A model generated the notes under the pieces. That model made no database searches. It was not told the DNA's origin and was given only the letters and a program-made list of their open reading frames with translations. Below, in pieces: positions 1-64,000 of a DNA stretch of 64,000 bases (position 1 is its first letter; each line of letters begins with the position of its first letter). The stretch is from Mycolicibacterium sp. TY81 (GTDB lineage: Bacteria > Actinomycetota > Actinomycetes > Mycobacteriales > Mycobacteriaceae), in contig NZ_AP023362.1 in NCBI RefSeq assembly GCF_018326285.1, forward strand, positions 6,014,001 to 6,078,000, read 5' to 3'. Position numbers and translations under genes: made by a program.

Positions 1-11
1 GTCACCTGGGA

Positions 12-64
12 GTGATTTGTGCACGATTTTCCGCGGCAGGCGCGGATTTTCGTGCACAAATCAC
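12..64. repeat. Palindromic intergenic element, copy 1 (over the rnhA stop)
   Basis: Two 24-base arms (12-35 and 41-64) around a 5-base loop. The outer 15 bases of each arm (GTGATTTGTGCACGA) are perfectly complementary; the inner part is imperfect. The rnhA stop codon (61-63) lies inside the right arm. Closely related copies occur at 6847-6903 and 10950-10998, also at gene ends. Seen directly; a bidirectional terminator role is inferred. Confidence 0.85.
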
Positions 65-537
65 GGCAGGCAGAGTGCGGCGGCGACGGCCTCTTCCAGC
101 CCGCGCGTCGCCAGCTGATCGGCCAACTCGTTGTCGGTGATGCCGGAGTGCCCCTTCACCCAGAACCACTCGACCTGGTGCCGGGCGCAGGCCGCCTGCA
201 GCCGCTGCCACAGATCGACGTTCTTCACGGGCTGCTTCGACGCCGTCATCCAGCCGTTGCGCTCCCAGCCGTACACCCACTTGGTGATGCCGTTGCGGAC
301 GTAGGTGCTGTCGGTGTGCAGGTGCACCACGACGGGCCGCGTCAACGCCTCGAGCGCCATGATCGGCGCCATCAGCTCCATGCGGTTGTTGCTGGTTTCA
401 CCGGCCTCACCGCCGAACATTTCGCGCACGTGATGGCGCATGCGCAGCACCGCACCCCAGCCGCCGGGGCCGGGGTTGGGGCGGCAGCCGCCGTCGGTGT
501 GGATCACCACGACGTCATCGGTAGCGGAGTCGCTCAT
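61..537 (-). CDS. rnhA: Ribonuclease HI
   Basis: A 158-residue stand-alone RNase HI, which cleaves the RNA strand of RNA/DNA hybrids in the cytoplasm (R-loops, Okazaki primers). The four metal-binding carboxylates are visible: Asp15 in HTDGG, Glu54 in NNRMELM, Asp76 in HTDST and Asp140 in NELADQL, with the catalytic-loop His130 in KGHSG. The length is normal for bacterial RNase HI. Its ATG overlaps the stop of the upstream VOC gene as ATGA, so the two are translationally coupled, and it is the last gene of a tetR-VOC-rnhA operon. The gene ends inside a palindromic repeat that probably terminates transcription. Confidence 0.95.
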
Positions 538-1166
538 CGGCTGAGAATAGGTGCCGAGATCATCGCCGTGCGGACCGACATCCCGAATTCGTGATGCCGC
601 AGCGTGGTGATCCGGCGTCCGGGTTGTACCGCCGGTTTGACGGGCGCGGTGCGGTCACCGAAGGAGGCGGCGGTGGCGTCGATGTCGTCGACGACGTAGG
701 TCAGACCCCACAACGTAGACGGGCCGTCGCCCGTGGCGCCGGGCGACCCGACGACCTCGAGGATCACCTCGCCCAGCCGGAAGAAGATCTGCCGCATCGG
801 CCGGCCGCCCAGTTCGCCGTCCCGTTCGCGGCGCGGATGGACGTCGACGGCCGCCAGCGCCGCGACGGTCCGTTTCAGATCGGGTGACAGCAGCACGACG
901 TGGTCGACCGATACGGCGCCGTTGGGGTGCTCGGCGGGTATCGGCGGCGGCGTGTCCGAGCTGGTGGTGGGGATGCCGTCGAGCGGCTGGTCGGACGGCA
1001 CGCCGCGCAGTGCCCATCCGACGATGCCCGTGCCGCGTTCACGTCCGACCAACCGGATACGGACGCCGCCGACCCGGCATACGCCGTCCGGGTCGACGGT
1101 GAAGCCGGCCGCGGTCCACGCGTCGGCGGGGTCGGCGACCTCGAACTCATCGACGGTGACGGTCAT
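534..1166 (-). CDS. VOC/glyoxalase-superfamily protein
   Basis: About 210 residues when started at the ATG at 1166, which overlaps the stop of the upstream TetR gene (ATGA). Two glyoxalase-like half-modules can be made out: an N-terminal part ([17 protein letters not shown]) and a C-terminal one containing [28 protein letters not shown] and [12 protein letters not shown]. Members bind a metal and act on varied small substrates; nothing here fixes the substrate. ATGA coupling on both sides puts it in one transcript with tetR and rnhA. The family call rests on the HVV...[11 protein letters not shown] pattern. Confidence 0.75.
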
Positions 1167-1741
1167 TGCCCGGCCTCGTCGACCGTCACCCGGAGTCGCG
1201 GCGGTTTCGTATCCGGCGCCACCCGTGCCCACACCGCGTCGACCATGGGCGCCAACAGTAGTTCGCCCATCTGCCGGGCGAGCACGGCGACGACCTGGGT
1301 GTTCTCGCGGCGCGTGGTCGAGGCGCGACCGGTCTTGCGGGCCGCGCGGACCTCGCGTTGCGTGAGGTCGACGATGACGTCGACCAGGTGGCTGTCGGCG
1401 ACGTTCGGTTGCAGCAGGGCCCGGCGCACGTAGTCGACCACCGCCGGATTGGCCCGCAGCATGTCGCGGACGGCGGCGTCGCGCACGGCGGTGGAGGCGT
1501 CTTCGGGCACCTCGGCCAGGGCGCCCGCGAAGTAGTCGACCACCAGCTGGTCCACCGCGTTCCGCAGGCCGGCCTTGGTCTTGAAGTGGTGCTGCACCAG
1601 GCCGACCGCGACGCCGGCTTCGGCGGCAATGGCGCGCAACGAGATTCGGTCTTCGCCGTGTTTGGCGTACAGGTCCAGCGCGGTGTTTCGGATGCGCGCT
1701 TTGGCTGTCAGGTCGTCGACAGTTGCCCTCGGATCAACCAT
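1163..1741 (-). CDS. TetR-family transcriptional regulator
   Basis: A 192-residue regulator from the ATG at 1741, chosen because GGGAGG stands 5 bases upstream; upstream ATG (1753) and GTG (1780) alternatives lack this. The N-terminal helix-turn-helix is typical (RISLRAIAAEAGVAVGLVQHHF, key pieces IAAEAGV and VQHHFKTK, residues about 35-60). The ligand-binding domain is generic. It is first in an operon with a VOC protein and rnhA and is divergent from an acyl-CoA dehydrogenase. Two palindromes in the shared promoter (1769-1779 and 1793-1808) are plausible operators, so autoregulation and control of the dehydrogenase are inferred. Confidence 0.85.
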   Translation of the reverse strand: MVDPRATVDDLTAKARIRNTALDLYAKHGEDRISLRAIAAEAGVAVGLVQHHFKTKAGLRNAVDQLVVDYFAGALAEVPEDASTAVRDAAVRDMLRANPAVVDYVRRALLQPNVADSHLVDVIVDLTQREVRAARKTGRASTTRRENTQVVAVLARQMGELLLAPMVDAVWARVAPDTKPPRLRVTVDEAGQ

Positions 1742-1768
1742 CAGACCTCCCATCGGCAACCGGATCAA

Positions 1769-1808
1769 TGTACTGTACACATGAACAGGGGCCTATACAG
1801 TTGTATAG
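1769..1808. promoter_or_regulatory. Divergent promoter with two palindromic operator candidates
   Basis: TGTACTGTACA (1769-1779) is a perfect odd palindrome. CTATACAGTTGTATAG (1793-1808) is a 16-base palindrome with a mismatch only at the centre. Both lie between tetR and the divergent acyl-CoA dehydrogenase, where a TetR dimer would be expected to bind. Binding is inferred. Confidence 0.55.
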
Positions 1809-1834
1809 CGCGCAGAATTTAGCGAGGTGGACCA

Positions 1835-2995
1835 ATGTCAGAGCTCTTCCCGAAGTACCGGGCCAGCTGGGAGACCGACCAGCACCGCGAGCTGCGTCAG
1901 CACGCGGCGGCGTTCCTGGCCAAGGAGGCCACGCCCAACCAGGAGCGGTGGGCCAAGAACCGCCAGGTCGACCGCGAGTTCTGGAACAAGCTCGGCGACG
2001 CCGGCCTGCTCGGCCTGGACCTGCCAGAGGAGTACGGCGGCGCGGGCGGTGACTTCGGGTTCTCGGCCGTGGTGGCCGAAGAGTTTGCGCTGGCCCATGA
2101 TTCGGCCTCCGGCTGGTCGGTGCACTCGCCGATCGTGGCGCACTACATCGACACCTACGGCAACGCGGAGCAGAAGGCCCGCTGGATGCCGAAGATCATC
2201 AGTGGCGAGACGGTGCTGGCCATCGCGATGACCGAGCCGGGCACCGGTTCGGACCTGCAGGCCGTCCGCACCACCGCCATCCGCGATGGCGACCACTACG
2301 TCATCAACGGCTCAAAGACCTTCATCTCCAACGGATCTCTGTGTGACATGGTGGTGATCGTCGCCAAGACCGATCCCACGCAGGGTGCGGCCGGGGTGTC
2401 GCTGATCGTCGCCGAGGTCAACGACCTGCCGGGCTTCGAGCGCGGCCGGGTGCTGGAGAAGGTCGGTCAGCACGGCCAGGACACCCGCGAGCTGTTCTTC
2501 ACCGACATGCGCGTGCCGGTCACCAACCTGCTCGGTGAGCAGGAAGGCCTGGGCTTCTACCAGCTGATGTCGCAGCTGGCCCGCGAGCGGCTCGTCATCG
2601 GATCGATCTGCGCCGGCATGGCCGAGGCCGCGGTGCTGGAGGCCATCAAGTACACCAAGCAGCGCGAGGCCTTCGGCAAACCGCTGATCAACTTCCAGCA
2701 CAACCGATTCCAGCTCGCCGAGCTCAAGGCCGAGGTGCTGTCGATCAAGACCACGGTGGACTACTGCGTGCAGTCGCTGATCGACGGCGACAACGATCCG
2801 GCGATCGCGTCCATGGGCAAGCTGATCGCCGCCGACCGGGCCGTGGCCGTCGTCGACCGCTGTGTGCAGTTCTTCGGCGGGTACGGCTACATGATGGAGT
2901 ATCCGATCGGCCGGGCGTATGCCGCGGCACGCGTCAACAAGATCTACGGCGGCACAAGCGAAATCATGAAGGAGATCATCAGCCGCACGCTGTGA
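1835..2995 (+). CDS. Acyl-CoA dehydrogenase
   Basis: A 386-residue FAD-dependent acyl-CoA dehydrogenase that introduces an alpha,beta double bond into an acyl-CoA in beta-oxidation or branched-chain catabolism. The order of motifs is standard: N-terminal helical domain, FAD/substrate signature AMTEPGTGSD (about 131-140), KTFISNG, ERLVIGSICAG, and C-terminal YGGTSEIMKEI. At the usual C-terminal catalytic site (YEGTS in MCAD) this protein has Gly. The base is therefore more likely Glu251 in ARERLVIG, as in isovaleryl-CoA and long-chain enzymes. It is preceded by GAGGTGG and is transcribed away from the TetR regulator, its likely controller. The substrate is unknown. Confidence 0.9.
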   Translation: MSELFPKYRASWETDQHRELRQHAAAFLAKEATPNQERWAKNRQVDREFWNKLGDAGLLGLDLPEEYGGAGGDFGFSAVVAEEFALAHDSASGWSVHSPIVAHYIDTYGNAEQKARWMPKIISGETVLAIAMTEPGTGSDLQAVRTTAIRDGDHYVINGSKTFISNGSLCDMVVIVAKTDPTQGAAGVSLIVAEVNDLPGFERGRVLEKVGQHGQDTRELFFTDMRVPVTNLLGEQEGLGFYQLMSQLARERLVIGSICAGMAEAAVLEAIKYTKQREAFGKPLINFQHNRFQLAELKAEVLSIKTTVDYCVQSLIDGDNDPAIASMGKLIAADRAVAVVDRCVQFFGGYGYMMEYPIGRAYAAARVNKIYGGTSEIMKEIISRTL

Positions 2996-3094
2996 TCCAG
3001 CCAGCGAGCCGGGGCACTTCCCGCTCGCGAACTGGGGGCACCTCCCGCTGGGGGACTGCTCGCCAGACTTGGCGATCCGTGGCAAGGTGATTAC

Positions 3095-3457
3095 ATGAGT
3101 GCCTCGGATGAGTACAGCGTCGACGATGAGGATCAGCTGACCCAGGAGGACATGCTGATCGACCGCGGTGTCGATGACCTGCTGGACGAGGGCTACTCGC
3201 CGCCGGACAAGTGGCGCGAGCCCCGGGATGACGAGACCCTCGACGAACTGCTCGCCGAGGAAGAGCCGGACCCGGCGCTGCAACTTGACGAGGGTGACGA
3301 TCCCGACGAGCAGTGGGGCGAAGACGAGGTCGGTGACCAGCGGTCCGGCCGGCTCGTGGCCGGCGAGCAGGACGGCGAGCTGCTCGCGGGGGACGTCGGC
3401 ATCGACGGGAGCGCGGCCTCCGCCGAGGAGGCCGCGGTCCACGTCATCGACGAGTAG
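3095..3457 (+). CDS. DUF5709-type acidic protein
   Basis: A 120-residue, very acidic protein rich in Asp and Glu. Its segments EGYSPPDKWREP and DETLDELLAEEEPD are characteristic of the DUF5709 family of actinobacterial proteins of unknown function. No signal peptide or membrane segment is visible and there is no Cys. It stands alone between the acyl-CoA dehydrogenase and a convergent oxidoreductase gene whose stop is only 6 bases away. I can assign the family but not a function. Confidence 0.75.
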   Translation: MSASDEYSVDDEDQLTQEDMLIDRGVDDLLDEGYSPPDKWREPRDDETLDELLAEEEPDPALQLDEGDDPDEQWGEDEVGDQRSGRLVAGEQDGELLAGDVGIDGSAASAEEAAVHVIDE

Positions 3458-3463
3458 TCGCGC

Positions 3464-4339
3464 TCAGACCTTGGCGATGACGTTCTCGGCGAACATCTCC
3501 AGGTGCTTGATCTTCTCGTCGAGCGGCTGGGTGTCCTCGCCCATGATGTAGGGCACGCGGAAGCCGACGATGACGTCGGTGACGCCCTTGTCCTCGAGCC
3601 GCTTCACGCCGTCGACGGTGAAGCCGTCGATCGAGATGACGTGAATCTGGAACTCGTCGCACAGCCCGATCCGCTCTTCGGATTCGCGGTACTGCGCAAG
3701 CTTCTTCAGCAGCGGATCGAGCTCGGCCGGGTCGCCGCCGCCGTGCATCCAGCCGTCGTTACGGGCGGCGCGCTTGAGCGCGGCGTCGGCATGGCCACCG
3801 ACCAGGATCGGTACCGGCTTGGTCGGCGCGGGCGTCATCTTGGTCTTGGGGATGTCGTAGAACTCGCCGTGGTACTCGAAGTAGTCACCCGAGGTCAGGC
3901 CGCGGATGACGTCGATGCACTCATCCATGCGCTTGCCGCGGCGGGCGAACGGCACGCCCATGACCTCGTAGTCCTCCGGCCACGGGCTGGTGCCGACGCC
4001 CAGGCCCAGGCGGTTGTCGAACAGCGCGGCCAGCGACCCGGCCTGCTTGGCGACCAGGGCCGGCGGCCGGATGGGGAGCTTCAGCACGAAGATGTTGAAG
4101 TGCAGCTTGGTCGTGACGGCGGACAGGGCGCCGATCAGCGAGAACGACTCGATGAACGACTTGCCGTCGAGGAATTCGCGGCTGCCGTCGGCGGTGTACG
4201 GGTAGGACGAGTCGGACTCGAAGGGGTACGCGATGCTGTCCGGAATGGTCATTGCGTGGTAGCCGGCTTCGTCAGCCGCCTTGGCCAGCGGGATGTAGTA
4301 CTTCGGATCGGTCATCGCTTCGGCGTAGGTGAACCTCAT
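3464..4339 (-). CDS. LLM-class (F420-dependent type) oxidoreductase
   Basis: A 291-residue member of the bacterial luciferase-like superfamily, a single TIM barrel using F420 or flavin. Hallmarks are the N-terminal MRFTYAEAM strand, LGLGVGTSPWPEDYEVMG (about 130-147), the RGKRMDECIDVIRGL helix and PVPILVGGHADAALKRAA. The position and type match M. tuberculosis Rv0940c. A perfect 16-base palindrome of the KstR type (4349-4364) ends 10 bases before the start and overlaps a TAGCAT -10-like sequence, so control by the cholesterol/lipid repressor KstR is inferred. The substrate is unknown. Confidence 0.85.
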   Translation of the reverse strand: MRFTYAEAMTDPKYYIPLAKAADEAGYHAMTIPDSIAYPFESDSSYPYTADGSREFLDGKSFIESFSLIGALSAVTTKLHFNIFVLKLPIRPPALVAKQAGSLAALFDNRLGLGVGTSPWPEDYEVMGVPFARRGKRMDECIDVIRGLTSGDYFEYHGEFYDIPKTKMTPAPTKPVPILVGGHADAALKRAARNDGWMHGGGDPAELDPLLKKLAQYRESEERIGLCDEFQIHVISIDGFTVDGVKRLEDKGVTDVIVGFRVPYIMGEDTQPLDEKIKHLEMFAENVIAKV

Positions 4340-4348
4340 GGACCGATG

Positions 4349-4364
4349 CTAGAACGTGTTCTAG
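4349..4364. promoter_or_regulatory. KstR-type operator
   Basis: CTAGAACGTGTTCTAG is a perfect palindrome that fits the published KstR consensus TnnAACnnGTTnnA. It covers the predicted promoter of the oxidoreductase starting at 4339, consistent with repression. Confidence 0.75.
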
Positions 4365-4398
4365 TTTTGTGGAATGGGTACTGCCCATTCAGTGGCGA

Positions 4399-5604
4399 TC
4401 AAGTCAGCGGGAACGGCGGCAAACCGGCGCCACTGATGGCGTAGCCGCCCTGCTGGCTGCGCTCGGTGACGCGTGCCGTCGCGGTGCGTTCGCCGACCGC
4501 CACGGTGACGGGCGTGCGCGGCAGCTCGTCGAGCGTCTCGAAAACCGTCCCGCGCCAGTGGTACTGGCCGTCGATCGGATCGAGGTGCCCGGCCAGCCGG
4601 ACCCGGACCTCGCGGCCGTCGATGGTGGCCGGCCCGTCGTACAGGTCTTCGGGTTCGGCAATCTCGGCTCGCGTCGCCGGCGCAATCTTGCCGCCGGGCA
4701 GGAAACCGCTGCGCCGCCACAACCGCCGCGCGATGGGGCCGAGGAGTCCAACCTCCTCCAGGAACGACGCGAGCGGCGCGAACCCGGCGATCTGCGTCTC
4801 GATCCGGTGCGGCGAGGTCCGCGCCATCCGGCGCGCGGCCCGGGCGTCCAATCCGACGCGGCGGTACTGCACCTTGTTGGTGAACAGGAACCGGAAGAAC
4901 AGGCCGCCGACCCCGTTGAGGTTGCCGATCCAGAAGCGCTTCGGCCACGACATCTCCGGGGCGCGCTTGCGCAGTCCGTCGCGGGCGAACTGGATGTGCC
5001 GGGCCTCTTCGGTGACGTGAATCCGCATGAGCCGCTGCACCATTGGCTGCAATTCCGGATCGTCCATCATCTGGCGTTGCAGCGAATCGAAGATCTCCTC
5101 GCCGATCAGTGCGGCCACCCACAGCACCGAACCCTGGAAGGCGAACGGCAGCATGTTGATGATCGTGCGCTGGTACCACTTGGGCCGCACCGGGTCGGCG
5201 CCGACCTTCTCGATGGCCTTGCCGAACATCACCATGTGCCGGGTCTCGTCGCCGAGTTCGGTCAGCTCGTAGTGGGTGGCGCTCGCCGTCGGGTCCTGAT
5301 GCATCGCCTTGCGCAGCAGGGCCTGGTTGAGGATGTTCTCGAACCAGATGCCGGCCGACAGGGTGTTCACCAGTTCCTGGCGGGAGAGCTCGATCTGCTC
5401 GGCCCGGCTCATCGCCTCCCAGATCGGGGTGCCGTACAGCGAGACGACCTTCGGTGGCAGGAAGTACTTGTCCGGGTCGATCGGCGCGGCCCAGTCGATG
5501 TCGACAATCGGCGCGTATGACTTGCGTACAGAGCCCTTGAGCAGGCGCTCGGCGAATTCCTCGCGAGTAGCCTGACCCTTGACCGAAGCTGTCATCGTTG
5601 ACAT
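4399..5604 (-). CDS. AurF-like diiron oxygenase with C-terminal DUF4873 domain
   Basis: A 401-residue protein. Residues about 60-320 resemble the p-aminobenzoate N-oxygenase (AurF) ferritin-like fold, with carboxylate/histidine iron ligands in FENILNQ, ELGDETRHM, LIGEEIFDS and HVTEEARHIQFA. The last 90 residues (YDGPATIDGREVRVRLAGHL onward) match the DUF4873 beta domain that often follows flavin monooxygenases. AurF relatives oxygenate amines or other small molecules; the substrate here is unknown. An alternative start at 5595 has AAGGG at a better distance. It lies upstream of the KstR-box oxidoreductase on the same strand and is divergent from cobF. Confidence 0.8.
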   Translation of the reverse strand: MSTMTASVKGQATREEFAERLLKGSVRKSYAPIVDIDWAAPIDPDKYFLPPKVVSLYGTPIWEAMSRAEQIELSRQELVNTLSAGIWFENILNQALLRKAMHQDPTASATHYELTELGDETRHMVMFGKAIEKVGADPVRPKWYQRTIINMLPFAFQGSVLWVAALIGEEIFDSLQRQMMDDPELQPMVQRLMRIHVTEEARHIQFARDGLRKRAPEMSWPKRFWIGNLNGVGGLFFRFLFTNKVQYRRVGLDARAARRMARTSPHRIETQIAGFAPLASFLEEVGLLGPIARRLWRRSGFLPGGKIAPATRAEIAEPEDLYDGPATIDGREVRVRLAGHLDPIDGQYHWRGTVFETLDELPRTPVTVAVGERTATARVTERSQQGGYAISGAGLPPFPLT

Positions 5605-5710
5605 CCCTTCGAAAGTGTCCGTAATCCGAAGCTACGTCCGATATCAGAGGTAGTCAATACCTGCGGTACTGGATAAATGTGCGGCTGCCGCGGGCGGCTA
5701 GCCTTCGCGG

Positions 5711-6457
5711 ATGCGCACCATCCACGTCATCGGTATCGGCGCCGGCGACCCGGACTACGTCACCGCCCAGGCCGTCACGGCACTCAACGACACCCAGGTG
5801 TTCTTCGCCATGGATAAAGGCGATACCAAGGATGACCTCGTCGCGCTGCGCCGCCTGATCTGTGAGCGTTTCATCGAAGACCCGGCCTACCGGTTCGTGG
5901 CGCTGCCGGATCCGGTGAGGGCCAAAGATCGTGAGTACCACGAAGCGGTGGCCGAATGGCACGCCGCACGAGCGCGGCTGTGGGCGGAGGCCATCGAGAC
6001 CGAACTGGGGCCCGACGGCGTCGGCGCCTTCCTCGCGTGGGGCGATCCGTCGCTCTACGACAGCACGCTGCGCATCCTGGACCGCGTCGCCGAACACGTC
6101 GAGTTCGAGTTCGACGTCATCCCCGGCATCACGGCCATCCAGGCCCTCACGGCTCGACATCGCATCCCGCTCAACGACATTGGCGAGCCGGTGCTGATCA
6201 CGACGGGGCGTCAGCTGCGTGAGCACGGGCTGGCCGGCGCCGCGGTGGTGATGCTCGACGGCGAGTGCTCGTTCCTGGAATGCCCACCGCAGACCCGGAT
6301 TTGGTGGGGTGCCTACCTCGGCACGCCGGACGAGATGCTCATCGCCGGCACCGTCGGAGCGGTCGGGGAGCAGATCGCCCGGGAGCGCGCCGAGGCCCGG
6401 ACGCGGCACGGCTGGATCATGGACACCTATCTGCTGCGGGCAGAATCGACGGCATGA
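5711..6457 (+). CDS. cobF: Precorrin-6A synthase (deacetylating)
   Basis: A 248-residue SAM-dependent methyltransferase of the aerobic cobalamin pathway. It methylates C-1 of precorrin-5 with loss of the acetyl group to give precorrin-6A. The tetrapyrrole methylase fold shows in the N-terminal IHVIGIGAGDPDYVT, the AWGDPSLYDST loop (about 110-120) and VIPGITAIQAL. The C-terminal region (LEGECSFLECPP-like) is typical of CobF rather than other Cob methylases. M. tuberculosis complex strains lack cobF, so its presence points to a non-tuberculous mycobacterium. The stop overlaps the ATG of the next gene (ATGA). Confidence 0.92.
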   Translation: MRTIHVIGIGAGDPDYVTAQAVTALNDTQVFFAMDKGDTKDDLVALRRLICERFIEDPAYRFVALPDPVRAKDREYHEAVAEWHAARARLWAEAIETELGPDGVGAFLAWGDPSLYDSTLRILDRVAEHVEFEFDVIPGITAIQALTARHRIPLNDIGEPVLITTGRQLREHGLAGAAVVMLDGECSFLECPPQTRIWWGAYLGTPDEMLIAGTVGAVGEQIARERAEARTRHGWIMDTYLLRAESTA

Positions 6458-6849
6458 AATCGTTGCTGCTGCGGGCCGCGGTGACCGGCCTGGCGTTGTG
6501 GTTGGTCACTCGCATGGTGTCGGGGATCTATTTCGTCTTCCCGGTGGGCGCCACTCAACTCGGGCGAGTCGGCATCATCCTGGTCGTGGCGTTCGTCTTC
6601 GGCCTGGTCAACGCCATCATCAAGCCGATCGTGCAGCTCTTCGCGATTCCGCTGTACATCCTCACCCTCGGCCTGATCCACGTCGTCATCAACGCGTGGA
6701 TGCTGTGGATCACGTCGTGGATCACCGAGAACACCACGCACTGGGGCCTGGGAATCGACCAGTTCTGGTTCACCGCGATATGGGCGGCGATCCTGCTGTC
6801 GATTGTCGGCTGGGCCCTGGGTCTGGTGCAGCGCGCCTTCGAAAAGTAG
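6454..6849 (+). CDS. Phage holin family 4 / YvlD-like small membrane protein
   Basis: 131 residues from the ATG at 6454, which overlaps the cobF stop as ATGA. There are four hydrophobic segments: MKSLLLRAAVTGLALWLV, VGIILVVAFVFGLVNAII, LYILTLGLIHVVINAWML and WAAILLSIVGWALGL. The FGLVNAIIKPI motif is the signature of the YvlD/holin-4 membrane family of unknown function. It is probably co-translated with cobF, but nothing links it to cobalamin synthesis. Its TAG stop forms the outer edge of a perfect 26-base palindrome. Confidence 0.8.
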   Translation: MKSLLLRAAVTGLALWLVTRMVSGIYFVFPVGATQLGRVGIILVVAFVFGLVNAIIKPIVQLFAIPLYILTLGLIHVVINAWMLWITSWITENTTHWGLGIDQFWFTAIWAAILLSIVGWALGLVQRAFEK

Positions 6850-6903
6850 GGATTTGTGCACGTTTTTCCGCGGTCGGCGCGGAAAAACGTGCACAAATCC
6901 CTA
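6847..6903. repeat. Palindromic intergenic element, copy 2 (shared by two convergent genes)
   Basis: Perfect 26-base arms (6847-6872 and 6878-6903) with the loop GTCGG. Each end is TAG/CTA, so the palindrome supplies the stop codon of the holin-like gene on the plus strand and of the FUSC gene on the minus strand. The inner stem ends in TTTTTCCGCG. Seen directly; function as a bidirectional terminator is inferred. Confidence 0.9.
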
Positions 6904-8686
6904 CGCCAGCGACGCCCGGATCGCGCGTAATTCGTTGGCGCCGAGGGCCGGTGGCTCGGTGATGTCGGCCGCCGGGCGTCCGGTGCGGACGGCGTCGGCC
7001 AGGTCGGCGAGCGTCGCGGTCAGCTGTGCGGCGTCGTCAGGGGTGATCGGCGTCTCGGATCGCTCGGTGGCCCAGCCCGCGGCGAGCGTCCGATACGTGA
7101 GTTGCTCGGTCGCGACGATGGCAGGCCAAAGCCGTTCTGCCGCAACCCGGCTCCGGGTCGACCCGCCGATGGCGGTGTCGTACACCGGAAGCATGGCCAT
7201 CGCGCGCAGCTGCAGATCACGACGGTCGCTGCGGGCCTGATCGGTGGTGACCGCGCCGGCGGCAAGATGGCCGACCACGACGGCGACGGCGTCGAGCGTC
7301 GCCGCGATCGACTCGGCGGGACGCGCCGCGGGGTGGCCGCGCCGCATCAGCCACAGCACGAGAAGTGCCACCGCACAACCGATCACGGTATCGACGCCCC
7401 GGGCGAGCAGCATGGCGGGCACGTCGGCGATGTGGTGTCCGCCCGACGCGATGGTCAATGCCGCAGGCGTGATGAAGATGACCGCGACGGTGTAGTTGCG
7501 CACCACGAACATCTCGATGAGGAACTGCAGCGTGCCGACGATGACGGCGAGCCACGGTCCACCCGGTGCGGCGAGCAGGACGCCGCCCGCCAGCAGCAGG
7601 CCGAGCCACGTGCCCAAGGTGCGTTCGATGCCGCGTTGTACGGTGCGTCGCCAATCGAAACCCTGATGCAGCATCAGCACCGCCGCCGCCATGGCCCAGT
7701 ACGCGTGGTCCATGTTCAGGCCGACGGTGACGGTGCCGGCGATCGCGACGGCGACCGCGGTGCGCAGTGCCGCCGTCAGTGGGGGAGACCCCGGCGTCAC
7801 CGCGCGGCGCAGCAGCGTCCCGACCGAGGGGCGTCCCAGTGGGATCAGGCCCTCGAAACTGCCGCCGATGTCGTCGGGCACCGTACCCAGGTGCCGGGCC
7901 AGCGCGGCGCCGTCGACGGACATCGGTTGGCCGCGGTCGGCGGCGGCCATGGCTTCGGCGAAGCAACACGTGCAGCCGGCGGTTCGTCATCCTCAGCCGG
8001 TAGAGGGTGTCGTCGGGCTTGGGCCGTACGGGCTGGAACGTGACCAGCGTGATCCAGGCTTCGTGCAGAAGCTGCGCGGCGCGGTGCCGGGCATCGGGTG
8101 ACGAGGTTTCGATGTAGGTGGCCACCGCTTCGGCGGCGCCGGCGACCGCGGCACGTTCCGGCGCGCGCGGGCGGACCAGTACTCCGGCCATGTGCACCAT
8201 CCAGGCGAACGCGCCGCCGGCCAGTACGAGCGCACCCAGCCGCCACGGACTCAAGTGCTGGGTGGCAATCCCGACTGCCGCCGCGCACGCCAGCACGGGC
8301 ATGTAGGCGCCGGGCGGACCGACGGACAGGGCCTGGCAGATCAGGACGGCGACCATCGCGATCACGGTCACCACCAGCACGGCCGACCACGGGGTTGCGG
8401 CCGCCCAATCGCCGAGTGCCACGACCACCGCGAACGAGATGGCGATGGCGCCGAGATACATCGCCCGGTTGAGATACGGCCGCCCGCTGCCGTACAGCGA
8501 GGTGAAGCCACCGATGGTGGCGACGAGCCCGGCCGATACGTCACCGGCCGCCCACCCCACGAGAATCGGCACCATCATGCAGAACGAGGCCCGTAGCGCG
8601 AACGGCCAGCGGCGCGGTACGGCATTCATGACCAGCATGCGTCGCAGCGGATTGGTGGCCGGGGCGGGTGCCGAGCGGTCTGCCAT
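6901..8686 (-). pseudogene. FUSC-family aromatic/fusaric-acid-type membrane transporter, frameshifted
   Basis: The region encodes a roughly 595-residue inner-membrane protein of the FUSC/aromatic acid exporter type. It has two blocks of transmembrane helices (from 8686 to about 8000, and about 7780-7300) with the conserved FDWRRTVQRGIERTLGT segment in the second. The frame is broken near 7965: the N-terminal frame reads RRLHVLLRRSH, while the C-terminal frame resumes as FAEAMAAADRG. Removing one A from the plus-strand GCAACAC (7963-7969) joins them as RLHVCFAEAMAAAD. The total of 1786 bp is one more than a multiple of three. It is either a real frameshift or a sequencing error. Its stop lies in palindrome copy 2. 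Confidence 0.85.
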
Positions 8687-8726
8687 GTGTACAGCATGCG
8701 GTACATCCAGTCGCTAGCCTGAACCC

Positions 8727-9590
8727 ATGCCGGAACTTCCCGAGGTCGAGGCGCTCGCCGATCACCTGCGTCGTCATGCGGTCGGACTGCCGGTGGGCCG
8801 TGTCGACGTCTCCGCTCTGTCCGTGCTCAAGACCTTCGACCCGCCGCCGACGGCGCTGTACGGCAAGGAAGTGACGGGCGCCAACCGCTGGGGCAAGTAC
8901 CTCGGGCTGCAGGTCGGCGATCTGCACCTGATCACCCACCTGTCACGCGCCGGTTGGCTGCGCTGGTCGGAGAAGCTGGCGGCCGCACCGCTGAAGCCGG
9001 GCAAGGGGCCGATCGCGCTGCGGGTGCACCTCGGAAAGCCCGGTGAGGCACCGGGTTTCGACCTGACCGAGGCGGGAACGCAGAAGCGGCTGGCGGTCTG
9101 GCTGGTGAACGATCCGCTGGCCGTGCCGCAGATCGCCACGTTGGGACCGGACGCGTTATCGCTCGGCCCGGCCGAACTGGGCGCGGTGCTGGCCGGGAAC
9201 ACCGGCCGGATCAAGAACGTCATCACCGATCAACGGACCATCGCCGGGATCGGCAACGCCTACAGCGACGAAATCCTGCATGTGGCCAAGCTTTCGCCGT
9301 TCGCGACCGCGGGCAAGCTGACCGCGGAGCAGTTGGCGACTCTGCATGACGCGATGATCTCGGTGCTCACCGATGCCGTGACCCGTTCGGTCGGACAAGG
9401 AGCGGCAGCCCTCAAGGGGGAGAAGCGCTCCGGGCTTCGGGTCCATGCCCGCACCGGATTGCCGTGCCCGGTCTGCGGCGACACGGTCCGTGAGGTGTCC
9501 TTCGCGGACAAGTCTTTTCAGTACTGTGCGACGTGTCAGACCGGTGGCAAGGTGCTGGCCGACCGGCGCATGTCGAAGCTACTCAAGTGA
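8727..9590 (+). CDS. Fpg/Nei-family DNA glycosylase-AP lyase
   Basis: A 287-residue base-excision repair enzyme that removes oxidised bases and cleaves the AP site. Catalytic Pro2 and Glu3 are present (MPELPEVEAL), as are the helix-two-turn-helix (TIAGIGNAYSDEILH, about 172-186) and the C-terminal zinc finger CPVC-x16-CATC (about 250-273). All parts needed for activity are therefore there. By position it matches Rv0944, which I recall being described as lacking the N-terminal catalytic part; this copy is full length. It is divergent from the FUSC gene across a 40-base promoter region. Confidence 0.9.
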   Translation: MPELPEVEALADHLRRHAVGLPVGRVDVSALSVLKTFDPPPTALYGKEVTGANRWGKYLGLQVGDLHLITHLSRAGWLRWSEKLAAAPLKPGKGPIALRVHLGKPGEAPGFDLTEAGTQKRLAVWLVNDPLAVPQIATLGPDALSLGPAELGAVLAGNTGRIKNVITDQRTIAGIGNAYSDEILHVAKLSPFATAGKLTAEQLATLHDAMISVLTDAVTRSVGQGAAALKGEKRSGLRVHARTGLPCPVCGDTVREVSFADKSFQYCATCQTGGKVLADRRMSKLLK

Positions 9591-9591
9591 T

Positions 9592-10137
9592 TCAGTTGCA
9601 GTAGTTCCTGGTCGCTGCTGTGAGCGCCTGCTGGTAGAGCGGGTCGAGGTGCTGGTTCGTCACCACCTGTGCTCGGGCGGCGTCGAGTGCGGCGGCGCAG
9701 CCCGGGCCGTGCAGGACTCCTCGTTGTGCCGCCAGCTCCGCGACCATGGTGCGATTGAAACCGTCTATCGCAGTGCGTGATTCGGACAGATCAGGTGCCG
9801 TCGTGGGAGCCGTCGCCGGATCGAACTTCCATTGGCTGAACCGCAGATACTCGATGCCCTCGGTGGCGTGAATCTGGTCGGTGAACACCTGCTGCACGAA
9901 CACCGGGTCGGCGCCTGACGCGGTGGCCTGCGCGGCGACCGCTTTCAGCACCTGATCGACCCGCGCGGGATCCTCGATCGAGCCGCCCTTGAGCCACTTG
10001 ACCGCGGCCACCGCGTCGGCGGTCTGCAGCCGCTGGGCGGCGGCGTCGACCAACCGAAACAGCGGATCGTCGTCGGCGTAGGCGAGGGGCGCCGACGTCA
10101 TGCCCACGACGGCGACCAACAGGGCGGCGAGCTTCAT
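9592..10137 (-). CDS. Secreted chorismate mutase (AroQ-gamma type)
   Basis: A 181-residue protein with an N-terminal signal peptide (MKLAALLVAVVGMTSAPLAYA, cleavage after AYA). The mature domain strongly resembles M. tuberculosis Rv1885c, the exported all-helical chorismate mutase converting chorismate to prephenate. Shared landmarks are LVDAAAQRLQTADAVAAVKW, QVFTDQIHATEGIEYLRFSQWK, LSESRTAID and the final HLDPLYQQALTAATRNYC, with two Cys (GPGCAA and NYCN) as expected for an exported disulfide protein. GTG 10155 is an alternative start. It is convergent with the glycosylase (stops 2 bases apart) and divergent from an SDR gene. Confidence 0.9.
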   Translation of the reverse strand: MKLAALLVAVVGMTSAPLAYADDDPLFRLVDAAAQRLQTADAVAAVKWLKGGSIEDPARVDQVLKAVAAQATASGADPVFVQQVFTDQIHATEGIEYLRFSQWKFDPATAPTTAPDLSESRTAIDGFNRTMVAELAAQRGVLHGPGCAAALDAARAQVVTNQHLDPLYQQALTAATRNYCN

Positions 10138-10166
10138 ACCTCGATCTTGCACCCGCGGCCTTTCTT

Positions 10167-10176
10167 GACACGTGTC
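10167..10176. promoter_or_regulatory. Small palindrome in the divergent chorismate mutase/SDR promoter
   Basis: GACACGTGTC is a perfect 10-base palindrome that overlaps a TTGACA -35-like hexamer (10165-10170) ahead of the SDR start at 10198. It could be an operator; nothing identifies the regulator. Confidence 0.3.
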
Positions 10177-10197
10177 GAGTTGGTTACGCTGCAGGGC

Positions 10198-10947
10198 ATG
10201 ACTCGGCAGAAGATTCTCATCACCGGAGCGAGCTCGGGCCTGGGCGCCGGTATGGCCCGGCAGTTCGCCGCCAAGGGCCGCGACCTGGCACTGTGTGCCC
10301 GCCGGCTGGACAACCTCGAAGAACTCAAGGCCGAACTGACGGCGCAGTATCCCGGCGTGACCGTCGCCATCGCGGCGCTGGACGTCAACGACCACGATCA
10401 GGTGCCCAAGGTTTTCGAGGACCTGTCCGACCAACTCGGCGGCATCGACTGCGTCATCGTCAACGCCGGAATCGGCAAGGGCTACCCGCTCGGTGGCGGC
10501 AAGTTGTGGGCCAACAAGGCGACCATCGAGACGAATCTCGTTGCGGCGCTGGTGCAGATCGAGACGGCGCTCGAGATGTTCAAGGCCGCGGGGCGGGGCC
10601 ACCTGGTGCTGGTGTCGTCGGTGCTCGGCAACGTCGGCGTGCCCGGGCACAAGGCGGCCTACGCCGCGAGCAAGGCCGGCGTCACGTCGCTCGGTGAGTC
10701 GCTGCGCGCCGAGTATCCGTCCGGTCCGATCAAGGTCACCGTTCTGGAGCCCGGCTACATCGAGTCCGAGATGACCGCCAAATCCAACTCCACCATGCTC
10801 ATGGTCGACAACGAGACCGGCGTGAAGGCCATGGTCGAAGCCATCGAGAACGAGAAGGGCCGCGCCGTCGTCCCCGGCTGGCCGTGGTGGCCGCTGGTCG
10901 AGGTGATGAAGCTGATGCCGCCGCGCTTCACCAAGTACTTCGCCTGA
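10198..10947 (+). CDS. Short-chain dehydrogenase/reductase
   Basis: A 249-residue SDR corresponding in position to Rv0945. The cofactor-binding TGASSGLGAGMARQF (about 8-22) and the NAG motif (IVNAGIGKG) are present. The catalytic triad is Ser in VLVSSVLGNVG and Tyr-x-x-x-Lys in AAYAASKAG. The Arg in CARRLDNL after the second strand suggests NADP preference. The C-terminus is hydrophobic (PGWPWWPLVEVMKLMPP), which may mean membrane association or a lipid-like substrate. The start is the ATG at 10198. The substrate is unknown. It ends just before palindrome copy 3, which separates it from convergent pgi. Confidence 0.9.
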   Translation: MTRQKILITGASSGLGAGMARQFAAKGRDLALCARRLDNLEELKAELTAQYPGVTVAIAALDVNDHDQVPKVFEDLSDQLGGIDCVIVNAGIGKGYPLGGGKLWANKATIETNLVAALVQIETALEMFKAAGRGHLVLVSSVLGNVGVPGHKAAYAASKAGVTSLGESLRAEYPSGPIKVTVLEPGYIESEMTAKSNSTMLMVDNETGVKAMVEAIENEKGRAVVPGWPWWPLVEVMKLMPPRFTKYFA

Positions 10948-10949
10948 GC

Positions 10950-10998
10950 GATTTGTGCACGATTTTCCGCGCCGGCCGCGGAAAATCGTGCACAAATC
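10950..10998. repeat. Palindromic intergenic element, copy 3 (between SDR and pgi)
   Basis: Perfect 22-base arms (10950-10971 and 10977-10998) with the loop CCGGC. The core is the same GATTTGTGCACG...TTTTCCGCG as in copies 1 and 2. The SDR stop is 2 bases to the left and the pgi TAG stop (11000-11002) abuts the right arm. Confidence 0.9.
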
Positions 10999-10999
10999 C

Positions 11000-12664
11000 C
11001 TAGGAAACGCGGCCGCGTTCGGCGCGGTAGCGACGCACCAGGGCATCGGTCGAGCTGTCGGACTGTGGGGCCGGCGCGGCCTCGGACGTGATGACCGGCA
11101 GCAGGGCCTTGGCCTGGGTCTTGCCGAGTTCGACGCCCCACTGATCGAACGAGTCGATGCCCCAGATGACGCCTTCGGTGAAGACCTGGTGCTCGTACAG
11201 CGCGATCAGCTGACCGACCACCGACGGCGTCAGCTTGGTCGCCAAAATCGAAGTGGTGGGCCGGTTTCCGGGCATCACCTTGTGGGGGACGACGTCGGCC
11301 GGCGTACCTTCGGCGGCGATCTCTTCGGCGGTCTTGCCGAAGGCGAGCACCTGAGTCTGGGCGAAGAAGTTGCTCATCAGCAGGTCGTGCATGCTGCCGG
11401 TGCCGTCGGCGGTGGGCAGATCGTCGGTCGGCTCGCTGAAGCCGATGAAGTCCGCCGGCACGAGCCGGGTGCCCTGGTGCAGTAGTTGGTAGAAGGCGTG
11501 CTGGCCGTTGGTTCCCGGCTCGCCCCAGAAGATTTCGCCGGTGTCGGTGCTCACCGGCGTGCCATCGGCACGGACCGACTTGCCATTGGACTCCATGGTC
11601 AGCTGCTGCAGGTAGGCGGCGAACCGGGCCATGTCATTGGAGTAGGGGAGCACCGCACGCGCTTGTGCGCCAAAGAAATCCGAGTACCACAGGCCGATGA
11701 GCCCGAGCAGCGCCGGCGCGTTCGCCTCCAGCGGCGCGGTGCGGAAGTGCTCGTCGACCAGATGGAAGCCGGCCAGGAATTCGCCGAACCGTTCCTTCCC
11801 GATGACGGCCATCACCGAGAGCCCGATGGCGCTGTCCACCGAGTAGCGGCCGCCGACCCAGTCCCAGAAACCGAACATGTTCGCGGTGTCGATGCCGAAC
11901 TCGGACACCAGTTTTGCGTTGGTCGACACCGCGACGAAGTGCTTGGCGACAGCGTCATCACCGAGCGCGGCGACGAGCCAGCGCCGGGCGGCAGTGGCGT
12001 TCGTCAGCGTCTCCAACGTCGAGAACGTCTTGGAGGCGACGATGAAAAGCGTTGTGGCAGGGTCGAGTCCGTCGAGCTTGGCCACCAGGTCGGCCGGGTC
12101 GACGTTCGACACGAACCGCGCCGTGATGCCCGCATCGGCGTAGTGGCGCAGGGCCTGGTCCACCATGACCGGGCCCAGATCGGAGCCACCGATACCGATG
12201 TTGACGACGGTCGTGATGCGCTGACCGGTGGCTCCGGTCCACTCACCACTGCGCAGCCGGTCGGTGAAGGTGCCCATCTCATCGAGCACGGAGTGCACGT
12301 CGGCGACGACGTCCTGGCCGTCGACCACCAGCGAGGCGCCGCGCGGCAGCCGCAGCGCGGTGTGCAGCACGGCGCGGTCCTCGGAGGTGTTGATGTGCTC
12401 ACCGGCGAACATGGCGTCGCGCCGCTCCTCCAGGCCGGCCGCGCGGGCCAGATCGAGCAGCAGCGCACGGGTTTCCCTGGTCACGCGGTGCTTACTGTAG
12501 TCGATGTACAGGTCGCCGACGGTCAGCGTCAGCTCGCGGCCGCGGTCCGGATCGTCGGCGAACAGCTCGCGCAGCGTGGTCGCCTCGACCGCGGCATGGT
12601 GCGCGGTGAGCGCCTCCCAGGCTGAGGTGGTCGTGATGTCGGCAGCGGGAGTCTGATCAGCCAT
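11000..12664 (-). CDS. pgi: Glucose-6-phosphate isomerase
   Basis: A 554-residue cytosolic isomerase interconverting glucose-6-phosphate and fructose-6-phosphate, of standard bacterial length. PGI signatures are present: [16 protein letters not shown] (phosphate-binding), [31 protein letters not shown] followed by ESNGKSV with the catalytic Glu, and C-terminal [10 protein letters not shown] with the conserved Lys. Rv0946c occupies the same place in M. tuberculosis. It is convergent with the SDR gene across palindrome copy 3 and divergent from an aldehyde dehydrogenase. Confidence 0.97.
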
Positions 12665-12714
12665 GCCTCAAACCCTAGTGTGACGTAGGAAACGCCGCCG
12701 TACATGATGGGTGT

Positions 12715-14151
12715 ATGGACATCGCCGCGCTGTTGTCGTCTGTCCCAACTGGCCTCTGGATCGGCGGTGAGGAGCGCGCCGGTCAATCCACGTTCGAAGT
12801 GCTCAACCCCGCTACCGAGGATGTCATCGCCCGCGTCGCCGACGCCGCGCAGCAGGACGGCATCGCCGCACTCGACGCCGCGGCGGCCGTCGAAAAGGAG
12901 TGGGCGGCAACCCCGCCCCGTGAGCGCGGCGAAATCCTGCGGTCGGTGTTCGAGACCATCACCGCCCGCGCCGAGGATCTCGCCACGCTGATGACGCTCG
13001 AGATGGGCAAGGTGCTCGCCGAGAGCCGCGGCGAGGTCAAGTACGGCGCCGAGTTCTTCCGCTGGTTCGCCGAAGAGGCCGTCCGCATCGGCGGCCGCTA
13101 CACCCCCAGCCCGGCAGGTACCGGGCGCATCGTCGTCACCAAGTCGCCCGTCGGCCCGTGCTACGCGGTGACACCGTGGAACTTCCCGCTGGCCATGGGC
13201 ACCCGCAAGATCGGCCCGGCCCTGGCGGCCGGCTGCACCATGGTGGTCAAGCCCGCCGCCGAAACCCCGCTGACCATGTTGCTGATGGCCGACGCCGGGC
13301 TGCCCAAGGGCGTGCTGTCCGTGCTGCCGACCACCAGTCCGGGTGAACTGACCGCCGCGCTGATCAACGACGGCCGGCTGCGCAAGCTGACCTTCACCGG
13401 GTCGACGGGCGTCGGCCGGGCGCTGGTGCAGCAGGGCGGCGAGAAGCTGCTGCGCATGTCGATGGAACTCGGCGGCAACGCGCCGTTCGTGGTGTTCGAC
13501 GACGCCGACGTCGATGCCGCCGTCGACGGCGCGATCCTCGCCAAGATGCGCAACGGCGGCGAGGCCTGTACGGCGGCCAACCGCTTCCACGTCGCCAACG
13601 CGGTGCGGCAGGAGTTCACCACGAAGCTGGTGCAGCGGATGAGCGAGTTCACGCTCGGCAACGGTCTGGACGAGAACGCGACGCTCGGCCCGCTGATCAA
13701 CGCCAAGCAGCTCGGCACCGTCACCGACCTGGTGTCCGACGCGGTGTCGCGCGGCGCGACCGTCGCCGTCGGCGGCACGGCCCCGGGCGGTCCGGGCTAC
13801 TTCTATCCCGCGACGGTCCTGGCGGACGTCCCTGCCGATGCCCGCATCCTGCGGGAGGAGGTGTTCGGGCCCGTCGCTCCCGTGACGGGATTCGACACCG
13901 AGGACGAGGCGATCGCCGCGGCCAACGACACCGAGTACGGTCTGGCGGCCTACATCTACACGCAATCGCTCGACCGGGCGCTGCGGGTGTCCGAGGCGCT
14001 GGAGTCCGGCATGGTCGGCGTCAACCGGGGTGTCATCTCGGACCCGGCGGCGCCGTTCGGCGGGGTGAAGTCGTCAGGCTTCGGCCGCGAAGGCGGCACC
14101 GAAGGTATCGAGGAATACCTCGACACCAAGTACATCGCCCTGACTCCCTGA
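12715..14151 (+). CDS. Succinate-semialdehyde-type NAD(P)+ aldehyde dehydrogenase
   Basis: A 478-residue aldehyde dehydrogenase oxidising an aldehyde to the acid. Key motifs are VTPWNFPLAM, FTGSTGVGRAL (cofactor loop), the general base Glu in MELGGNAPF and the nucleophile Cys in NGGEACTAANRF. The C-terminal GVNRGVISDPAAPFGGVKSS is the GabD-type substrate loop. This subclass usually acts on succinate semialdehyde, linking GABA or 2-oxoglutarate metabolism to succinate; the exact substrate is inferred. It is divergent from pgi (50-base gap) and is followed by a palindromic repeat that hosts an IS110 element. Confidence 0.85.
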   Translation: MDIAALLSSVPTGLWIGGEERAGQSTFEVLNPATEDVIARVADAAQQDGIAALDAAAAVEKEWAATPPRERGEILRSVFETITARAEDLATLMTLEMGKVLAESRGEVKYGAEFFRWFAEEAVRIGGRYTPSPAGTGRIVVTKSPVGPCYAVTPWNFPLAMGTRKIGPALAAGCTMVVKPAAETPLTMLLMADAGLPKGVLSVLPTTSPGELTAALINDGRLRKLTFTGSTGVGRALVQQGGEKLLRMSMELGGNAPFVVFDDADVDAAVDGAILAKMRNGGEACTAANRFHVANAVRQEFTTKLVQRMSEFTLGNGLDENATLGPLINAKQLGTVTDLVSDAVSRGATVAVGGTAPGGPGYFYPATVLADVPADARILREEVFGPVAPVTGFDTEDEAIAAANDTEYGLAAYIYTQSLDRALRVSEALESGMVGVNRGVISDPAAPFGGVKSSGFGREGGTEGIEEYLDTKYIALTP

Positions 14152-14167
14152 CGCCCCTCACCCTTGG

Positions 14168-14284
14168 CGCGAGCGGCCGTGTCTGTACGCAACACGCCGT
14201 GGTTGCTTGTACAAATGGGGCCGCTCACCGGCCGCGAGGGTGCGCAAAGCACACACCGAAGTCGGTGTGTCGCCGTACAGACAC
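14168..14284. repeat. Large palindromic element (class B), left part, interrupted by IS110
   Basis: It starts with the arm CGCGAGCGGCCGTGTCTGTAC (14168-14188; differs at one base from the intact 127-bp copy at 42782-42908 in the other orientation). It runs to GTACAGACAC (14275-14284), where the IS110 element begins. The missing end GGCCGCTCGCG appears only on the far side of the transposon (15664-15674). Confidence 0.8.
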
Positions 14285-14519
14285 TCAGTGTCATTCTCGA
14301 GTTGCCGCTGTTGCGGTGGTTGGGTTACTTCTCACCTGGTATTTGGCTCTTGCAAACACTGCCGCCTGCGGGCTGGCATTCGGCCGTTGTGCCGATACCA
14401 GGCGGGAAGGACCGACCGGCGTGACTTGATAGGAGCGTGGCACCGCCCCCACTGAGATGTGTCCTGCCGGCCGGCCCGACCTTCGCCTCATCCACCTCTG
14501 ATGAAAGAAGGCACCGTTC
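14285..14519 (+). ncRNA. Candidate bridge-RNA region of the IS110 element
   Basis: IS110-family elements encode a structured bridge RNA in the non-coding DNA next to the recombinase, which pairs with target and donor DNA. These 235 bases between the repeat junction and the transposase ATG have no convincing coding frame and lie at the right place and length. They contain stem-prone blocks such as ACTGCCGCCTGCGGGC. The assignment is by position and family; no fold was computed. Confidence 0.35.
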
Positions 14520-15585
14520 ATGGTCGTCGTTGGAACCGATGTCCACAAGCGCACCCACACCTTTGTTGCGGTCGACGAGGTCGGCCGCAAGCTCGGTGAG
14601 AAGGTCGTCAAAGCCACCACCATCGGACACCACAAGGCGTTGGCCTGGGCCCGCGAGCAGTTCGGGGAAGAATTGCTGTGGGGGTATCGAGGACTGTCGC
14701 AACCTGTCAGCTCGCCTGGAGCGCGATCTGCTCACCGCCGGCCAGTCCGTGGTACGGGTGGCCCCCAAACTCATGTCGCAGGCCCGGGCCTCGGCACGGA
14801 CCCGCGGTAAGTCCGATCCCATCGATGCGCTGGCCGTGGCTCAGGCTGTGCTGCGCAATCCTGATCTGCCCGTCGCCTCTCATGATCAGAGTTCGCGCGA
14901 ACTGAAACTATTGATTGATCGTCGTGAAGACCTTGTGGCACAACGCACTTCGACGATCAACCGGCTACGTCAACGGATCCACGAACTCGACCCCGCTGCT
15001 GAACCCAAACCGGGCTCACTACACCGCACCAAGGCCTGCACCGCGCTCGCAAAATGGCTCGACACCCAGCACGGACTGCTGGCCGAGTTGGCCCGCGATG
15101 AACTCGCCGACGTCATGCGCCTGACCGAGGCCATCAACACCCTGGCCGCACGCATCGGCGAACGCGTCCAAAAAATCGCCCCGACGCTACTGACGGTGCC
15201 CGGATGCGGTGAACTGACCGCCGCCAAGATCATCGCCGAAACCGCCGGCATCAGCCGCTTCCGCAGCGAAGCCGCCTTCAGCCGCCACAACGGCACCGCA
15301 CCGATCCCAGTCTGGTCGGGCAACACCGCCGGACGCGTCCGCTTGAACCGGTCCGGCAACCGCCAACTCAACGCGGCCTTACACCGCATCGCCATCACCC
15401 AGCTGCGCATCCCCGGCAGCGCCGGCCAGCAGTACTACCGCGGTCGCATCGCCGACGGCAAGGCCACCAAAGAAGCCCTACGATGCCTCAAACGCCACCT
15501 CAGCCGAACCGTCTACCGCAGCCTCCACACCGACCTGCACCTCAACCGATCACACCAAAAACCCGAAACAGCACTCGCTGCTTGA
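14520..15585 (+). pseudogene. IS110-family transposase, single-base frameshift
   Basis: A roughly 354-residue DEDD recombinase split by a frameshift. The first frame starts at the ATG 14520 (MVVVGTDVHKRTHTFVAVDE, first catalytic Asp) and runs to EELLWG. The second frame continues as IEDCRNLSARLERDLL and GKSDPIDALAVAQAV, then the C-terminal Transposase_20 domain with LLTVPGCGELTAAKI and FSRHNGTAPIPVWSG. The break is at five consecutive G (14680-14684): with four, the protein reads LLWGIEDCRN without interruption. It may be a disabling insertion, a slippery site or a sequencing error. Confidence 0.85.
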
Positions 15586-15597
15586 CATAGGAGCAAT

Positions 15598-15674
15598 GGC
15601 CGCTCACCAGGCGCCAACGTGCGCAAAGCACACACCGAAGTCGGTGTGTCGCCGTACAGACACGGCCGCTCGCG
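15598..15674. repeat. Large palindromic element (class B), right part after IS110
   Basis: It begins with GGCCGCTCACC and repeats, with a few differences, the right half of the left part (compare 14219-14284). It then completes the palindrome with GTACAGACAC and GGCCGCTCGCG (15654-15674). About 66 bases are thus present on both sides of the transposon. Confidence 0.75.
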
Positions 15675-15712
15675 GGAAGTTTGGTGCGGGAAGTTTGGTC
15701 AGTGAGCGGAGG

Positions 15713-16006
15713 TCAGTGGCCGAGGCGGCCGCGGCCGAGACGCAGCAGCAGCATGGCGAGGTCTTTGCCCTCGGGGCCCAGCTCGCTGTAGCGCTCGATG
15801 ACCTTCATCTCGCGGCTGTGCACCAGCCGGGTGCCGCCGGAGGCCATGCGGGCCTTGCCGATCATCTTGGAGACCTCGGTGCGACGGGCGACGGCCGCCA
15901 GGATGGTGGCGTCCAGCTCGTCGATCTCCAGGCGGAGCTCGTCGATGTTGGGGAGTTCAGTTTCGGTCGACATGGTGTCCTCGCTGTTGGTGGATTCTGG
16001 TGTCAT
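15713..16006 (-). CDS. Intracellular chorismate mutase (AroQ type)
   Basis: A 97-residue all-helical chorismate mutase converting chorismate to prephenate for Phe and Tyr synthesis. It is nearly identical in its C-terminal half to M. tuberculosis Rv0948c (RMASGGTRLVHSREMKVIERYSEL and LLLRLGRGRLGH, in shorter pieces). The LGRGRLGH tail is the part that in mycobacteria contacts and is activated by DAHP synthase. A start at 15973 has a better GAGGA ribosome site. Upstream on its transcript lie a short FFY-rich reading frame and hairpins that look like an attenuator. The IS110 element lies downstream. Confidence 0.93.
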   Translation of the reverse strand: MTPESTNSEDTMSTETELPNIDELRLEIDELDATILAAVARRTEVSKMIGKARMASGGTRLVHSREMKVIERYSELGPEGKDLAMLLLRLGRGRLGH

Positions 16007-16020
16007 CCGAATTCAGGCCT

Positions 16021-16136
16021 CACACAACAAACGAGCCCCGGATCCGGATGCGGACCACGGGGCTGAAGGGAAGCAGCTAAACCCCGGGTACCGGCGTCCG
16101 GTACCCGTAGAAAAATCGCTGCTGCGCATTGAGCAC
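16021..16136 (-). promoter_or_regulatory. Putative Phe/Tyr attenuator (leader peptide and hairpins) for chorismate mutase
   Basis: Reading the minus strand, a GTG at 16136 opens a 19-codon frame ending at 16077: (V/M)LNAQQRFFYGYRTPVPGV. It contains Phe-Phe-Tyr-Gly-Tyr. The Tyr codons overlap a perfect hairpin CGGGTACCGG-acg-CCGGTACCCG (16107-16085). Next comes the hairpin AGCCCCG...CGGGGCT (16064-16034), followed by CGTTTGTTGTGT. CGGGG (16086-16082) can alternatively pair with CCCCG of the second hairpin. A CACACT -10-like hexamer sits correctly for leaderless initiation at the GTG. The elements are seen directly; attenuation is inferred. Confidence 0.55.
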
Positions 16137-16238
16137 GTTCCGAGTGTGCCATCCCGGCCGGTGCCAGCGCAAAGAGGCGACCGAAGCGACCGGGGAAATG
16201 CGTGGCTTGTCGCACCCCGGCGGTAAGTTTGAGCTGAT

Positions 16239-18578
16239 ATGACGAGCACAGCCCCCGACATCGATCAGCTTCTGGACGGCCTCAACCCGCAGCAGCGTGC
16301 AGCGGTTCTGCACGAGGGTTCGCCGCTGCTGATCGTGGCCGGCGCCGGCTCGGGCAAAACCGCGGTGCTGACCCGGCGCATCGCCTACCTGCTGGCCAAC
16401 CGCGACGTCGGCGTCGGCCAGATCCTGGCCATCACGTTCACCAACAAGGCCGCCGCCGAGATGCGTGAGCGCGTCGTCCAGTTGATCGGCCCCCGCGCCA
16501 AGTCCATGTGGGTGTCGACGTTCCACTCCACCTGCGTCCGCATCCTCCGGAACCAGGCCTCGCTGCTCCCGGGGCTCAACTCCAACTTCTCCATCTACGA
16601 CGCCGACGACTCGCGCCGGTTGTTGATGATGGTGGGCAAGGACCTGGGCCTCGACGTCAAGCGGTACTCGCCGCGCATGCTCGCGACCGCGATCTCGAAC
16701 CTGAAGAACGAACTGATCGACCCGCTGCAGGCGGCGTCGGAGGCGTCGGAGGCCGACGAGGACCTGCCGAAGATCGTCGCCGAGGTCTACGGCGAATACC
16801 AGCGCCGGCTGCGGGCCGCGAACGCCATGGACTTCGACGACCTGATCGGCGAGACGGTCGCTGTGCTGCAGAGCTTTCCGCAGATCGCGCAGTACTACCG
16901 GCGGCGCTTCCGGCACATCCTGGTCGACGAGTACCAGGACACCAACCACGCCCAGTACGTGCTGGTGCGCGAGCTCGTCGGGCACCACGCGCCCGAAGGC
17001 GCCGATGACGTCCCGCCCGCCGAACTGTGCGTCGTGGGTGACGCCGACCAGTCCATCTACGCGTTCCGCGGCGCGACGATCCGCAACATCGAGGATTTCG
17101 AGCGCGACTTCCCGAATGCGAAAACCATTCTGCTGGAACAGAATTACCGTTCCACGCAGAACATCCTGTCGGCCGCCAACGGGGTCATCAGCCGCAACGC
17201 CGGACGCCGCGACAAGAAGCTGTGGACCGACGCCGGCGAGGGCGAGCTGATCGTCGGCTACGTTGCCGACAACGAACACGACGAGGCCCGGTTCATCGCC
17301 GAGGAGATCGACACGCTGACCACCAAGGGCAGCGGTATCGACACCAAGTACAGCTATGGCGACATCGCGGTGTTCTACCGCACCAACAACTCGTCGCGGT
17401 CCGTGGAGGACATCTTCATCCGGGCCGGCATCCCGTACAAAGTCGTCGGGGGCATGCGCTTCTACGAGCGCAAGGAGATTCGCGACATCGTCGCGTACCT
17501 GCGGGTGCTGGACAACCCGGGCGACGCGGTGAGCCTGCGGCGCATCCTCAACACCCCCCGCCGCGGCATCGGTGACCGCGCCGAAGCCTGCGTGGCGGTG
17601 TACGCGGAGAACACCGGCGCCAGCTTCAGTGACGCGCTGCAGGCAGCCGCCGAGGGCCGGGTGCCGATGCTGAACTCCCGCTCGGAGAAGGCGATCGCCA
17701 GTTTCGTCGAGCTCATGGACAGCCTGCGCGGCGGGCTCGACGGCGAGCTGGGTGACCTGGTCGAGACGGTGCTGGACCGCACGGGCTACCGCCGCGAGCT
17801 GGAAGCGTCCAGCGACCCGCAGGACCAGGCGCGGCTCGACAACCTGAACGAATTGGTCAGCGTCGCACACGAATTCAGCACCGACCTGGCCAACGCGCAG
17901 GCTTTGCAGGAAGAGGAACTGGACGAGGACGTCCCCGACACCGGAGCGCTGGCCGCGTTCCTGGAACGGGTCTCGCTGGTGGCGGACGCCGACGAAATCC
18001 CCGAGGACGGCGACGGCGTCGTCACGATGATGACGCTGCACACCGCCAAAGGCCTCGAATTCCCCGTGGTTTTCGTGACCGGCTGGGAAGACGGCATGTT
18101 CCCGCACATGCGCGCCCTCGGCGACCCGACCGAACTGTCCGAGGAACGCCGGCTGGCGTACGTCGGCATCACCCGGGCCCGCCAGCGGCTGTACCTCAGC
18201 CGCGCCAAGGTGCGCTCGTCGTGGGGGCAGCCCATGCTCAACCCGGAATCGCGCTTTCTGCAGGAGATTCCGCAGGAGCTGATCGACTGGCGTCGCGTCG
18301 AGCCGCCACCATCGCTGTCGGCGCCGCGGGGTTACGGGTCCGGGGGATCGGGTGGTGGTCTCGGTGGTGGACGGCCGTCGCCCATGCGGCCGGCGCCGAA
18401 CCGCAACAAGCCGCTGGTGGTGCTCTCACCGGGTGACCGTGTCACGCACGACAAGTACGGCCTGGGCCGCGTCGAAGAGGTCAGTGGTGTCGGCGAATCG
18501 GCCATGTCGCTCATCGACTTCGGCAGCTCCGGCCGGGTCAAACTGATGCACAACCACGCTCCGGTACAGAAGCTTTAG
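16239..18578 (+). CDS. uvrD1: ATP-dependent DNA helicase UvrD1/PcrA
   Basis: A 779-residue superfamily 1A 3'-5' helicase for nucleotide-excision and double-strand-break repair, matching Rv0949. Motifs in order: LNPQQRAAVLHEG (Q motif), GAGSGKTAVLTRRIAYL (Walker A), ITFTNKAAAEM, VDEYQDTNHAQY (Walker B), GDADQSIYAFRGA, QNYRSTQNIL, MTLHTAKGLEFPVVF and EERRLAYVGITRA. The C-terminus (PGDRVTHDKYGLGRVEEVSG...) is the Tudor-like module found in PcrA/UvrD1, which binds RNA polymerase and, in mycobacteria, the Ku region. A Gly/Ser-rich linker precedes it. It is divergent from chorismate mutase. Confidence 0.96.
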   Translation: MTSTAPDIDQLLDGLNPQQRAAVLHEGSPLLIVAGAGSGKTAVLTRRIAYLLANRDVGVGQILAITFTNKAAAEMRERVVQLIGPRAKSMWVSTFHSTCVRILRNQASLLPGLNSNFSIYDADDSRRLLMMVGKDLGLDVKRYSPRMLATAISNLKNELIDPLQAASEASEADEDLPKIVAEVYGEYQRRLRAANAMDFDDLIGETVAVLQSFPQIAQYYRRRFRHILVDEYQDTNHAQYVLVRELVGHHAPEGADDVPPAELCVVGDADQSIYAFRGATIRNIEDFERDFPNAKTILLEQNYRSTQNILSAANGVISRNAGRRDKKLWTDAGEGELIVGYVADNEHDEARFIAEEIDTLTTKGSGIDTKYSYGDIAVFYRTNNSSRSVEDIFIRAGIPYKVVGGMRFYERKEIRDIVAYLRVLDNPGDAVSLRRILNTPRRGIGDRAEACVAVYAENTGASFSDALQAAAEGRVPMLNSRSEKAIASFVELMDSLRGGLDGELGDLVETVLDRTGYRRELEASSDPQDQARLDNLNELVSVAHEFSTDLANAQALQEEELDEDVPDTGALAAFLERVSLVADADEIPEDGDGVVTMMTLHTAKGLEFPVVFVTGWEDGMFPHMRALGDPTELSEERRLAYVGITRARQRLYLSRAKVRSSWGQPMLNPESRFLQEIPQELIDWRRVEPPPSLSAPRGYGSGGSGGGLGGGRPSPMRPAPNRNKPLVVLSPGDRVTHDKYGLGRVEEVSGVGESAMSLIDFGSSGRVKLMHNHAPVQKL

Positions 18579-18644
18579 CGTCGGCGCGCGCGAAACTCGG
18601 ACGGTGCGATCTCGCTGATTTTTAGCCGGATTCGCTTCGGCGCG

Positions 18645-19376
18645 TCAGGTTTTGGTGCACCAGCGGCCGGTAACGGGCAGCATCGCGAGCACCATGCTGG
18701 CGACCGGCAGCACCGGGATGCCGTAGACGATCGGCGGCAGTTTGGCCCCGGCGACGAACAAACTGGCGAAGATCACCAGCGTCACCAAGGCGCCGACCAC
18801 CACCACGACCCGGCCCGTGCGGCGCCGCAGCAGGACGGCGATCTGCCCGCCGATGGTGGCGCCGCAGCCGACGGCGGCGAGGAAGCCGATGGCGACGCAG
18901 AACAGCGGATCGGTGCGCCACCACCCGGCGATCAGTGAAGTGGCGATGACGGCCGTCGCCCAGCCACTCAAGATGCACGCCGTGGCAGTGGCGCAGGCGG
19001 CGAACGGCCCGGGCGGCGGCTTCGGTGTCGGCGTCGGAGCCGACTCGGGAGCCGCTGCCGGAGCGGGGCCCGAGGCCGGGATGAACGTGGTCGCGGGGGC
19101 ATCCTCGGCCCGGATCAGGCCGGTCGCGGGCTCGGCGGAAATGAGACCGGTCGCGGGCTCGATGACACTCGTTTGAGGAGCGTCGACGACGGGTATCGAA
19201 CCAGTGGGTGTGCGGCGGATGATGCTGGTGGGCGGTGCGTCGGTGACGGGAAAGGCTCCCGTCGGCGCGCGCCGGATCAACCCCGTTCTGGGTTCGTCGT
19301 CAGAGTGACGTCCGAAAGATTGGGTGGGGTCGGACGAATGCGTCTGGGCTGGCCCGTCGGCGTTGTTGTCCGTCAC
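18645..19376 (-). CDS. Membrane protein with repetitive N-terminus
   Basis: A 243-residue protein. Residues about 1-125 are soluble and low-complexity, with repeated TGLI/TGSIP-type units (RTGLIRRAPTGAFPV, IIRRTPTGSIPVVD, ATGLISAEPATGLIRAE) followed by a Pro/Ala stretch. The C-terminal half has four hydrophobic segments (ATACILSGWATAVIATSLIAG, FCVAIGFLAAVGCGATIG, VVVVVGALVTLVIFASLFVAG and IPVLPVASMVLAMLP). I do not recognise the family. It lies directly downstream of the M23 peptidase (3 bases apart), so they are probably co-transcribed and may share an envelope role. Confidence 0.7.
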   Translation of the reverse strand: MTDNNADGPAQTHSSDPTQSFGRHSDDEPRTGLIRRAPTGAFPVTDAPPTSIIRRTPTGSIPVVDAPQTSVIEPATGLISAEPATGLIRAEDAPATTFIPASGPAPAAAPESAPTPTPKPPPGPFAACATATACILSGWATAVIATSLIAGWWRTDPLFCVAIGFLAAVGCGATIGGQIAVLLRRRTGRVVVVVGALVTLVIFASLFVAGAKLPPIVYGIPVLPVASMVLAMLPVTGRWCTKT

Positions 19377-19379
19377 GGA

Positions 19380-20474
19380 TCAGCCGACGTAGTTACCCGG
19401 GCTCAGGCCACGCTGTGCCAGCCACGGCACGGGGTCGATGCGCTGGCTGCCGCCCATGAGCACCTCGAAGTGGCAGTGCGGGCCGGTCGAGTTGCCGCGG
19501 TTGCCGATGGTGGCGATCTGGTCGCCGGCGAAAACCCGCTGGCCGACCGAGACGACCCAGGTGTTGACGTGGCCGTACAGCGTGACGGTCCCGTCCGAGT
19601 GACGGACCTTGACCCACGCGCCGTAACCAGCGGTCGGGCCTGCGGCCACGACGACGCCGTCGGAGACGGCGACGATCGGCGTACCGATCGGGCCGGCGAT
19701 GTCGATACCGCCGTGCAACGCGCCCCAGCGGTAACCGAAGCCGGAGGTGAACACGCCCTTGGTCGGCATCACGAACAGCGGGCGGGCCAGCCGGGCTTCG
19801 CGCTCGGCGCGTTCCTGCGCGAACGCCGCGCCGTTGGCGAGTTCCTGGGCGTGCACCGCGCCGGACGCGGCGGCGGGTTCGACGTTGACGATCTGGATGC
19901 CGTCCGAGGATCCGGTCGACCCGTCCGCGCGGACGACCTGGTCGGCGGCCAGCTTCGTGCTGGTCGGCTGGTCGGCGCTGGTCATCATCGAGTACCCGGC
20001 GGCGGCGGTGGCGCCGACGGCCATGGCGGCGGCGACCAGGCGGCCCTTCACGCCGTTGACGGGCTCAGGCTTGCGGTGGGTGCCACGGCTCGCGCGCAGA
20101 TCGATGACGTCCGTGTCGTCGAGACCGTTGCTGGTATCGGTGTGGCTGTCGCGGTAGGCGCTCGCGGAGAGGCGCTGCGCGCCCTCGGGCTGCCGGAATT
20201 CGGCCGGAACAGTCAGCGTCAGGGGAGTCTCGTCGTCGGTGTCGTTCAGATCGTCGAGCTCGGGGGCGGCGTTGACGCGGGAATCGCGGTCGAACGCGCT
20301 CTCGGAGAGGTCCAGATCGTGCAGGTCACCGAACTCGTTGAACGGGATGATGTCGGTCACTTCAGCAGGGCTCACAGCGCGGGATAGCTTGATGGTGGTG
20401 CGGGCAGCGTTCTCGGTGTTGCCGGCGTTCGTCGCCTCTCCGAGGGGAGTTACCGACGAATCGTGCTCAGCCAA
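19380..20474 (-). CDS. M23-family (LytM-type) cell-wall metallopeptidase
   Basis: About 364 residues from the TTG at 20474, chosen because AAAGGA lies 8 bases upstream; longer starts at 20498 or 20522 are possible. An acidic cytoplasmic region leads to a membrane anchor (GRLVAAAMAVGATAAAGYSMM). A linker follows, then the M23 domain: zinc ligands in FGYRWGALHGGIDIAG and GPHCHFE, plus VTLYGHVNTWVVSVGQ. All zinc ligands (H..D..HxH) are present, so activity against peptidoglycan stem peptides is plausible. It matches Rv0950c by position, is divergent from sucC, and is co-oriented with the downstream membrane protein. Confidence 0.9.
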   Translation of the reverse strand: MAEHDSSVTPLGEATNAGNTENAARTTIKLSRAVSPAEVTDIIPFNEFGDLHDLDLSESAFDRDSRVNAAPELDDLNDTDDETPLTLTVPAEFRQPEGAQRLSASAYRDSHTDTSNGLDDTDVIDLRASRGTHRKPEPVNGVKGRLVAAAMAVGATAAAGYSMMTSADQPTSTKLAADQVVRADGSTGSSDGIQIVNVEPAAASGAVHAQELANGAAFAQERAEREARLARPLFVMPTKGVFTSGFGYRWGALHGGIDIAGPIGTPIVAVSDGVVVAAGPTAGYGAWVKVRHSDGTVTLYGHVNTWVVSVGQRVFAGDQIATIGNRGNSTGPHCHFEVLMGGSQRIDPVPWLAQRGLSPGNYVG

Positions 20475-20743
20475 CCGAAAATTCCTTTGCTCCGTGACCG
20501 TACCGTTACCGAGACCGCCCATGACGGTACTGAAAATCAGAACCGATTGGCAACCTATAGATGTCATTGGCCGGGAACTGTGATTTGCCTCACTGGTTGC
20601 TCTCAGGTGAGATGTACCACATGGGTAGTAGGCGGTGCTGGCTACTCATTAGTACGTGGCTAAAGTGCCGAGCGAGCCAGTGCGGCCCAATGCTGAAGTG
20701 AATTCAACCGTCAACGCAGACAGAACGGGATTTCTCAGAGCTC

Positions 20744-21907
<1,164 letters not shown>

Positions 21908-21922
21908 GGGAGCCAACAACTT

Positions 21923-22825
21923 ATGTCTATCTTCCTGAACAAGGATTCCAAGGTCATCGTCCAGGGCATCACCGGCGGTGAGGGCACCAAGCACACCAAG
22001 CTGATGCTGAAGGCCGGCACCCAGGTCGTCGGTGGCGTCAACGCCCGCAAGGCCGGCACCAAGGTCTCGCACGTCGACAAGGACGGCAACGACATCGAGC
22101 TGCCCGTGTTCGCCACGGTGGCCGAGGCCATGAAGGAGACCGGCGCCGACGTGTCGATCGCCTTCGTGCCGCCGGCCTTCTCGAAGGACGCCATCATCGA
22201 GGCCATCGACGCCGAGATCCCGCTGCTGGTTGTCATCACCGAGGGCATCCCGGTGCAGGACAGCGCCTACGCGTGGGCCTACAACGTCGAGAAGGGTCAG
22301 AAGACCCGCATCATCGGCCCCAACTGCCCGGGCATCATCACCCCCGGTGAGGCGCTGGTCGGCATCACGCCGAACAACATCACCGGCAAGGGCCCGATCG
22401 GTCTGGTCTCCAAGTCCGGCACCCTGACCTACCAGATGATGTACGAGCTGCGTGACTTCGGCTTCTCGACCGCCATCGGCATCGGCGGCGACCCGGTCAT
22501 CGGCACCACCCACATCGACGCCATCGAGGCGTTCGAGAAGGACCCCGAGACCAAGGTCATCGTGATGATCGGCGAGATCGGTGGCGACGCCGAAGAGCGT
22601 GCCGCCGACTACATCAAGGCCAACGTCACCAAGCCGGTCGTCGGCTACGTCGCGGGCTTCACCGCTCCGGAGGGCAAGACCATGGGCCACGCCGGCGCCA
22701 TCGTCTCGGGCTCGTCGGGCACCGCCGCCGCCAAGCAGGAAGCCCTCGAGGCTGCCGGCGTGAAGGTCGGCAAGACCCCGTCGGCCACCGCTGCACTGGC
22801 TCGCGAGATCCTGCAGTCGCTGTAA
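21923..22825 (+). CDS. sucD: Succinyl-CoA synthetase alpha subunit
   Basis: 300 residues, CoA-binding and phosphohistidine-carrying subunit partnered with SucC. The Rossmann-like N-terminus ([20 protein letters not shown]) binds CoA. The active-site His sits in [17 protein letters not shown], and [12 protein letters not shown] is conserved. The upstream GGGAGCC gives a ribosome site. The gene is followed immediately by a strong intrinsic terminator, so sucCD is a closed two-gene operon. Matches Rv0952. Confidence 0.97.
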
Positions 22826-22838
22826 TTTCTTTCTGCGC

Positions 22839-22870
22839 AACAGGCCCCCACCTTCTGGTGGGGGCCTGTT
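22839..22870 (+). terminator. Intrinsic terminator of sucCD
   Basis: Perfect 14-base stem AACAGGCCCCCACC / GGTGGGGGCCTGTT with a 4-base loop (TTCT), followed by GTGTTT. It lies 13 bases after the sucD stop. It is symmetric enough to serve the convergent ATPase operon too. Confidence 0.85.
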
Positions 22871-22959
22871 GTGTTTCGCGCGAATGCGGCTGACGATGCG
22901 AGTGTGCAAACAGATCGCAGATCCCGGCAGTGGGGCGCTCTGGCTGCACATTGGCCGCG

Positions 22960-24045
22960 TCAGCGCTGGCGGCGCTCGCGGTAGTGCACGTAGTGCCGGA
23001 GCAGTGGATCGCTGAGGTCGTACCAGGTGGCGCGACGGTCGCCGGAGTCCGCTTTGGCGGCGTGGACCCAGCCGCCGGCCGTGAGGCGGCCCAGCGCCGC
23101 TGACGCCGACTGGTTCGAAATGCCCACGGCGGCAGAGAGATCGGTGACAGTGCGGGCGCCGTCGGCGCGGGCCAGTTCGACGATCAGGCGTTGTTCGCCG
23201 GCCGGAAGCTGCCACAACAACTGCTGATAATGCGGCGTCAGCTGTTCCAATACCGCGTCGGCAGCGGGAGTGACGCTTTCCAGTGCGGCGCGGTCGACGG
23301 TCTCGGCGATGATCTGCCAGTTACGCGGTGACCAGCCGATGATCTGGGCCGTCGCGCCGATCTTGGTCCGCCCCTCGGAAGTCTCGACGTACGAGGCCAA
23401 TCCGCGATCGCGGGCGTGCTGCGTGAGGAACTCGGCGACGTCAGTGTCCGCGAGGTCGGGTAGTTCCTCGATGATGAACGAGCCGTACCACGGGTGGGTG
23501 CGGGACGAGACTGCCGGGAACAGCGCCGGCGCCGTCGCGAAAACCAAGACGGCGGTGGATGTTTCGACCCAGGCGCGAAAACTGCCCTGGCCCGCCTCGC
23601 CGATGGCATCGAAGATGCGGTCGGCGTTTTCGATCGCGACCAGCACCATACGGCCGGCGGCCAGGTCGAGGATTTCCCGTTCCAGCTCCAGTGCGTCGCC
23701 GCGAAGCTCCTGGGCTCGTCCGAGTATTTCCGGGCCCTGCGTGCGCAGCAGTTCGACGAGCAGGTCCGGATAGCTGCCGATGGACAGGGCGTCCTCGGGA
23801 AGTGTCAGCAGCAGTGTGGCTTTGGCGGCCTTGCGATGTTTCAGCGCGCGATGGATCGCGACCCGAAGCGTGTGGGTCTTACCAGCGCCGCGAGGTGCGA
23901 TGAGCAAGGTGTGCGGCCGGGAGCCGTCCTGCGCGGAGCTGACGATGCGATCCGTCAACCGCTTCAGGAGGGGCCCGCGGCCGACGGTGCGGGCGTCGAG
24001 TTCGTCGGCGTCGACGGTGCCGGGTGAGAACGCAGGGTGGGTCAT
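22960..24045 (-). CDS. AAA/ORC-type ATPase with C-terminal winged helix
   Basis: A 361-residue P-loop ATPase. Walker A is at about 48-58 (LLIAPRGAGKTHTLR). The Walker B position reads MVLVAIENADRIF, i.e. Glu-Asn-Ala-Asp rather than the usual DE pair. A sensor-like VLVFATAPALF follows. The C-terminus is a MarR-like winged helix (RTVTDLSAAVGISNQSASAALG, then GGWVHAA), so DNA binding is likely. It starts 3 bases after the stop of another ATPase gene and is clearly in the same operon. The pair resembles NACHT/STAND or Cdc6/ORC-like two-gene loci, but I know no described function. It is convergent with sucD. Confidence 0.75.
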   Translation of the reverse strand: MTHPAFSPGTVDADELDARTVGRGPLLKRLTDRIVSSAQDGSRPHTLLIAPRGAGKTHTLRVAIHRALKHRKAAKATLLLTLPEDALSIGSYPDLLVELLRTQGPEILGRAQELRGDALELEREILDLAAGRMVLVAIENADRIFDAIGEAGQGSFRAWVETSTAVLVFATAPALFPAVSSRTHPWYGSFIIEELPDLADTDVAEFLTQHARDRGLASYVETSEGRTKIGATAQIIGWSPRNWQIIAETVDRAALESVTPAADAVLEQLTPHYQQLLWQLPAGEQRLIVELARADGARTVTDLSAAVGISNQSASAALGRLTAGGWVHAAKADSGDRRATWYDLSDPLLRHYVHYRERRQR

Positions 24046-24048
24046 GGC

Positions 24049-25182
24049 CTACCGCCTCATGGCTCGCCAAGCCGACTGCACCAGCCCGGAGGCGAAGCAG
24101 TCGTCGTCGCCGACGCGGCGCAGATAGTGGTCCTGCTCGAGGCGCTCGATGAACGACACCAACTGGTCGCGATCGGTGATGGGTGAGCCCTCGGTCTTCA
24201 GGAACTGCAGTGTTGCGTTGACACTCAACGGGGTTGGGGCATGGGCGTAGATGTCGAGCAGTCCGGCGATGGCGGGGGCGTCGTCTCCGTAGTAGTTGCG
24301 CAGCCGGTCGCGGTAGTGCCGCAGGTCCCAGGGGTCGTGCGGATCGGTGATGGCGGCGGACAGTAGCTCCGCGATGCGGTCCGGTTTGACGGACCCTTCT
24401 CGTGCCGCGCCCGCGACCAGGTGCTGGATGTAATACGGCACGTTCTCTGCCGCCGCCGCAATGGATTCCGCGACCAGATGTCGGTCGGTGGTCGGGACGT
24501 TCACGCCGAGTAGCAGGCACTCGGCGAGGTAGGTGGCGTGGTCGTGGCGGATCGGGCCGACTGTGACCTTGCGGATGTCGTTGACCGAACTGAGCGCGTC
24601 TTCCGAGACATGGTGGAAGCCAATGGAACCGGAGAGGACGGTGGCCAGGCGGCCGGAGTGTTCCTGGCGGAACCGGCGCAGCAGGTGCAGGAACGCGTCT
24701 CCGCCGCCCGGCTTTTCGCGTTCGAGGTTCCGGGCCAGCACGGTGACCTCGTCGATGAACAGCACCAACGGGCCGTCCTTGGTGCGGGCGACGGCGCGCT
24801 GCAACAGATCGTCGAGAGCGGCGTCGGCGCGAACCCGCTCGAACTTGAACGGCCCGGTGCCAACCGCGACCTTCCAACGGTCGACCTCCTGGCGCAGGGC
24901 GTTGTCGACGCGGCCGAGCTCGGCGGCGAGAGCCGTGACGAACTCGGCATAGGTCTGCCGCTCGGCGCTGACCGAGACGACCGTCAGGCCCTGCAGCCGC
25001 GCGGTGTGCGCGACGAGTCGGGCCAGGGACGTCTTGCCGTGCCGACGGTCGCCGACGAGAGCAGCGCCACCGTCGGGCAGGCTGGCCAGGATTTCCTGCT
25101 GCTCGCGCACGCGGCCCACCACGTTCTCGGGCGGGACGACGCCGCCGACCACGAGGGACATGGGTCTGATGGGCCAATTCAT
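24049..25182 (-). CDS. AAA-type ATPase, first gene of a two-ATPase operon
   Basis: 377 residues from the ATG at 25182. Walker A is ALVGDRRHGKTSLARL (about 41-56) and Walker B is LVLFIDEVTVL. A sensor-1-like LATVLSGSIGFHH follows, and the C-terminal half is helical with a possible winged helix (LSVNATLQFLKTEGSPITDRDQL). The start is chosen because a perfect TACAAT -10 box stands at the right distance for a leaderless transcript beginning at this ATG; 25161 is an alternative. Four TGTACGT repeats cover the promoter. Function unknown; the ATPase partner downstream suggests that the two act together. Confidence 0.75.
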   Translation of the reverse strand: MNWPIRPMSLVVGGVVPPENVVGRVREQQEILASLPDGGAALVGDRRHGKTSLARLVAHTARLQGLTVVSVSAERQTYAEFVTALAAELGRVDNALRQEVDRWKVAVGTGPFKFERVRADAALDDLLQRAVARTKDGPLVLFIDEVTVLARNLEREKPGGGDAFLHLLRRFRQEHSGRLATVLSGSIGFHHVSEDALSSVNDIRKVTVGPIRHDHATYLAECLLLGVNVPTTDRHLVAESIAAAAENVPYYIQHLVAGAAREGSVKPDRIAELLSAAITDPHDPWDLRHYRDRLRNYYGDDAPAIAGLLDIYAHAPTPLSVNATLQFLKTEGSPITDRDQLVSFIERLEQDHYLRRVGDDDCFASGLVQSAWRAMRR

Positions 25183-25188
25183 CTGGCA

Positions 25189-25194
25189 ATTGTA
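25189..25194 (-). promoter_or_regulatory. Leaderless promoter -10 box of the ATPase operon
   Basis: On the minus strand TACAAT occupies positions -12 to -7 relative to the ATG at 25182, matching the mycobacterial TAnnnT -10 consensus for a transcript starting at the start codon. It overlaps the first TGTACGT repeat. Confidence 0.5.
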
Positions 25195-25254
25195 CGTCGA
25201 ATTAGCTGTACGTCTAGATAGTTGTACGTTTGAATTGTTGTACGTGTGCTCTGG
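25191..25254. repeat. Four tandem 16-bp repeats with TGTACGT core
   Basis: TGTACGT begins at 25191, 25207, 25223 and 25239, an exact 16-base period. The other nine bases of each unit vary and are AT-rich compared with the surroundings. The array spans the -10 and -35 region of the ATPase operon. It looks like a multi-site operator or iteron set. Confidence 0.8.
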
Positions 25255-25336
25255 CGTAAATGCCCAGCTACCCGTCATGCGCGGTCGCCTCCCAATCGGT
25301 TAGCCTGTCGAATTAACAGTTGTCTGGAGGTTTGTA

Positions 25337-26866
25337 ATGGGTGTCGATCCGCGTACGCCGGTGATCGTGGGCGTCGGTCAGTTCACCGAGCGCCTTGAGG
25401 ACCCCGACTACCGCGGCATGTCCTCGGTCGACCTCGCGGCGGCAGCCGCGCAGGCGGCACTGCAGGACACCGGAGCCGACGTCACCGCAGTTGCCGCGGC
25501 TATCGACACAGTCGCGGGCACCCGGCAGTTCGAGATCTCCGGCCACGTTCCGGCGCCGCTCGGCAAATCGAACAACTACCCGCGCTCCGTGGCGCAGCGC
25601 ATCGGCGCTGATCCCGCCCGCGCCGTGCTCGAAGTCATCGGCGGGCAGAGCCCGCAACACCTGATCACCGAATTCGCCGGCGAGATCGTGGCCGGCCGCG
25701 CCGACGTCGTGATGATCATGGGGTCGGAAAACACGTCCAGCATCCGCTACTTCAAGGGTCGGGATGACAAGCCCGATCACTCGGAGACCATCGACGGCCA
25801 GCTCGAGGACCGCGGCTACGGGTACGACGGCATCTTCGACGAGTACACCGTCCGGCACGGGCTGATCGGTGCGCCGGTGCAGTATGGCCTCTTGGAGAAC
25901 GCCCGGCGGGCACGGCTTGGCCTGTCCGTGCAGGACTACCGACAGGCGATGGGGGAGCTGTTCGCCCCGATGTCGAAAGTCGCGGCCAAGAATCCGTATT
26001 CGTCGGCGCCGGTGGAGCGCACCGTCGACGAGCTGGTGACCGTCACCGACAAGAACCGGATGATCTGCGACCCCTACCCGCGGCTGATGGTGGCCCGCGA
26101 CCAAGTGAACATGGGTGCGGCCGCATTGCTGATGTCCGTGGAGTCGGCGCGCAAACTCGGTGTGCCGGAATCCAAGTGGGTTTACTTGCGTGGTCATGCG
26201 GACATGAAGGAGCAGAAGCTGCTCGACCGTACCGATGTCGGTGCCAGCCCGGCATCAGTGCTGGCCGTGCAGGAAGCGTTGCGGGTGGCCGGAATTGGAA
26301 TCGACGACGTCTCGGCATTCGACCTGTACAGCTGCTTCCCGTTCCCGGTGTTCAACATCTGTGACGGCGTCGGCCTGGCGACCGACGATCCGCGGGGTCT
26401 GACATTGACCGGCGGCCTGCCGTACTTCGGCGGCCCGGGAAACAACTACTCGCTGCATGGCATCGCTGAAGCGGTCACCCGAATGCGGGAAGCCCCAGGC
26501 GAATTCGCATTGGTGGGCGCGAACGGCGGCATCGCCAGCAAGTTCTCGGTCGGCATCTATTCGACCGAACCTGCCGATTGGGTCGCCGACAACAGCGCCG
26601 AATTGTGCGCAGAGGTCGCGTCGTGGCCGACGATCGCCGTCACCGAGCATGCGAACGGCCCCGCGACCATCGAGACCTACACCGTCCGATACGACTGGAC
26701 TCCCAACACGGGCATCATCATCGGGCGCCTTGACGCCGACGGGAGCCGGTTCCTGGCTACCACGACCGATGCCGAACTGATGGCCTTGCTGTGCGACGGC
26801 GAGCCGCTGGGCGCAAAGATCGTCGTCACCTCGACCGACGAGGGTAATCGGGCTGTGATGGCCTGA
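25337..26866 (+). CDS. Thiolase-superfamily protein lacking the usual nucleophilic Cys
   Basis: A 509-residue protein with thiolase folds (TPVIVGVGQFTERLEDPDY; DVVMIMGSENTSSIRYF; VSAFDLYSCFPFPVFN; VGANGGIASKFSVGIYS). Where thiolases have the acylated Cys, about residue 100, it reads VIGGQSPQHL, and the C-terminal GHPxGA and CxGG elements are replaced. Classical thiolysis is therefore unlikely; it may be a lipid-transfer-like or hydrolase/transferase homologue. A good GGAGG precedes the ATG. It ends ahead of a palindrome shared with a convergent LLM oxidoreductase. Confidence 0.75.
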   Translation: MGVDPRTPVIVGVGQFTERLEDPDYRGMSSVDLAAAAAQAALQDTGADVTAVAAAIDTVAGTRQFEISGHVPAPLGKSNNYPRSVAQRIGADPARAVLEVIGGQSPQHLITEFAGEIVAGRADVVMIMGSENTSSIRYFKGRDDKPDHSETIDGQLEDRGYGYDGIFDEYTVRHGLIGAPVQYGLLENARRARLGLSVQDYRQAMGELFAPMSKVAAKNPYSSAPVERTVDELVTVTDKNRMICDPYPRLMVARDQVNMGAAALLMSVESARKLGVPESKWVYLRGHADMKEQKLLDRTDVGASPASVLAVQEALRVAGIGIDDVSAFDLYSCFPFPVFNICDGVGLATDDPRGLTLTGGLPYFGGPGNNYSLHGIAEAVTRMREAPGEFALVGANGGIASKFSVGIYSTEPADWVADNSAELCAEVASWPTIAVTEHANGPATIETYTVRYDWTPNTGIIIGRLDADGSRFLATTTDAELMALLCDGEPLGAKIVVTSTDEGNRAVMA

Positions 26867-26874
26867 TCTTGGTT

Positions 26875-26935
26875 GCCGAGATCGACGAAATGGTCGTTCT
26901 TGCAAGAGATTAGCGACCAATTCGTCAATCTCGGC
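26875..26935. terminator. Palindromic terminator between convergent genes (class C)
   Basis: Arms GCCGAGATCGACGAAATGGTCG (first 20 shown: GCCGAGATCGACGAAATGGT; 26875-26896) and 26914-26935 are complementary at 20 of 22 positions around a 17-base loop. It lies between the thiolase-like gene (+) and the LLM gene (-), and is distinct in sequence from the other palindromes here. Confidence 0.7.
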
Positions 26936-26946
26936 GCGGCAGAACC

Positions 26947-27798
26947 TCAGATCCCGAAGTCGCTCAACTTCTTCGCCAGCTTCTCGACGTACGCCGACAC
27001 GGTGGCCTCGTCACTGTCCGGCAACCCGAACAGCACCTCGGTCACACCGAGCTTCTTCCAGTGCGCCAACTTGTCGGCGTCCGGCTTGAAGTCCAGCGCG
27101 ACGATGGTCGGCGCACCCGAGCGTCCGGCCGCGGCCCAGGTGTCCTGCAGCAGCTTGACCGGCTCGTCGATGTCGAAGTCGCGCGGTGTCGTGATCCAGC
27201 CGTCGGCCGACTTGGCGATCCACTTGAAATTCTTCTCGGTGCCGGCCGCCCCGACCAGGATCGGCACATGCGACTGGACCGGCTTCGGCCAGGCCCACGA
27301 CGGACCGAACTTCACGAATTCGCCGTCGTACTCGGCTTCTTCCTGGGTCCACAGCGCGCGCATGGCCTCCAGGTACTCGCGCAGCATGGTGCGGCGGCGG
27401 GCCGGCGGGACGTTGTGGTCCTGGAGTTCGTCTGTGTTCCAACCGAATCCGACGCCGACCGAGACGCGGCCGCCGGACAGATGATCCAGTGTCGCAATCG
27501 ATTTCGCGAGAGTGATCGGGTCGTGCTCGACAGGCAGCGCCACCGCGGTCGACAGCCGCACCCGCGACGTCACCGATGCGGCGGAGCCGAGCGCGACCCA
27601 CGGATCCAGCGTCCGCATGTAGCGGTCGTCTGGCAGCGTCTCGTCACCGGTGGTGGGGTGGGCCGCCTGGCGCTTGATCGGGATGTGCGTGTGTTCGGGC
27701 ACATAGAAGGTGGTGAAGCCGTGGTCGTCGGCCAGTTTGGCGGCGGCGGCGGGCTTGATGCCGCGGTCGCTGGTGAAAAGTACGAGCCCGTAGTCCAT
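26947..27798 (-). CDS. LLM-class F420-dependent-type oxidoreductase
   Basis: A 283-residue luciferase-like TIM-barrel enzyme corresponding to Rv0953c. Landmarks: MDYGLVLFTSDRGIKP at the start, YVPEHTHIP, LDHLSGGRVSVGVGFGWN (the GVGxGW loop), RRRTMLREYLEAMRALW and HVPILVGAAG. The start at 27798 (ATG) has no ribosome site and is close behind a KstR-like operator (27808-27821), consistent with a short or leaderless transcript. The substrate is unknown; a role in sterol or lipid catabolism is inferred from the operator. It is divergent from an SfnG-like monooxygenase. Confidence 0.85.
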   Translation of the reverse strand: MDYGLVLFTSDRGIKPAAAAKLADDHGFTTFYVPEHTHIPIKRQAAHPTTGDETLPDDRYMRTLDPWVALGSAASVTSRVRLSTAVALPVEHDPITLAKSIATLDHLSGGRVSVGVGFGWNTDELQDHNVPPARRRTMLREYLEAMRALWTQEEAEYDGEFVKFGPSWAWPKPVQSHVPILVGAAGTEKNFKWIAKSADGWITTPRDFDIDEPVKLLQDTWAAAGRSGAPTIVALDFKPDADKLAHWKKLGVTEVLFGLPDSDEATVSAYVEKLAKKLSDFGI

Positions 27799-27807
27799 AC
27801 GGTGAAT

Positions 27808-27821
27808 TAGAACGTGTTTCA
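27808..27821. promoter_or_regulatory. KstR-like operator
   Basis: TAGAACGTGTTTCA fits TnnAACnnGTTnnA and differs from the perfect palindrome at 4350-4363 in two bases of the right half. It lies 10 bases upstream of the LLM gene. Confidence 0.6.
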
Positions 27822-27983
27822 GTATGGGGCGCAAGAGTGGGTGCCAAGAATGCCGAAGTGGGCCCATTACCTGGGAATTTCCGACACGGTGCAGCCGCTG
27901 GGCGCCGGTGAACCGATCCGGAGATAACTTCATCGCGAACGTTACCCACGACGGTGGCTGGGCTTGCTTGTTCACATGGGCCC

Positions 27984-29114
27984 ATGACGACCGAACGCAT
28001 CGCCGACCACGTCAAGTTCGCCTACTGGGTGCCCAACGTCAGCGGCGGCCTGGTGACCAGTGACATCGAGCAGCGGACCGACTGGAACTACGAGTACAAC
28101 AAGAAGCTCGCGCAGACCGCAGAGAACAACGGCTTCGAGTACGCCCTCAGCCAGGTGCGGTACGAGGCCAGCTACGGCGCCGAATATCAGCACGAGTCGA
28201 CGAGCTTCAGCCTCGCGCTGCTCCTGGCAACGGAACGGCTGAAAGTCATTGCGGCCGTTCACCCCGGCCTCTGGCAGCCGGCGGTGCTCGCGAAACTGGG
28301 AGCGACGGCCGACCACCTCTCCAACGGTCGTTTCGCCGTCAACGTCGTCTCCGGTTGGTTCAAGGACGAATTCACGCACCTGGGCGAGCCCTGGCTGGAA
28401 CACGACGAGCGCTACCGCCGCAGCGCCGAATTCCTCCAGGTGCTGCGCAAGATCTGGACCGAGGACGACGTCGACTTCCGCGGCGACTTCTACCGGATCC
28501 ACGACTTCACGCTGAAGCCCAAGCCGCTCAACACGGCGGAGCGCCCCAACCCGGAACTGTTCCAGGGCGGCAACTCGAGTGCGGCGCGCCGCAACGGCGG
28601 CTACTACGCCGACTGGTACTTCTCCAACGGCAAGGACTTCGACGGCGTGACCGAGCAAGTCGTCGACGTCCGCGACCACGCCCGTCAGGTTGCCCGGGAG
28701 GTCCGCTTCGGGCTGAACGGATTCATCATCGCGCGCGACACCGAGAAAGAGGCGAAAGAGGTCCTCAAGGAGATCGTCGCGAAGGCCAACCGGCCCGCCG
28801 TCGAGGGATTCCGCCAGGCCGTGCAGCAGGCCGGCAACTCCACCGGTGACAAGAAGGGCATGTGGGCGGATTCGAGCTTCGACGACCTCGTGCAGTACAA
28901 CGACGGTTTTCGTACCAAGTTGATCGGAACTCCGGAACAGATCGCCGAACGGATTGCTGCCTACCGCAAACGGGGCGTGGACCTGATCCTCGGCGGCTTC
29001 CTGCATTTCCAGGAGGAGATCGAGTACTTCGGAGCCAAGGTGCTGCCGTTGGTGCGGGAAATCGAGGAGGCGGAACAGGACGCCGCGGAGGCGCCGATCC
29101 GCGTCCCGGCGTGA
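27984..29114 (+). CDS. sfnG: Dimethylsulfone monooxygenase SfnG-like
   Basis: A 376-residue FMNH2-dependent luciferase-like monooxygenase. SfnG converts dimethylsulfone to methanesulfinate, allowing organosulfur to serve as a sulfur source. The sequence has the SfnG-type start (DHVKFAYWVPNVSGGLVTS), RTDWNYEYNKKLAQTAENNG, ATERLKVIAAVHPGLWQPAV, NVVSGWFKDEFTHLG and FQGGNSSAARRNGG. No sfnF or other reductase gene is adjacent, so a flavin reductase must come from elsewhere. The start is the ATG at 27984. It is divergent from the Rv0953c-type gene. Confidence 0.85.
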   Translation: MTTERIADHVKFAYWVPNVSGGLVTSDIEQRTDWNYEYNKKLAQTAENNGFEYALSQVRYEASYGAEYQHESTSFSLALLLATERLKVIAAVHPGLWQPAVLAKLGATADHLSNGRFAVNVVSGWFKDEFTHLGEPWLEHDERYRRSAEFLQVLRKIWTEDDVDFRGDFYRIHDFTLKPKPLNTAERPNPELFQGGNSSAARRNGGYYADWYFSNGKDFDGVTEQVVDVRDHARQVAREVRFGLNGFIIARDTEKEAKEVLKEIVAKANRPAVEGFRQAVQQAGNSTGDKKGMWADSSFDDLVQYNDGFRTKLIGTPEQIAERIAAYRKRGVDLILGGFLHFQEEIEYFGAKVLPLVREIEEAEQDAAEAPIRVPA

Positions 29115-29243
29115 CGGCTCGGCGAGTTTGCTCAGGACCGTCGCGGCCGGTCAGGGCGGTGCACTGCGGGTCGAACTGATGCGGGGCGACCTCAGTGAAG
29201 TGCGCTAGCGTGGTTGGTCGAGTCGACAGGTACAGGAGAGGTC

Positions 29244-30197
29244 ATGACGTACCAGCCCGGTAACCCCGGCTACCCGCCCGCCCAGCAGCCCGGCCAGTAC
29301 GGCAACCAGTACGGCGGGCCGACCCAGCAGTTCAACCGTCTGCCCGAGCAGATCCCGGCTGCGCCTGCGGCGCCGGCCGGCCCGAGCAAACTGCCGGAGT
29401 ACCTGACCATCGCGGTCGCGGCGCTCGGCCTGCTCATCTTCGGCTTCAACTTCGCGCCCCAGTTGGGTGCGGGAGGCCTGGATGCTGGCACCGGCAGCAT
29501 CCTGACCCAGGCGCCGATCGTCGTCGCCGTGCTGGCTGCGCTGCTCGCCGGCGTCAGCCTCCTGCCCAAGCAGAAGAGCTTCAAGTCGTGGGTCGCCATC
29601 CTCGCGGTGCTGGCCCTGCTGCTGGTGATCAACGAGATCGTGCAGGCGCCCAAGGGCATCGAGGTCGAGTGGGGCCTCTATGTCGTGCTCGCGCTGTCGG
29701 TGCTGCAGGCCGGTAGCGCTGTCGGGGCGCTGCTGCTGGACGCCGGCGTCATCCAGCCGCCCGCACCGCGTCCGCAGGCCGATCCGTACAACTACGGCGG
29801 ACCGGCGCAGGGCTACAACCCGCAGGCTCAGTACTACGGCCAGCAGCCTCAGCAGCAGTACGGCCAGCAGACCGGCCAGCACTTCGGCCAGCAGGGTGGC
29901 TACCAGCCGCAGTCCCAGAACGGTCCCATCGGCGGCTACACCGGCGCACAGAGCGCGTCGCAGCACGGCGCCGACTCGGGTCCGCCGACCCCGCCGACCG
30001 GGTTCCCGGCCTTCGGTCAGCCGCAGCAGTCGGCCGGCCAGTCGTCGTCCCCGCAGCAGTCGTCGGGCCAGGGTCCGTCGGCGTCCGAGGCCTCGGCCGG
30101 ATCGTCGTCGTTCACCTCGTCGCCCAGCGTTCCGGGCTCGACGGGATCCGGCTCGGAGCCGACGACGACCTTCCAGCAACCCCCGGCTCCGCAGTAA
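29244..30197 (+). CDS. 34-kDa antigen-like membrane protein (Rv0954 homologue)
   Basis: 317 residues from the ATG at 29244 with AGGAGAGG upstream. Short Gly/Pro/Gln N-terminus, four transmembrane helices (LTIAVAALGLLIFGFNFAP, IVVAVLAALLAGVSLLP, WVAILAVLALLLVINEIV and LYVVLALSVLQAGSAVGALLL), then a long Gln/Gly/Tyr/Ser-rich tail with repeated GQQP-, QQYGQQ- and FGQQG-type units. This is the DUF5336 arrangement of the mycobacterial 34-kDa antigen family. Rv0954 has been reported to associate with the divisome. It is next to perM, in the same order as in M. tuberculosis. Confidence 0.85.
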   Translation: MTYQPGNPGYPPAQQPGQYGNQYGGPTQQFNRLPEQIPAAPAAPAGPSKLPEYLTIAVAALGLLIFGFNFAPQLGAGGLDAGTGSILTQAPIVVAVLAALLAGVSLLPKQKSFKSWVAILAVLALLLVINEIVQAPKGIEVEWGLYVVLALSVLQAGSAVGALLLDAGVIQPPAPRPQADPYNYGGPAQGYNPQAQYYGQQPQQQYGQQTGQHFGQQGGYQPQSQNGPIGGYTGAQSASQHGADSGPPTPPTGFPAFGQPQQSAGQSSSPQQSSGQGPSASEASAGSSSFTSSPSVPGSTGSGSEPTTTFQQPPAPQ

Positions 30198-30273
30198 TCG
30201 GGTCCGGCTTCGTCATAATCGCTAGGGCGCTCGCGGCACGCGAGTGACGACCTCGCGAGGAGTGACCCAGCTA

Positions 30274-31791
30274 GTGGATAACCGACCAGTCGGTACGCGT
30301 CAGGCGCGTGACCTGCTTCGGGTTGCGTTCGGCCCGTCGGGCATCGCCCTGGCGATCATCGCCGCGCTGGTGCTGATCCAGCTGGTCATCGCCAACAGCG
30401 ACCTGACCGGCGCGTTCGGCGCGATGGCCAGCATGTGGCTGGGCGTGCACGGCGTCCCGGTGTCGATCGGCGGCGCCGAGCTCGGCGTGATGCCCCTGGC
30501 CCCGCTGCTGGCGATGGTCTGGGGCACGGCCCGCACCACGGCCGCGGCGACGCGGCCGGGTGCGTCCTGGTTCGTGGTCCGGTGGATCGTCGCGTCGGCG
30601 CTCGGTGGACCACTGCTGATCGCGGCGATCGCGATCGCGGTGATCCACGATGCGTCGTCGGTGCTCACCGAGCTGCAAACCCCGAGTGCCCTCCAGGCAT
30701 TCGGCTGCGTCCTGGCGGTGCACGCGGTCGGCGCGGCCATCGGTGTCGGCTCGCGCCTGCAGGGACGGCTGCTGACCGATGCGCACCTGCCGGACTGGCT
30801 CCCGGAGGCGTTGCGCGGGGCCGTCGCCGGCGTGTTGGCGCTGCTCGGTCTGTCGGGATTGGTCGCGGTCGGCTCGATGGTCGTGCACTGGTCGACCATG
30901 CACGACCTCTTCGGCATCACCGATTCGGTGTTCGGCCAGCTCAGCCTGACCGTGCTGTCTGCGCTGTACATCCCGAACGTGATGGTCGGCGCCGCCGCGG
31001 TGGCCGTCGGTTCGAGCGTGCACGTGGGGTTGGCCACGTTCAGTTCTTTCACGGTGCTCGGCGGTGATGTGCCCGCCGTGCCGGTACTCGCCGCCGTGCC
31101 GTCGCCTCCGCTGGGCCCGGTATGGGTGGCGCTGCTGATCATCGCGGCGGCCTCGGCCGTGGCGGTGGGCCAGCAGTGTTCGCGGCGCCCGGCCCCGTGG
31201 CCGATTGCATTCGCCAAGTTGGCGGTGGCGTCGCTCCTGGCTGCGGTGATGATGGTCCTGCTTGCGGTCGCAGGCAGTGGTCGCCTGGGCAACTTCGGTG
31301 AGCTCGGCGTCGATCAGACGACGTTCGGGCCTGCGGTTTTCCTGTGGTTCATCTCCATCGGCGGTCTCACGGTGGCCATGGCGGGCGGCCTGACCCGCCG
31401 TCCGGCCCGGCCGGCACCCGTCGCGCCGGCCCCGCCGGTTGACGAGGAACCGTACGAAGATGAGGCGGCAGACGTCGTCGACGATGACGAGCCCGTGACC
31501 GAGAAGCTGATCGGTGACGTGTCGGCCGCCCCGGCGGACGGGGACGACGACTCGCACTTCGCCGGTGGCCCGGCATTCGAGCCGGCCGCCGAGACTGCGC
31601 CGGAGCCGGATGCTGAGCCCGCGCCCAAACCCGCCGAACCACGCCGGCCGGCACGTCCGGAACCGGACATGACCCCGGCGCCGGCGGAGGCCTATCAATC
31701 CGGCACCACCGATCGCATCGGTGAGCACGTCACCTTCGACCCGGACGAGGACCCTGAGGCGCATTTCGTGGTCGACGACGACGGCCACTAG
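30274..31791 (+). CDS. perM: PerM-type polytopic membrane protein (DUF6350, Rv0955 homologue)
   Basis: About 505 residues from the GTG at 30274 (GAGGAG about 11 bases upstream; GTGs at 30244 and 30262 are alternatives). About ten transmembrane segments, e.g. GIALAIIAALVLIQLVIA, WIVASALGGPLLIAAIAIAV, AVAGVLALLGLSGLVAVGS and FAKLAVASLLAAVMMVLLAV. A cytoplasmic acidic Pro-rich tail (about 400-505) follows. M. tuberculosis Rv0955/PerM stabilises the divisome and is needed for growth under Mg limitation and chronic infection. The order with the Rv0954 homologue and purNH is conserved. Confidence 0.85.
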   Translation: MDNRPVGTRQARDLLRVAFGPSGIALAIIAALVLIQLVIANSDLTGAFGAMASMWLGVHGVPVSIGGAELGVMPLAPLLAMVWGTARTTAAATRPGASWFVVRWIVASALGGPLLIAAIAIAVIHDASSVLTELQTPSALQAFGCVLAVHAVGAAIGVGSRLQGRLLTDAHLPDWLPEALRGAVAGVLALLGLSGLVAVGSMVVHWSTMHDLFGITDSVFGQLSLTVLSALYIPNVMVGAAAVAVGSSVHVGLATFSSFTVLGGDVPAVPVLAAVPSPPLGPVWVALLIIAAASAVAVGQQCSRRPAPWPIAFAKLAVASLLAAVMMVLLAVAGSGRLGNFGELGVDQTTFGPAVFLWFISIGGLTVAMAGGLTRRPARPAPVAPAPPVDEEPYEDEAADVVDDDEPVTEKLIGDVSAAPADGDDDSHFAGGPAFEPAAETAPEPDAEPAPKPAEPRRPARPEPDMTPAPAEAYQSGTTDRIGEHVTFDPDEDPEAHFVVDDDGH

Positions 31792-31800
31792 GCTGCTCCC

Positions 31801-32448
31801 GTGCAGCTACCGGTCCATGTGCCCCCGACTGCGCCGGCGCGGCTCGTCGTCCTGGCGTCCGGGACCGGTTCGCTGCTGGAGTCTGTGCTCGCCGCAGCGG
31901 TCGGCGACTACCCGGCGCGCGTCGTCGCCGTCGGCACGGACCGTGACTGCCCGGCACTGCAGATCGGCGCGGCCGCCGGGGCGGCGACGTTCACCACGCG
32001 GCTGCGCGACCACGCCGACCGGGCCGCCTGGGATGCCGCGTTGACCGCCGCCGTCGCGGCCCACGAGCCGGACCTGGTGGTGTCGGCCGGGTTCATGAAG
32101 ATCCTCGGACCTGCATTTCTGGCGCGCTTCCAGGGACGGGTGCTCAACACCCACCCGGCGCTGCTGCCGTCGTTTCCGGGCGCACACGCGGTGTCCGAGG
32201 CCCTCGCCTACGGCGTTCGGGTCACCGGCAGCACGGTGCACCTGGTCGACGACGGCACCGATACCGGCCCGATCCTGGCGCAGGAGCCGGTGGCGGTACG
32301 TGACGACGATGACGAATCGTCGCTGCATGAGCGGATCAAAGTCGTCGAACGACGACTGTTGGTAGATGTGATCGCCGCGGTGGCCCTCCGCGGTGTGACG
32401 TGGAGTGGGCGAAAGGCGGCCATCGGGTGCCGCGGTGAGGAGCAATAG
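31801..32448 (+). CDS. purN: Phosphoribosylglycinamide formyltransferase
   Basis: A 215-residue GAR transformylase using 10-formyl-THF in step 3 of purine synthesis. [18 protein letters not shown] binds the phosphoribosyl group. The catalytic Asn and His are in [19 protein letters not shown] and the Asp in [15 protein letters not shown]. Its stop is followed 1 base later by the purH ATG, so the two are co-translated. Starts at GTG 31801, 9 bases after perM, suggesting read-through from the perM unit. Matches Rv0956. Confidence 0.96.
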
Positions 32449-32449
32449 G

Positions 32450-34018
32450 ATGACGCGACGACCGATTCGGCGCGCGCTGATCAGCGTGTACGACAAGACC
32501 GGCCTGGCCGAGCTGGCCCGCGGGCTGCACGAGGCCGGGGTGACCCTGGTGTCGACCGGTTCGACAGCGAAAACCATTGCTGCCGAGGGTATCCCGGTGA
32601 CTCCCGTCGAAGAGGTCACCGGTTTCCCGGAGGTGCTGGACGGCCGGGTCAAGACGCTGCACCCGCGCGTGCACGCCGGTCTGCTGGCCGACACCCGCAA
32701 GGCCGAGCACCTCGCCGCGCTCGATGAGCTCGGGGTCGAGGCGTTCGAACTCGTTGTGGTGAACCTGTATCCGTTCACGCAGACCGTGGCGTCGGGCGCC
32801 TCCGAGGACGAGTGCGTCGAGCAGATCGACATCGGCGGCCCGTCGATGGTCCGCGCTGCGGCCAAGAACCACCCCAGCGTCGCCGTCGTCGTCGACCCGC
32901 TGGGGTACGACGGCGTGCTGGCGGCCGTCCGGGACGGTGGCTTCACGCTCGACGAGCGGAAGAAGTTGGCGTCGTTGGCATTCCGGCACACCGCCGAGTA
33001 CGACGTGGCCGTCGCATCCTGGATGGGGTCCGTGCTGGTGCCCGGCGACGACGAGGCGTCGGCCGCCGGGATGCCGGCATGGCTGGGTTCGACCTGGCGC
33101 CGCAGTGATGTGCTGCGCTACGGCGAGAACCCGCACCAGAAGGCCGCGCTCTACAGCGACGACGCCGGCTGGCCGGGGCTTGCTCAAGCCGAGCAGCTGC
33201 ACGGAAAAGAGATGTCCTACAACAACTTCACCGACGCCGACGCGGCGTGGCGGGCGGCGTTCGACCATGAGGACATCTGCGTGGCGATCATCAAGCACGC
33301 CAACCCGTGTGGCATTGCGGTGTCGTCGATCTCGGTTGCCGACGCGCACCGCAAGGCGCACGAGTGCGACCCGCTGAGCGCGTTCGGTGGCGTCATCGCG
33401 GCCAACACCGCCGTCACCGAGGAGATGGCCGAGACCGTCGCGGACATCTTCACCGAGGTGATCGTCGCCCCCGCCTTCGAGCCGGGTGCCGTCGAAATCC
33501 TGAGCCGTAAGAAGAACATTCGCATCCTGGTGGCGTCCGAGCCGCAGCCCGGTGGCACCGAGTTCCGTCAGGTCAGCGGTGGTCTGCTGGTGCAGCAGCG
33601 TGACGCCCTCGACGCCGCGGGCGACGACCCGGCCAACTGGACCCTGGCGACCGGCAGCCCCGCCGACCCGGAGACGTTGGCCGACTTGGTGTTTGCGTGG
33701 CGCGCGTGCCGCGCGGTGAAGTCGAACGCCATCGTGGTCGCCGCCAACGGCGCCACCGTCGGTGTCGGTATGGGCCAGGTGAACCGCGTCGATGCGGCGC
33801 GGCTCGCGGTGGAGCGGGGCGGCGACCGGGTTCGCGGTGCCGTGGCTGCCTCCGATGCCTTCTTCCCGTTCCCCGACGGTCTGGAGACCCTTACCAACGC
33901 CGGTGTGAAAGCCATTGTGCACCCGGGTGGTTCGGTCCGCGACGACGAAGTGACCGCGGCCGCCGCTGCCGCGGGCATCACGCTGTACCTGACCGGGGCG
34001 CGGCACTTCGCCCACTAG
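32450..34018 (+). CDS. purH: Bifunctional AICAR formyltransferase/IMP cyclohydrolase
   Basis: 522 residues, last two steps of IMP synthesis. N-terminal MGS-fold cyclohydrolase: [33 protein letters not shown] and [15 protein letters not shown]-terminal formyltransferase with the catalytic Lys-His in [11 protein letters not shown] and [11 protein letters not shown]. The start ATG 32450 is preceded by GAGGAG. The TAG stop (34016-34018) is part of the CTAG target of an IS1182 element, whose duplication preserved it, so the protein is unaltered. Matches Rv0957. Confidence 0.96.
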
Positions 34019-35786
34019 GAGTCTGCTGAATTAATCGGTGTGGCGGCCGGGGTTGACCTGGGATTTCGCTGATAATTGGTGGGTGCAGGGTCGCTCTGAT
34101 GATCAGCGTGAGTTGTTGGATGCCGAATCGGTTGCCGGGCATCTTCTGAAGCCCGACAGCGTGTTTGCGTTCCTGGCCGCTCATCGCCACGAGCTGTTCC
34201 CGGAGGAGATGTTCGCTGATCTGTTCCCGTCACGGCGGGGCCGACCCAGCGTGCCCGGCCGAGGTGATGGCCTCGGTGATCACGCTGCAGGCCCTGCACG
34301 GGCTCTCCGACAACGAGACGGTGGATGCGGTCACCTTCGATCTGCGGTGGAAAGCCGCGTGCGGGCTGCCGGTCACCGCGCCGGCGTTTCACTCCACCAC
34401 GCTGACGTACTGGCGGCGCCGGCTGGCGGCCTCTGATCGCCCTAACCGGATCTTCGAGGCGGTCAGAACGGTGGTCGCGCAGACCGCGGTACTGGCGGGC
34501 AAGACTCGGCGGGCATTGGATTCCACGGTCCTCGATGACGCGGTGGCCACCCAGGACACCGTGACCCAGTTGATCGCCGCGATCCGCCGCGTGGGCCGCG
34601 ACGTCCCCGGCGCCGCCGAGGTGATCGAGACTCATTGCACGGCACACAATTACCACGACCCGGGTAAGCCGGCGATCGCCTGGAACGACAAGGCTGCCCG
34701 CGATCAGCTCATCGACGCCCTGGTTACTGACGCGCATCGGGTCCTGGGGCATCTGCCCGAGCAGGAGCTGGGACCGCGGGCCGCTGAGGCGGTGGCGCTG
34801 TTGGCGTTGATCGCCGGGCAGGATGTCGAATCGGTCGAAGGCTCTGATGGCACCGACGGGCAGTGGCGCATCGCCCAGAACGTTGCTCCGGATCGGGTCG
34901 TCTCGACCGTGGATCCTGATGCCCGCCACGCCCATAAGACGGTGCACCGGCGGCAGGACGGCTTCAAGGCCCATATCGCGATCGAACCCGATACCGGGAT
35001 CATCACCGACTGCGCTCTGACCAAAGCCAGTGGCCCGGATAACCACGAAGCCGTCGTCGGGCTGGCCCTGCTGCAGGAGGAGCCGGCCGGGGTGCGGGTG
35101 CTCGGTGATTCGGCCTACGGCACCGGCGCGGCCCGCGCCACCCTCGCCGAACTCAAGCATGTCGCGGTGATCAAACCGCTGCCGTTGCGGGCCCCGGTGC
35201 CCGGCGGGTTCACCAGCGATGACTTCGCTATCGATTTCGATGCCCGCACCGTGACCTGCCCGGCTGGGCACACCGTCAATATCGCACCTAAAGGTGGCGC
35301 GAGATTTGAGAAGCATTGCCGCACTTGCCCATTACGGGCCCAGTGCACCACCGCGTCACGGGGACGCAACCTCACTATCAGCGAGCATGAACCGCTGCTA
35401 CGTGCCGCCCGCGCAGCAGCGCGCACTCCCCGGTGGCGGGACGAGTACCGCCAACACCGGCCCATGGTGGAACGCTCCATCGCCTGGCTGACCCGCGGCA
35501 ACCGCAAAGTCCGCTACCGCGGCGCCATCAAAAACGACCACTGGCTGCACCACCGCGCCGCCGCCCTCAACTTGCGCCGGCTGATCACCCTCGGCCTGAC
35601 CCACACCGGCACCCACTGGGCCATCGCCTGACACGACCGGGCATTGCCACCCGCGGCACCAGATGCCACGCTCAATGCGGCGGGGTGACCCTCGAATTGT
35701 CGACCCTCGGGTCTGACTCACAACACACACGCGCCACAGAGCGCCTTGAGGCACCCCGCCCCAAAACCGCCTTATTCAGCAGGCTC
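34019..35786 (+). mobile_element. IS1182-family insertion sequence
   Basis: 1768 bp bounded by imperfect inverted repeats: GAGTCTGCTGAAT on the left (34019-34031) and, read inward from the right, GAGCCTGCTGAAT (35786-35774). The flanking CTAG (34015-34018 and 35787-35790) is a 4-base target duplication. The element carries one broken transposase gene. Confidence 0.9.
34038..35631 (+). pseudogene. IS1182-family transposase, single-base frameshift
   Basis: About 530 residues when joined. The first frame reads TWDFADNWWVQGRSDDQREL ... ELFPEEMFADLFPSRRGRPSVP; the second continues AEVMASVITLQALHGLSDNE, then HAHKTVHRRQDGFKAHIAIE, GDSAYGTG, CRTCPLRAQCTT and RPMVERSIAWLTRGNRKVRY. These are IS1182/IS4-like DDE motifs. 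The frame breaks at GTGCCCGGCCGAG (34251-34263): with one G removed, VPAEVMAS is continuous. The 150 bases after the stop up to the right end are non-coding. Confidence 0.85.
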
Positions 35787-35805
35787 CTAGGTCTTGCCGG
35801 CTGAA

Positions 35806-35846
35806 TGGCCAGGTCTGCACGGCGATCATTCGTGCGGACCTGGCCA
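35806..35846. terminator. Bidirectional hairpin between purH and mqo
   Basis: Arms TGGCCAGGTCTGCACG (35806-35821) and CGTGCGGACCTGGCCA (35831-35846), one mismatch, 9-base loop. Before the IS1182 insertion it lay 15-20 bases after the purH stop; it now serves the 3' end of mqo and the far side of the IS. Confidence 0.75.
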
Positions 35847-35853
35847 TCGGCTT

Positions 35854-37272
35854 TCAGAGGCTCAGCAGCGCGGCGGTGTCGCGCGCGGCCAGGGCGTCGT
35901 CCATTCGCGCCTGCCAGGACGTGGCCCAGCGCTCGGGGAAACACCGCTGCAGGAGCTCGAGCATGATCGGCACGGCGGTCGAGGCTCCCGGTGATGCGCC
36001 GAGCAGCCCCGCGATGGTGCCGTCGGCCGACGTGACCAGTTCGGTCCCGGAGCGCAAGGCGCCGATACGTTCGGCGTCCGGGGTGACCAATTGCGCACGC
36101 TGTCCCGCCGGCACCAGCTCCCAGTCGCGGGGATCGGCGTCCGGGTAAAACCGTTGCAGCTGTTTGATCTTGCCGCTGAACGGCGTGAGCAACTCGCCGA
36201 TCAGATAACGCACCAGCGGCAGACTCTGCGCCGCCGCGGCCGCCAGCACATGCAGGTTGTGCCACCGCAGTGTGGTGAAGAAGTCGGTGAGCTTGCCGCC
36301 CTTGAGGAGCTTGGTGCTGAACGTCGCATACGGACCGAACATCAGGTAGCCCTCGCCGTCGACGACGCGTTTGTCCAAGTGCGGCACTGACATCGGCGGG
36401 GCTCCTATCGCGGCCTGGCCGTACACCTTGGCATCGTGCTGGGCGACGACGTCGGGTCGCGCGCACCGCAGAAACGCCGCACCGACGGGCAGGACACCGT
36501 AGCCCCGCACTTCGGGCATGTGCGCGCGCTGCAGCAGTCGCAGGGCGAAGCCGCCGGCTCCGACGAAGACATGTCGTGCCTTGAGATGAAATCTGTTGTG
36601 CGAGTCCGAACACCGGCCACCGACCAGCCAGGTGCCGTCGGGGTCCTGGTGTAACCGGCGCACGTCGTGCCCGAGCCGCACCTCGCCGCCGTTCGAGGTG
36701 ATGATGCGGGTCAGTCCGCGGGTGAGCGCCCCGAAATCGACGTCGGTCCCGCCGGGATGGCGGGTGGCCGCAATCGGTTGCGCCGGATCCCGGCCGGCCA
36801 TCACCAACGGTGCCCATGCGGCGACTTCGGCGGGATCGTCACTGAACTCGAGATCGGCGAAAAGCGGATCGGCGCTGAGGGTTTCGAAGCGTCGTCGTAG
36901 GTAGGCCACGTCGTGGTCGCCGAAAACCACATCCATGTGCGGCGTGCCGTGCACGAAAGTCGCCGGGTCCAGCTGGCCCTGCTCGACCAGATATGCCCAC
37001 CAGCGGCGGGACACCTGGAATTGTGCGGCGATTTCGGCCGGCGTCGAGCCGTCTTCGGGGTCCGGCATGTAATTGAGCTCGCAATAGCCGGAGTGGCCGG
37101 TGCCGGCGTTGTTCCACGGCCCGCTGCTCTCCGTGGCGATGTCGGATGCCCGCTCCACCAACACGATGCGCCACTGCGGATCCAGCGTGCTGATCATGGC
37201 GCCGAGGGTGGCGGACATGATGCCGCCACCGATGAGGACGACGTCGGCGACTTCGGGTTCAACGGTGTTCAT
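35854..37272 (-). CDS. mqo: Malate:quinone oxidoreductase
   Basis: A 472-residue peripheral membrane FAD enzyme oxidising malate to oxaloacetate with electrons passed to menaquinone. FAD-binding VADVVLIGGGIMSATLGAMIS at the N-terminus and ESSGPWNNAGTGHSGYCELNY are diagnostic, as are GTPHMDVVFGD, VFVGAGGFALRLLQ and PHLDKRVVDGEGYLMFGPYA. The start at 37272 is preceded by AAGGAGCAACC. It is divergent from a LysR regulator across 84 bases, which may control it. Counterpart of Rv2852c, but not in the Rv095x neighbourhood of M. tuberculosis. Confidence 0.95.
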   Translation of the reverse strand: MNTVEPEVADVVLIGGGIMSATLGAMISTLDPQWRIVLVERASDIATESSGPWNNAGTGHSGYCELNYMPDPEDGSTPAEIAAQFQVSRRWWAYLVEQGQLDPATFVHGTPHMDVVFGDHDVAYLRRRFETLSADPLFADLEFSDDPAEVAAWAPLVMAGRDPAQPIAATRHPGGTDVDFGALTRGLTRIITSNGGEVRLGHDVRRLHQDPDGTWLVGGRCSDSHNRFHLKARHVFVGAGGFALRLLQRAHMPEVRGYGVLPVGAAFLRCARPDVVAQHDAKVYGQAAIGAPPMSVPHLDKRVVDGEGYLMFGPYATFSTKLLKGGKLTDFFTTLRWHNLHVLAAAAAQSLPLVRYLIGELLTPFSGKIKQLQRFYPDADPRDWELVPAGQRAQLVTPDAERIGALRSGTELVTSADGTIAGLLGASPGASTAVPIMLELLQRCFPERWATSWQARMDDALAARDTAALLSL

Positions 37273-37356
37273 GGTTGCTCCTTGTCTCGTTGACTCCAGC
37301 ATCACTCGCGCCGATTCGATCCGTCCAATGAATGTTCTGGCGATTACCATCCGAAT

Positions 37357-38250
37357 ATGGATCAATGGATGAGCCTGCTGGCACCGCAGCTGCGGGCGCT
37401 CGAAGAGCTGGACGCGCAGGGCGGGCACATGACCCGTGCCGCGGACAGCCTGGGCATTCCACAGTCGTCGATGAGTCGGCGCATCCACGCGTTGGAGAAG
37501 ACACTCGGCGTCCGGCTGCTCACCCAGGAGGGGCGGACGGTGCGCCTGACACCGGTGGCAGTGCAGCTGGCCGAGCAGGTGCGGCGCCCGTTGCATCAAC
37601 TCGAAGCGACGGTCGAGACCATCGCCGGGGAAGCCGACCCCGAGCACGGCACCGTCCGGTTCGGCTTCCCTTTGACGATGGGTGCCGGCGTCGTGCCGAA
37701 CCTGGTCACCGAATTCCACCGGCGCGCACCGGGAATCCGGCTCCAGATCAAACAGGCGCACGGCAGCGAACTCGCCGCGGACCTGAAAGCCGGAGCGCTT
37801 GACGTCGCAGTGGTCATCCCGCCGCCGGACGGTGTCGAGCATGTGGTGATCGGCGGACAACCGATCCGCGCGGTGTTACCGGCGGCTCATCCGCTCGCTG
37901 CCCGTCGTCGTCTCCGCTTGGACGAACTGCGAGACGAAACGTTCATCGCCAACCCGGCCAGCTATCACTTGCGTCAGGCAACTGAAAGCTGGTGCCGTGA
38001 TTCGGGATTCGCGCCACACGTACCAGTGGAGATCACGGAGTTCTCGACGATCCGCGAGTTGGTCGGCCGTGGCATGGGTATCGCGTTGCTACCGCACGAC
38101 GAGCACACCTCACGCAAGGTCCGCGAAATCCCGTTGTCACCCAACAGCTATCAGCGCCAGATCGCGCTGGCGTGGGCACCGACCGCAGGCACTCCCGCAG
38201 CGCGCAGGCTGCTGACCTTCCTGCGTGCAGAATGGTCGACCACCGGTTAG
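37357..38250 (+). CDS. LysR-family transcriptional regulator
   Basis: A 297-residue LTTR. The N-terminal winged HTH is at about 12-68 (AADSLGIPQSSMSRRIHALEK, LGVRLLTQEGRTVRLTP). The periplasmic-binding-like effector domain follows (GTVRFGFPLTMGAGVVPNLV, GRGMGIALLPHDE). It is transcribed away from mqo with an 84-base shared promoter, the classic arrangement for an LTTR and its target, so control of mqo is inferred. Its TAG overlaps the stop of the convergent esterase gene (TTAG). Confidence 0.9.
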   Translation: MDQWMSLLAPQLRALEELDAQGGHMTRAADSLGIPQSSMSRRIHALEKTLGVRLLTQEGRTVRLTPVAVQLAEQVRRPLHQLEATVETIAGEADPEHGTVRFGFPLTMGAGVVPNLVTEFHRRAPGIRLQIKQAHGSELAADLKAGALDVAVVIPPPDGVEHVVIGGQPIRAVLPAAHPLAARRRLRLDELRDETFIANPASYHLRQATESWCRDSGFAPHVPVEITEFSTIRELVGRGMGIALLPHDEHTSRKVREIPLSPNSYQRQIALAWAPTAGTPAARRLLTFLRAEWSTTG

Positions 38251-39263
38251 GAGGCGACCTCGCCGGGCTGGTGCTGCGTGGTGGCGTATTCGAAGAAGTC
38301 CACGATCTCGTCGACGGCCTTACGGGCATCCGGGTTGACGTCGAAGCTCAGCTGGAACATGTGCATCGCCTTGTCCCACACCTGAACCCAGGCGAGCGCC
38401 CCGGCGGCGCGCAATGCGTCGGCGAGTGCGAACGAGTCGTTGCGCAGCATCTCGTTGTTGCCGACCTGCAGGAGCGTCGGTCCCAGGCCGTGCAAGTCGG
38501 CCTCGGTGGGCATCTCCGGCACCGGGTGGGTGCCGTTCTTCGTCGCGAAGACGTCGTAGAGGTACTTCACCGCCATGAACGGGAACAGCACGTCGCGGTG
38601 TTCGAGCATCGCGTTGTACTTCAGGTTCATGTCGGACGACGTCAGCGGTGACAACAGGATCTGGCCGGCGGGTACCTGCAGGCCCGCGTCCCGTGCCGCG
38701 AGTGCCGTGCCGGTCGCGATCAGCCCGCCGGCGGAGTCGCCCGCGAACACGATCTTCTCCGCGTCGACGCCGGCGGCGAGCACCATCCGGTAGGCGCACA
38801 CGCCGTCGGCGATGGCGTCCTCGATCAGGGCCTGCGGGGCGAGTCGGTAGCCCACGTTCAGGACCCGGGCGCCGGTTGCGGCCGACAGCTTGCTCGCCCA
38901 GCGCCGGTGTGAGTTCAACCCGAGGGTGATCAGCGCCGAACCGTGGAAATAGATGATCACGCGATCGGAACCCTGTGCGCGTGGCGCGATGATCCATTCG
39001 GCGTCGCAGTCGTCCAGCTTGATCGGTGTCACCGTGGTGCCGGGCAGCGCGCGGAACGCGCGGAACGGCCCGTCGATGATGTCGTAGCGGCCCCGCTGTA
39101 CCAGTTCCGGATGGAACCGGTTGACCACCATGCCGATGAGTGTGAGCAGGGCAATTACCGGTCGGACGAACACCGCCGTCAGCCCGCCGAGCAGTCGGCT
39201 CTGCCAGGCGGCGGGGCCGAACTCGAGGTCGGTGGGGCGGTGAGTCCAGTCGAGCGAGTTCAC
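38247..39263 (-). CDS. Alpha/beta hydrolase (HSL-type esterase/lipase)
   Basis: 338 residues from the GTG at 39263. The catalytic Ser is in FAGDSAGGLIATGT (about 185-198). The oxyanion element reads IIYFHGSALITLG, i.e. HGSA rather than the usual HGGG. His is probably in KAMHMFQLS and Asp in VQVWD. An N-terminal hydrophobic stretch (TAVFVRPVIALLTLIGMVV) may anchor it to the membrane. Mycobacteria have many Lip esterases of this type; the substrate is unknown. It is convergent with the LysR gene and divergent from the MoxR gene. Confidence 0.85.
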   Translation of the reverse strand: MNSLDWTHRPTDLEFGPAAWQSRLLGGLTAVFVRPVIALLTLIGMVVNRFHPELVQRGRYDIIDGPFRAFRALPGTTVTPIKLDDCDAEWIIAPRAQGSDRVIIYFHGSALITLGLNSHRRWASKLSAATGARVLNVGYRLAPQALIEDAIADGVCAYRMVLAAGVDAEKIVFAGDSAGGLIATGTALAARDAGLQVPAGQILLSPLTSSDMNLKYNAMLEHRDVLFPFMAVKYLYDVFATKNGTHPVPEMPTEADLHGLGPTLLQVGNNEMLRNDSFALADALRAAGALAWVQVWDKAMHMFQLSFDVNPDARKAVDEIVDFFEYATTQHQPGEVAS

Positions 39264-39339
39264 GATACCGAGGGTACTGGGTAAAGCTCCGGAGCCCAAG
39301 GGGCTGCCGCTCACCGTGTGCCGTCGTAGCGTGGAGGTC

Positions 39340-40734
39340 GTGACATCACCTAACGACCTTCCGTCCGACCTGCCCAGGACCGTCGGCGAACTCAAGGCCT
39401 CGGGCCACCGCGAGCGGGGCATCAAGACCGAGATCCGCGAGAACCTGCTGGCAGCACTGGCTGACGGCGACGACGTCTGGCCCGGCATCTTCGGCTTCGA
39501 GGACACCGTCCTGCCGCAGCTGGAGCGCGCGCTGATCGCCGGGCACGACATCGTGCTGCTCGGCGAGCGCGGCCAGGGCAAGACCCGTCTGCTGCGCGGG
39601 CTGGTCGGTCTGCTGGACGAGTGGACGCCCGTCATCGCGGGCTCGGAGCTGGGCGAGCATCCCTACTCGCCGATCACGCCCGAGTCGATCCGCCGGGCGG
39701 CGGACTCCGGCGACGACCTACCGATCACCTGGCAACACCGCAGCGAGCGCTACTTCGAGAAGCTGGCGACGCCCGATACCAGCGTCGCCGACCTCGTCGG
39801 CGACATCGACCCCATCAAGGTGGCCGAGGGGCGGAGTCTGGGTGACCCGGAAACCATCGCCTACGGACTCATCCCGCGGGCGCATCGCGGCATCGTCGCG
39901 ATCAACGAGCTGCCCGACCTCGCCGAGCGCATCCAGGTCGCCATGCTCAACGTGATGGAGGAGCGCGACATCCAGGTGCGCGGCTACACGTTGCGCCTGC
40001 CGCTGGACGTGCTCGTGGTGGCCAGTGCCAACCCCGAGGACTACACCAACCGTGGCCGCATCATCACGCCGCTGAAAGACCGCTTCGGCGCCGAGATCCG
40101 CACCCACTACCCGCTGGAGCTCGACGCGGAGGTCGGCGTCATCAAGCAGGAAGCGCACCTGGCTGCCGAGGTCCCGGAGTACCTGCTGCAGATCCTGGCC
40201 CGGTTCGCCCGGTACCTGCGCGAGTCGCAGTCGATCGATCAGCGCTCCGGCGTCTCGGCCCGCTTCGCGATCGCCGCGGCCGAAACCGTCGGCGCCGCGG
40301 CCCAGCACCGCTCCGCGATTCTGGGTGAACAGGATCCGGTCGCTCGCGTGGTCGACCTGCAGACCATCATCGGCGTGCTGCGCGGCAAGCTGGAATTCGA
40401 GTCCGGTGAGGAAGGGCGCGAGCAGGCCGTCCTCGAGCACCTGCTGCGGCGGGCCACGGCGGACACCGCGCAGCGCCTGCTCGGCGGCATCGACGTCGGT
40501 TCTCTCGTCGCTGCGGTGGAAGGAGATTCACCGGTCACGACGGGCGAGCGGGTGTCGGCCAAGGACGTCCTGGCCGCGCTGCCGGACCTGCCGGTGATCG
40601 ATGCAATCGCCGACCGGTTGGGCGCGCAGTCCGACGGCGAGAAGGCGGCCGCCGTCGAGCTGGCGCTGGAAGCGCTGTACCTGGCCAAGCGCATCGACAA
40701 GACCTCTGACGACGGCGAAACGGTATATGGCTAA
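39340..40734 (+). CDS. MoxR/Mg-chelatase-type AAA+ ATPase (Rv0958 homologue)
   Basis: 464 residues from the GTG at 39340 with GGAGG just upstream. AAA+ core: Walker A LLGERGQGKTRLLRGL (about 70-86), Walker B GIVAINELPDLAERIQ, sensor VVASANPEDYTNRGRI and the arginine-finger-type LKDRFGAEIRTHYP. A helical C-terminal domain follows. MoxR ATPases work with VWA-domain partners as chaperone-like complexes that mature or insert metals into target enzymes. The VWA gene starts within its last codons (ATG 40727), a strong functional link. Confidence 0.92.
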   Translation: MTSPNDLPSDLPRTVGELKASGHRERGIKTEIRENLLAALADGDDVWPGIFGFEDTVLPQLERALIAGHDIVLLGERGQGKTRLLRGLVGLLDEWTPVIAGSELGEHPYSPITPESIRRAADSGDDLPITWQHRSERYFEKLATPDTSVADLVGDIDPIKVAEGRSLGDPETIAYGLIPRAHRGIVAINELPDLAERIQVAMLNVMEERDIQVRGYTLRLPLDVLVVASANPEDYTNRGRIITPLKDRFGAEIRTHYPLELDAEVGVIKQEAHLAAEVPEYLLQILARFARYLRESQSIDQRSGVSARFAIAAAETVGAAAQHRSAILGEQDPVARVVDLQTIIGVLRGKLEFESGEEGREQAVLEHLLRRATADTAQRLLGGIDVGSLVAAVEGDSPVTTGERVSAKDVLAALPDLPVIDAIADRLGAQSDGEKAAAVELALEALYLAKRIDKTSDDGETVYG

Positions 40735-42694
40735 CCACCTCTCGCGGTATTCGCGCTACACCGGCGGGCCCGACCCGCTGGCGCCTCCCGTCGACCTGCG
40801 GGAGGCGCTGGAGCAGATCGGACAGGACGTCATGGAGGGCGCATCGCCCCGGCGCGCCCTGTCCGAGCTGCTGCGCCGGGGTACCCAGAACATGCGCGGC
40901 GCCGACCGGCTTGCCGCCGAGGCCAACCGGCGCCGTCGGGAGTTGCTGTCGCGCAACAACCTTGACGGCACCCTGCAGGAGATCAAGAAGCTGCTCGACG
41001 AGGCGGTGCTCGCCGAGCGCAAGGAGCTGGCCCGCGCGCTCGACGATGACGCGCGGTTCGGTGAGCTGCAGCTGGAGTCGTTGTCGCCGTCACCGGCCAA
41101 GGCCGTGCAGGAACTCTCCGAATATGACTGGCGCTCGGCCGAGGCACGGCAGAAGTACGAGCAGATCAAGGATCTGCTGGGCCGGGAGATGCTGGACCAA
41201 CGGTTCGCCGGCATGAAGGATGCGCTCCAGAACGCCACCGACGAGGATCGTCAGGCCGTCAACGACATGCTCGACGATCTGAACAGCCTGTTGGAGAAGC
41301 ACTCTCGTGGCGAGGATACCCAGCAGGACTTTCAAGACTTCATGGCCAAGCACGGCCAGTTCTTCCCGGAGAATCCGCAGAACGTCGACGAGCTGCTGGA
41401 CTCGCTGGCCAAGCGCGCCGCGGCCGCGCAGCGGTTCCGCAATAGTCTGTCACCCGACCAACGCGCTGAACTGGATGCGTTGGCGCAGCAGGCATTCGGA
41501 TCGCCATCGCTGATGAACGCACTCGATCGGCTCGACGCCAACCTGCAGGCCGCTCGCCCGGGCGAGGACTGGACCGGCGAGCGGAGCTTCACTGGCAACA
41601 ACCCGCTGGGTATGGGCGAGGCCGCGCAGGCGATGGAAGACATCGCCGAGTTGGAGCAACTGGCGGAACAACTTTCGCAGAGCTACGCCGGTGCCCAGAT
41701 GGACGACGTCGATCTCGATATGCTCGCCCGACAGCTGGGCGACGAGGCCGCCGTTGATGCCCGCGCCCTGGCGGAACTGGAACGCACCCTGATGAACCAG
41801 GGCTTCCTGGACCGCGGTTCCGACGGGCAATGGCGGTTGTCCCCGAAGGCGATGCGTCAGCTGGGCCAGGCCGCGCTCCGCGATGTGGCACAACAGCTTT
41901 CCGGACGACACGGCGAGCGCGACACCCGTCGCGCCGGCGCCGCCGGTGAACTGACCGGTGCCACCCGGCCGTGGCAGTTCGGCGACACCGAGCCCTGGAA
42001 TGTTACCCGTACCTTGACCAACGCGGTGCTGCGGCAGGCAGGTACGCGCGACGACGGGCCGCTGCGGATCACCGTCGACGATGTCGAGATCTCGGAAACC
42101 GAGACCCGCACCCAGGCGGTGGTGGCGCTGTTGGTGGACACCTCGTTCTCGATGGTCATGGAGAACCGATGGCTGCCGATGAAGCGCACCGCGCTGGCGC
42201 TCAATCACCTGGTGAGTACCCGGTTCCGGTCAGATGCGTTGCAGATCATCGCTTTTGGCCGGCACGCCCGCACGGTTTCAGCGGCTGAACTGACGGGGCT
42301 GGAGGGCGTCTACGAGCAGGGCACCAACCTGCACCACGCGCTGTTGCTCGCCGGCCGGCATCTGCGGCGTCATCCCAACGCACAGCCGGTCGTCCTCGTC
42401 GTCACCGACGGCGAGCCGACGGCGCACCTCGAGCAGTACCGCAACGGGACCGAGACGTTCTTCGATTACCCGCCGCACCCGCGCACCATCGCCTTCACGG
42501 TGCGCAGCTTCGACGAGGTGGCCCGGCTGGGGGCGCAGATCACGATCTTCCGGTTGGGCAGCGATCCCGGCCTGGCGCGCTTCATCGACCAGGTGGCTCG
42601 CCGCGTCGAAGGCCGCGTCGTGGTGCCCGAACTCGACGGGCTTGGGGCTGCGGTGGTCGGCGACTACCTCCGCTCGCGGCGTCGGCGTCGGTAA
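40727..42694 (+). CDS. VWA-domain protein, partner of the MoxR ATPase (Rv0959 homologue)
   Basis: 655 residues from ATG 40727, overlapping the end of the ATPase gene by 8 bases. Residues about 1-450 are charged and helical (EIKKLLDEAVLAERKELARAL, VNDMLDDLNSLLEKHSRGE). The VWA domain follows with an intact MIDAS: LLVDTSFSMVM (DxSxS), the Thr in EQGTNLHHALLL, and VVTDGEPTAH (Asp). The partner role is inferred from MoxR-VWA pairs in general; the client is unknown. The stop codon lies inside the first unit of a tandem repeat. Confidence 0.9.
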   Translation: MANHLSRYSRYTGGPDPLAPPVDLREALEQIGQDVMEGASPRRALSELLRRGTQNMRGADRLAAEANRRRRELLSRNNLDGTLQEIKKLLDEAVLAERKELARALDDDARFGELQLESLSPSPAKAVQELSEYDWRSAEARQKYEQIKDLLGREMLDQRFAGMKDALQNATDEDRQAVNDMLDDLNSLLEKHSRGEDTQQDFQDFMAKHGQFFPENPQNVDELLDSLAKRAAAAQRFRNSLSPDQRAELDALAQQAFGSPSLMNALDRLDANLQAARPGEDWTGERSFTGNNPLGMGEAAQAMEDIAELEQLAEQLSQSYAGAQMDDVDLDMLARQLGDEAAVDARALAELERTLMNQGFLDRGSDGQWRLSPKAMRQLGQAALRDVAQQLSGRHGERDTRRAGAAGELTGATRPWQFGDTEPWNVTRTLTNAVLRQAGTRDDGPLRITVDDVEISETETRTQAVVALLVDTSFSMVMENRWLPMKRTALALNHLVSTRFRSDALQIIAFGRHARTVSAAELTGLEGVYEQGTNLHHALLLAGRHLRRHPNAQPVVLVVTDGEPTAHLEQYRNGTETFFDYPPHPRTIAFTVRSFDEVARLGAQITIFRLGSDPGLARFIDQVARRVEGRVVVPELDGLGAAVVGDYLRSRRRRR

Positions 42695-42787
42695 CCACTC
42701 CACGGCGAGGGCAACCACTTCACGGCGAGGGTAACCACTTCGCGGCGGGTCAACCACCTCACGCGAGGGTAACCACTTCATCGCGAG
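42690..42787. repeat. Five tandem ~20-bp repeats
   Basis: Units of the form GGTAACCACTTCACGGCGAG begin at 42690, 42710, 42730, 42748 and 42768. Four units are 20 bases and one is 18. The first contains the stop codon of the VWA gene. Purely intergenic otherwise. Confidence 0.85.
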
Positions 42788-42908
42788 CGGCCGTGTTTGT
42801 ACCGCGACACGCCACCGCACCTGTACCTGAGCGCACGCTCGTCGCCTCCGAGCGGCCCCAAAGTACACGCCAATCGCGGCGTGTTGCGTACAAACACGGC
42901 CGCTCGCG
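42782..42908. repeat. Large palindromic element (class B), intact copy
   Basis: A 127-bp element with perfect 21-base inverted ends (42782-42802 and 42888-42908; CGCGAGCGGCCGTGTTTGTA plus C). The interior is also partly self-complementary (CGACACGCC / GGCGTGTTG). Reverse-complemented, it aligns with the IS110-interrupted copy at 14168-15674. No coding frame. A small non-autonomous palindromic repeat. Confidence 0.85.
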
Positions 42909-42960
42909 GGAATGAGAGCTCGCGGGAATGAGAGCTCGCGGGAATGAGAGCTCGCGGGAA
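42905..42960. repeat. 16-bp tandem repeat, three full units
   Basis: CGCGGGAATGAGAGCT occurs at 42905, 42921 and 42937, with a partial fourth from 42953. It abuts the palindromic element and ends just before the stop of the DUF1707 gene. Confidence 0.85.
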
Positions 42961-42965
42961 GTGAG

Positions 42966-43553
42966 CTAAGTGGTCGGCGGCTTGCGCTTCTTGCACTTGA
43001 TGCCGACGCGGCCCCACAGCGAGAAGCCGCGGATGGTGACGCGCGGGGCGCCGGGGGTGCCCTGCTGACCGAGGTGGTCGAACGCGCCCATGACGCCGAC
43101 GCCGTGCACGTCGACGTTGACCTCGGGCGGCAGCAGGATGGTCTGCCCGCCGAAGATCGAGTAGGAGTGGATCTCGACGTCCGGCGAGGTGAAATCGGCG
43201 TAGCGCAGATCGATGACACCGCCACCGAACAACGAGAACGACGTCAGCCGCTGCGGCACATTCCAGCGGCCCCGGCGCTCGAATCCGCTCATGATCGCCA
43301 GCAGCAGCGTCGACGGCGCGGGGTGGCATTCGCCGCCCGCTTCCCACGGTGCAGTGGTGATGTATGGCAGATCGTCGCTCAATTTCGACAGCTCGGCGTA
43401 CGTCTGCGCCGAGTAGGCGCGGTTGAGCCGGTCCTCGTATTCGGACATGGGCAGGCGTCCCTGCGCGGCCGCGTCGCTGAGGAGGTGAGCGACCTGTATC
43501 CGGTCGGTATCGACGACGCGCATCTGTGCGCGCGAACCTGGGGTGCTCATCAA
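42966..43553 (-). CDS. DUF1707 / LiaF-like protein (Rv0966c homologue)
   Basis: 195 residues. The N-terminal DUF1707 domain (about 14-65) shows the usual pattern DTDRIQVAHLLSDAAAQGRL and EYEDRLNRAYSAQTYAEL. The C-terminal part (FSLFGGGVIDLRYADF, SIFGGQTILLPPEVNVDVHG) resembles the beta-helical LiaF/cell-wall-active-antibiotic-response domain. No membrane segment is obvious. Such proteins are linked to envelope-stress responses; the exact role is unknown. A start at 43550 is equally possible. Monocistronic. Confidence 0.85.
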   Translation of the reverse strand: MMSTPGSRAQMRVVDTDRIQVAHLLSDAAAQGRLPMSEYEDRLNRAYSAQTYAELSKLSDDLPYITTAPWEAGGECHPAPSTLLLAIMSGFERRGRWNVPQRLTSFSLFGGGVIDLRYADFTSPDVEIHSYSIFGGQTILLPPEVNVDVHGVGVMGAFDHLGQQGTPGAPRVTIRGFSLWGRVGIKCKKRKPPTT

Positions 43554-43640
43554 CTCGAGCCTACGACGATCACAGGGACTTGCAAGGCTGATGTTGCAAA
43601 CTGTGGCCGCATCGATGTCGGATCCGTTACGGGATGTGGA

Positions 43641-44408
43641 TCACTTATTCCAGTTCGGCTGCCGCTTCTGGAGGAAGGCGAGCATGCCTTCCCGGGCCTC
43701 GTCGGAGACGAACAACTCCGCCGACTGCTTGGCCAGCTTTTCGGCGTCGCGGTCGAAATCGGCCAGGATCGATGCCGTGGTCAGCGCTTTGGATGTGGCC
43801 AGACCCTGCGGTGACCCCTTGGTGATCTCGTCCGTCAGCTTCGCCACCGTCGCCGGCACGTCGTCGGTCGCGACGGTCACCAGGCCGATCCGCTCGGCTT
43901 CCTCGGCACCGAACTTCTCACCGGTGACGAAGTAGCGGCCGGCCGCGCGGGCCGTCAGCTTCGGCAGCAGCGTCAGGGAGATGATCGACGGCGCCACCCC
44001 GATCCGGGCCTCGGTGAGGGCGAAGGTGCTGGCAGCGCCGGCGACCACCAGGTCGCAGGCGCCGATCAGCCCCATGCCGCCGGCCCGGACGTGACCGTCG
44101 ATCGCGGCGATCACCGGAACCGGCAGCTCCAGGATCGACCGCAGCAACCGGGCCGCCTCCAGTGCGCGGGCCGTGGCCAGGTCTCCCGGATCGCGCCCGG
44201 CAGCCTCGCTGAGGTCGGCCCCGGCGCAGAAGGTGCCGCCGGTGTGGCCGAGGACCACGACGCGCACCCCCGGATCATCAGCGGCGTCGGTGAGGCCCTG
44301 CCGCAACTGGTCCACCAGCGCGGTCGACATGGCATTGCGGTTGTGCGGTGAGTCCAGCGTCAACCGGGCGACACCGTTATCGACGGAGTAGTGGACCAGT
44401 GCGGTCAT
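43641..44408 (-). CDS. echA7: Enoyl-CoA hydratase/isomerase family protein
   Basis: 255 residues, crotonase fold. The oxyanion-hole segments GGTFCAGADLSEAAG and IDGHVRAGGMGLIGACD are present. The first canonical catalytic Glu (GNEL) is Gly here (GGMGL), as in methylglutaconyl- or isohexenylglutaconyl-CoA hydratases; EARIGVAPS is the second active-site segment. It is the last gene of the acyl-CoA carboxylase operon (12-base gap after fadE12), matching Rv0971c. Hydration of the carboxylated 2-enoyl-CoA made by AccA2/AccD2 is the inferred role. Confidence 0.9.
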   Translation of the reverse strand: MTALVHYSVDNGVARLTLDSPHNRNAMSTALVDQLRQGLTDAADDPGVRVVVLGHTGGTFCAGADLSEAAGRDPGDLATARALEAARLLRSILELPVPVIAAIDGHVRAGGMGLIGACDLVVAGAASTFALTEARIGVAPSIISLTLLPKLTARAAGRYFVTGEKFGAEEAERIGLVTVATDDVPATVAKLTDEITKGSPQGLATSKALTTASILADFDRDAEKLAKQSAELFVSDEAREGMLAFLQKRQPNWNK

Positions 44409-44420
44409 GAGACTTCCCTG

Positions 44421-45584
44421 TCAGTACGAGCGAGGCAGACCCAGCGAGGTCTGCGCCACGAAGTTAAGCACCATCTCACGGCTGACCGGAGCGATGCGTG
44501 CCAGTCGCGAAGCCGTGACCGCGGCGGCGATGCCGTACTCCTTGGTCAGGCCGTTGCCGCCGAGCGACTGCACGGCCTGGTCGACCGCGCGCACCGAGGC
44601 CTCACCGGCGGCGTACTTGGCCATGTTGGCGGCTTCGGCGGCCCCGAAGTCATCACCGGCGTCGTACAGCGTGGCGGCCTTCTGCATCATCAGCTTGGCC
44701 AGCTCGAGTTCGATGTGGATCTGCGCCAGCGGGTGCGAGATGCCCTGGTGCGAACCGATCGGCACCTTCCAGACCTGACGGGTCTTGACGTACTCGGTCG
44801 CGGTGCGGATCGCCAGCCGGCCGGTGCCGACGGCCATGGCCGCACCGATGATCCGCTCCGGGTTCAGGCCCGCGAACAGCTGCGCGATCGCGGCGTCCTC
44901 GGAGCCGACGAGCGCATCGGCGGGCAGCCGCACCTCGTCCAGGAACACCTGGAACTGGCTCTCGGGGCTGATGATCTCCATCTCGATCTTGGTCCAGCTC
45001 AGGCCCGGCGCATCGGTCGGGACCACGAACAGCGCCGGCTTGAGGTTGCCGGTCTTGTGGTCCTCGGTGCGGCCGACGACCAGCACGGCGTCGGCCTGGT
45101 CGATGCCCGAGATGAAGACCTTCTGGCCGGACAGAATCCAGTCGCCGCCGTCGCGGCGGGCCGTCGTGGTGATGCGGTGGCTGTTGGAGCCGGCGTCGGG
45201 TTCGGTGATCGCGAAGGCCATGGTGAGCGAGCCGTCCGCCAGACCCGGGACCCAGCGCTTCTTCTGCTCTTCGGTGCCGTACTTGGAGATGATCGTGCCG
45301 TTGATGGCCGACGAGACCACCATCATGAGCAGCGGACAGCCATTGGCGGCCATCTCCTCCATGACCAGGCTCAGCTCGTACATGCCGGCGCCACCGCCGC
45401 CGTACTCCTCAGGCATGTTCACGCCCAGGAATCCGTGTTTGCCTGCCTCGGCCCACAATTCGTCGGTGTGCTGGCCCGCGCGGGCCTTCTCCAGGAAGTA
45501 GTCCTGGCCGAATTTCGAGGCCATCGCGACCACGGCCTCGCGCAGCGCCTTGCGCTCGTCGGATTCGATGAAAGACACGGTCAT
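44421..45584 (-). CDS. fadE12: Acyl-CoA dehydrogenase
   Basis: 387 residues. FAD/substrate motif FAITEPDAGSNSHRI, then GQKVFISGIDQADA, PERIIGAAMAVGTGRLAI and QSLGGNGLTKEYGIAA. At the usual C-terminal catalytic position the sequence is NGLTKEYGI, so the catalytic base may be the Glu in NPERIIGAA, as in isovaleryl-CoA-type enzymes. It overlaps accA2 by 4 bases (ATGA). Matches Rv0972c. A step on branched-chain or terpenoid acyl-CoA is inferred from its neighbours. Confidence 0.92.
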   Translation of the reverse strand: MTVSFIESDERKALREAVVAMASKFGQDYFLEKARAGQHTDELWAEAGKHGFLGVNMPEEYGGGGAGMYELSLVMEEMAANGCPLLMMVVSSAINGTIISKYGTEEQKKRWVPGLADGSLTMAFAITEPDAGSNSHRITTTARRDGGDWILSGQKVFISGIDQADAVLVVGRTEDHKTGNLKPALFVVPTDAPGLSWTKIEMEIISPESQFQVFLDEVRLPADALVGSEDAAIAQLFAGLNPERIIGAAMAVGTGRLAIRTATEYVKTRQVWKVPIGSHQGISHPLAQIHIELELAKLMMQKAATLYDAGDDFGAAEAANMAKYAAGEASVRAVDQAVQSLGGNGLTKEYGIAAAVTASRLARIAPVSREMVLNFVAQTSLGLPRSY

Positions 45585-47539
45585 TCTCCTTCGGGGGTTT
45601 CCACACGCGCCAATACGGCGCCGACGTCGACCTGCTGGCCGGGTTGCACGTTGAGTTCGGCGAGCACACCGGAATCCGGTGCGGCGATGGTGTGTTCCAT
45701 CTTCATCGCTTCCAGCCAGATGAGGGGCTGACCGGCGGTGACGGCGTCGCCGACGGCCGCGTCGACCCGGACCACCAGTCCGGGCATCGGCGCCAGCAGG
45801 GAGCCCTGGGCGACGGCCGCGTCCGGGTCGGGGAACCGCGGCTGCGCCACGAGGTGCACGGCGCCGGCGGGGGAGTCGACGAAAACGTCGGCGCCGTACC
45901 GGGCGACGTCGAACGACCGCTCAACTCCCTTGAGCGACAGCACCACCCGAGCGGGATCGGCGGTCACGACGGTGACGTCGTCACGGTCGGGCAGTTCGAC
46001 ACCGTCGCGGGTGTACCGGTACCGCACCTGATGCTCGGCACTGGCCGCGTCGCTGTACGAACGGCTCTGGTAGCCCGACGCGAGGTTGCGCCAACCGCTC
46101 GGTGCGGCAGCGTAAACCGTTGCCGTGGCTCGGTTGTGCGCCGCATCGGCCAGCGCCGCGGCGACGGCAGCGAGTGTGACGTCGGTGTCCGCCGGTGCCG
46201 CGAGCTCGGCCAGACCGTGCGTGTCGAAGAACGCGGTGTCGGTATCGCCGGCCCGGAAAGCGGGGTGCCGCAACACATTCACCAACAGGTCGCGGTTGGT
46301 GCGCAGGCCGTGGATGCGTGCGCGGGACAGCGCGTCGGCGAGGATCGCCGCGGCCCGCTCCCGCGTCGGCGCGAACGAGATGACCTTGGCGAGCATCGGG
46401 TCGTAGAACACCGACACCACCGAGCCGTCGACGATGCCGGAGTCGACGCGCGTTCCGGCGCGGCCGAGCAGGCTGAACTCGGTGCGGACGCCCGGTACGT
46501 CGAACTTGTGCACCGTGCCGGCCTGCGGCTGCCAGTCCTTGGCCGGATCCTCGGCGTAGAGCCGGGCCTCGATCGAATGACCCTGCGTGGCGGGCGGTTC
46601 CGCGGCCAGCGCACCACCGTCGGCTACATCCAGCTGCAGCTCGACCAGGTCGAGTCCGGTGGTCTCCTCGGTGACGGGGTGCTCGACCTGCAGGCGGGTG
46701 TTCATCTCCAGGAAGAAGAAGTCGCCACCTCCGTCGGACATGAACTCGACGGTGCCGGCGCCGGTGTACCCGATGGCGGTCGCCGCCAGCCGCGCGGCCT
46801 CGAACAGCTTGGCGCGCATGCCCGGCGTCCGCTCGACGAGCGGGGACGGCGCTTCCTCGATCACCTTCTGGTGTCGCCGCTGAATGGAGCACTCACGCTC
46901 GCCGACGGCCCAGACCGTGCCGTGCGCATCGGCCATCACCTGGACCTCGATGTGGTGGCCACTGGCCAGGTAGCGCTCGCAGAACACCGTCGGATCGCCG
47001 AACGCGGACTGCGCCTCGCGCTGTGCGGCCGCGACTTCGGCCGGCAGCGCGGACAATTCGCGCACCACCCGCATGCCGCGACCGCCGCCGCCGGCAGAGG
47101 CCTTGATCAGTACCGGCAGCTGGTCGGCGGTGACGGTGTCGGGGTCCAGCTCGGTCAGCACCGGAACGCCGGCCGCAGACATCAGCTTCTTGGCCTCGAT
47201 CTTGGAACCCATGGCCTGCACGGCGGCCACCGGCGGACCGATCCACGTCAGCCCGGCGTCCTGCACCGCGGCCGCGAAATCCGGGTTCTCCGAGAGGAAT
47301 CCGTAGCCGGGGTGAATCGCGTCGGCGCCGGACGCCTTGGCCGCGGCGATCAGCTGGGCGGCATCGAGATAACCGGTGCGACCCTCCAGGCGCACGCGGT
47401 CGTCGGCCTCGGCGACGTGCGGGGCGGCCGCGTCGGGGTCGGTGTACACCGCGACGGTGCCGATGCCGAGCCGGCGGCAGGTGGCGAACACCCGGCGGGC
47501 GATTTCACCGCGGTTGGCGACCAAGACTTTATGAATCAT
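45581..47539 (-). CDS. accA2: Acyl-CoA carboxylase alpha subunit (biotin carboxylase-BCCP)
   Basis: 652 residues. Biotin carboxylase domain (about 1-450): VLVANRGEIARRVFATCRRLG, KASAGGGGRGMRVV (ATP-grasp loop), RRHQKVIEEAPSP and FLEMNTRLQVEHPVTEE. A linker follows, then a C-terminal BCCP domain with the biotinylation Lys at about 613 in WLEAMKMEHTI. It carboxylates its own biotin for transfer by AccD2. Matches Rv0973c. The acyl-CoA substrate is not established; the AtuA-like and FadE partners suggest a 3-methyl-2-enoyl-CoA. Confidence 0.95.
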   Translation of the reverse strand: MIHKVLVANRGEIARRVFATCRRLGIGTVAVYTDPDAAAPHVAEADDRVRLEGRTGYLDAAQLIAAAKASGADAIHPGYGFLSENPDFAAAVQDAGLTWIGPPVAAVQAMGSKIEAKKLMSAAGVPVLTELDPDTVTADQLPVLIKASAGGGGRGMRVVRELSALPAEVAAAQREAQSAFGDPTVFCERYLASGHHIEVQVMADAHGTVWAVGERECSIQRRHQKVIEEAPSPLVERTPGMRAKLFEAARLAATAIGYTGAGTVEFMSDGGGDFFFLEMNTRLQVEHPVTEETTGLDLVELQLDVADGGALAAEPPATQGHSIEARLYAEDPAKDWQPQAGTVHKFDVPGVRTEFSLLGRAGTRVDSGIVDGSVVSVFYDPMLAKVISFAPTRERAAAILADALSRARIHGLRTNRDLLVNVLRHPAFRAGDTDTAFFDTHGLAELAAPADTDVTLAAVAAALADAAHNRATATVYAAAPSGWRNLASGYQSRSYSDAASAEHQVRYRYTRDGVELPDRDDVTVVTADPARVVLSLKGVERSFDVARYGADVFVDSPAGAVHLVAQPRFPDPDAAVAQGSLLAPMPGLVVRVDAAVGDAVTAGQPLIWLEAMKMEHTIAAPDSGVLAELNVQPGQQVDVGAVLARVETPEGE

Positions 47540-47578
47540 CGCTGTGCTTTCTGTTCTTCGCGCGAGCGCTCATCACGG

Positions 47579-49174
47579 TCACATCCGGAAGACGCCGAAA
47601 TTCGACGTCCCCTCGATCGGCGCATTGGCAATGGCGGACAAGCACATTCCCAGCACGGTGCGGGTATCGCGGGGGTCGATTATGCCGTCGTCGTAGAGCC
47701 GGCCGGACAGGAACGCCGGCAGTGATTCGGCGTCGATCTGCGCTTCGACGGCGGCACGCAATGCGGCATCGGCGGCTTCATCGACCTGGCCGCCGCGGGC
47801 TTCGGTGGCCGCGCGACTGACGATGGACAGCACGCCGGCCAGCTGCGCTCCGCCCATCACCGCGGACTTCGCGCTGGGCCAGGCGAACAGGAACCGGGGG
47901 TCGTAGGCCCGGCCGCACATGCCGTAGTGGCCGGCGCCGTAGGAGGCACCGATGAGCAGCGAGATGTGCGGCACCTTCGAATTGGAGACGGCGTTGATCA
48001 TCATCGAGCCGTGCTTGATCATCCCGCCTTCCTCGTACGCCTTGCCGACCATGTAGCCGGTCGTGTTGTGCAGGAACAACAATGGCGTGTCGGACCGGTT
48101 GGCCAGCTGGATGAACTGCGTGGCCTTCTGGGACTCCTCGCTGAACAACACGCCGCGCGCGTTGGCCAGGATGCCGACCGGGTAGCCCCACAGGTTGGCC
48201 CAGCCCGTCACCAGTGACGAGCCGTACAGCGGCTTGAACTCGTCGAAGTCCGAGCCGTCGACGATGCGGGCGATGACGTCGCGCGGATCGAACGGGATGC
48301 GCAGATCGGCGCCGACGATGCCGAGCAGTTCGTCTTCCGGATAGAGCGGCGGCACCACCGGCGCCGGCGTCGGGCCCTGCTTGCGCCAGTTCAGCCGGGC
48401 CACGATGCGCCGGCCGATGCGGATGGCGTCGAGCTCGTCCTGTGCGAAGTAGTCGCCGAGTCCCGATGTGCGGGAGTGCATTTCGGCGCCGCCGAGGGAT
48501 TCGTCGTCGGACTCCTCGCCCGTGGCCATCTTGACCAGCGGCGGGCCGGCCAGGAACACCTTGGAGCGTTCCTTGATCATCACCACGTGATCGGACATGC
48601 CGGGGATGTAGGCGCCGCCGGCGGTCGAGTTGCCGAACACCAATGCGATGGTCGGGATGCCCTCTGCCGACAGCCGGGTCAGGTCGCGGAACATCGCGCC
48701 GCCGGGAATGAAGATTTCCTTCTGCGTGGGCAGATCCGCGCCGCCCGACTCGACCATCGAGATCACCGGCAGCCGGTTCTTGCGGGCGATCTGGTTGGCG
48801 CGCAGGATCTTCTTGAGCGTCCACGGGTTGCTCGTGCCGCCCTTGACGGTCGGATCGTTGGCGACGATCAGGCACTCGACGCCCTCGACGACACCGATGC
48901 CGGTGACAAGGCTGGCGCCGACGACGAAGTCGCTGCCCCACGCGGCCAGCGGACTGAGCTCCAGGAACGGCGAGTCCGGATCCACGAGTTGTTCGATGCG
49001 CTCGCGCGCGGTCAGCTTGCCGCGGGCATGGTGGCGGTCAACGTATTTCGCGCCGCCACCGGCCAGCGCCTTGGCGTGCTCGGCATCCAGCTCCGCGAGC
49101 TTGGCCGTCATCGCCGCGGCAGCCTCGGTGTAACCGGCCGCCGCGGAATTGAGGGTGGATTTGAGCGCGGTCAT
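47579..49174 (-). CDS. accD2: Acyl-CoA carboxylase beta subunit (carboxyltransferase)
   Basis: 531 residues, starting at the ATG at 49174 that overlaps the fadE13 stop. Two crotonase-like carboxyltransferase domains: KLTARERIEQLVDPDSPF, NDPTVKGGTSNPWTLKKILR, VESGGADLPTQKEIF, GNSTAGGAYIPGMSDH, then LHNTTGYMVGKAYEEGG and GASYGAGHYGMCGRAYDP. The GYMVGK and GGAYIPGM forms are like those of methylcrotonyl/geranyl-CoA carboxylases rather than propionyl-CoA carboxylases. Matches Rv0974c and pairs with AccA2. Confidence 0.95.
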   Translation of the reverse strand: MTALKSTLNSAAAGYTEAAAAMTAKLAELDAEHAKALAGGGAKYVDRHHARGKLTARERIEQLVDPDSPFLELSPLAAWGSDFVVGASLVTGIGVVEGVECLIVANDPTVKGGTSNPWTLKKILRANQIARKNRLPVISMVESGGADLPTQKEIFIPGGAMFRDLTRLSAEGIPTIALVFGNSTAGGAYIPGMSDHVVMIKERSKVFLAGPPLVKMATGEESDDESLGGAEMHSRTSGLGDYFAQDELDAIRIGRRIVARLNWRKQGPTPAPVVPPLYPEDELLGIVGADLRIPFDPRDVIARIVDGSDFDEFKPLYGSSLVTGWANLWGYPVGILANARGVLFSEESQKATQFIQLANRSDTPLLFLHNTTGYMVGKAYEEGGMIKHGSMMINAVSNSKVPHISLLIGASYGAGHYGMCGRAYDPRFLFAWPSAKSAVMGGAQLAGVLSIVSRAATEARGGQVDEAADAALRAAVEAQIDAESLPAFLSGRLYDDGIIDPRDTRTVLGMCLSAIANAPIEGTSNFGVFRM

Positions 49175-50319
49175 GACTGGAATCCCAACGTCTTGGCAGC
49201 CAGCGAGGTGAGAATCTCGGTGGTGCCACCGCCGATGCCGATGATGCGCATATCGCGGTACTGCCGCTCGATTTCCGACTCGGCCATGTAGCCCATGCCG
49301 CCGAACAACTGGACGCCTGCGTTGGCCACCCACTCACCGGCCTCGACGGCGGTGTTCTTGGCGAAGCACACTTCGGCGATGAGGTTCGTCTCCCCGGCGA
49401 GCTCCCGCTCCACCAGGTGATGCGTGTAGACCCGGGCGACGTCGATGCGCCGTGCCATCTCGGCGAGGGTGTTCTGCACCGACTGCCGCGTGATCAGCGG
49501 CCGGCCGAACGTCTCGCGGTCCCGGCACCACTGCACGGTCAGGTCCAGGCAGCGCTGCGCGCTCGCATACGCCTGCGCGGCAAGCCCGACCCGCTCGGAG
49601 ACGAACGCGCCGGCGATCTGCAGGAAGCCGGAGTTCTCGGGCCCGACCAGGTTGGTGGCCGGGACGCGGACGTCGACGTAGGACAGCTCTGCGGTGTCCG
49701 ACGAGCGCCAGCCCATCTTCTCCAGCTTGCGGCTGACGGTGAAGCCCGGCGTGTCCTTGTCCACGACGATCAGCGAAACACCCGCCGCGCCAGGGCCGCC
49801 GGTGCGTACCGCCGTCACCACGTAGTCGGCGCGCACACCCGAGGTGATGTAGGTCTTGGCGCCGTTGATGATGAAGTCGTCGCCGTCACGGTCGGCGCGC
49901 GTGGTCAGGTGCCCGACGTCCGAGCCGCCACCGGGCTCGGTGATGGCCAGTGAACCGATCATCTTGCCCTGCAACGTCGGTCGCACGTAGGTGTCGATCA
50001 GTCGCTGATCGCCGGAGGCGATCATGTGCGGCGTGGAGATGCCGCAGGTGAACAGCGACGCGAAGACGCCGCCGGGCACACCGGCGTAATGCAGTTCCTC
50101 GCAGACGATCACGGCGTCGGCGCCGTCGCCGCCGCCACCGCCGACGGATTCGGGTGCCTGGGCGCCCAACAGGCCGGCCGCACCGGCTGCCTCGTGCAGC
50201 GAGCGGGGCAGCTCGCCGCTGCGCTCCCATTCGTCGACGTGGGGGAGGATCTCGCGTTCGGCGAACGCGCGCACGGTCTTTCGTAGTGCGTCACGTTCGG
50301 GCGTGGTCCATATGCTCAC
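49171..50319 (-). CDS. fadE13: Acyl-CoA dehydrogenase
   Basis: 382 residues from the GTG at 50319, which overlaps the stop of the AtuA-like gene as GTGA. Motifs: SLAITEPGGGSDVGHL, GAKTYITSGVRADYVV, SERVGLAAQAYASAQRCL, LFGGMGYMAESEIERQYRDM and IGIGGGTTEILTS. The C-terminal catalytic position is Gly-Gly-Thr-Thr, so the likely base is the Glu of VSERVGLA. It resembles AtuD/LiuA-type dehydrogenases. Matches Rv0975c. It lies between the AtuA-like gene and accD2, overlapping both. Confidence 0.93.
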   Translation of the reverse strand: MSIWTTPERDALRKTVRAFAEREILPHVDEWERSGELPRSLHEAAGAAGLLGAQAPESVGGGGGDGADAVIVCEELHYAGVPGGVFASLFTCGISTPHMIASGDQRLIDTYVRPTLQGKMIGSLAITEPGGGSDVGHLTTRADRDGDDFIINGAKTYITSGVRADYVVTAVRTGGPGAAGVSLIVVDKDTPGFTVSRKLEKMGWRSSDTAELSYVDVRVPATNLVGPENSGFLQIAGAFVSERVGLAAQAYASAQRCLDLTVQWCRDRETFGRPLITRQSVQNTLAEMARRIDVARVYTHHLVERELAGETNLIAEVCFAKNTAVEAGEWVANAGVQLFGGMGYMAESEIERQYRDMRIIGIGGGTTEILTSLAAKTLGFQS

Positions 50320-52022
50320 GAAAACAGTTCCTCCGGGATGTCGAGATGACGGGTTCGTAGCCATTCCCCGAGGCCCTTGGCCTGGGGATCGAATCGGGCC
50401 TGGTACGCGACGCCTTCGCCGAGGATGCCCTCGATGACGAAGTTGATGGCGCGCAGGTTGGGCAGCAGGTGTCGCGTCACGGGCAGCTCGGCGGACTCGG
50501 GCAGCAGCTCGCGCAGCTTCTCGACCGTCAAAGTGTTTGCCAGCCAACGCCATTGGGAATCGGTGCGCACCCAGACGCCGACATTGGCGGACCCGCCCTT
50601 GTCGCCGCTGCGGGCCCCGGCGATGGTGCCCAGCGGCGCGCGACGGGCCGGTCCGGCGGGCAGCGGTTCCGGCAGGGCCGGATCGTCGACCGGTCCCAGT
50701 GCCACCGTCTCGGCGGACGGCGCGATGTCCGTCCGGGTGCCGTCGGCCAGCACCGCCACGTGTGGCACCAGGGCCGCGTCGACGTAGCCCGGCTTGAACA
50801 GGCCGTACACCTGGCCGTCGCCCGGGGGTGCGGTGGTGGTGAAGCCCGGGTAGCTGGCCAGCGCGAGTTCGACTGCCGCCGCGGAGAATTGGCGGCCGAC
50901 CTTCTTCGGGTCTGGGTCGCGCACCACGCAGTGCAGCAGGGCGCTGGCCCGCTCCTCGGTGTCGGCGTCGGGATGGTCGGTCCGCGCCAGCGTCCACTGC
51001 AACTCGGCCGGACGCTCGGTGATGGCGGCCTCCAGTTGGCGCTGCAGCAGGTCTGCCTTCGCCTCGATGTCGAGGCCGGTGAGGATGAACGACGCCGCGT
51101 TGCGGAAGCCGCCGATGCTGTTGAGCGACACCTTCAACGTGGGCGGCGGCGCCTCGCCGCGGACGCCGGAGATGCGGACGCGGTCCTGCCCGTCGGCCGT
51201 CAGCTCCAGCGAGTCGACCCGCAGGGTCGCGTCGGGATTTGCATAGCGCGCGCCGGTGATCTCGTACAACAGCTGCGCGGTGACGGTGTCGACGCTGACG
51301 CGTCCCCCGGTGCCGGGGTGCTTGGTGATCACCGACGACCCGTCCGCGGAGATCTCCGCCAACGGGAAACCGGGGCGGATGAGGTCGGGAATCTCGGTGA
51401 AGAAGCTGAAGTTGCCGCCGGTGGCCTGAGTGCCGCATTCGATGACATGGCCCGCGGCGATGGCGCCGGCGAGCGCGTCGTAGTCGGTTCGGGTCCAGCC
51501 GAAGTGCGCGGCGGCCGGTCCGACGATCACCGAGGCGTCGGTGACCCGGCCGGTGACGACGACGTCGGCGCCGGACTTCAGACAGTCCACGATGCCCCAC
51601 GCGCCGAGGTAGGCGTTGGCGGACAGTGGGGTGCCGAAGCCGAGCTCGCCGGCACGCGCCACGAGGTCGTCGCCCTCGACGTGTGCCACGTTGACCGACA
51701 GCCCGAGCTTGTCGGCCAGGGCGCGTACCGCTGCTGCCAGGCCGGCCGGATTGAGGCCGCCGGCGTTGGCGACGATCTTCACGCCCTTGTCGAGGGCCAG
51801 GCCCAGCGACTGCTCCAGTTGACGCAGGAAGGTCTTGGCGTAGCCGAGGTCGGGGTTCTTGGCCCGGTCCCGCGCCAGAATCAGCATGGTCAGCTCGGCG
51901 AGGTAGTCGCCGGTCAGGTAGTCCAGCTCACCCCCGGCGAGCATCTCGTGCATCGCCGCCAGCCGGTCGCCATAGAACCCTGAGCAGTTACCGATCCGGA
52001 CTGCTGGTGATGTCACACACAC
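50316..52022 (-). CDS. AtuA-like protein (acyclic terpene utilisation family, DUF1446)
   Basis: 568 residues. The N-terminal half (RIGNCSGFYGDRLAAMHEML, DYLTGDYLAELTMLILAR, VVTGRVTDASVIVGPAAAHFGW) and the C-terminal half (APLGTIAGARSGDKGGSANVGVW) are diagnostic of the AtuA/DUF1446 family. In Pseudomonas, atuA heads the citronellol/geraniol operon, though its biochemical role is unclear. It is the first gene of a six-gene operon here, all overlapping or closely spaced. GTG 52022 is taken as start; 52016 is possible. An inverted repeat 35 bases upstream may bind a repressor. Confidence 0.9.
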   Translation of the reverse strand: MCVTSPAVRIGNCSGFYGDRLAAMHEMLAGGELDYLTGDYLAELTMLILARDRAKNPDLGYAKTFLRQLEQSLGLALDKGVKIVANAGGLNPAGLAAAVRALADKLGLSVNVAHVEGDDLVARAGELGFGTPLSANAYLGAWGIVDCLKSGADVVVTGRVTDASVIVGPAAAHFGWTRTDYDALAGAIAAGHVIECGTQATGGNFSFFTEIPDLIRPGFPLAEISADGSSVITKHPGTGGRVSVDTVTAQLLYEITGARYANPDATLRVDSLELTADGQDRVRISGVRGEAPPPTLKVSLNSIGGFRNAASFILTGLDIEAKADLLQRQLEAAITERPAELQWTLARTDHPDADTEERASALLHCVVRDPDPKKVGRQFSAAAVELALASYPGFTTTAPPGDGQVYGLFKPGYVDAALVPHVAVLADGTRTDIAPSAETVALGPVDDPALPEPLPAGPARRAPLGTIAGARSGDKGGSANVGVWVRTDSQWRWLANTLTVEKLRELLPESAELPVTRHLLPNLRAINFVIEGILGEGVAYQARFDPQAKGLGEWLRTRHLDIPEELFS

Positions 52023-52056
52023 TCCCGTCGTTCAACCAACCGGTAGGGAGGTTAGT

Positions 52057-52073
52057 CGGTACTAGCGGTACCG
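52057..52073. promoter_or_regulatory. Inverted repeat upstream of the atuA-like operon
   Basis: CGGTAC-TAGCG-GTACCG, perfect 6-base arms with a 5-base spacer, 35 bases upstream of the operon start. A likely repressor site; no regulator gene is adjacent. The rest of 52023-52257 carries the rpmF promoter region (a TATCCT -10-like hexamer at 52144-52149) and I see no other gene in it. Confidence 0.45.
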
Positions 52074-52257
52074 AGTCAAGGGGGCTGGGGGTTGCGTGTT
52101 GCCCGGTTGGGGCGACGTTTTGGAGCCTACGCAGGTCGACGGCTATCCTGAGGTGCAATCGCTGCGCACGTGAGAAGCAATAGAGAGGCCATAGGCCCTA
52201 TTTGTTCGCGACGCGGCCGACCGCAAGCAATTCCGTTTAGTCAGAGAGGTGCACATC

Positions 52258-52434
52258 ATGGCTGTGCCCAAGCGCAGGATGTCGCGCTCGAACACCCGTA
52301 GCCGTCGCGCGCAGTGGAAGGCCGAGGCCACCGGCCTGGTCAGCGTGAACGTCGCAGGTCAGGCACACAAGGTGCCGCGTCGCCTGCTCAAGGCCGCGCG
52401 TCTGGGTCTGATCGACCTCGACCGCCGCGCCTGA
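52258..52434 (+). CDS. rpmF: 50S ribosomal protein L32, zinc-independent form
   Basis: 58 residues, [20 protein letters not shown] onward, ending [16 protein letters not shown]. It contains no Cys, so it is the C-minus paralogue without a zinc ribbon, as in the Rv0979A position of M. tuberculosis. AGAGAGG precedes the ATG by 7 bases. It is monocistronic, with a short hairpin plus T-run right after the stop, and lies directly upstream of mprA. Confidence 0.95.
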
Positions 52435-52451
52435 ACCGACTGACGGTTTTT
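52434..52451 (+). terminator. Short intrinsic terminator after rpmF
   Basis: AACCG-ACTGA-CGGTT followed by TTT. The stem is only 5 bp, so it is weak but correctly placed at the rpmF stop codon. Confidence 0.45.
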
Positions 52452-52473
52452 CTCGCGCCCGCGTGGCGCGTCT

Positions 52474-52490
52474 TCTCAGTCCGCTCTCAG
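52474..52490 (+). promoter_or_regulatory. MprA box upstream of mprA
   Basis: Two TCTCAG direct repeats (52474-52479 and 52485-52490), start to start 11 bases. MprA of M. tuberculosis recognises loosely conserved direct repeats around CTCAG, so autoregulation is expected. An identical spacing occurs upstream of pepD. Confidence 0.7.
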
Positions 52491-52506
52491 ATGGTGGGGT
52501 GAGACT

Positions 52507-53199
52507 GTGCCTGTGCGAATCCTTGTAGTCGACGATGACCGCGCTGTACGCGAATCACTGCGTCGGTCACTGACTTTCAACGGGTACTCGGTCGAACTGG
52601 CTCAAGACGGTGTCGAGGCGTTGGAGCGCATCTCCAGCGACCGGCCCGACGCTGTCGTGCTCGACGACATGATGCCCCGGCTGGACGGGCGCGGTGTCTG
52701 CCGTCAGCTGCGCAGCAGCGGCGATGACCTGCCCGTGCTGATGCTGACCGCCCGTGACTCGATCGATGAGCGGGTGGCCGGCCTCGACGCCGGTGCCGAC
52801 GATTACCTGCCGAAGCCATTCGCGCTCGAGGAGCTCCTGGCCCGGATGCGGGCCCTGCTCCGCCGTACCGGCCCCGCCGACGGCGCCGAGTCGGCGGCAT
52901 TGACGTTCTCCGACCTCAGCCTCGACCCGGTGACGCGCGAGGTCACCCGGGGCTCCCGGTCGATCAGCCTGACCCGGACCGAGTTCTCGCTGCTCGAGAT
53001 GCTCATCCACAACCCGCGCCGGGTGCTCAGCCGCAGCCGGATCCTCGAAGAGGTGTGGGGCTTCGATTTTCCGACGTCGGGAAACGCCCTCGAGGTCTAC
53101 GTCGGGTACCTGCGCCGCAAGACCGAGGCCGAGGGAGAACCGCGCCTGATCCATACCGTGCGCGGCGTGGGTTACGTGCTGCGTGAGACGCCACCCTGA
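52507..53199 (+). CDS. mprA: Response regulator MprA
   Basis: A 230-residue OmpR/PhoB-class regulator, very close to Rv0981. The receiver domain has the acidic pocket [11 protein letters not shown], the phospho-acceptor Asp at about 53 in [12 protein letters not shown], Thr/Lys in MLTARDS and LPKPFALEE. The C-terminal winged helix ends [18 protein letters not shown] and [12 protein letters not shown]. It governs envelope stress, sigE/sigB and pepD. The residue after the phospho-Asp is Asp (LDDMMP), where M. tuberculosis has Val. Starts at the GTG at 52507. Its stop overlaps the mprB ATG (TGATG). Confidence 0.97.
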
Positions 53200-54740
53200 T
53201 GCTCGACAAGCTTCGCGCAACCGTGGATCGGAAGATGCGGGAAGTGCCGCAGATGCCGGCGGCGACGCCGGACGGCACGGTGCAACACGACGCCAGCTCT
53301 GTGTCGCTGAAATGGCGCGTGATGCTGCTCGCGATGTCGATGGTGGCGATGGTCGTCGTCCTCATGTCGGTCGCGGTGTATGTGGTGGTGTCCAAGGCGC
53401 TGTACGGCGACATCGACAACCAGTTGCACAGCCGCGCGCAACTGCTCATCGAGAGCGGTTCCCTGGCAGTCGACCCCGGCAAGGCCATCGAGGGCACCGC
53501 CTACTCGGACGTCAATGCGATGTACGTCATCCCGGGCCAGTCGATCTACACCGCGAATCAGCAGGGGCAGACGCTGCCGCTCGGGACGCCGGAGAAGGAC
53601 GTCATCGCCGGCAAGCTGCTGATGTCGTTGCGTACCACCAACTATCAGCGCGTGCTGGCGGTGCATCTGCAGTCGGGTAACTCGCTGTTGATCTCGAAGA
53701 ATCTCTGGCCCACCAGCCAGGTGCTCAAACGGCTGGGCACCATTTTGCTCATCGTGGGTGGAATCGGTATGGCCGTCGCCGCGATCGCCGGTGGCACGGT
53801 CGCGCGGACCGGGCTGAGACCCGTGGCCCGATTGACCGAGGCCACCGAACGCGTGGCCCGCACCGACGATCTGCGCCCCATCCCGGTGTACGGCAATGAC
53901 GAATTGGCCAGGCTGACAGAGGCTTTCAACATGATGTTGCGGGCGCTCGCCGAGTCGAGAGACCGGCAGGCCAGGTTGGTGTCGGACGCCGGTCACGAGT
54001 TGCGCACGCCGCTGACCTCACTGCGGACCAACGTCGAACTGCTGATGGCGGCCATGGCACCCGGCGCGCCGCCGTTCCCCGAGGAGGAGATGGCGGGTCT
54101 GCAGTCCGACGTCATCGCCCAGATCGAGGAGCTGTCCACCCTCGTCGGCGACCTGGTCGACCTGACCCGCGACGACGCCGCGGTGACGGTCCACGAGCCC
54201 GTCGAGATGGCCGAGGTCGTCGAGCGCAGTCTGGAACGAGTTCGCCGCCGCCGCAATGACATTGACTTCGACGTCGAAATCGCCGGATGGCAGGTGTACG
54301 GCGACGGGGCGGGGTTGTCCCGGGCGGTGCTGAACCTGCTCGACAACGCCGCCAAGTGGAGTCCGGCCGGTTCAGTGGTGCGGGTCCGGCTCGGCCGCAT
54401 CAATCCGACGCATGCCGAGCTGGTGGTGTCCGACTGGGGGCCGGGCATTCCGCCGCAGGAGCGGGCGCTGGTGTTCGAGCGCTTCTACCGATCGACGACG
54501 GCACGGGCGATGCCCGGCTCCGGTCTGGGACTGGCCATCGTCAAGCAGGTGGTGCTCAAACACGGTGGCGCACTGCGGATTGAGGACACCGTGCCGGGCG
54601 GGACACCGCCGGGCACATCGATCCATCTCGTGTTGCCCGGGCGACCCTCCGGCGTGACCGCAACACACCGGCCCTCTGGGCTGGACGTAACGGGCGTGAC
54701 CACGGAAAATGAACCTGCCCGGACGGGGGAGGAAGTCTAG
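53199..54740 (+). CDS. mprB: Sensor histidine kinase MprB
   Basis: 513 residues. First transmembrane helix at about 41-65 (VMLLAMSMVAMVVVLMSVAV), extracytoplasmic sensor domain to about 175, second helix at 180-200 (TILLIVGGIGMAVAAIAGG), then HAMP. The phospho-acceptor His266 is in SDAGHELRTPLTSLR; the N box RAVLNLLDNAAKWSP and G boxes SDWGPGIP and GSGLGLAIVKQVV are intact. It senses envelope damage with help from PepD/DnaK-type interactions in M. tuberculosis and phosphorylates MprA. Overlaps mprA by one base. Matches Rv0982. Confidence 0.97.
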   Translation: MLDKLRATVDRKMREVPQMPAATPDGTVQHDASSVSLKWRVMLLAMSMVAMVVVLMSVAVYVVVSKALYGDIDNQLHSRAQLLIESGSLAVDPGKAIEGTAYSDVNAMYVIPGQSIYTANQQGQTLPLGTPEKDVIAGKLLMSLRTTNYQRVLAVHLQSGNSLLISKNLWPTSQVLKRLGTILLIVGGIGMAVAAIAGGTVARTGLRPVARLTEATERVARTDDLRPIPVYGNDELARLTEAFNMMLRALAESRDRQARLVSDAGHELRTPLTSLRTNVELLMAAMAPGAPPFPEEEMAGLQSDVIAQIEELSTLVGDLVDLTRDDAAVTVHEPVEMAEVVERSLERVRRRRNDIDFDVEIAGWQVYGDGAGLSRAVLNLLDNAAKWSPAGSVVRVRLGRINPTHAELVVSDWGPGIPPQERALVFERFYRSTTARAMPGSGLGLAIVKQVVLKHGGALRIEDTVPGGTPPGTSIHLVLPGRPSGVTATHRPSGLDVTGVTTENEPARTGEEV

Positions 54741-54756
54741 GGTGCGGCCTGTGGTG

Positions 54757-54773
54757 TCTCAGTGGATTCTCAG
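54757..54773 (+). promoter_or_regulatory. MprA box upstream of pepD
   Basis: TCTCAG at 54757-54762 and 54768-54773, again 11 bases start to start, 79 bases before the pepD ATG. pepD is a known MprA target in M. tuberculosis. Confidence 0.7.
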
Positions 54774-54851
54774 CCCGAAAGGGCACCGTCAGGTCATGTC
54801 GTTCGTTGTCCCGGCAACGGATCGGAAATACAGGAAGAGTGTCGACCAGTA

Positions 54852-56267
54852 ATGACGAATCACCCGAGGTACTCGCAGCAGCCCGAGTCCGGTCGGCGTC
54901 CTGATTCCTATCAGTCCGCGCCCGGCTACGGCGCGTCGCCGCAGCAGGGGTCGTCATACGACTGGCGCTACGCCGGCCAGCAGCAGAACACCGGGCAGTA
55001 CCCCACCGGCAGCTACCAGACCGGTCAGTACCAGACGGGGCAGCACCAGACCGGCTCGTACACCACCGGCCAGTATTCGACGGGTCAGTACGGCTCGCAG
55101 CCGTACGACCCGTACCGCAACGGCTCGCCCAACGGCCGGCCTTCGATCGCGCCACGGCCGCAAAACCGTTCCCGCACAGGCCCTTTGATCGCCGGAATGG
55201 CGGCGGTGGCGCTGGTGTCCGCGGGTATCGGCGGCGGCATCGTGATGCTGGCGCAGCCCGACTACTCGAGCAATTCGACCTCGTTGGGCGGTTCGGCGCG
55301 CGGGCAGCACGCCGGGAACGCGCCGATCGGTTCGGTGGAGCAGGTCGCCGCCAAGGTGGTGCCCAGCGTCGTGAAGCTCGAGACCGACATGGGCCGGGCG
55401 TCCGAAGAGGGCTCGGGCATCATCCTGTCCGCCGACGGGCTCATCCTCACCAACAACCACGTGGTGGCCGGTGCCAAAGACGCCCCGCCGCCCGGGGCTC
55501 CGCCGGTGCAGACCAAGGTCACGTTCAACACCGGTAGCACCGCGACGTTCCAGATCGTCGGGACGGATCCGAGCAGTGACATCGCAGTCGTGCGGGCCAA
55601 GGGCGTCTCGGGCCTGACGCCCATCGCGCTGGGATCGTCGTCCAACCTGGTGGTGGGTCAGCAGGTGGTGGCCGTCGGTTCGCCGCTGGGTCTGCAGGGC
55701 ACGGTGACCGAGGGCATCATCAGCTCGCTGAATCGCCCCGTCGCCGCCGGCGGCGATGCCAAGAACCAGAACACCGTGCTGGACGCCATCCAGACCGACG
55801 CCGCGATCAACCCCGGCAACTCCGGTGGCGCGCTCGTCAACATGAGCGGCGAGCTGGTCGGCATCAACTCGGCGATCGCGACGCTCGGCGGGGATTCCGG
55901 CCAGTCGCAGAGCGGTTCGATCGGCCTGGGCTTCGCCATTCCGGTGGACCAGGCCAAGCGCATCGCCGACGAGCTGATCAAGAACGGCATCGCCAGCCAT
56001 GCGTCGCTCGGCGTGCAGGTGGGTAATGACAAGGCCATCGACGGGGCCAAGATCGTCGACGTCACCAACGGTGGGGCGGCTCAGTCGGCCGGTCTGCCGA
56101 GTGGTGTGGTGGTGACCAAGGTGGACGACCGGGTGATCAGCAGCGCCGACGCGCTGGTAGCTGCCGTGCGCTCGAAGGCGCCCGGCGACAAGGTCACGTT
56201 GACCTACCTCGACACCGCGGGCAAACCGCAGACCGTTCAGGTGACCCTGGGAAAGGCGCAACAGTGA
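54852..56267 (+). CDS. pepD: HtrA-like serine protease PepD
   Basis: 471 residues from the ATG at 54852. The N-terminal cytoplasmic region is rich in Gln/Thr/Gly/Tyr, with about eight pentapeptide-like units (TGSYQ, TGQYQ, TGQHQ, TGQYS; about 47-82). One membrane helix (LIAGMAAVALVSAGIGGGIV) follows, then a trypsin-like domain with His203 (TNNHVVAG), Asp243 (PSSDIAVV) and Ser324 (NPGNSGGAL). A C-terminal PDZ domain begins near GVQVGNDKAI. It is a periplasmic protease/chaperone for envelope quality control, regulated by MprAB and SigE. Its stop overlaps the moaB2 start. Matches Rv0983. Confidence 0.96.
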   Translation: MTNHPRYSQQPESGRRPDSYQSAPGYGASPQQGSSYDWRYAGQQQNTGQYPTGSYQTGQYQTGQHQTGSYTTGQYSTGQYGSQPYDPYRNGSPNGRPSIAPRPQNRSRTGPLIAGMAAVALVSAGIGGGIVMLAQPDYSSNSTSLGGSARGQHAGNAPIGSVEQVAAKVVPSVVKLETDMGRASEEGSGIILSADGLILTNNHVVAGAKDAPPPGAPPVQTKVTFNTGSTATFQIVGTDPSSDIAVVRAKGVSGLTPIALGSSSNLVVGQQVVAVGSPLGLQGTVTEGIISSLNRPVAAGGDAKNQNTVLDAIQTDAAINPGNSGGALVNMSGELVGINSAIATLGGDSGQSQSGSIGLGFAIPVDQAKRIADELIKNGIASHASLGVQVGNDKAIDGAKIVDVTNGGAAQSAGLPSGVVVTKVDDRVISSADALVAAVRSKAPGDKVTLTYLDTAGKPQTVQVTLGKAQQ

Positions 56268-56812
56268 TGAGTGCAGGGCCGAGTTCGATGTCAGAGGCGG
56301 GATATACGGTGACAGGCATGGAACAGGCAGGGGAATTGGCCGGGCGCGCTCTCGTCGTGGTCGTGGATGACCGGACCGCGCACGGCGAAGAGGATCACAG
56401 CGGCCCGTTGGTCACCGAACTGCTCGGTGAGGCCGGCTTCCTCGTCGACGGCGTCGTCGTGGTCCCCGCCGATGAGATCGAGATTCGCAACGCCCTCAAC
56501 ACCGCGGTGATCGGTGGTGTCGATCTCGTCATCTCCGTCGGTGGCACCGGCGTCAGCCCCCGGGATGTGACTCCCGAAGCCACCCGCACCATGCTCGATC
56601 GCGAGCTACTCGGTATCGCCGAGGCGCTGCGGTCGTCGGGGTTGGCGGCCGGTATCTCGGACGCGGGCCTGTCGCGCGGCCTTGCCGGCGTCTCGGGAAG
56701 CACGCTGGTGGTCAACATCGCCGGCTCGCGTGCGTCGGTGCGCGACGGTATGGCGACGCTGGGGCCGTTGGCGGCGTACATCATCGCGCAGCTGTCCAGC
56801 CTGGACATCTGA
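56267..56812 (+). CDS. moaB2: MoaB/Mog-type molybdopterin-binding protein
   Basis: 181 residues from ATG 56267 (TGATG overlap with pepD); ATG 56318 (MEQAGELAGRALVVV) is a plausible alternative. The MoaB/MogA fold has RALVVVVDDRTAHGEEDHSG, LVISVGGTGVSPRDVTPEA (the MPT-binding SxGGTG loop) and AGISDAGLSRGLAGVSGSTL. Such proteins adenylate or bind molybdopterin in Mo-cofactor synthesis. Fixed association with mprAB-pepD in mycobacteria is unexplained. Matches Rv0984. In M. tuberculosis mscL comes next; here the order breaks. Confidence 0.92.
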   Translation: MSAGPSSMSEAGYTVTGMEQAGELAGRALVVVVDDRTAHGEEDHSGPLVTELLGEAGFLVDGVVVVPADEIEIRNALNTAVIGGVDLVISVGGTGVSPRDVTPEATRTMLDRELLGIAEALRSSGLAAGISDAGLSRGLAGVSGSTLVVNIAGSRASVRDGMATLGPLAAYIIAQLSSLDI

Positions 56813-56892
56813 TAGCTGAGCTCCCATGGGGCTCGATGGTCGAACGGAGTGGTCATGGGCTCGTCCCACCTGAACCCTTCAATTTGGCAAAG

Positions 56893-56910
56893 GTGTGATC
56901 TTGATCACAC
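56893..56910. promoter_or_regulatory. CRP (cAMP receptor protein) binding site
   Basis: GTGTGATCTTGATCACAC matches TGTGA-N6-TCACA exactly with extended symmetry. It ends 15 bases before the ATG of a 51-codon gene. Mycobacterial CRP recognises this consensus. Confidence 0.75.
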
Positions 56911-56925
56911 TCGTGGTGGCTTGTG

Positions 56926-57081
56926 ATGAGCGATACACAGCCCTCGCGCGACCTAGTTAACAAGGTGTTCGGCGACGTTTTGCCGGACGTTACCCGGGAC
57001 GAATGTAACGATCAGCCAGATTCGGGGGATGGTGACCGGGATCGCTGGCTACGGGAAAACGTCCCGCCGCACCACAGCTGA
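56926..57081 (+). CDS. Small conserved-type protein (51 aa)
   Basis: MSDTQPSRDLVNKVFGDVLP followed by DVTRDECNDQ, an acidic stretch and RWLRENVPPHHS. From memory, short actinobacterial proteins with VFGD-LP-T-DER and a WxREN-PPHH end form a widespread uncharacterised family, and this fits closely. No membrane segment or signal. A strong CRP-type site is just upstream, so cAMP/carbon control is likely. The gene ends a few bases before an IS256 remnant. It is below the usual length cut-off and easily missed. Confidence 0.7.
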   Translation: MSDTQPSRDLVNKVFGDVLPDVTRDECNDQPDSGDGDRDRWLRENVPPHHS

Positions 57082-57084
57082 ACA

Positions 57085-57985
57085 ACATTTCACCTCGCGT
57101 CGACGATCGGGACCGAAGTGTCGCATGAGACGATCTCCAAGATCGTCGACGAGAGATCTCCGATGAGGTGCTGGCCTGGCAGCGCCGGCCGTTGGAGCCG
57201 CTGTATCCGGTGATCTACCTCGACGCGATGATCGTGAAGGTCAAAGACGGTGGCCACACCCGCAACAAGGCCGCGCACATCGCGGTGGGCGTGGATATGG
57301 CCGGGGTCAAGCACGTTCTGGGGATCTGGGTCCAGCCCAATGAAGGTGCCTCGTTCTGGGCGTCGGTGTGCGCGGACCTGGCCAATCGGGGTGTCAAGGA
57401 CGTGCTGATCGTGTGCTGCGACGGGCTCACGGGCTTTCCGGAGGCGATCGCCGCGACCTGGTCGCAGGCCGCGGTGCAGACCTGCGTGGTGCACCTGACT
57501 CCGCAACGCGCTGCGGTTCGTGTCCTATGCCGACCGCAAGGCCGTGGCCGCGGCGCTCAAGCCGATCTACACCGCAGCCGATGCCGACGCTGCCCGCGTC
57601 GAGTTGGACGCGTTCGCCGCCTCGGAGCTGGGGAAGAAGAACCCAACGGTGACAATGGTTTTCGAACGGGCATGGGAGCAGTTCATCCCGTTTTTGGCGT
57701 TCCCGCCCGAGCTGCGCCGGGTGATCTACACGACCAACTCAATCGAGTCGTTGAATATCAGTTGCGCAAGATCATCAAGCACCGCGGCCAGTTCCCCAAC
57801 GACGCCGCAGTGGTCAAATTGCTGTGGCTGGCGATCTGCAACATCGAAGACAAACGCGCCGCCGAGCGGGCCAAGGAACGCGGCCAGAAACAGGGCCGCA
57901 CAGCCCCTGGACGCCTCGTGGAAGGGCAGGTGGTCACCAACTGGAAGGAAGCACTCGAACAACCCGCAGTGCTGCGGCCTGGGTG
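57085..57985 (+). pseudogene. IS256-family transposase remnant
   Basis: A truncated and decayed transposase. Homology begins with FHLASTIGTEVSHETISKIV (57088 on), so the first third is missing. It continues as RRPLEPLYPVIYLDAMIVKV, CDGLTGFPEAIAATW, SYADRKAVAAALKPIYTAAD and VIYTTNSIESLN, then YQLRKIIKHRGQFPND. At least three frame breaks: two extra bases near 57150, one extra C near 57502 (HLIRN would need ATCCGC), and a missing T near 57757 (SLNYQ). The 3' end breaks off into an IS3 fragment at about 57985. Inactive. Confidence 0.85.
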
Positions 57986-58114
57986 ATGGTGGTCCGCACC
58001 AATATGTCGGTGTTGCCGGTGGCGCATTCTCAGCCCACGATCCGCCCGGCGTAGGCGTCGATGGCGAACGCGGTGTCCACGAACGCCCCGCCGGCCAATC
58101 GGACGTAGACATCC
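57986..58114 (-). pseudogene. IS3 orfB, third fragment
   Basis: Minus-strand frame reads YVRLAGGAFVDTAFAIDAYA then GRIVG-stop-ECATGNTDILVRTT, part of the integrase core of an IS3-type OrfB. A TGA replaces the usual Trp after GRIVG. It would join directly to VVDIT at 58538 if the intervening 420 bases were removed. Confidence 0.7.
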
Positions 58115-58537
58115 CACGCGAGTGAGTTGTCAAGCAGCGGCCGGATTTTCCTGCTCTCGGTGTGGCCAGGCAGCGATGTCGTCCCACATCTGGCCGTTGG
58201 CCAAGCACCACCTCGGCCCAGTCGACCCCGCAGGTCAGCGTCATGTAGTTGTCTCCGTTCCAGTTGCCGCGTGTTCTCCTTCGTTGAGCTCGAGGCTGGT
58301 GCGGCGACCTAATGGACAGCGCTCGATGGCGCGGCATCTCACTAGCCGATCACGTACCTCGTGGCGGACCGGCAGGGTCACCGTCTACATAAGAGATCTC
58401 TGACGCGTCCGTGTCATCACATGCAGTGATCACCTGCCGGCAGCTCACCGGCCAGACTGCGCCCGGATCGGTGAAATCTCAGTGACCCCTGCCGGTTCGC
58501 CTCCTGCGTGTCGGAACGAAATCCGACTCTCCCATTA
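58115..58537. mobile_element. Degenerate ~420-bp insertion within the IS3 orfB
   Basis: Sequence between DIT and YVR of orfB. CTA appears at both junctions and may be a 3-base duplication. It contains a minus-strand start resembling an IS110-type transposase N-terminus (MTLTCGVDWAE, about 58244-58212) but no full gene, and no clear terminal repeats. Origin unresolved. Confidence 0.45.
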
Positions 58538-58741
58538 GGTGATGTCGACCACCCGCAGCTGATTCGGTTGGGTGGCAAAGAAATTGCGCTTCACCAGGTC
58601 CTTCGGTTTGGTCAGATCAGGATCGACGTGGGTGGTGAACACCCGCCGCCCGCGGTGCACTCCGCGTACCCCGGCCAGGCGCATCAGCCGGCGGGTCTGT
58701 TCACGGCCGACGGCGTAGCCTTCCCGCCGCATCAGAGCATG
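58538..58741 (-). pseudogene. IS3 orfB, middle fragment
   Basis: Minus-strand HALMRREGYAVGREQTRRLM then RLAGVRGVHRGRRVF, DLTKPKDLVKRNFFATQPNQ and LRVVDIT: the linker and start of the catalytic core of IS3 OrfB. GCATG at its upstream edge is the IS21 target duplication. Confidence 0.8.
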
Positions 58742-61382
58742 TGTCGCCTGCCATGAGCTTGGGACCACTCTGATCTGATTTTTGCCAGGGTGATGGGACC
58801 ACCTGGATTGCCGGTTATGGGACCACCGGCGCGCCGCGTCGGTGGTCCCTTCATTTGTTCGTTCGATCGCCGTGACAGCGCAAGTCACGGAGGTCGGCGG
58901 CATGGCTTTTCGGGAGGTCAGTGTGAACGAGATCAGGGAAGTACTTCGGGTGTGGCTGGGGGTGGCGGGGCTGCCCGCACCTGGATACCGCACCATCGCC
59001 GCTCATTGCGGCGTGGACCGAAAAACGGTGCGCCGCTACGTCGAGGCCGCCCAGGCGGCCGGGTTACGCCGCAGTGACGACGTGAGCGCCATCGATGACG
59101 GGTTGGTCGGGGCGGTCGCCGAAGCGGTGCGTCCGGCCCGTCTGAACGGCCATGGTGCGGCGTGGGAGCAACTCGTCGCGTTCGAGGAGCAGATCCGCGC
59201 GTGGGTGGCCGGTAAGGGTGAGCAGCGGCCGTTGACGGTCACCAAGATCCATACCCTGTTAGCCCGGCAGGGCTGTGTGGTGCCGTATCGCACATTGCAC
59301 CGATTCGCCAGTGAGCGTTGCGGTTTCGGCCGCAAAGACACCACCGTGCGGGTCGCTGACGGTGACCCGGGGATCGAGTGCCAGATCGATTTCGGCTATC
59401 TCGGGATGCTCACCGACGCCACCGATGGACGGCGCCGGCGGGTGCATGCGTTGATCTTCACCGCCGTGTACTCCCGTCACATGTTCGTGTGGCTGTCCTA
59501 TTCGCAGACCCTGGCCGCGGTGATCGCCGGCGCCCAGGCGGCGTGGGCGTTTTTCGGGGGTGTGTTCGCGGTGCTGATCCCCGACAACTTGAAACCGGTG
59601 ATCGCCGCCGCGGACGCGCTCAATCCGCGATTCACCCAGGGGTGGCTCGACTACGCCGCCCATGCCGGGTTCCTCACCGACCCGGCGCGGGTGCGGTCCC
59701 CGAAAGACAAACCCCGGGTGGAACGCGTGGTGCAGCATGTGCGCCGAAACTTTTGGGACGGTGAGACTTTCACCAGTCTCGATGCGGCGCAGCAGGCCGC
59801 GGCGACGTGGTGCGCACGGACCGCTGGTAGCCGTATCCACGGCACCACCTGCGCGCGCCCACTGGAGGTGTTCACCGCCGAGGAAGCCCCGGTGCTGCTG
59901 CCGGCGCCGGGAGCCTACGACGTACCGGTGTTCAAACAGGTGAAGGTGCACAAGGATTTTCACGCCGAGGTCGGCAAAGCGTTGTACTCGCTGCCCGAGC
60001 AGTGGATCGGCACCACGCTGGATGTGCGTGCCGACAGTGAGCTGGTCAAGTTCTACCACCGCGGCACACTGGTGAAATCCATCCCCGCCAACGCCCAGGG
60101 GGGCGCAGCACCGACCGCGACGATCTGCCCGAGCGCAAGGCCGGGTACGCACTGCGGGACTTGTCCGCGCTGATCGCCACCTGCGCCGCGGCCGGTCCGA
60201 ACATCGGGATCTACGCCGAACGCATCCTGGATGACCCGCTGCCATGGACCCGGATGCGCACCGTCTACCGGCTGCAGGGCTTGGTGCGCCGCTACGGCGC
60301 CGACCGGGTCGAGGCGGCGTGCGCGCTGTCACTGGAGCTCGATGTCGTCTCGGTCAACAAGATCGCTTCCATGCTGGAGCGGGCCACCGAGAACACCGCC
60401 CCGGCACTACCACAAGCCGTCGGGCAGGGCGCCACCCGATTCGCCCGCGATCCAGCCGAATTCACCACCACCACAAACACTTTGACCATTGTCCCCAACA
60501 CCCCCGCCGAGGAGAACTGACATGACCAGCACCCCCCGCAGCGCCGCAGACCCGGTCGGCACCGACCTGCTCCGGCTACTGAAGACCCTCAAACTCGGTG
60601 CCCTGGCCGACACACTGCCCGACCGCGCCGCCCTGGCCCGTCAACACAAGCTCAGCCACATCGGGTTCCTCGAAACACTGCTCGCCGACGAGGTCACCCG
60701 ACGCGAATCCCGTTCCGCGGCACTACGATCCGCCAAGGCCGGACTCGACCCGAGCATGCGGTTCGACACCTAGACCACACAAGAGGACTTGCGCTATGAC
60801 CGCACCCTGCTCGGGGACCTGACCTCCCTGCGATTCCTTGACGCAGGCCAATCCGCGATTATCCTCGGCCCCGTCGGCGTCGGCAAAACACACCTGGCAA
60901 CAGCATTGGGGCACATGGCAATTCGACGACGCCACACCGTACTGTTCGCCCGATCGGACAAACTGTTCACCCGGCTGCGCGCCGCCCGCCTCGACAACAC
61001 CGTCGACACCGAAATCCGCCGCCTGACCGCCATCGACGTCCTCATCATCGACGACTTCGCCCTGCGCCCGCTCGGCGCCACCGAGACCAGCGACTTCTAC
61101 GAAATCATCGTCGAACGCCACCGCGCCAAGACCACCATCGTGACCTCGAACCGAGAACCCGCCGAATGGCTGACCATGACCGCCGACACCCTGCTGGCTC
61201 AATCAGCGATCGACCGCCTCACCGCCACCGCCCACACCCTGGTCATCGAAGGACCGTCCTACCGCCAACGCACCCGCCCGGCCAGCTTGACCCAGACCAG
61301 GCCAACGAGCATCCTCAATAACGCGCCACGGTGGTCCCATCCCCCTGGCAATCAGGTGGTCCCATCACCTTGGCAAGCGACA
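58742..61382 (+). mobile_element. IS21-family insertion sequence
   Basis: 2641 bp. Ends TGTCGCCTGCCA (58742) and, read inward from the right, TGTCGCTTGCCA (61382). Several internal copies of the ATGGGACCACC motif lie near each end (three on the left including a variant, two on the right), the multiple transposase-binding sites typical of IS21. The 5-base duplication GCATG flanks it (58737-58741 and 61383-61387). Carries broken istA and istB. Confidence 0.9.
58902..60520 (+). pseudogene. istA: IS21 transposase IstA, frameshifted
   Basis: The first frame from ATG 58902 (MAFREVSVNEIREVLRVWLG) includes the HTH GYRTIAAHCGVDRKTVRRY and the DDE core: CQIDFGYLGML, IPDNLKPVI and KDKPRVERVVQHVRRNFWDG. 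It extends to GTLVKSIPANAQ. The second frame continues from about 60071 as HPRQRPGGRSTDRDDLPERK, AGYALRDLSALIA and so on to 60520. One base appears to be missing at GTGAAATCCATCCCC (normally VKxHPRQ). The stop is 1 base before istB. Confidence 0.85.
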
Positions 61383-61505
61383 GCATGCATTTTCTTCACC
61401 CCATACACCGAGAAATTCTGCTTGTGTAGGGTCCTGATGGTGTCGACCAGTTGCGCGTCGCTGATCGAACGTGCCGACGCCCCACGGGATTTGGCGGCAC
61501 GGTAG
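60522..61505 (+). pseudogene. istB: IS21 helper ATPase IstB with internal amber stop
   Basis: Starts MTSTPRSAADPVGTDLLRLL. The frame is intact except for a TAG at 60771-60773 (MRFDT-stop-TTQEDLRYDRT), where family members have Trp (a TGG to TAG change). Downstream, Walker A is ILGPVGVGKTHLATALG and Walker B is VLIIDDFALRPL, with VTSNREPAEW. The reading frame then runs through the right end of the IS into the interrupted IS3 gene before stopping at 61505, so its own stop codon also seems lost. Confidence 0.85.
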
Positions 61506-61603
61506 CCACGTGAGGTGATCCAGCCCACGAGTGTGGCACCCAGGGTGCGGCAGATGAGCTCGACCCCGAACTGGCCGCGATAGGTGTCGATGAACGCGAT
61601 CAT
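61383..61603 (-). pseudogene. IS3 orfB, N-terminal fragment
   Basis: ATG 61603: MIAFIDTYRGQFGVELICRT, then LGATLVGWITSRGYRAAKSR and TLHKQNFSVYGVKKMHA, cut by IS21 after the Ala. Its ATG overlaps the orfA stop (ATGA). Joined to the middle fragment with one GCATG removed it reads GVKKMHALMRREGYAV in frame. Confidence 0.85.
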
Positions 61604-61920
61604 TTCGTCGTGGGGCGGTCGAGCTCTGCGGCAAAAAACGCCGACGCGGCTTTGAGGATCTCGTTGGCCCGGCGGGCCTCGGCGAGCTCACGCTTGAGCC
61701 GACGGATCTCCGCGTGCTCGGCGCTGGTGGTGCCCGTACGCTCGCCAGCGTCGACCTGAGCCTTGCGCAACCACCGGCGCACGGTTTCCTCGGCCACATG
61801 CATCTTGGCCGCGACCCGGCGGATCGCCTCGTACTCGGTCAGCACCGAGTCTTCCTCCATGACCGCCGCCACCAAGCGGACCGCTTTGTGCCGGATTTCC
61901 GGCGGATACTGCTTCGGCAT
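61600..61920 (-). CDS. IS3-family OrfA (copy 1)
   Basis: 106 residues: MPKQYPPEIRHKAVRLVAAV at the start, HTH with EAIRRVAAKMHVAEETVRRW (about 30-49), and a leucine-zipper-like C-terminus RRLKRELAEARRANEILKAA. It would bind the IS ends and, by -1 frameshifting into orfB, give the full transposase. The reading frame is intact, but its partner orfB is broken, so the element is immobile on its own. Confidence 0.85.
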   Translation of the reverse strand: MPKQYPPEIRHKAVRLVAAVMEEDSVLTEYEAIRRVAAKMHVAEETVRRWLRKAQVDAGERTGTTSAEHAEIRRLKRELAEARRANEILKAASAFFAAELDRPTTK

Positions 61921-61978
61921 GATTCCAATCCTCCAATACGGATCGGAACAAAACCTGGGGTAGTTCAGGGGCGGATCA

Positions 61979-62072
61979 ACTGGAGAAGAACCCCAGCGAG
62001 GCCAGTTCATCCGTCGCCGCTTCCGGCACGGTGGAAACGTTACCGGCGGACGGCATGCCACGTGAGGTCATT
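61979..62072 (-). pseudogene. 5' fragment of a gene divergent from rpmE2, cut by the IS3 element
   Basis: From ATG 62072 on the minus strand: [20 protein letters not shown] then [11 protein letters not shown], ending exactly where the IS3 end (TGATCCGC) begins. A Zur-like motif lies 16 bases upstream of the ATG. I do not recognise the 31 residues; whether this is a real gene start is uncertain. Confidence 0.35.
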
Positions 62073-62087
62073 GAGGCGCCGCCTATT

Positions 62088-62102
62088 GGAAACGATTTTC
62101 GA
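62088..62102. promoter_or_regulatory. Second, weaker Zur-like box
   Basis: TGGAAACGATTTTCG differs from the TGAAAA-n-n-ATTTTCA palindrome at a few positions. It faces the truncated minus-strand frame starting at 62072. Confidence 0.45.
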
Positions 62103-62140
62103 CAAGCCCTTGGGTGTCGGGTATCGTCGGCAGCCATTAA

Positions 62141-62155
62141 TGAAAACAATTTTCA
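62141..62155. promoter_or_regulatory. Zur box upstream of rpmE2
   Basis: TGAAAACAATTTTCA is the mycobacterial Zur (zinc uptake regulator) palindrome. It ends 19 bases before the rpmE2 ATG. Zinc-free alternative ribosomal proteins are classical Zur targets. Confidence 0.75.
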
Positions 62156-62174
62156 CTTAGTTGACGGAGGTTCC

Positions 62175-62303
62175 ATGGAAGCTGGCATTCACCCAGGCCA
62201 CCACCACCCGGTCGCCTTCCGGGACGCCACCCCCGGCCGCACGTTCCTGACCCGCTCCACCGCCACCAGCTCGCGAACCGTCCATGAATTTCGTGTTCAA
62301 TGA
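62175..62303 (+). pseudogene. rpmE2: Truncated type B ribosomal protein L31
   Basis: [20 protein letters not shown] then [16 protein letters not shown] matches the start of L31 type B (usual pattern MKPGIHPDYHPVVFQD...FLTRSTxTSSRTI). Homology stops at about 62280; the remaining HEFRVQ comes from unrelated DNA upstream of the porin gene. About half of the protein, including the C-terminal part, is missing. GACGGAGG provides a ribosome site and a Zur box precedes it. The protein cannot be functional. Confidence 0.8.
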
Positions 62304-62412
62304 TGTGGAATTGGCAAGAGCAACATGCGAATTCGCCCATCGGACACATATGGACATCTTGCGACCGTTGCACGGATGGCGTATTAGCGCCACCGGCTAG
62401 GTTGGGGAGAGC

Positions 62413-62460
62413 ATGAGGGTGGTTGGTCGGGTGCTGTTGGCGATGGCAGCGGCGGTGACC
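62413..62460 (+). pseudogene. mspA: mspA-like porin, signal-peptide fragment upstream of IS3
   Basis: ATG 62413: MRVVGRVLLAMAAAVT, then interrupted by an IS3 element. The rest of the gene resumes at 63749. Joined, with one ACC copy removed, the signal peptide reads MRVVGRVLLAMAAAVTTAVS followed by SPFLGAGAGTSHA, with cleavage before GLDNELS as in MspA. GGGGAGAGC lies upstream of the ATG. The 110 bases before it (62304-62412) hold no recognisable gene and should be the porin promoter. Confidence 0.85.
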
Positions 62461-62501
62461 TTCCCCCGAGACCGTGGAGGCATCAGCTATAAGGAGTAGC
62501 G

Positions 62502-62792
62502 ATGTCAGAGAAGCGGAAGAAGTACGACCGGGAGTTCCGTGAGGGAGCGGTCCGGATCGTCGAGGAGACGGGTAAGTCGATCGCGGCGGTGGCTCGGGAT
62601 CTGGGGGTGAACGAGGGCACCCTGGGCAACTGGGTGACCCGGGCGCGGGAAGCGCGGGAGGGCCGCGGTGAGATGTCCAAGGACGATGTGGCCGAACTTA
62701 AGCGGCTGCGCGCCGAGGTGGCGGAGCTGAGGATGGAGCGTGATGTCCTCAAGCGATCGGTGGTCCTGTGGGTGAAGGAGGCGACGAAGTGA
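62502..62792 (+). CDS. IS3-family OrfA (copy 2)
   Basis: 96 residues: MSEKRKKYDREFREGAVRIV, HTH around SIAAVARDLGVNEGTLGNWV, then a coiled-coil zipper ELKRLRAEVAELRMERDVLK. AAGGAG precedes the ATG. It overlaps the orfB start by 4 bases (GTGA); fusion by frameshifting is usual in this family. Confidence 0.9.
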   Translation: MSEKRKKYDREFREGAVRIVEETGKSIAAVARDLGVNEGTLGNWVTRAREAREGRGEMSKDDVAELKRLRAEVAELRMERDVLKRSVVLWVKEATK

Positions 62793-63724
62793 GCGTGGCA
62801 CGCTTCATCGCCGACCAGAGGACCAAATACCGTGTGCCCCATACGATCACGTGCGCGCTGTTGGGTGTTGGTGTGTCGTGGTTCTACAAGTGGCTCGGCC
62901 GCGCCGGCAACCATGATGGGGTGCACACCGACACCGATCGGCGCCGCGTGGCACTCGATGCCGCAGTCGCTGAGGCGTTCACGGCGGCCAAGGGGTTGCA
63001 CGGTTCGCCGCGGCTGGTCGCTGACCTGCGGGATCTGGGCTGGCAGGTATCGGAGAACACGGTGGCCGATTCGATGCGCCGCCAAGGTTTGGTGGCCCGC
63101 AAGATCCGCCGCCGGGGTGGGCTGACCAAGCAGGACAAGACGGCGCCGAAGGTCCCTGACCTGGTTAAACGGGACTTCACTGCGGCCGCGCCGAACTGTA
63201 AATGGGTGGGCGATATGACCGAGATTCCCACCGAGTGCGGGCAGAAGCTGTATCTGGCGACGGTGATCGACCTCTACAGTCGGCGGTTGTTGGGGGCGGC
63301 GATGGGACTGCACCCGGATGCCGAGTTGGCGTGCGCGGCGATCAACATGGCCGTAGTCGCCCGCGGTGGCCGCCAAGCGATCTGGCGCGACGAGGAGTCC
63401 GAACGGGTCATATTTCACACCGATCGCGGCAGCACTTATACCGCGAAGGTGTTCACCACGTTGTGCCGGACCTTGGGTATTCGGCAGTCGATGGGCCGTG
63501 TGGGGTCGTGTTTCGATAACGCCGCCGCGGAAGCGTTCTTCTCTTCATTGGAATGGGAAGTGTTATCCCGCAATAAGTTCCGTGATACCGTTCACGCGCA
63601 GGCTGTGGTGATCGATTGGTGTTACACCTTCTACAATCACCAGCGTCGGCACAGCGCCGCTGACGGGCTATCGCCGGTCAACTACGAGATCAGGGAATCC
63701 AACATCACGCCGGAAGCGGCATAA
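62789..63724 (+). CDS. IS3-family transposase OrfB (copy 2)
   Basis: 311 residues from GTG 62789. The HTH_21-like part (HGSPRLVADLRDLGWQVSEN, RRQGLVARKIRRRGG) leads to the rve integrase core. Catalytic DDE: Asp in WVGDMTEIPTECGQKLYLAT, Asp in IFHTDRGSTYTAKVF, Glu in AAAEAFFSSLEWEVLSRNKF. FYNHQRRHSAADGLSPVNYE closes the domain. It is complete, consistent with an active element. Confidence 0.92.
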   Translation: MSVARFIADQRTKYRVPHTITCALLGVGVSWFYKWLGRAGNHDGVHTDTDRRRVALDAAVAEAFTAAKGLHGSPRLVADLRDLGWQVSENTVADSMRRQGLVARKIRRRGGLTKQDKTAPKVPDLVKRDFTAAAPNCKWVGDMTEIPTECGQKLYLATVIDLYSRRLLGAAMGLHPDAELACAAINMAVVARGGRQAIWRDEESERVIFHTDRGSTYTAKVFTTLCRTLGIRQSMGRVGSCFDNAAAEAFFSSLEWEVLSRNKFRDTVHAQAVVIDWCYTFYNHQRRHSAADGLSPVNYEIRESNITPEAA

Positions 63725-63748
63725 GGAACCCTCCACGATCTCGGGGGA

Positions 63749-64000
63749 ACCACAGCGGTGTCGTCGCCGTTCCTGGGCGCGGGGGCAGGGACGTCCCATG
63801 CGGGTCTGGACAATGAGCTGAGCCTGGTCGATGGTCAGGATCGGACGTTGACGGTGCAGCAGTGGGACACGTTCCTCAACGGGGTGTTCCCTCTGGATCG
63901 CAACCGGTTGACGCGTGAGTGGTTCCATTCGGGCCGGGCCAAGTACAACTGCGCTGGTACGGGTTGTGACGGGTTCGCGGGCACGTTGGAGTTGGGTTAT
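63749..64000 (+). pseudogene. mspA: mspA-like porin, mature part (runs off the window)
   Basis: Continues the porin after the IS3: TAVSSPFLGAGAGTSHA, then mature GLDNELSLVDGQDRTLTVQQ, WDTFLNGVFPLDRNRLTREW, FHSGRAKYNCAGTGCDGFAG and TLELGY. This is almost identical to M. smegmatis MspA, the octameric outer-membrane porin for small hydrophilic solutes, except that MspA has IVAGPGADEFE where this has NCAGTGCDGFA, adding two Cys. The constriction-zone Asp residues lie beyond the window. The gene is split by an IS3 in its signal peptide, so it is probably silent. Confidence 0.88.

What the first reader, a model, noticed from the sequence alone, without database searches (positions are those of the whole stretch)
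16021..16136. Attenuator-like leader with FFY.Y peptide before chorismate mutase
A 19-codon frame carries Phe-Phe-Tyr-Gly-Tyr right where a perfect 10-bp hairpin begins; a downstream hairpin with a U-rich tail precedes the gene; and CGGGG at the frame's end can pair with CCCCG of the second hairpin as antiterminator. The product pathway is Phe/Tyr synthesis, so stalling at Phe/Tyr codons would be physiologically sensible. I do not know of a described attenuator at this gene.
Basis: partly seen in the sequence, partly recalled or inferred. Interest (0 to 1): 0.75.

Follow-up and report, generated by a model that had tools for sequence, protein, structure and literature searches.

The report
Phe/Tyr attenuator before chorismate mutase
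A short RNA leader in front of the chorismate mutase gene carries a tiny reading frame with Phe-Phe-Tyr codons and two competing hairpins, and it is conserved in most sampled mycobacteria and in some distant relatives, so these bacteria very likely switch this gene on when phenylalanine or tyrosine runs short.

Summary
On the minus strand a 19-codon frame (16136-16077, GTG...Phe-Phe-Tyr-Gly-Tyr...TAG) runs into a perfect 10-bp hairpin. A second hairpin (16064-16034, -22.9 kcal/mol) with a U-rich tail precedes chorismate mutase (CM). The two compete through a 2:3 pairing.

Comparison turns the guess into a strong case. A covariance model of the leader matches 173 of 198 sampled genomes of the genus (E <= 1e-5). 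It matches 108 of 150 of the order (E <= 1e-3; weak hits unchecked). CM follows at all 18 strong non-genus loci inspected. In the own family outside the genus it is patchy: 6 of 40 loci read. Aromatic codons swap between F and Y, and peptide residues change where hairpin pairs are kept. The start codon lies 6-7 nt behind a -10-like box in all 99 genus leaders measured (of 111), so the frame is probably translated leaderless. Some lineages lost the leader; in six loci the CM start codon now sits at the same promoter spacing.

Best reading: a classical ribosome-mediated Phe/Tyr transcription attenuator, leaderless type. I found no description at this gene in the open library searched. The kind is known (pheL-pheA, aroR-aroF). 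Start site, termination and response are inferred.

The parts
16143..16152 (-). -10 region TGGCACACT (hexamer CACACT 16148-16143); a -35-like TTTGCG lies at 16173-16168
   Evidence: sequence; the pattern RTGKCAVACY was found at 117 of 130 genus CM loci and a looser form with an RTG 5-8 nt behind it in 26 of 32 non-genus loci
16077..16136 (-). uORF, 19 codons + TAG, probably leaderless: VLNAQQRFFYGYRTPVPGV*
   Evidence: in frame and open through the hairpin in 98 of 99 genus leaders measured; core conserved
16101..16115 (-). sensor codons Phe-Phe-Tyr-Gly-Tyr (TTT TTC TAC GGG TAC)
   Evidence: FFY/FYY/FYF in other families
16085..16107 (-). hairpin 1:2 (R1 16107-16098, R2 16094-16085)
   Evidence: 97.6% of cells paired incl. 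G-C to A-U double change at one pair in 3 of 54 sequences
16051..16094 (-). alternative 2:3 antiterminator pairing (R2 and the stop-proximal bases with R3)
   Evidence: masked folding: forms when the ribosome sits on Phe/Tyr codons, not when at stop; weak covariation
16034..16064 (-). terminator hairpin 3:4, -22.9 kcal/mol
   Evidence: double changes at 4 of 14 pairs across 54 sequences
16022..16033 (-). U-rich tail CGTTTGTTGTGT
   Evidence: uninterrupted U runs in relatives (L173/L236, L320, L331)
15984..16030 (-). post-terminator helix next to the CM Shine-Dalgarno (TTGTTG/CAACAG in this window)
   Evidence: native 5'/3' arms pair better than swapped ones, 0 of 200 permutations as good, 86 genus loci, relatedness not controlled
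15713..15973 (-). chorismate mutase (PF01817), start ATG 15973; an in-frame upstream ATG is at 16006

Best explanation
This is a classical ribosome-mediated transcription attenuator for chorismate mutase that senses charged tRNA-Phe and tRNA-Tyr. Transcription starts at or next to the GTG at 16136, so the 19-codon frame is translated without a Shine-Dalgarno sequence. If Phe or Tyr is scarce, the ribosome stops on the F-F-Y codons and covers R1. R2 is then free to pair with R3, so the terminator 3:4 cannot form in time and RNA polymerase reads into the CM gene. If both are plentiful, the ribosome reaches the stop codon and covers R2. R3 then pairs with R4 and transcription ends in the U-rich tail. 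Without translation, 1:2 is expected to form in many species and the terminator wins. Shown here: the anatomy, its conservation, and the folding alternatives by computation. Inferred: start site, translation, termination, response to amino acids.
For: (a) Genus: model R1 hits 173 of 198 genomes, 163 of 185 good ones, at E <= 1e-5. (b) Beyond it: 108 of 150 genomes and 43 of 55 genera of the order at E <= 1e-3, at least 14 of the 150 being of the genus itself. All 17 strong non-genus order loci fetched (L319, L320, L322-L336) and one of another order (L337) precede CM. 14 of 16 named loci inspected (Rhodococcus, Pseudonocardia, Actinomycetospora, Nakamurella and MAGs without a genus name) precede CM; the other 2 contig pieces end before it. 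(c) Sensor codons: counts; F/Y interchange elsewhere (EFYFGYR, QFYYGYR). (d) Structure: 93.1% of cells paired and 19 double-changed cells, 0 of 500 shuffles as high on either; slid controls 27-49%. (e) Switch: probability that R3 is paired upstream is 0.73-0.75 with the ribosome on F1/F2/Y1 (166 of 179 above 0.5) against 0.05 at the stop (8 of 179). The 16 order loci scored give 0.60-0.75 at Y1 and at most 0.37 at stop. (f) A terminator-like hairpin was found in 179 of the 180 leaders given, mean -23.7 kcal/mol. (g) RNA pairing overrules peptide: GGG/CCC to GGA/TCC changes Pro to Ser but keeps the pair.
Against: The mycobacterial U tail is interrupted: of 179 leaders 84 have 4 U in 8, and 24 have 2 or fewer, 16 of these none, partly from misplaced hairpins. 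At equilibrium the full-length RNA favours the terminator in every state (mean P 0.88-0.92), so switching must be kinetic. The early fold beats shuffles only modestly (mean z -1.47; 278 of 1740 shuffles as stable; R3 paired upstream 0.67 native, 0.47 shuffled); single z values run from +0.7 to -2.7. The covariation of 2:3 rests on two cells, and slides of +2 and +3 score higher. In one search the number of pairs with a double change is reached by 22 of 500 shuffles and the number of pair types by 247. With no ribosome the window already favours R3 paired upstream (0.81), as do six order loci (0.68-0.77), so termination without translation is not predicted there. In the own family outside the genus only 6 of 40 CM loci read show such a leader.
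Confidence: 0.85

Rival explanations
1. The uORF and hairpins act on translation of CM or on Rho access, not on an intrinsic terminator: stalling frees the CM ribosome-binding site or blocks Rho.
For: The mycobacterial U tail is weak; a conserved helix lies next to the CM Shine-Dalgarno and its arms match better in native than swapped pairs; PMC13236596 (discussion, part 1 read) says that Cys leaders of M. smegmatis act by translation attenuation.
Against: Relatives have uninterrupted U runs right after the same hairpin (L173/L236 TTTTTT, L320 TTTTTT, L331 TTTTT, L205 TTTT); the SD-proximal helix was examined only in the genus set and does not overlap R2 or R3.
Confidence: 0.1
2. The conserved peptide itself is functional (a small protein), and the hairpins are incidental.
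For: FFYGYR.PVPV is conserved in amino acids over several families.
Against: Residues change where pairing is kept (Pro to Ser; Tyr to Asn or Ile together with Val to Ala, read by eye, where one pair is regained and one lost); lineages have lost it; the N-terminal part varies in length and sequence.
Confidence: 0.02
3. A conserved 5' UTR with a stabilising hairpin, not regulated by amino acids.
For: Strong hairpins alone could stabilise RNA; lineages without the leader exist.
Against: It does not explain conserved in-frame aromatic codons, the narrow start codon position, or a hairpin 12-16 nt after the stop in 144 of 179 leaders.
Confidence: 0.03

Closest known systems
Corynebacterium glutamicum aroR-aroF attenuator (Neshat 2014, not seen itself; through passages of the review PMC11802643 and of PMC4046766)
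   Same: Related actinobacterium; leader peptide with Phe-Tyr-Phe; aromatic pathway; ribosome-mediated transcription attenuation.
   Different: Controls DAHP synthase, not chorismate mutase; responds to Phe but not Tyr according to the review. I did not compare its sequence with this leader.
E. coli pheL-pheA Phe leader (passages of PMC11802643)
   Same: Phe-sensing leader before a gene with chorismate mutase activity; classical attenuation.
   Different: pheA encodes a CM-prephenate dehydratase; the Rfam scan of this region returned no amino-acid leader family even at E <= 10.
Leaderless poly-Cys uORFs of mycobacteria (Canestrari 2020; title in reference lists and citing passages only, in PMC13236596 and PMC9094748)
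   Same: Short leaderless uORF before a biosynthetic gene in mycobacteria.
   Different: Cys codons; described as translation attenuation (PMC13236596); mycobacterial cys leaders have no conserved terminator hairpins (Seliverstov 2005, PMC1262725, passages).
ilvB1 leader of M. tuberculosis (PMC13236596, passages and part 1 of the discussion)
   Same: uORF with regulatory codons, terminator/antiterminator, transcription attenuation tested in that paper.
   Different: Branched-chain amino acids, ilvB1.

Membership tests
Ribosome-mediated transcription attenuator (trp/phe type) | Short leader ORF with codons for the pathway's end product | tested here: met
Ribosome-mediated transcription attenuator (trp/phe type) | Two mutually exclusive pairings, the ribosome position choosing between them | tested here: met
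   by computation only: (0.75 against 0.05); modest against shuffles and weak covariation of 2:3
Ribosome-mediated transcription attenuator (trp/phe type) | Intrinsic terminator (GC hairpin + U run) before the gene | tested here: inconclusive
   hairpin in 179 of 180 leaders given; U run clear in several relatives but interrupted in the window and many mycobacteria; not in the simple scan
Ribosome-mediated transcription attenuator (trp/phe type) | Downstream gene makes the sensed amino acid | tested here: met
   CM at all 18 strong non-genus loci inspected; genus loci were fetched through CM
Ribosome-mediated transcription attenuator (trp/phe type) | Read-through rises when the amino acid is limiting | not testable with these tools
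   no expression data held
Rfam amino-acid leader families (e.g. the gammaproteobacterial Phe leader, recalled) | Match to a curated covariance model | tested here: not met
   no amino-acid leader family among 10 matches at E <= 10, window 15600-16500 only
Leaderless mycobacterial uORF attenuators | RTG at the transcription start | tested here: inconclusive
   -10 to RTG 6 nt in 75 and 7 nt in 24 of the 99 genus leaders measured, of 111; no 5' end was mapped
C. glutamicum aroR-aroF attenuator | Located before DAHP synthase aroF | tested here: not met
   gene is chorismate mutase; the window's genome has one strong model hit only

The most novel reading that the evidence does not exclude
One leaderless Phe/Tyr attenuator at chorismate mutase was present in the ancestor of the order (strong matches in several families, plus one locus of another order). 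It stayed with its gene, the geometry start codon - FFY - hairpins remaining fixed, and was lost often in the window's own family outside the genus. In some mycobacterial lineages it was cut out, so that CM became a leaderless gene on the same promoter. In Mycobacterium a second helix at the CM ribosome-binding site adds a further layer of control.
Probability: 0.45. Interest if true: 0.72.

Novelty: new member of a known kind. Interest (0 to 1): 0.6.

Why it matters
Chorismate mutase sits at the branch from chorismate to Phe/Tyr. The M. tuberculosis enzyme is weak alone and becomes over 100-fold more efficient in a complex with DAHP synthase (PMC4281200, abstract in the listing). An attenuator conserved over much of an order would mean that its amount, not only its activity, follows Phe/Tyr supply. 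It also gives a natural test system for leaderless translation coupled to transcription: the uORF start, sensor codons and terminator lie within about 115 nt. The lineages that lost the leader provide ready comparisons.

Tried and rejected
Simple promoter/terminator scan: nothing found. Rfam: only chance-level matches. RNAalifold on the 86-sequence alignment A1 gave a poor consensus (16 pairs, with an implausible long-range helix); I used the shorter, hand-defined A2 instead. My first loose hairpin regex shifted codon counts by 9 nt in about a third of the leaders; the frame count stands, and codons were recounted by peptide alignment. The first terminator finder on the order loci chose wrong hairpins in several, so I repeated it with length and U-tail limits; these limits make a U-containing tail true by construction, and the script stopped with an error at L337 after 16 loci (L323 had been left out as a copy of L322, which in turn equals L205 of A2).

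Dropped rows and bias. One search matched 195 genomes and did not list all places; I took 130 loci (L003-L132). 18 of them lack a recognisable leader or promoter, 1 (L051) had no promoter match, 1 (L004) is the window; 110 remained, so the -10 pattern is a selection criterion of this set. In one search, 99 of 111 (110 + window) were measured: L012 had no RTG in place and in 11 the hairpin pattern did not match. In one search, 6 of 111 fell below the motif score. A1 used 85 of the 110 plus the window. In one search the hairpin pattern matched 180 of 252 sequences (genus, family, named loci, window); the 72 others, with or without a leader, were not folded. A2 used 54 of 84 non-redundant segments, two of them trimmed. 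The 30 left out had misplaced ends or a hairpin deleted or not located (L030, L034 and L044 among them), which flatters the pairing percentages. Order loci were found by the model. One search used 32 non-genus loci: near copies (L140, L173, L323) and pieces without room (L223, L259) were left out.

Weak model hits outside the order (L338-L355, L357) showed no CM with my pattern. That pattern also missed the true CMs of L327 and L337, which I read by hand, so absence there is not proven. Other hits in the own genome (E 4.9e-4 and worse) were not accepted.

Full report
WHAT IS THERE. The window lies in a 6.47-Mb genome; the named collection holds this leader in many species called Mycobacterium, Mycolicibacterium, Mycolicibacter and Mycobacteroides, and I take the window's genus to be that group. 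The gene on the minus strand at 15713-15973 is a chorismate mutase (PF01817, 41.3 bits over a cut-off of 27). The divergent gene at 16239 is a UvrD/PcrA-type helicase (name recalled from its sequence). Between them, on the minus strand, lie a -10-like TGGCACACT (within 16152-16143), a 19-codon frame (16136-16077), a perfect 10-bp hairpin overlapping codons 10-18, and a second hairpin at 16064-16034 with a U-rich tail. The leader folds better than all 200 shuffles (z -3.44).

CONSERVATION IN THE GENUS. CM was searched in 198 genomes of the genus (the window's own included) and found in 195. I took 130 CM loci and read their upstream DNA. The -10 pattern was found at 117 of 130 (two more after turning them round), and 110 loci besides the window were kept as leaders. 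In the 99 of 111 that could be measured, the start codon lies 6 nt (75) or 7 nt (24) behind the -10 box; 5 to 9 were allowed. 98 of these 99 frames run open through the first hairpin. This spacing is what a transcript that begins at its start codon would show (general knowledge of leaderless transcripts in mycobacteria; not mapped here). 105 of 111 leaders align to the core R-F-F-Y-G-Y-R-P-A-V-P-V: Phe1 102, Phe2 83 (plus 3 Tyr), Tyr1 91, Tyr2 94 of 105. The first Phe codon is TTT in 98 of 105 and the preceding Arg codon CGA in 99, while three sample genes of the window use TTT 3 times against TTC 48, and CGA 0 times among 118 Arg codons. So the sensor region uses codons that are rare in those genes. 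With the covariance model R1, 173 of 198 genomes match at E <= 1e-5, 163 of 185 among good assemblies.

CONSERVATION BEYOND THE GENUS. A pattern scan of named genomes hit, besides mycobacteria, Rhodococcus, Pseudonocardia, Actinomycetospora and a Nakamurella MAG (the pattern contains the core, so conservation of the core there is by construction). Of 16 such loci read, 14 continue into a chorismate mutase and 2 end before it. In the window's own family the picture is patchy: of 40 non-genus CM loci read (L140-L147, L149-L180) only 6 show a leader of this kind (L140, L157, L162, L167, L173, L180, judged by eye), and of the few family genomes in the order sample none has a strong model hit (best 4.9e-7). 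With R1, 108 of 150 genomes of the order match at E <= 1e-3, in 43 of 55 genera; the weaker matches were not checked, so this is an upper figure, and at least 14 of the 150 are of the genus. The 17 best non-genus loci of the order that were fetched and one of another order (L337, 44 bits) all precede CM; L322 and L323 look identical. In the class sample 28 of 197 genomes match at E <= 1e-4, 9 of them of the genus; apart from L337 I found no CM by them with a pattern that can miss CMs. In the phylum sample 6 of 149 genomes match at E <= 1e-5, 4 of them of the genus. In 26 of 32 non-genus loci the start codon again lies 6 or 7 nt (5 to 8 allowed) behind a -10-like box and the frame is open to the aromatic run. 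The run varies within F and Y: FFY, FYY, FYF; single loci have others, such as FSY. In genomes of one family (Pseudonocardiaceae-like, a guess) the second Tyr is Asn or Ile while FFY stays.

STRUCTURE. On 54 diverse sequences (A2), hairpin 1:2 keeps 97.6% and 3:4 89.5% of cells paired. There are 19 double-changed cells (0 of 500 shuffles as many) at six pairs (22 of 500 shuffles reach six); the number of pair types is no higher than in shuffles (247 of 500). Sliding the partner drops pairing to 27-49%. Relatedness is not controlled by the shuffles. One instructive case: in three sequences a G-C pair of hairpin 1:2 became A-U by GGG to GGA (silent) and CCC to TCC (Pro to Ser), so the peptide gave way to the pairing. 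The 2:3 pairing has 88.5% of cells paired against 35-57% for slides, but only two double-changed cells (11 of 500 shuffles), and slides of +2 and +3 have a higher covariation score. In relatives the 2:3 pairing takes another register (CGUGG with CCACG), with compensated forms CGUGA/UCACG in L217 and L236 and CGCGG/CCGCG in L162 (read by eye). The terminator hairpin averages -23.7 kcal/mol in 179 of 180 leaders, 12-16 nt after the stop in 144 of 179.

SWITCH. I folded the RNA left free by a ribosome (12 nt covered from the A-site codon on), up to the end of R3. R3 is paired upstream with mean probability 0.73 (A site at Phe1 or Phe2) and 0.75 (Tyr1), above 0.5 in 166 of 179. With the ribosome at the stop codon it is 0.05 (8 of 179 above 0.5). 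Without a ribosome it is 0.42 (68 of 179). The set is dominated by mycobacteria. The 16 order loci scored give 0.60-0.75 at Tyr1 and 0.00-0.37 at stop; 15 of them were not in A2. Against this: shuffling the stretch from stop to R3 still gives fairly stable folds (mean z -1.47 on 29 non-redundant leaders, 278 of 1740 shuffles as stable, upstream pairing 0.67 native and 0.47 shuffled; window z -2.4). The complete RNA favours the terminator at equilibrium in every state. In the window the no-ribosome state already pairs R3 upstream at 0.81. So the model needs the usual kinetic argument, and the state without translation is uncertain for the window.

LINEAGES WITHOUT THE LEADER. In L009, L013, L014, L015, L059 and L063 the same promoter is followed, 6 nt behind the -10 box, by the RTG start codon of CM itself. 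In a second group (L026, L028, L072, L075, L080, L081, L091, L105, L120) CM also starts with GTG close to a changed promoter. Thus the leader can be cut out without loss of CM, as expected of a regulatory insert, and the shared spacing supports the start site. I did not build a tree, so the number of losses is open.

LITERATURE. Searches. In their listings I saw no paper that describes an attenuator before chorismate mutase in actinobacteria; this covers open-licence PMC papers only, and I opened passages of nine. Seliverstov 2005 (PMC1262725, passages) reports trp, cys, ilv and leu leaders and has no 'chorismate' in its text. PMC13236596 (discussion part 1 and passages) tests ilvB1 attenuation and points to further predicted loci in figures that are not held, so I cannot exclude that this gene is among them; its text contains neither Rv0948c nor 'chorismate'. 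PMC4633059 and PMC9094748 (passages) show Cys uORFs, and neither text contains 'chorismate'. PMC6437058 (passages) treats Rv0948c mutants without the word 'leader'. PMC2965389 (passages), a survey of premature terminators, has no 'chorismate'. The Streptomyces lividans survey PMC8079986 (passages) lists eight leaders, several of them leaderless, none for Phe or Tyr. The nearest known relatives are aroR-aroF (PMC11802643, PMC4046766) and pheL-pheA.

VERDICT. A new, widely though not evenly conserved member of a known kind, well supported by comparison, untested by experiment.

Noticed in passing
window 16030-15984 (-); 86 genus loci: A helix behind the terminator whose 3' arm lies next to the CM Shine-Dalgarno (TTGTGTG/CACACAA or CTGTTG/CAACAG) pairs better in native than in swapped combinations (-10.1 against -9.15 kcal/mol, 0 of 200 permutations as good). 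G-type 5' arms pair equally well with C-type 3' arms, and relatedness is not controlled.
   Followed up: partly
window 16006-15973 (-): An upstream in-frame ATG (CGGATGAGACC motif in relatives) could be an alternative CM start: 52 of 78 genus loci with a pattern match are in frame. The count is rough both ways: the anchor was off in some, and some matches are not this motif.
   Followed up: partly
window 9862-10053 (-): A second match to the chorismate mutase family PF01817 (43.6 bits, in an open frame of 537 aa), 6 kb from this gene.
   Followed up: no
window 14437-15585 (+): A transposase-like gene (IS110-like, recalled) lies just behind CM, and both flanks carry a similar stretch (frames near 14199-14429 and 15596 share KHTPKSVCRRTDT), so it may sit between direct repeats.
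   Followed up: no
L009, L013, L014, L015, L059, L063 and L026, L028, L072, L075, L080, L081, L091, L105, L120: Leader lost; CM now starts with RTG at or near the promoter.
   Followed up: partly
L085, L088, L098, L116 (L087 and L094 alike): A group with a longer leader peptide whose second hairpin is followed by GAACTTTTT.
   Followed up: no
window 16118-16113 (-): Codons CGA and TTT at the sensor are rare in three sample genes, possibly tuning ribosome speed.
   Followed up: partly
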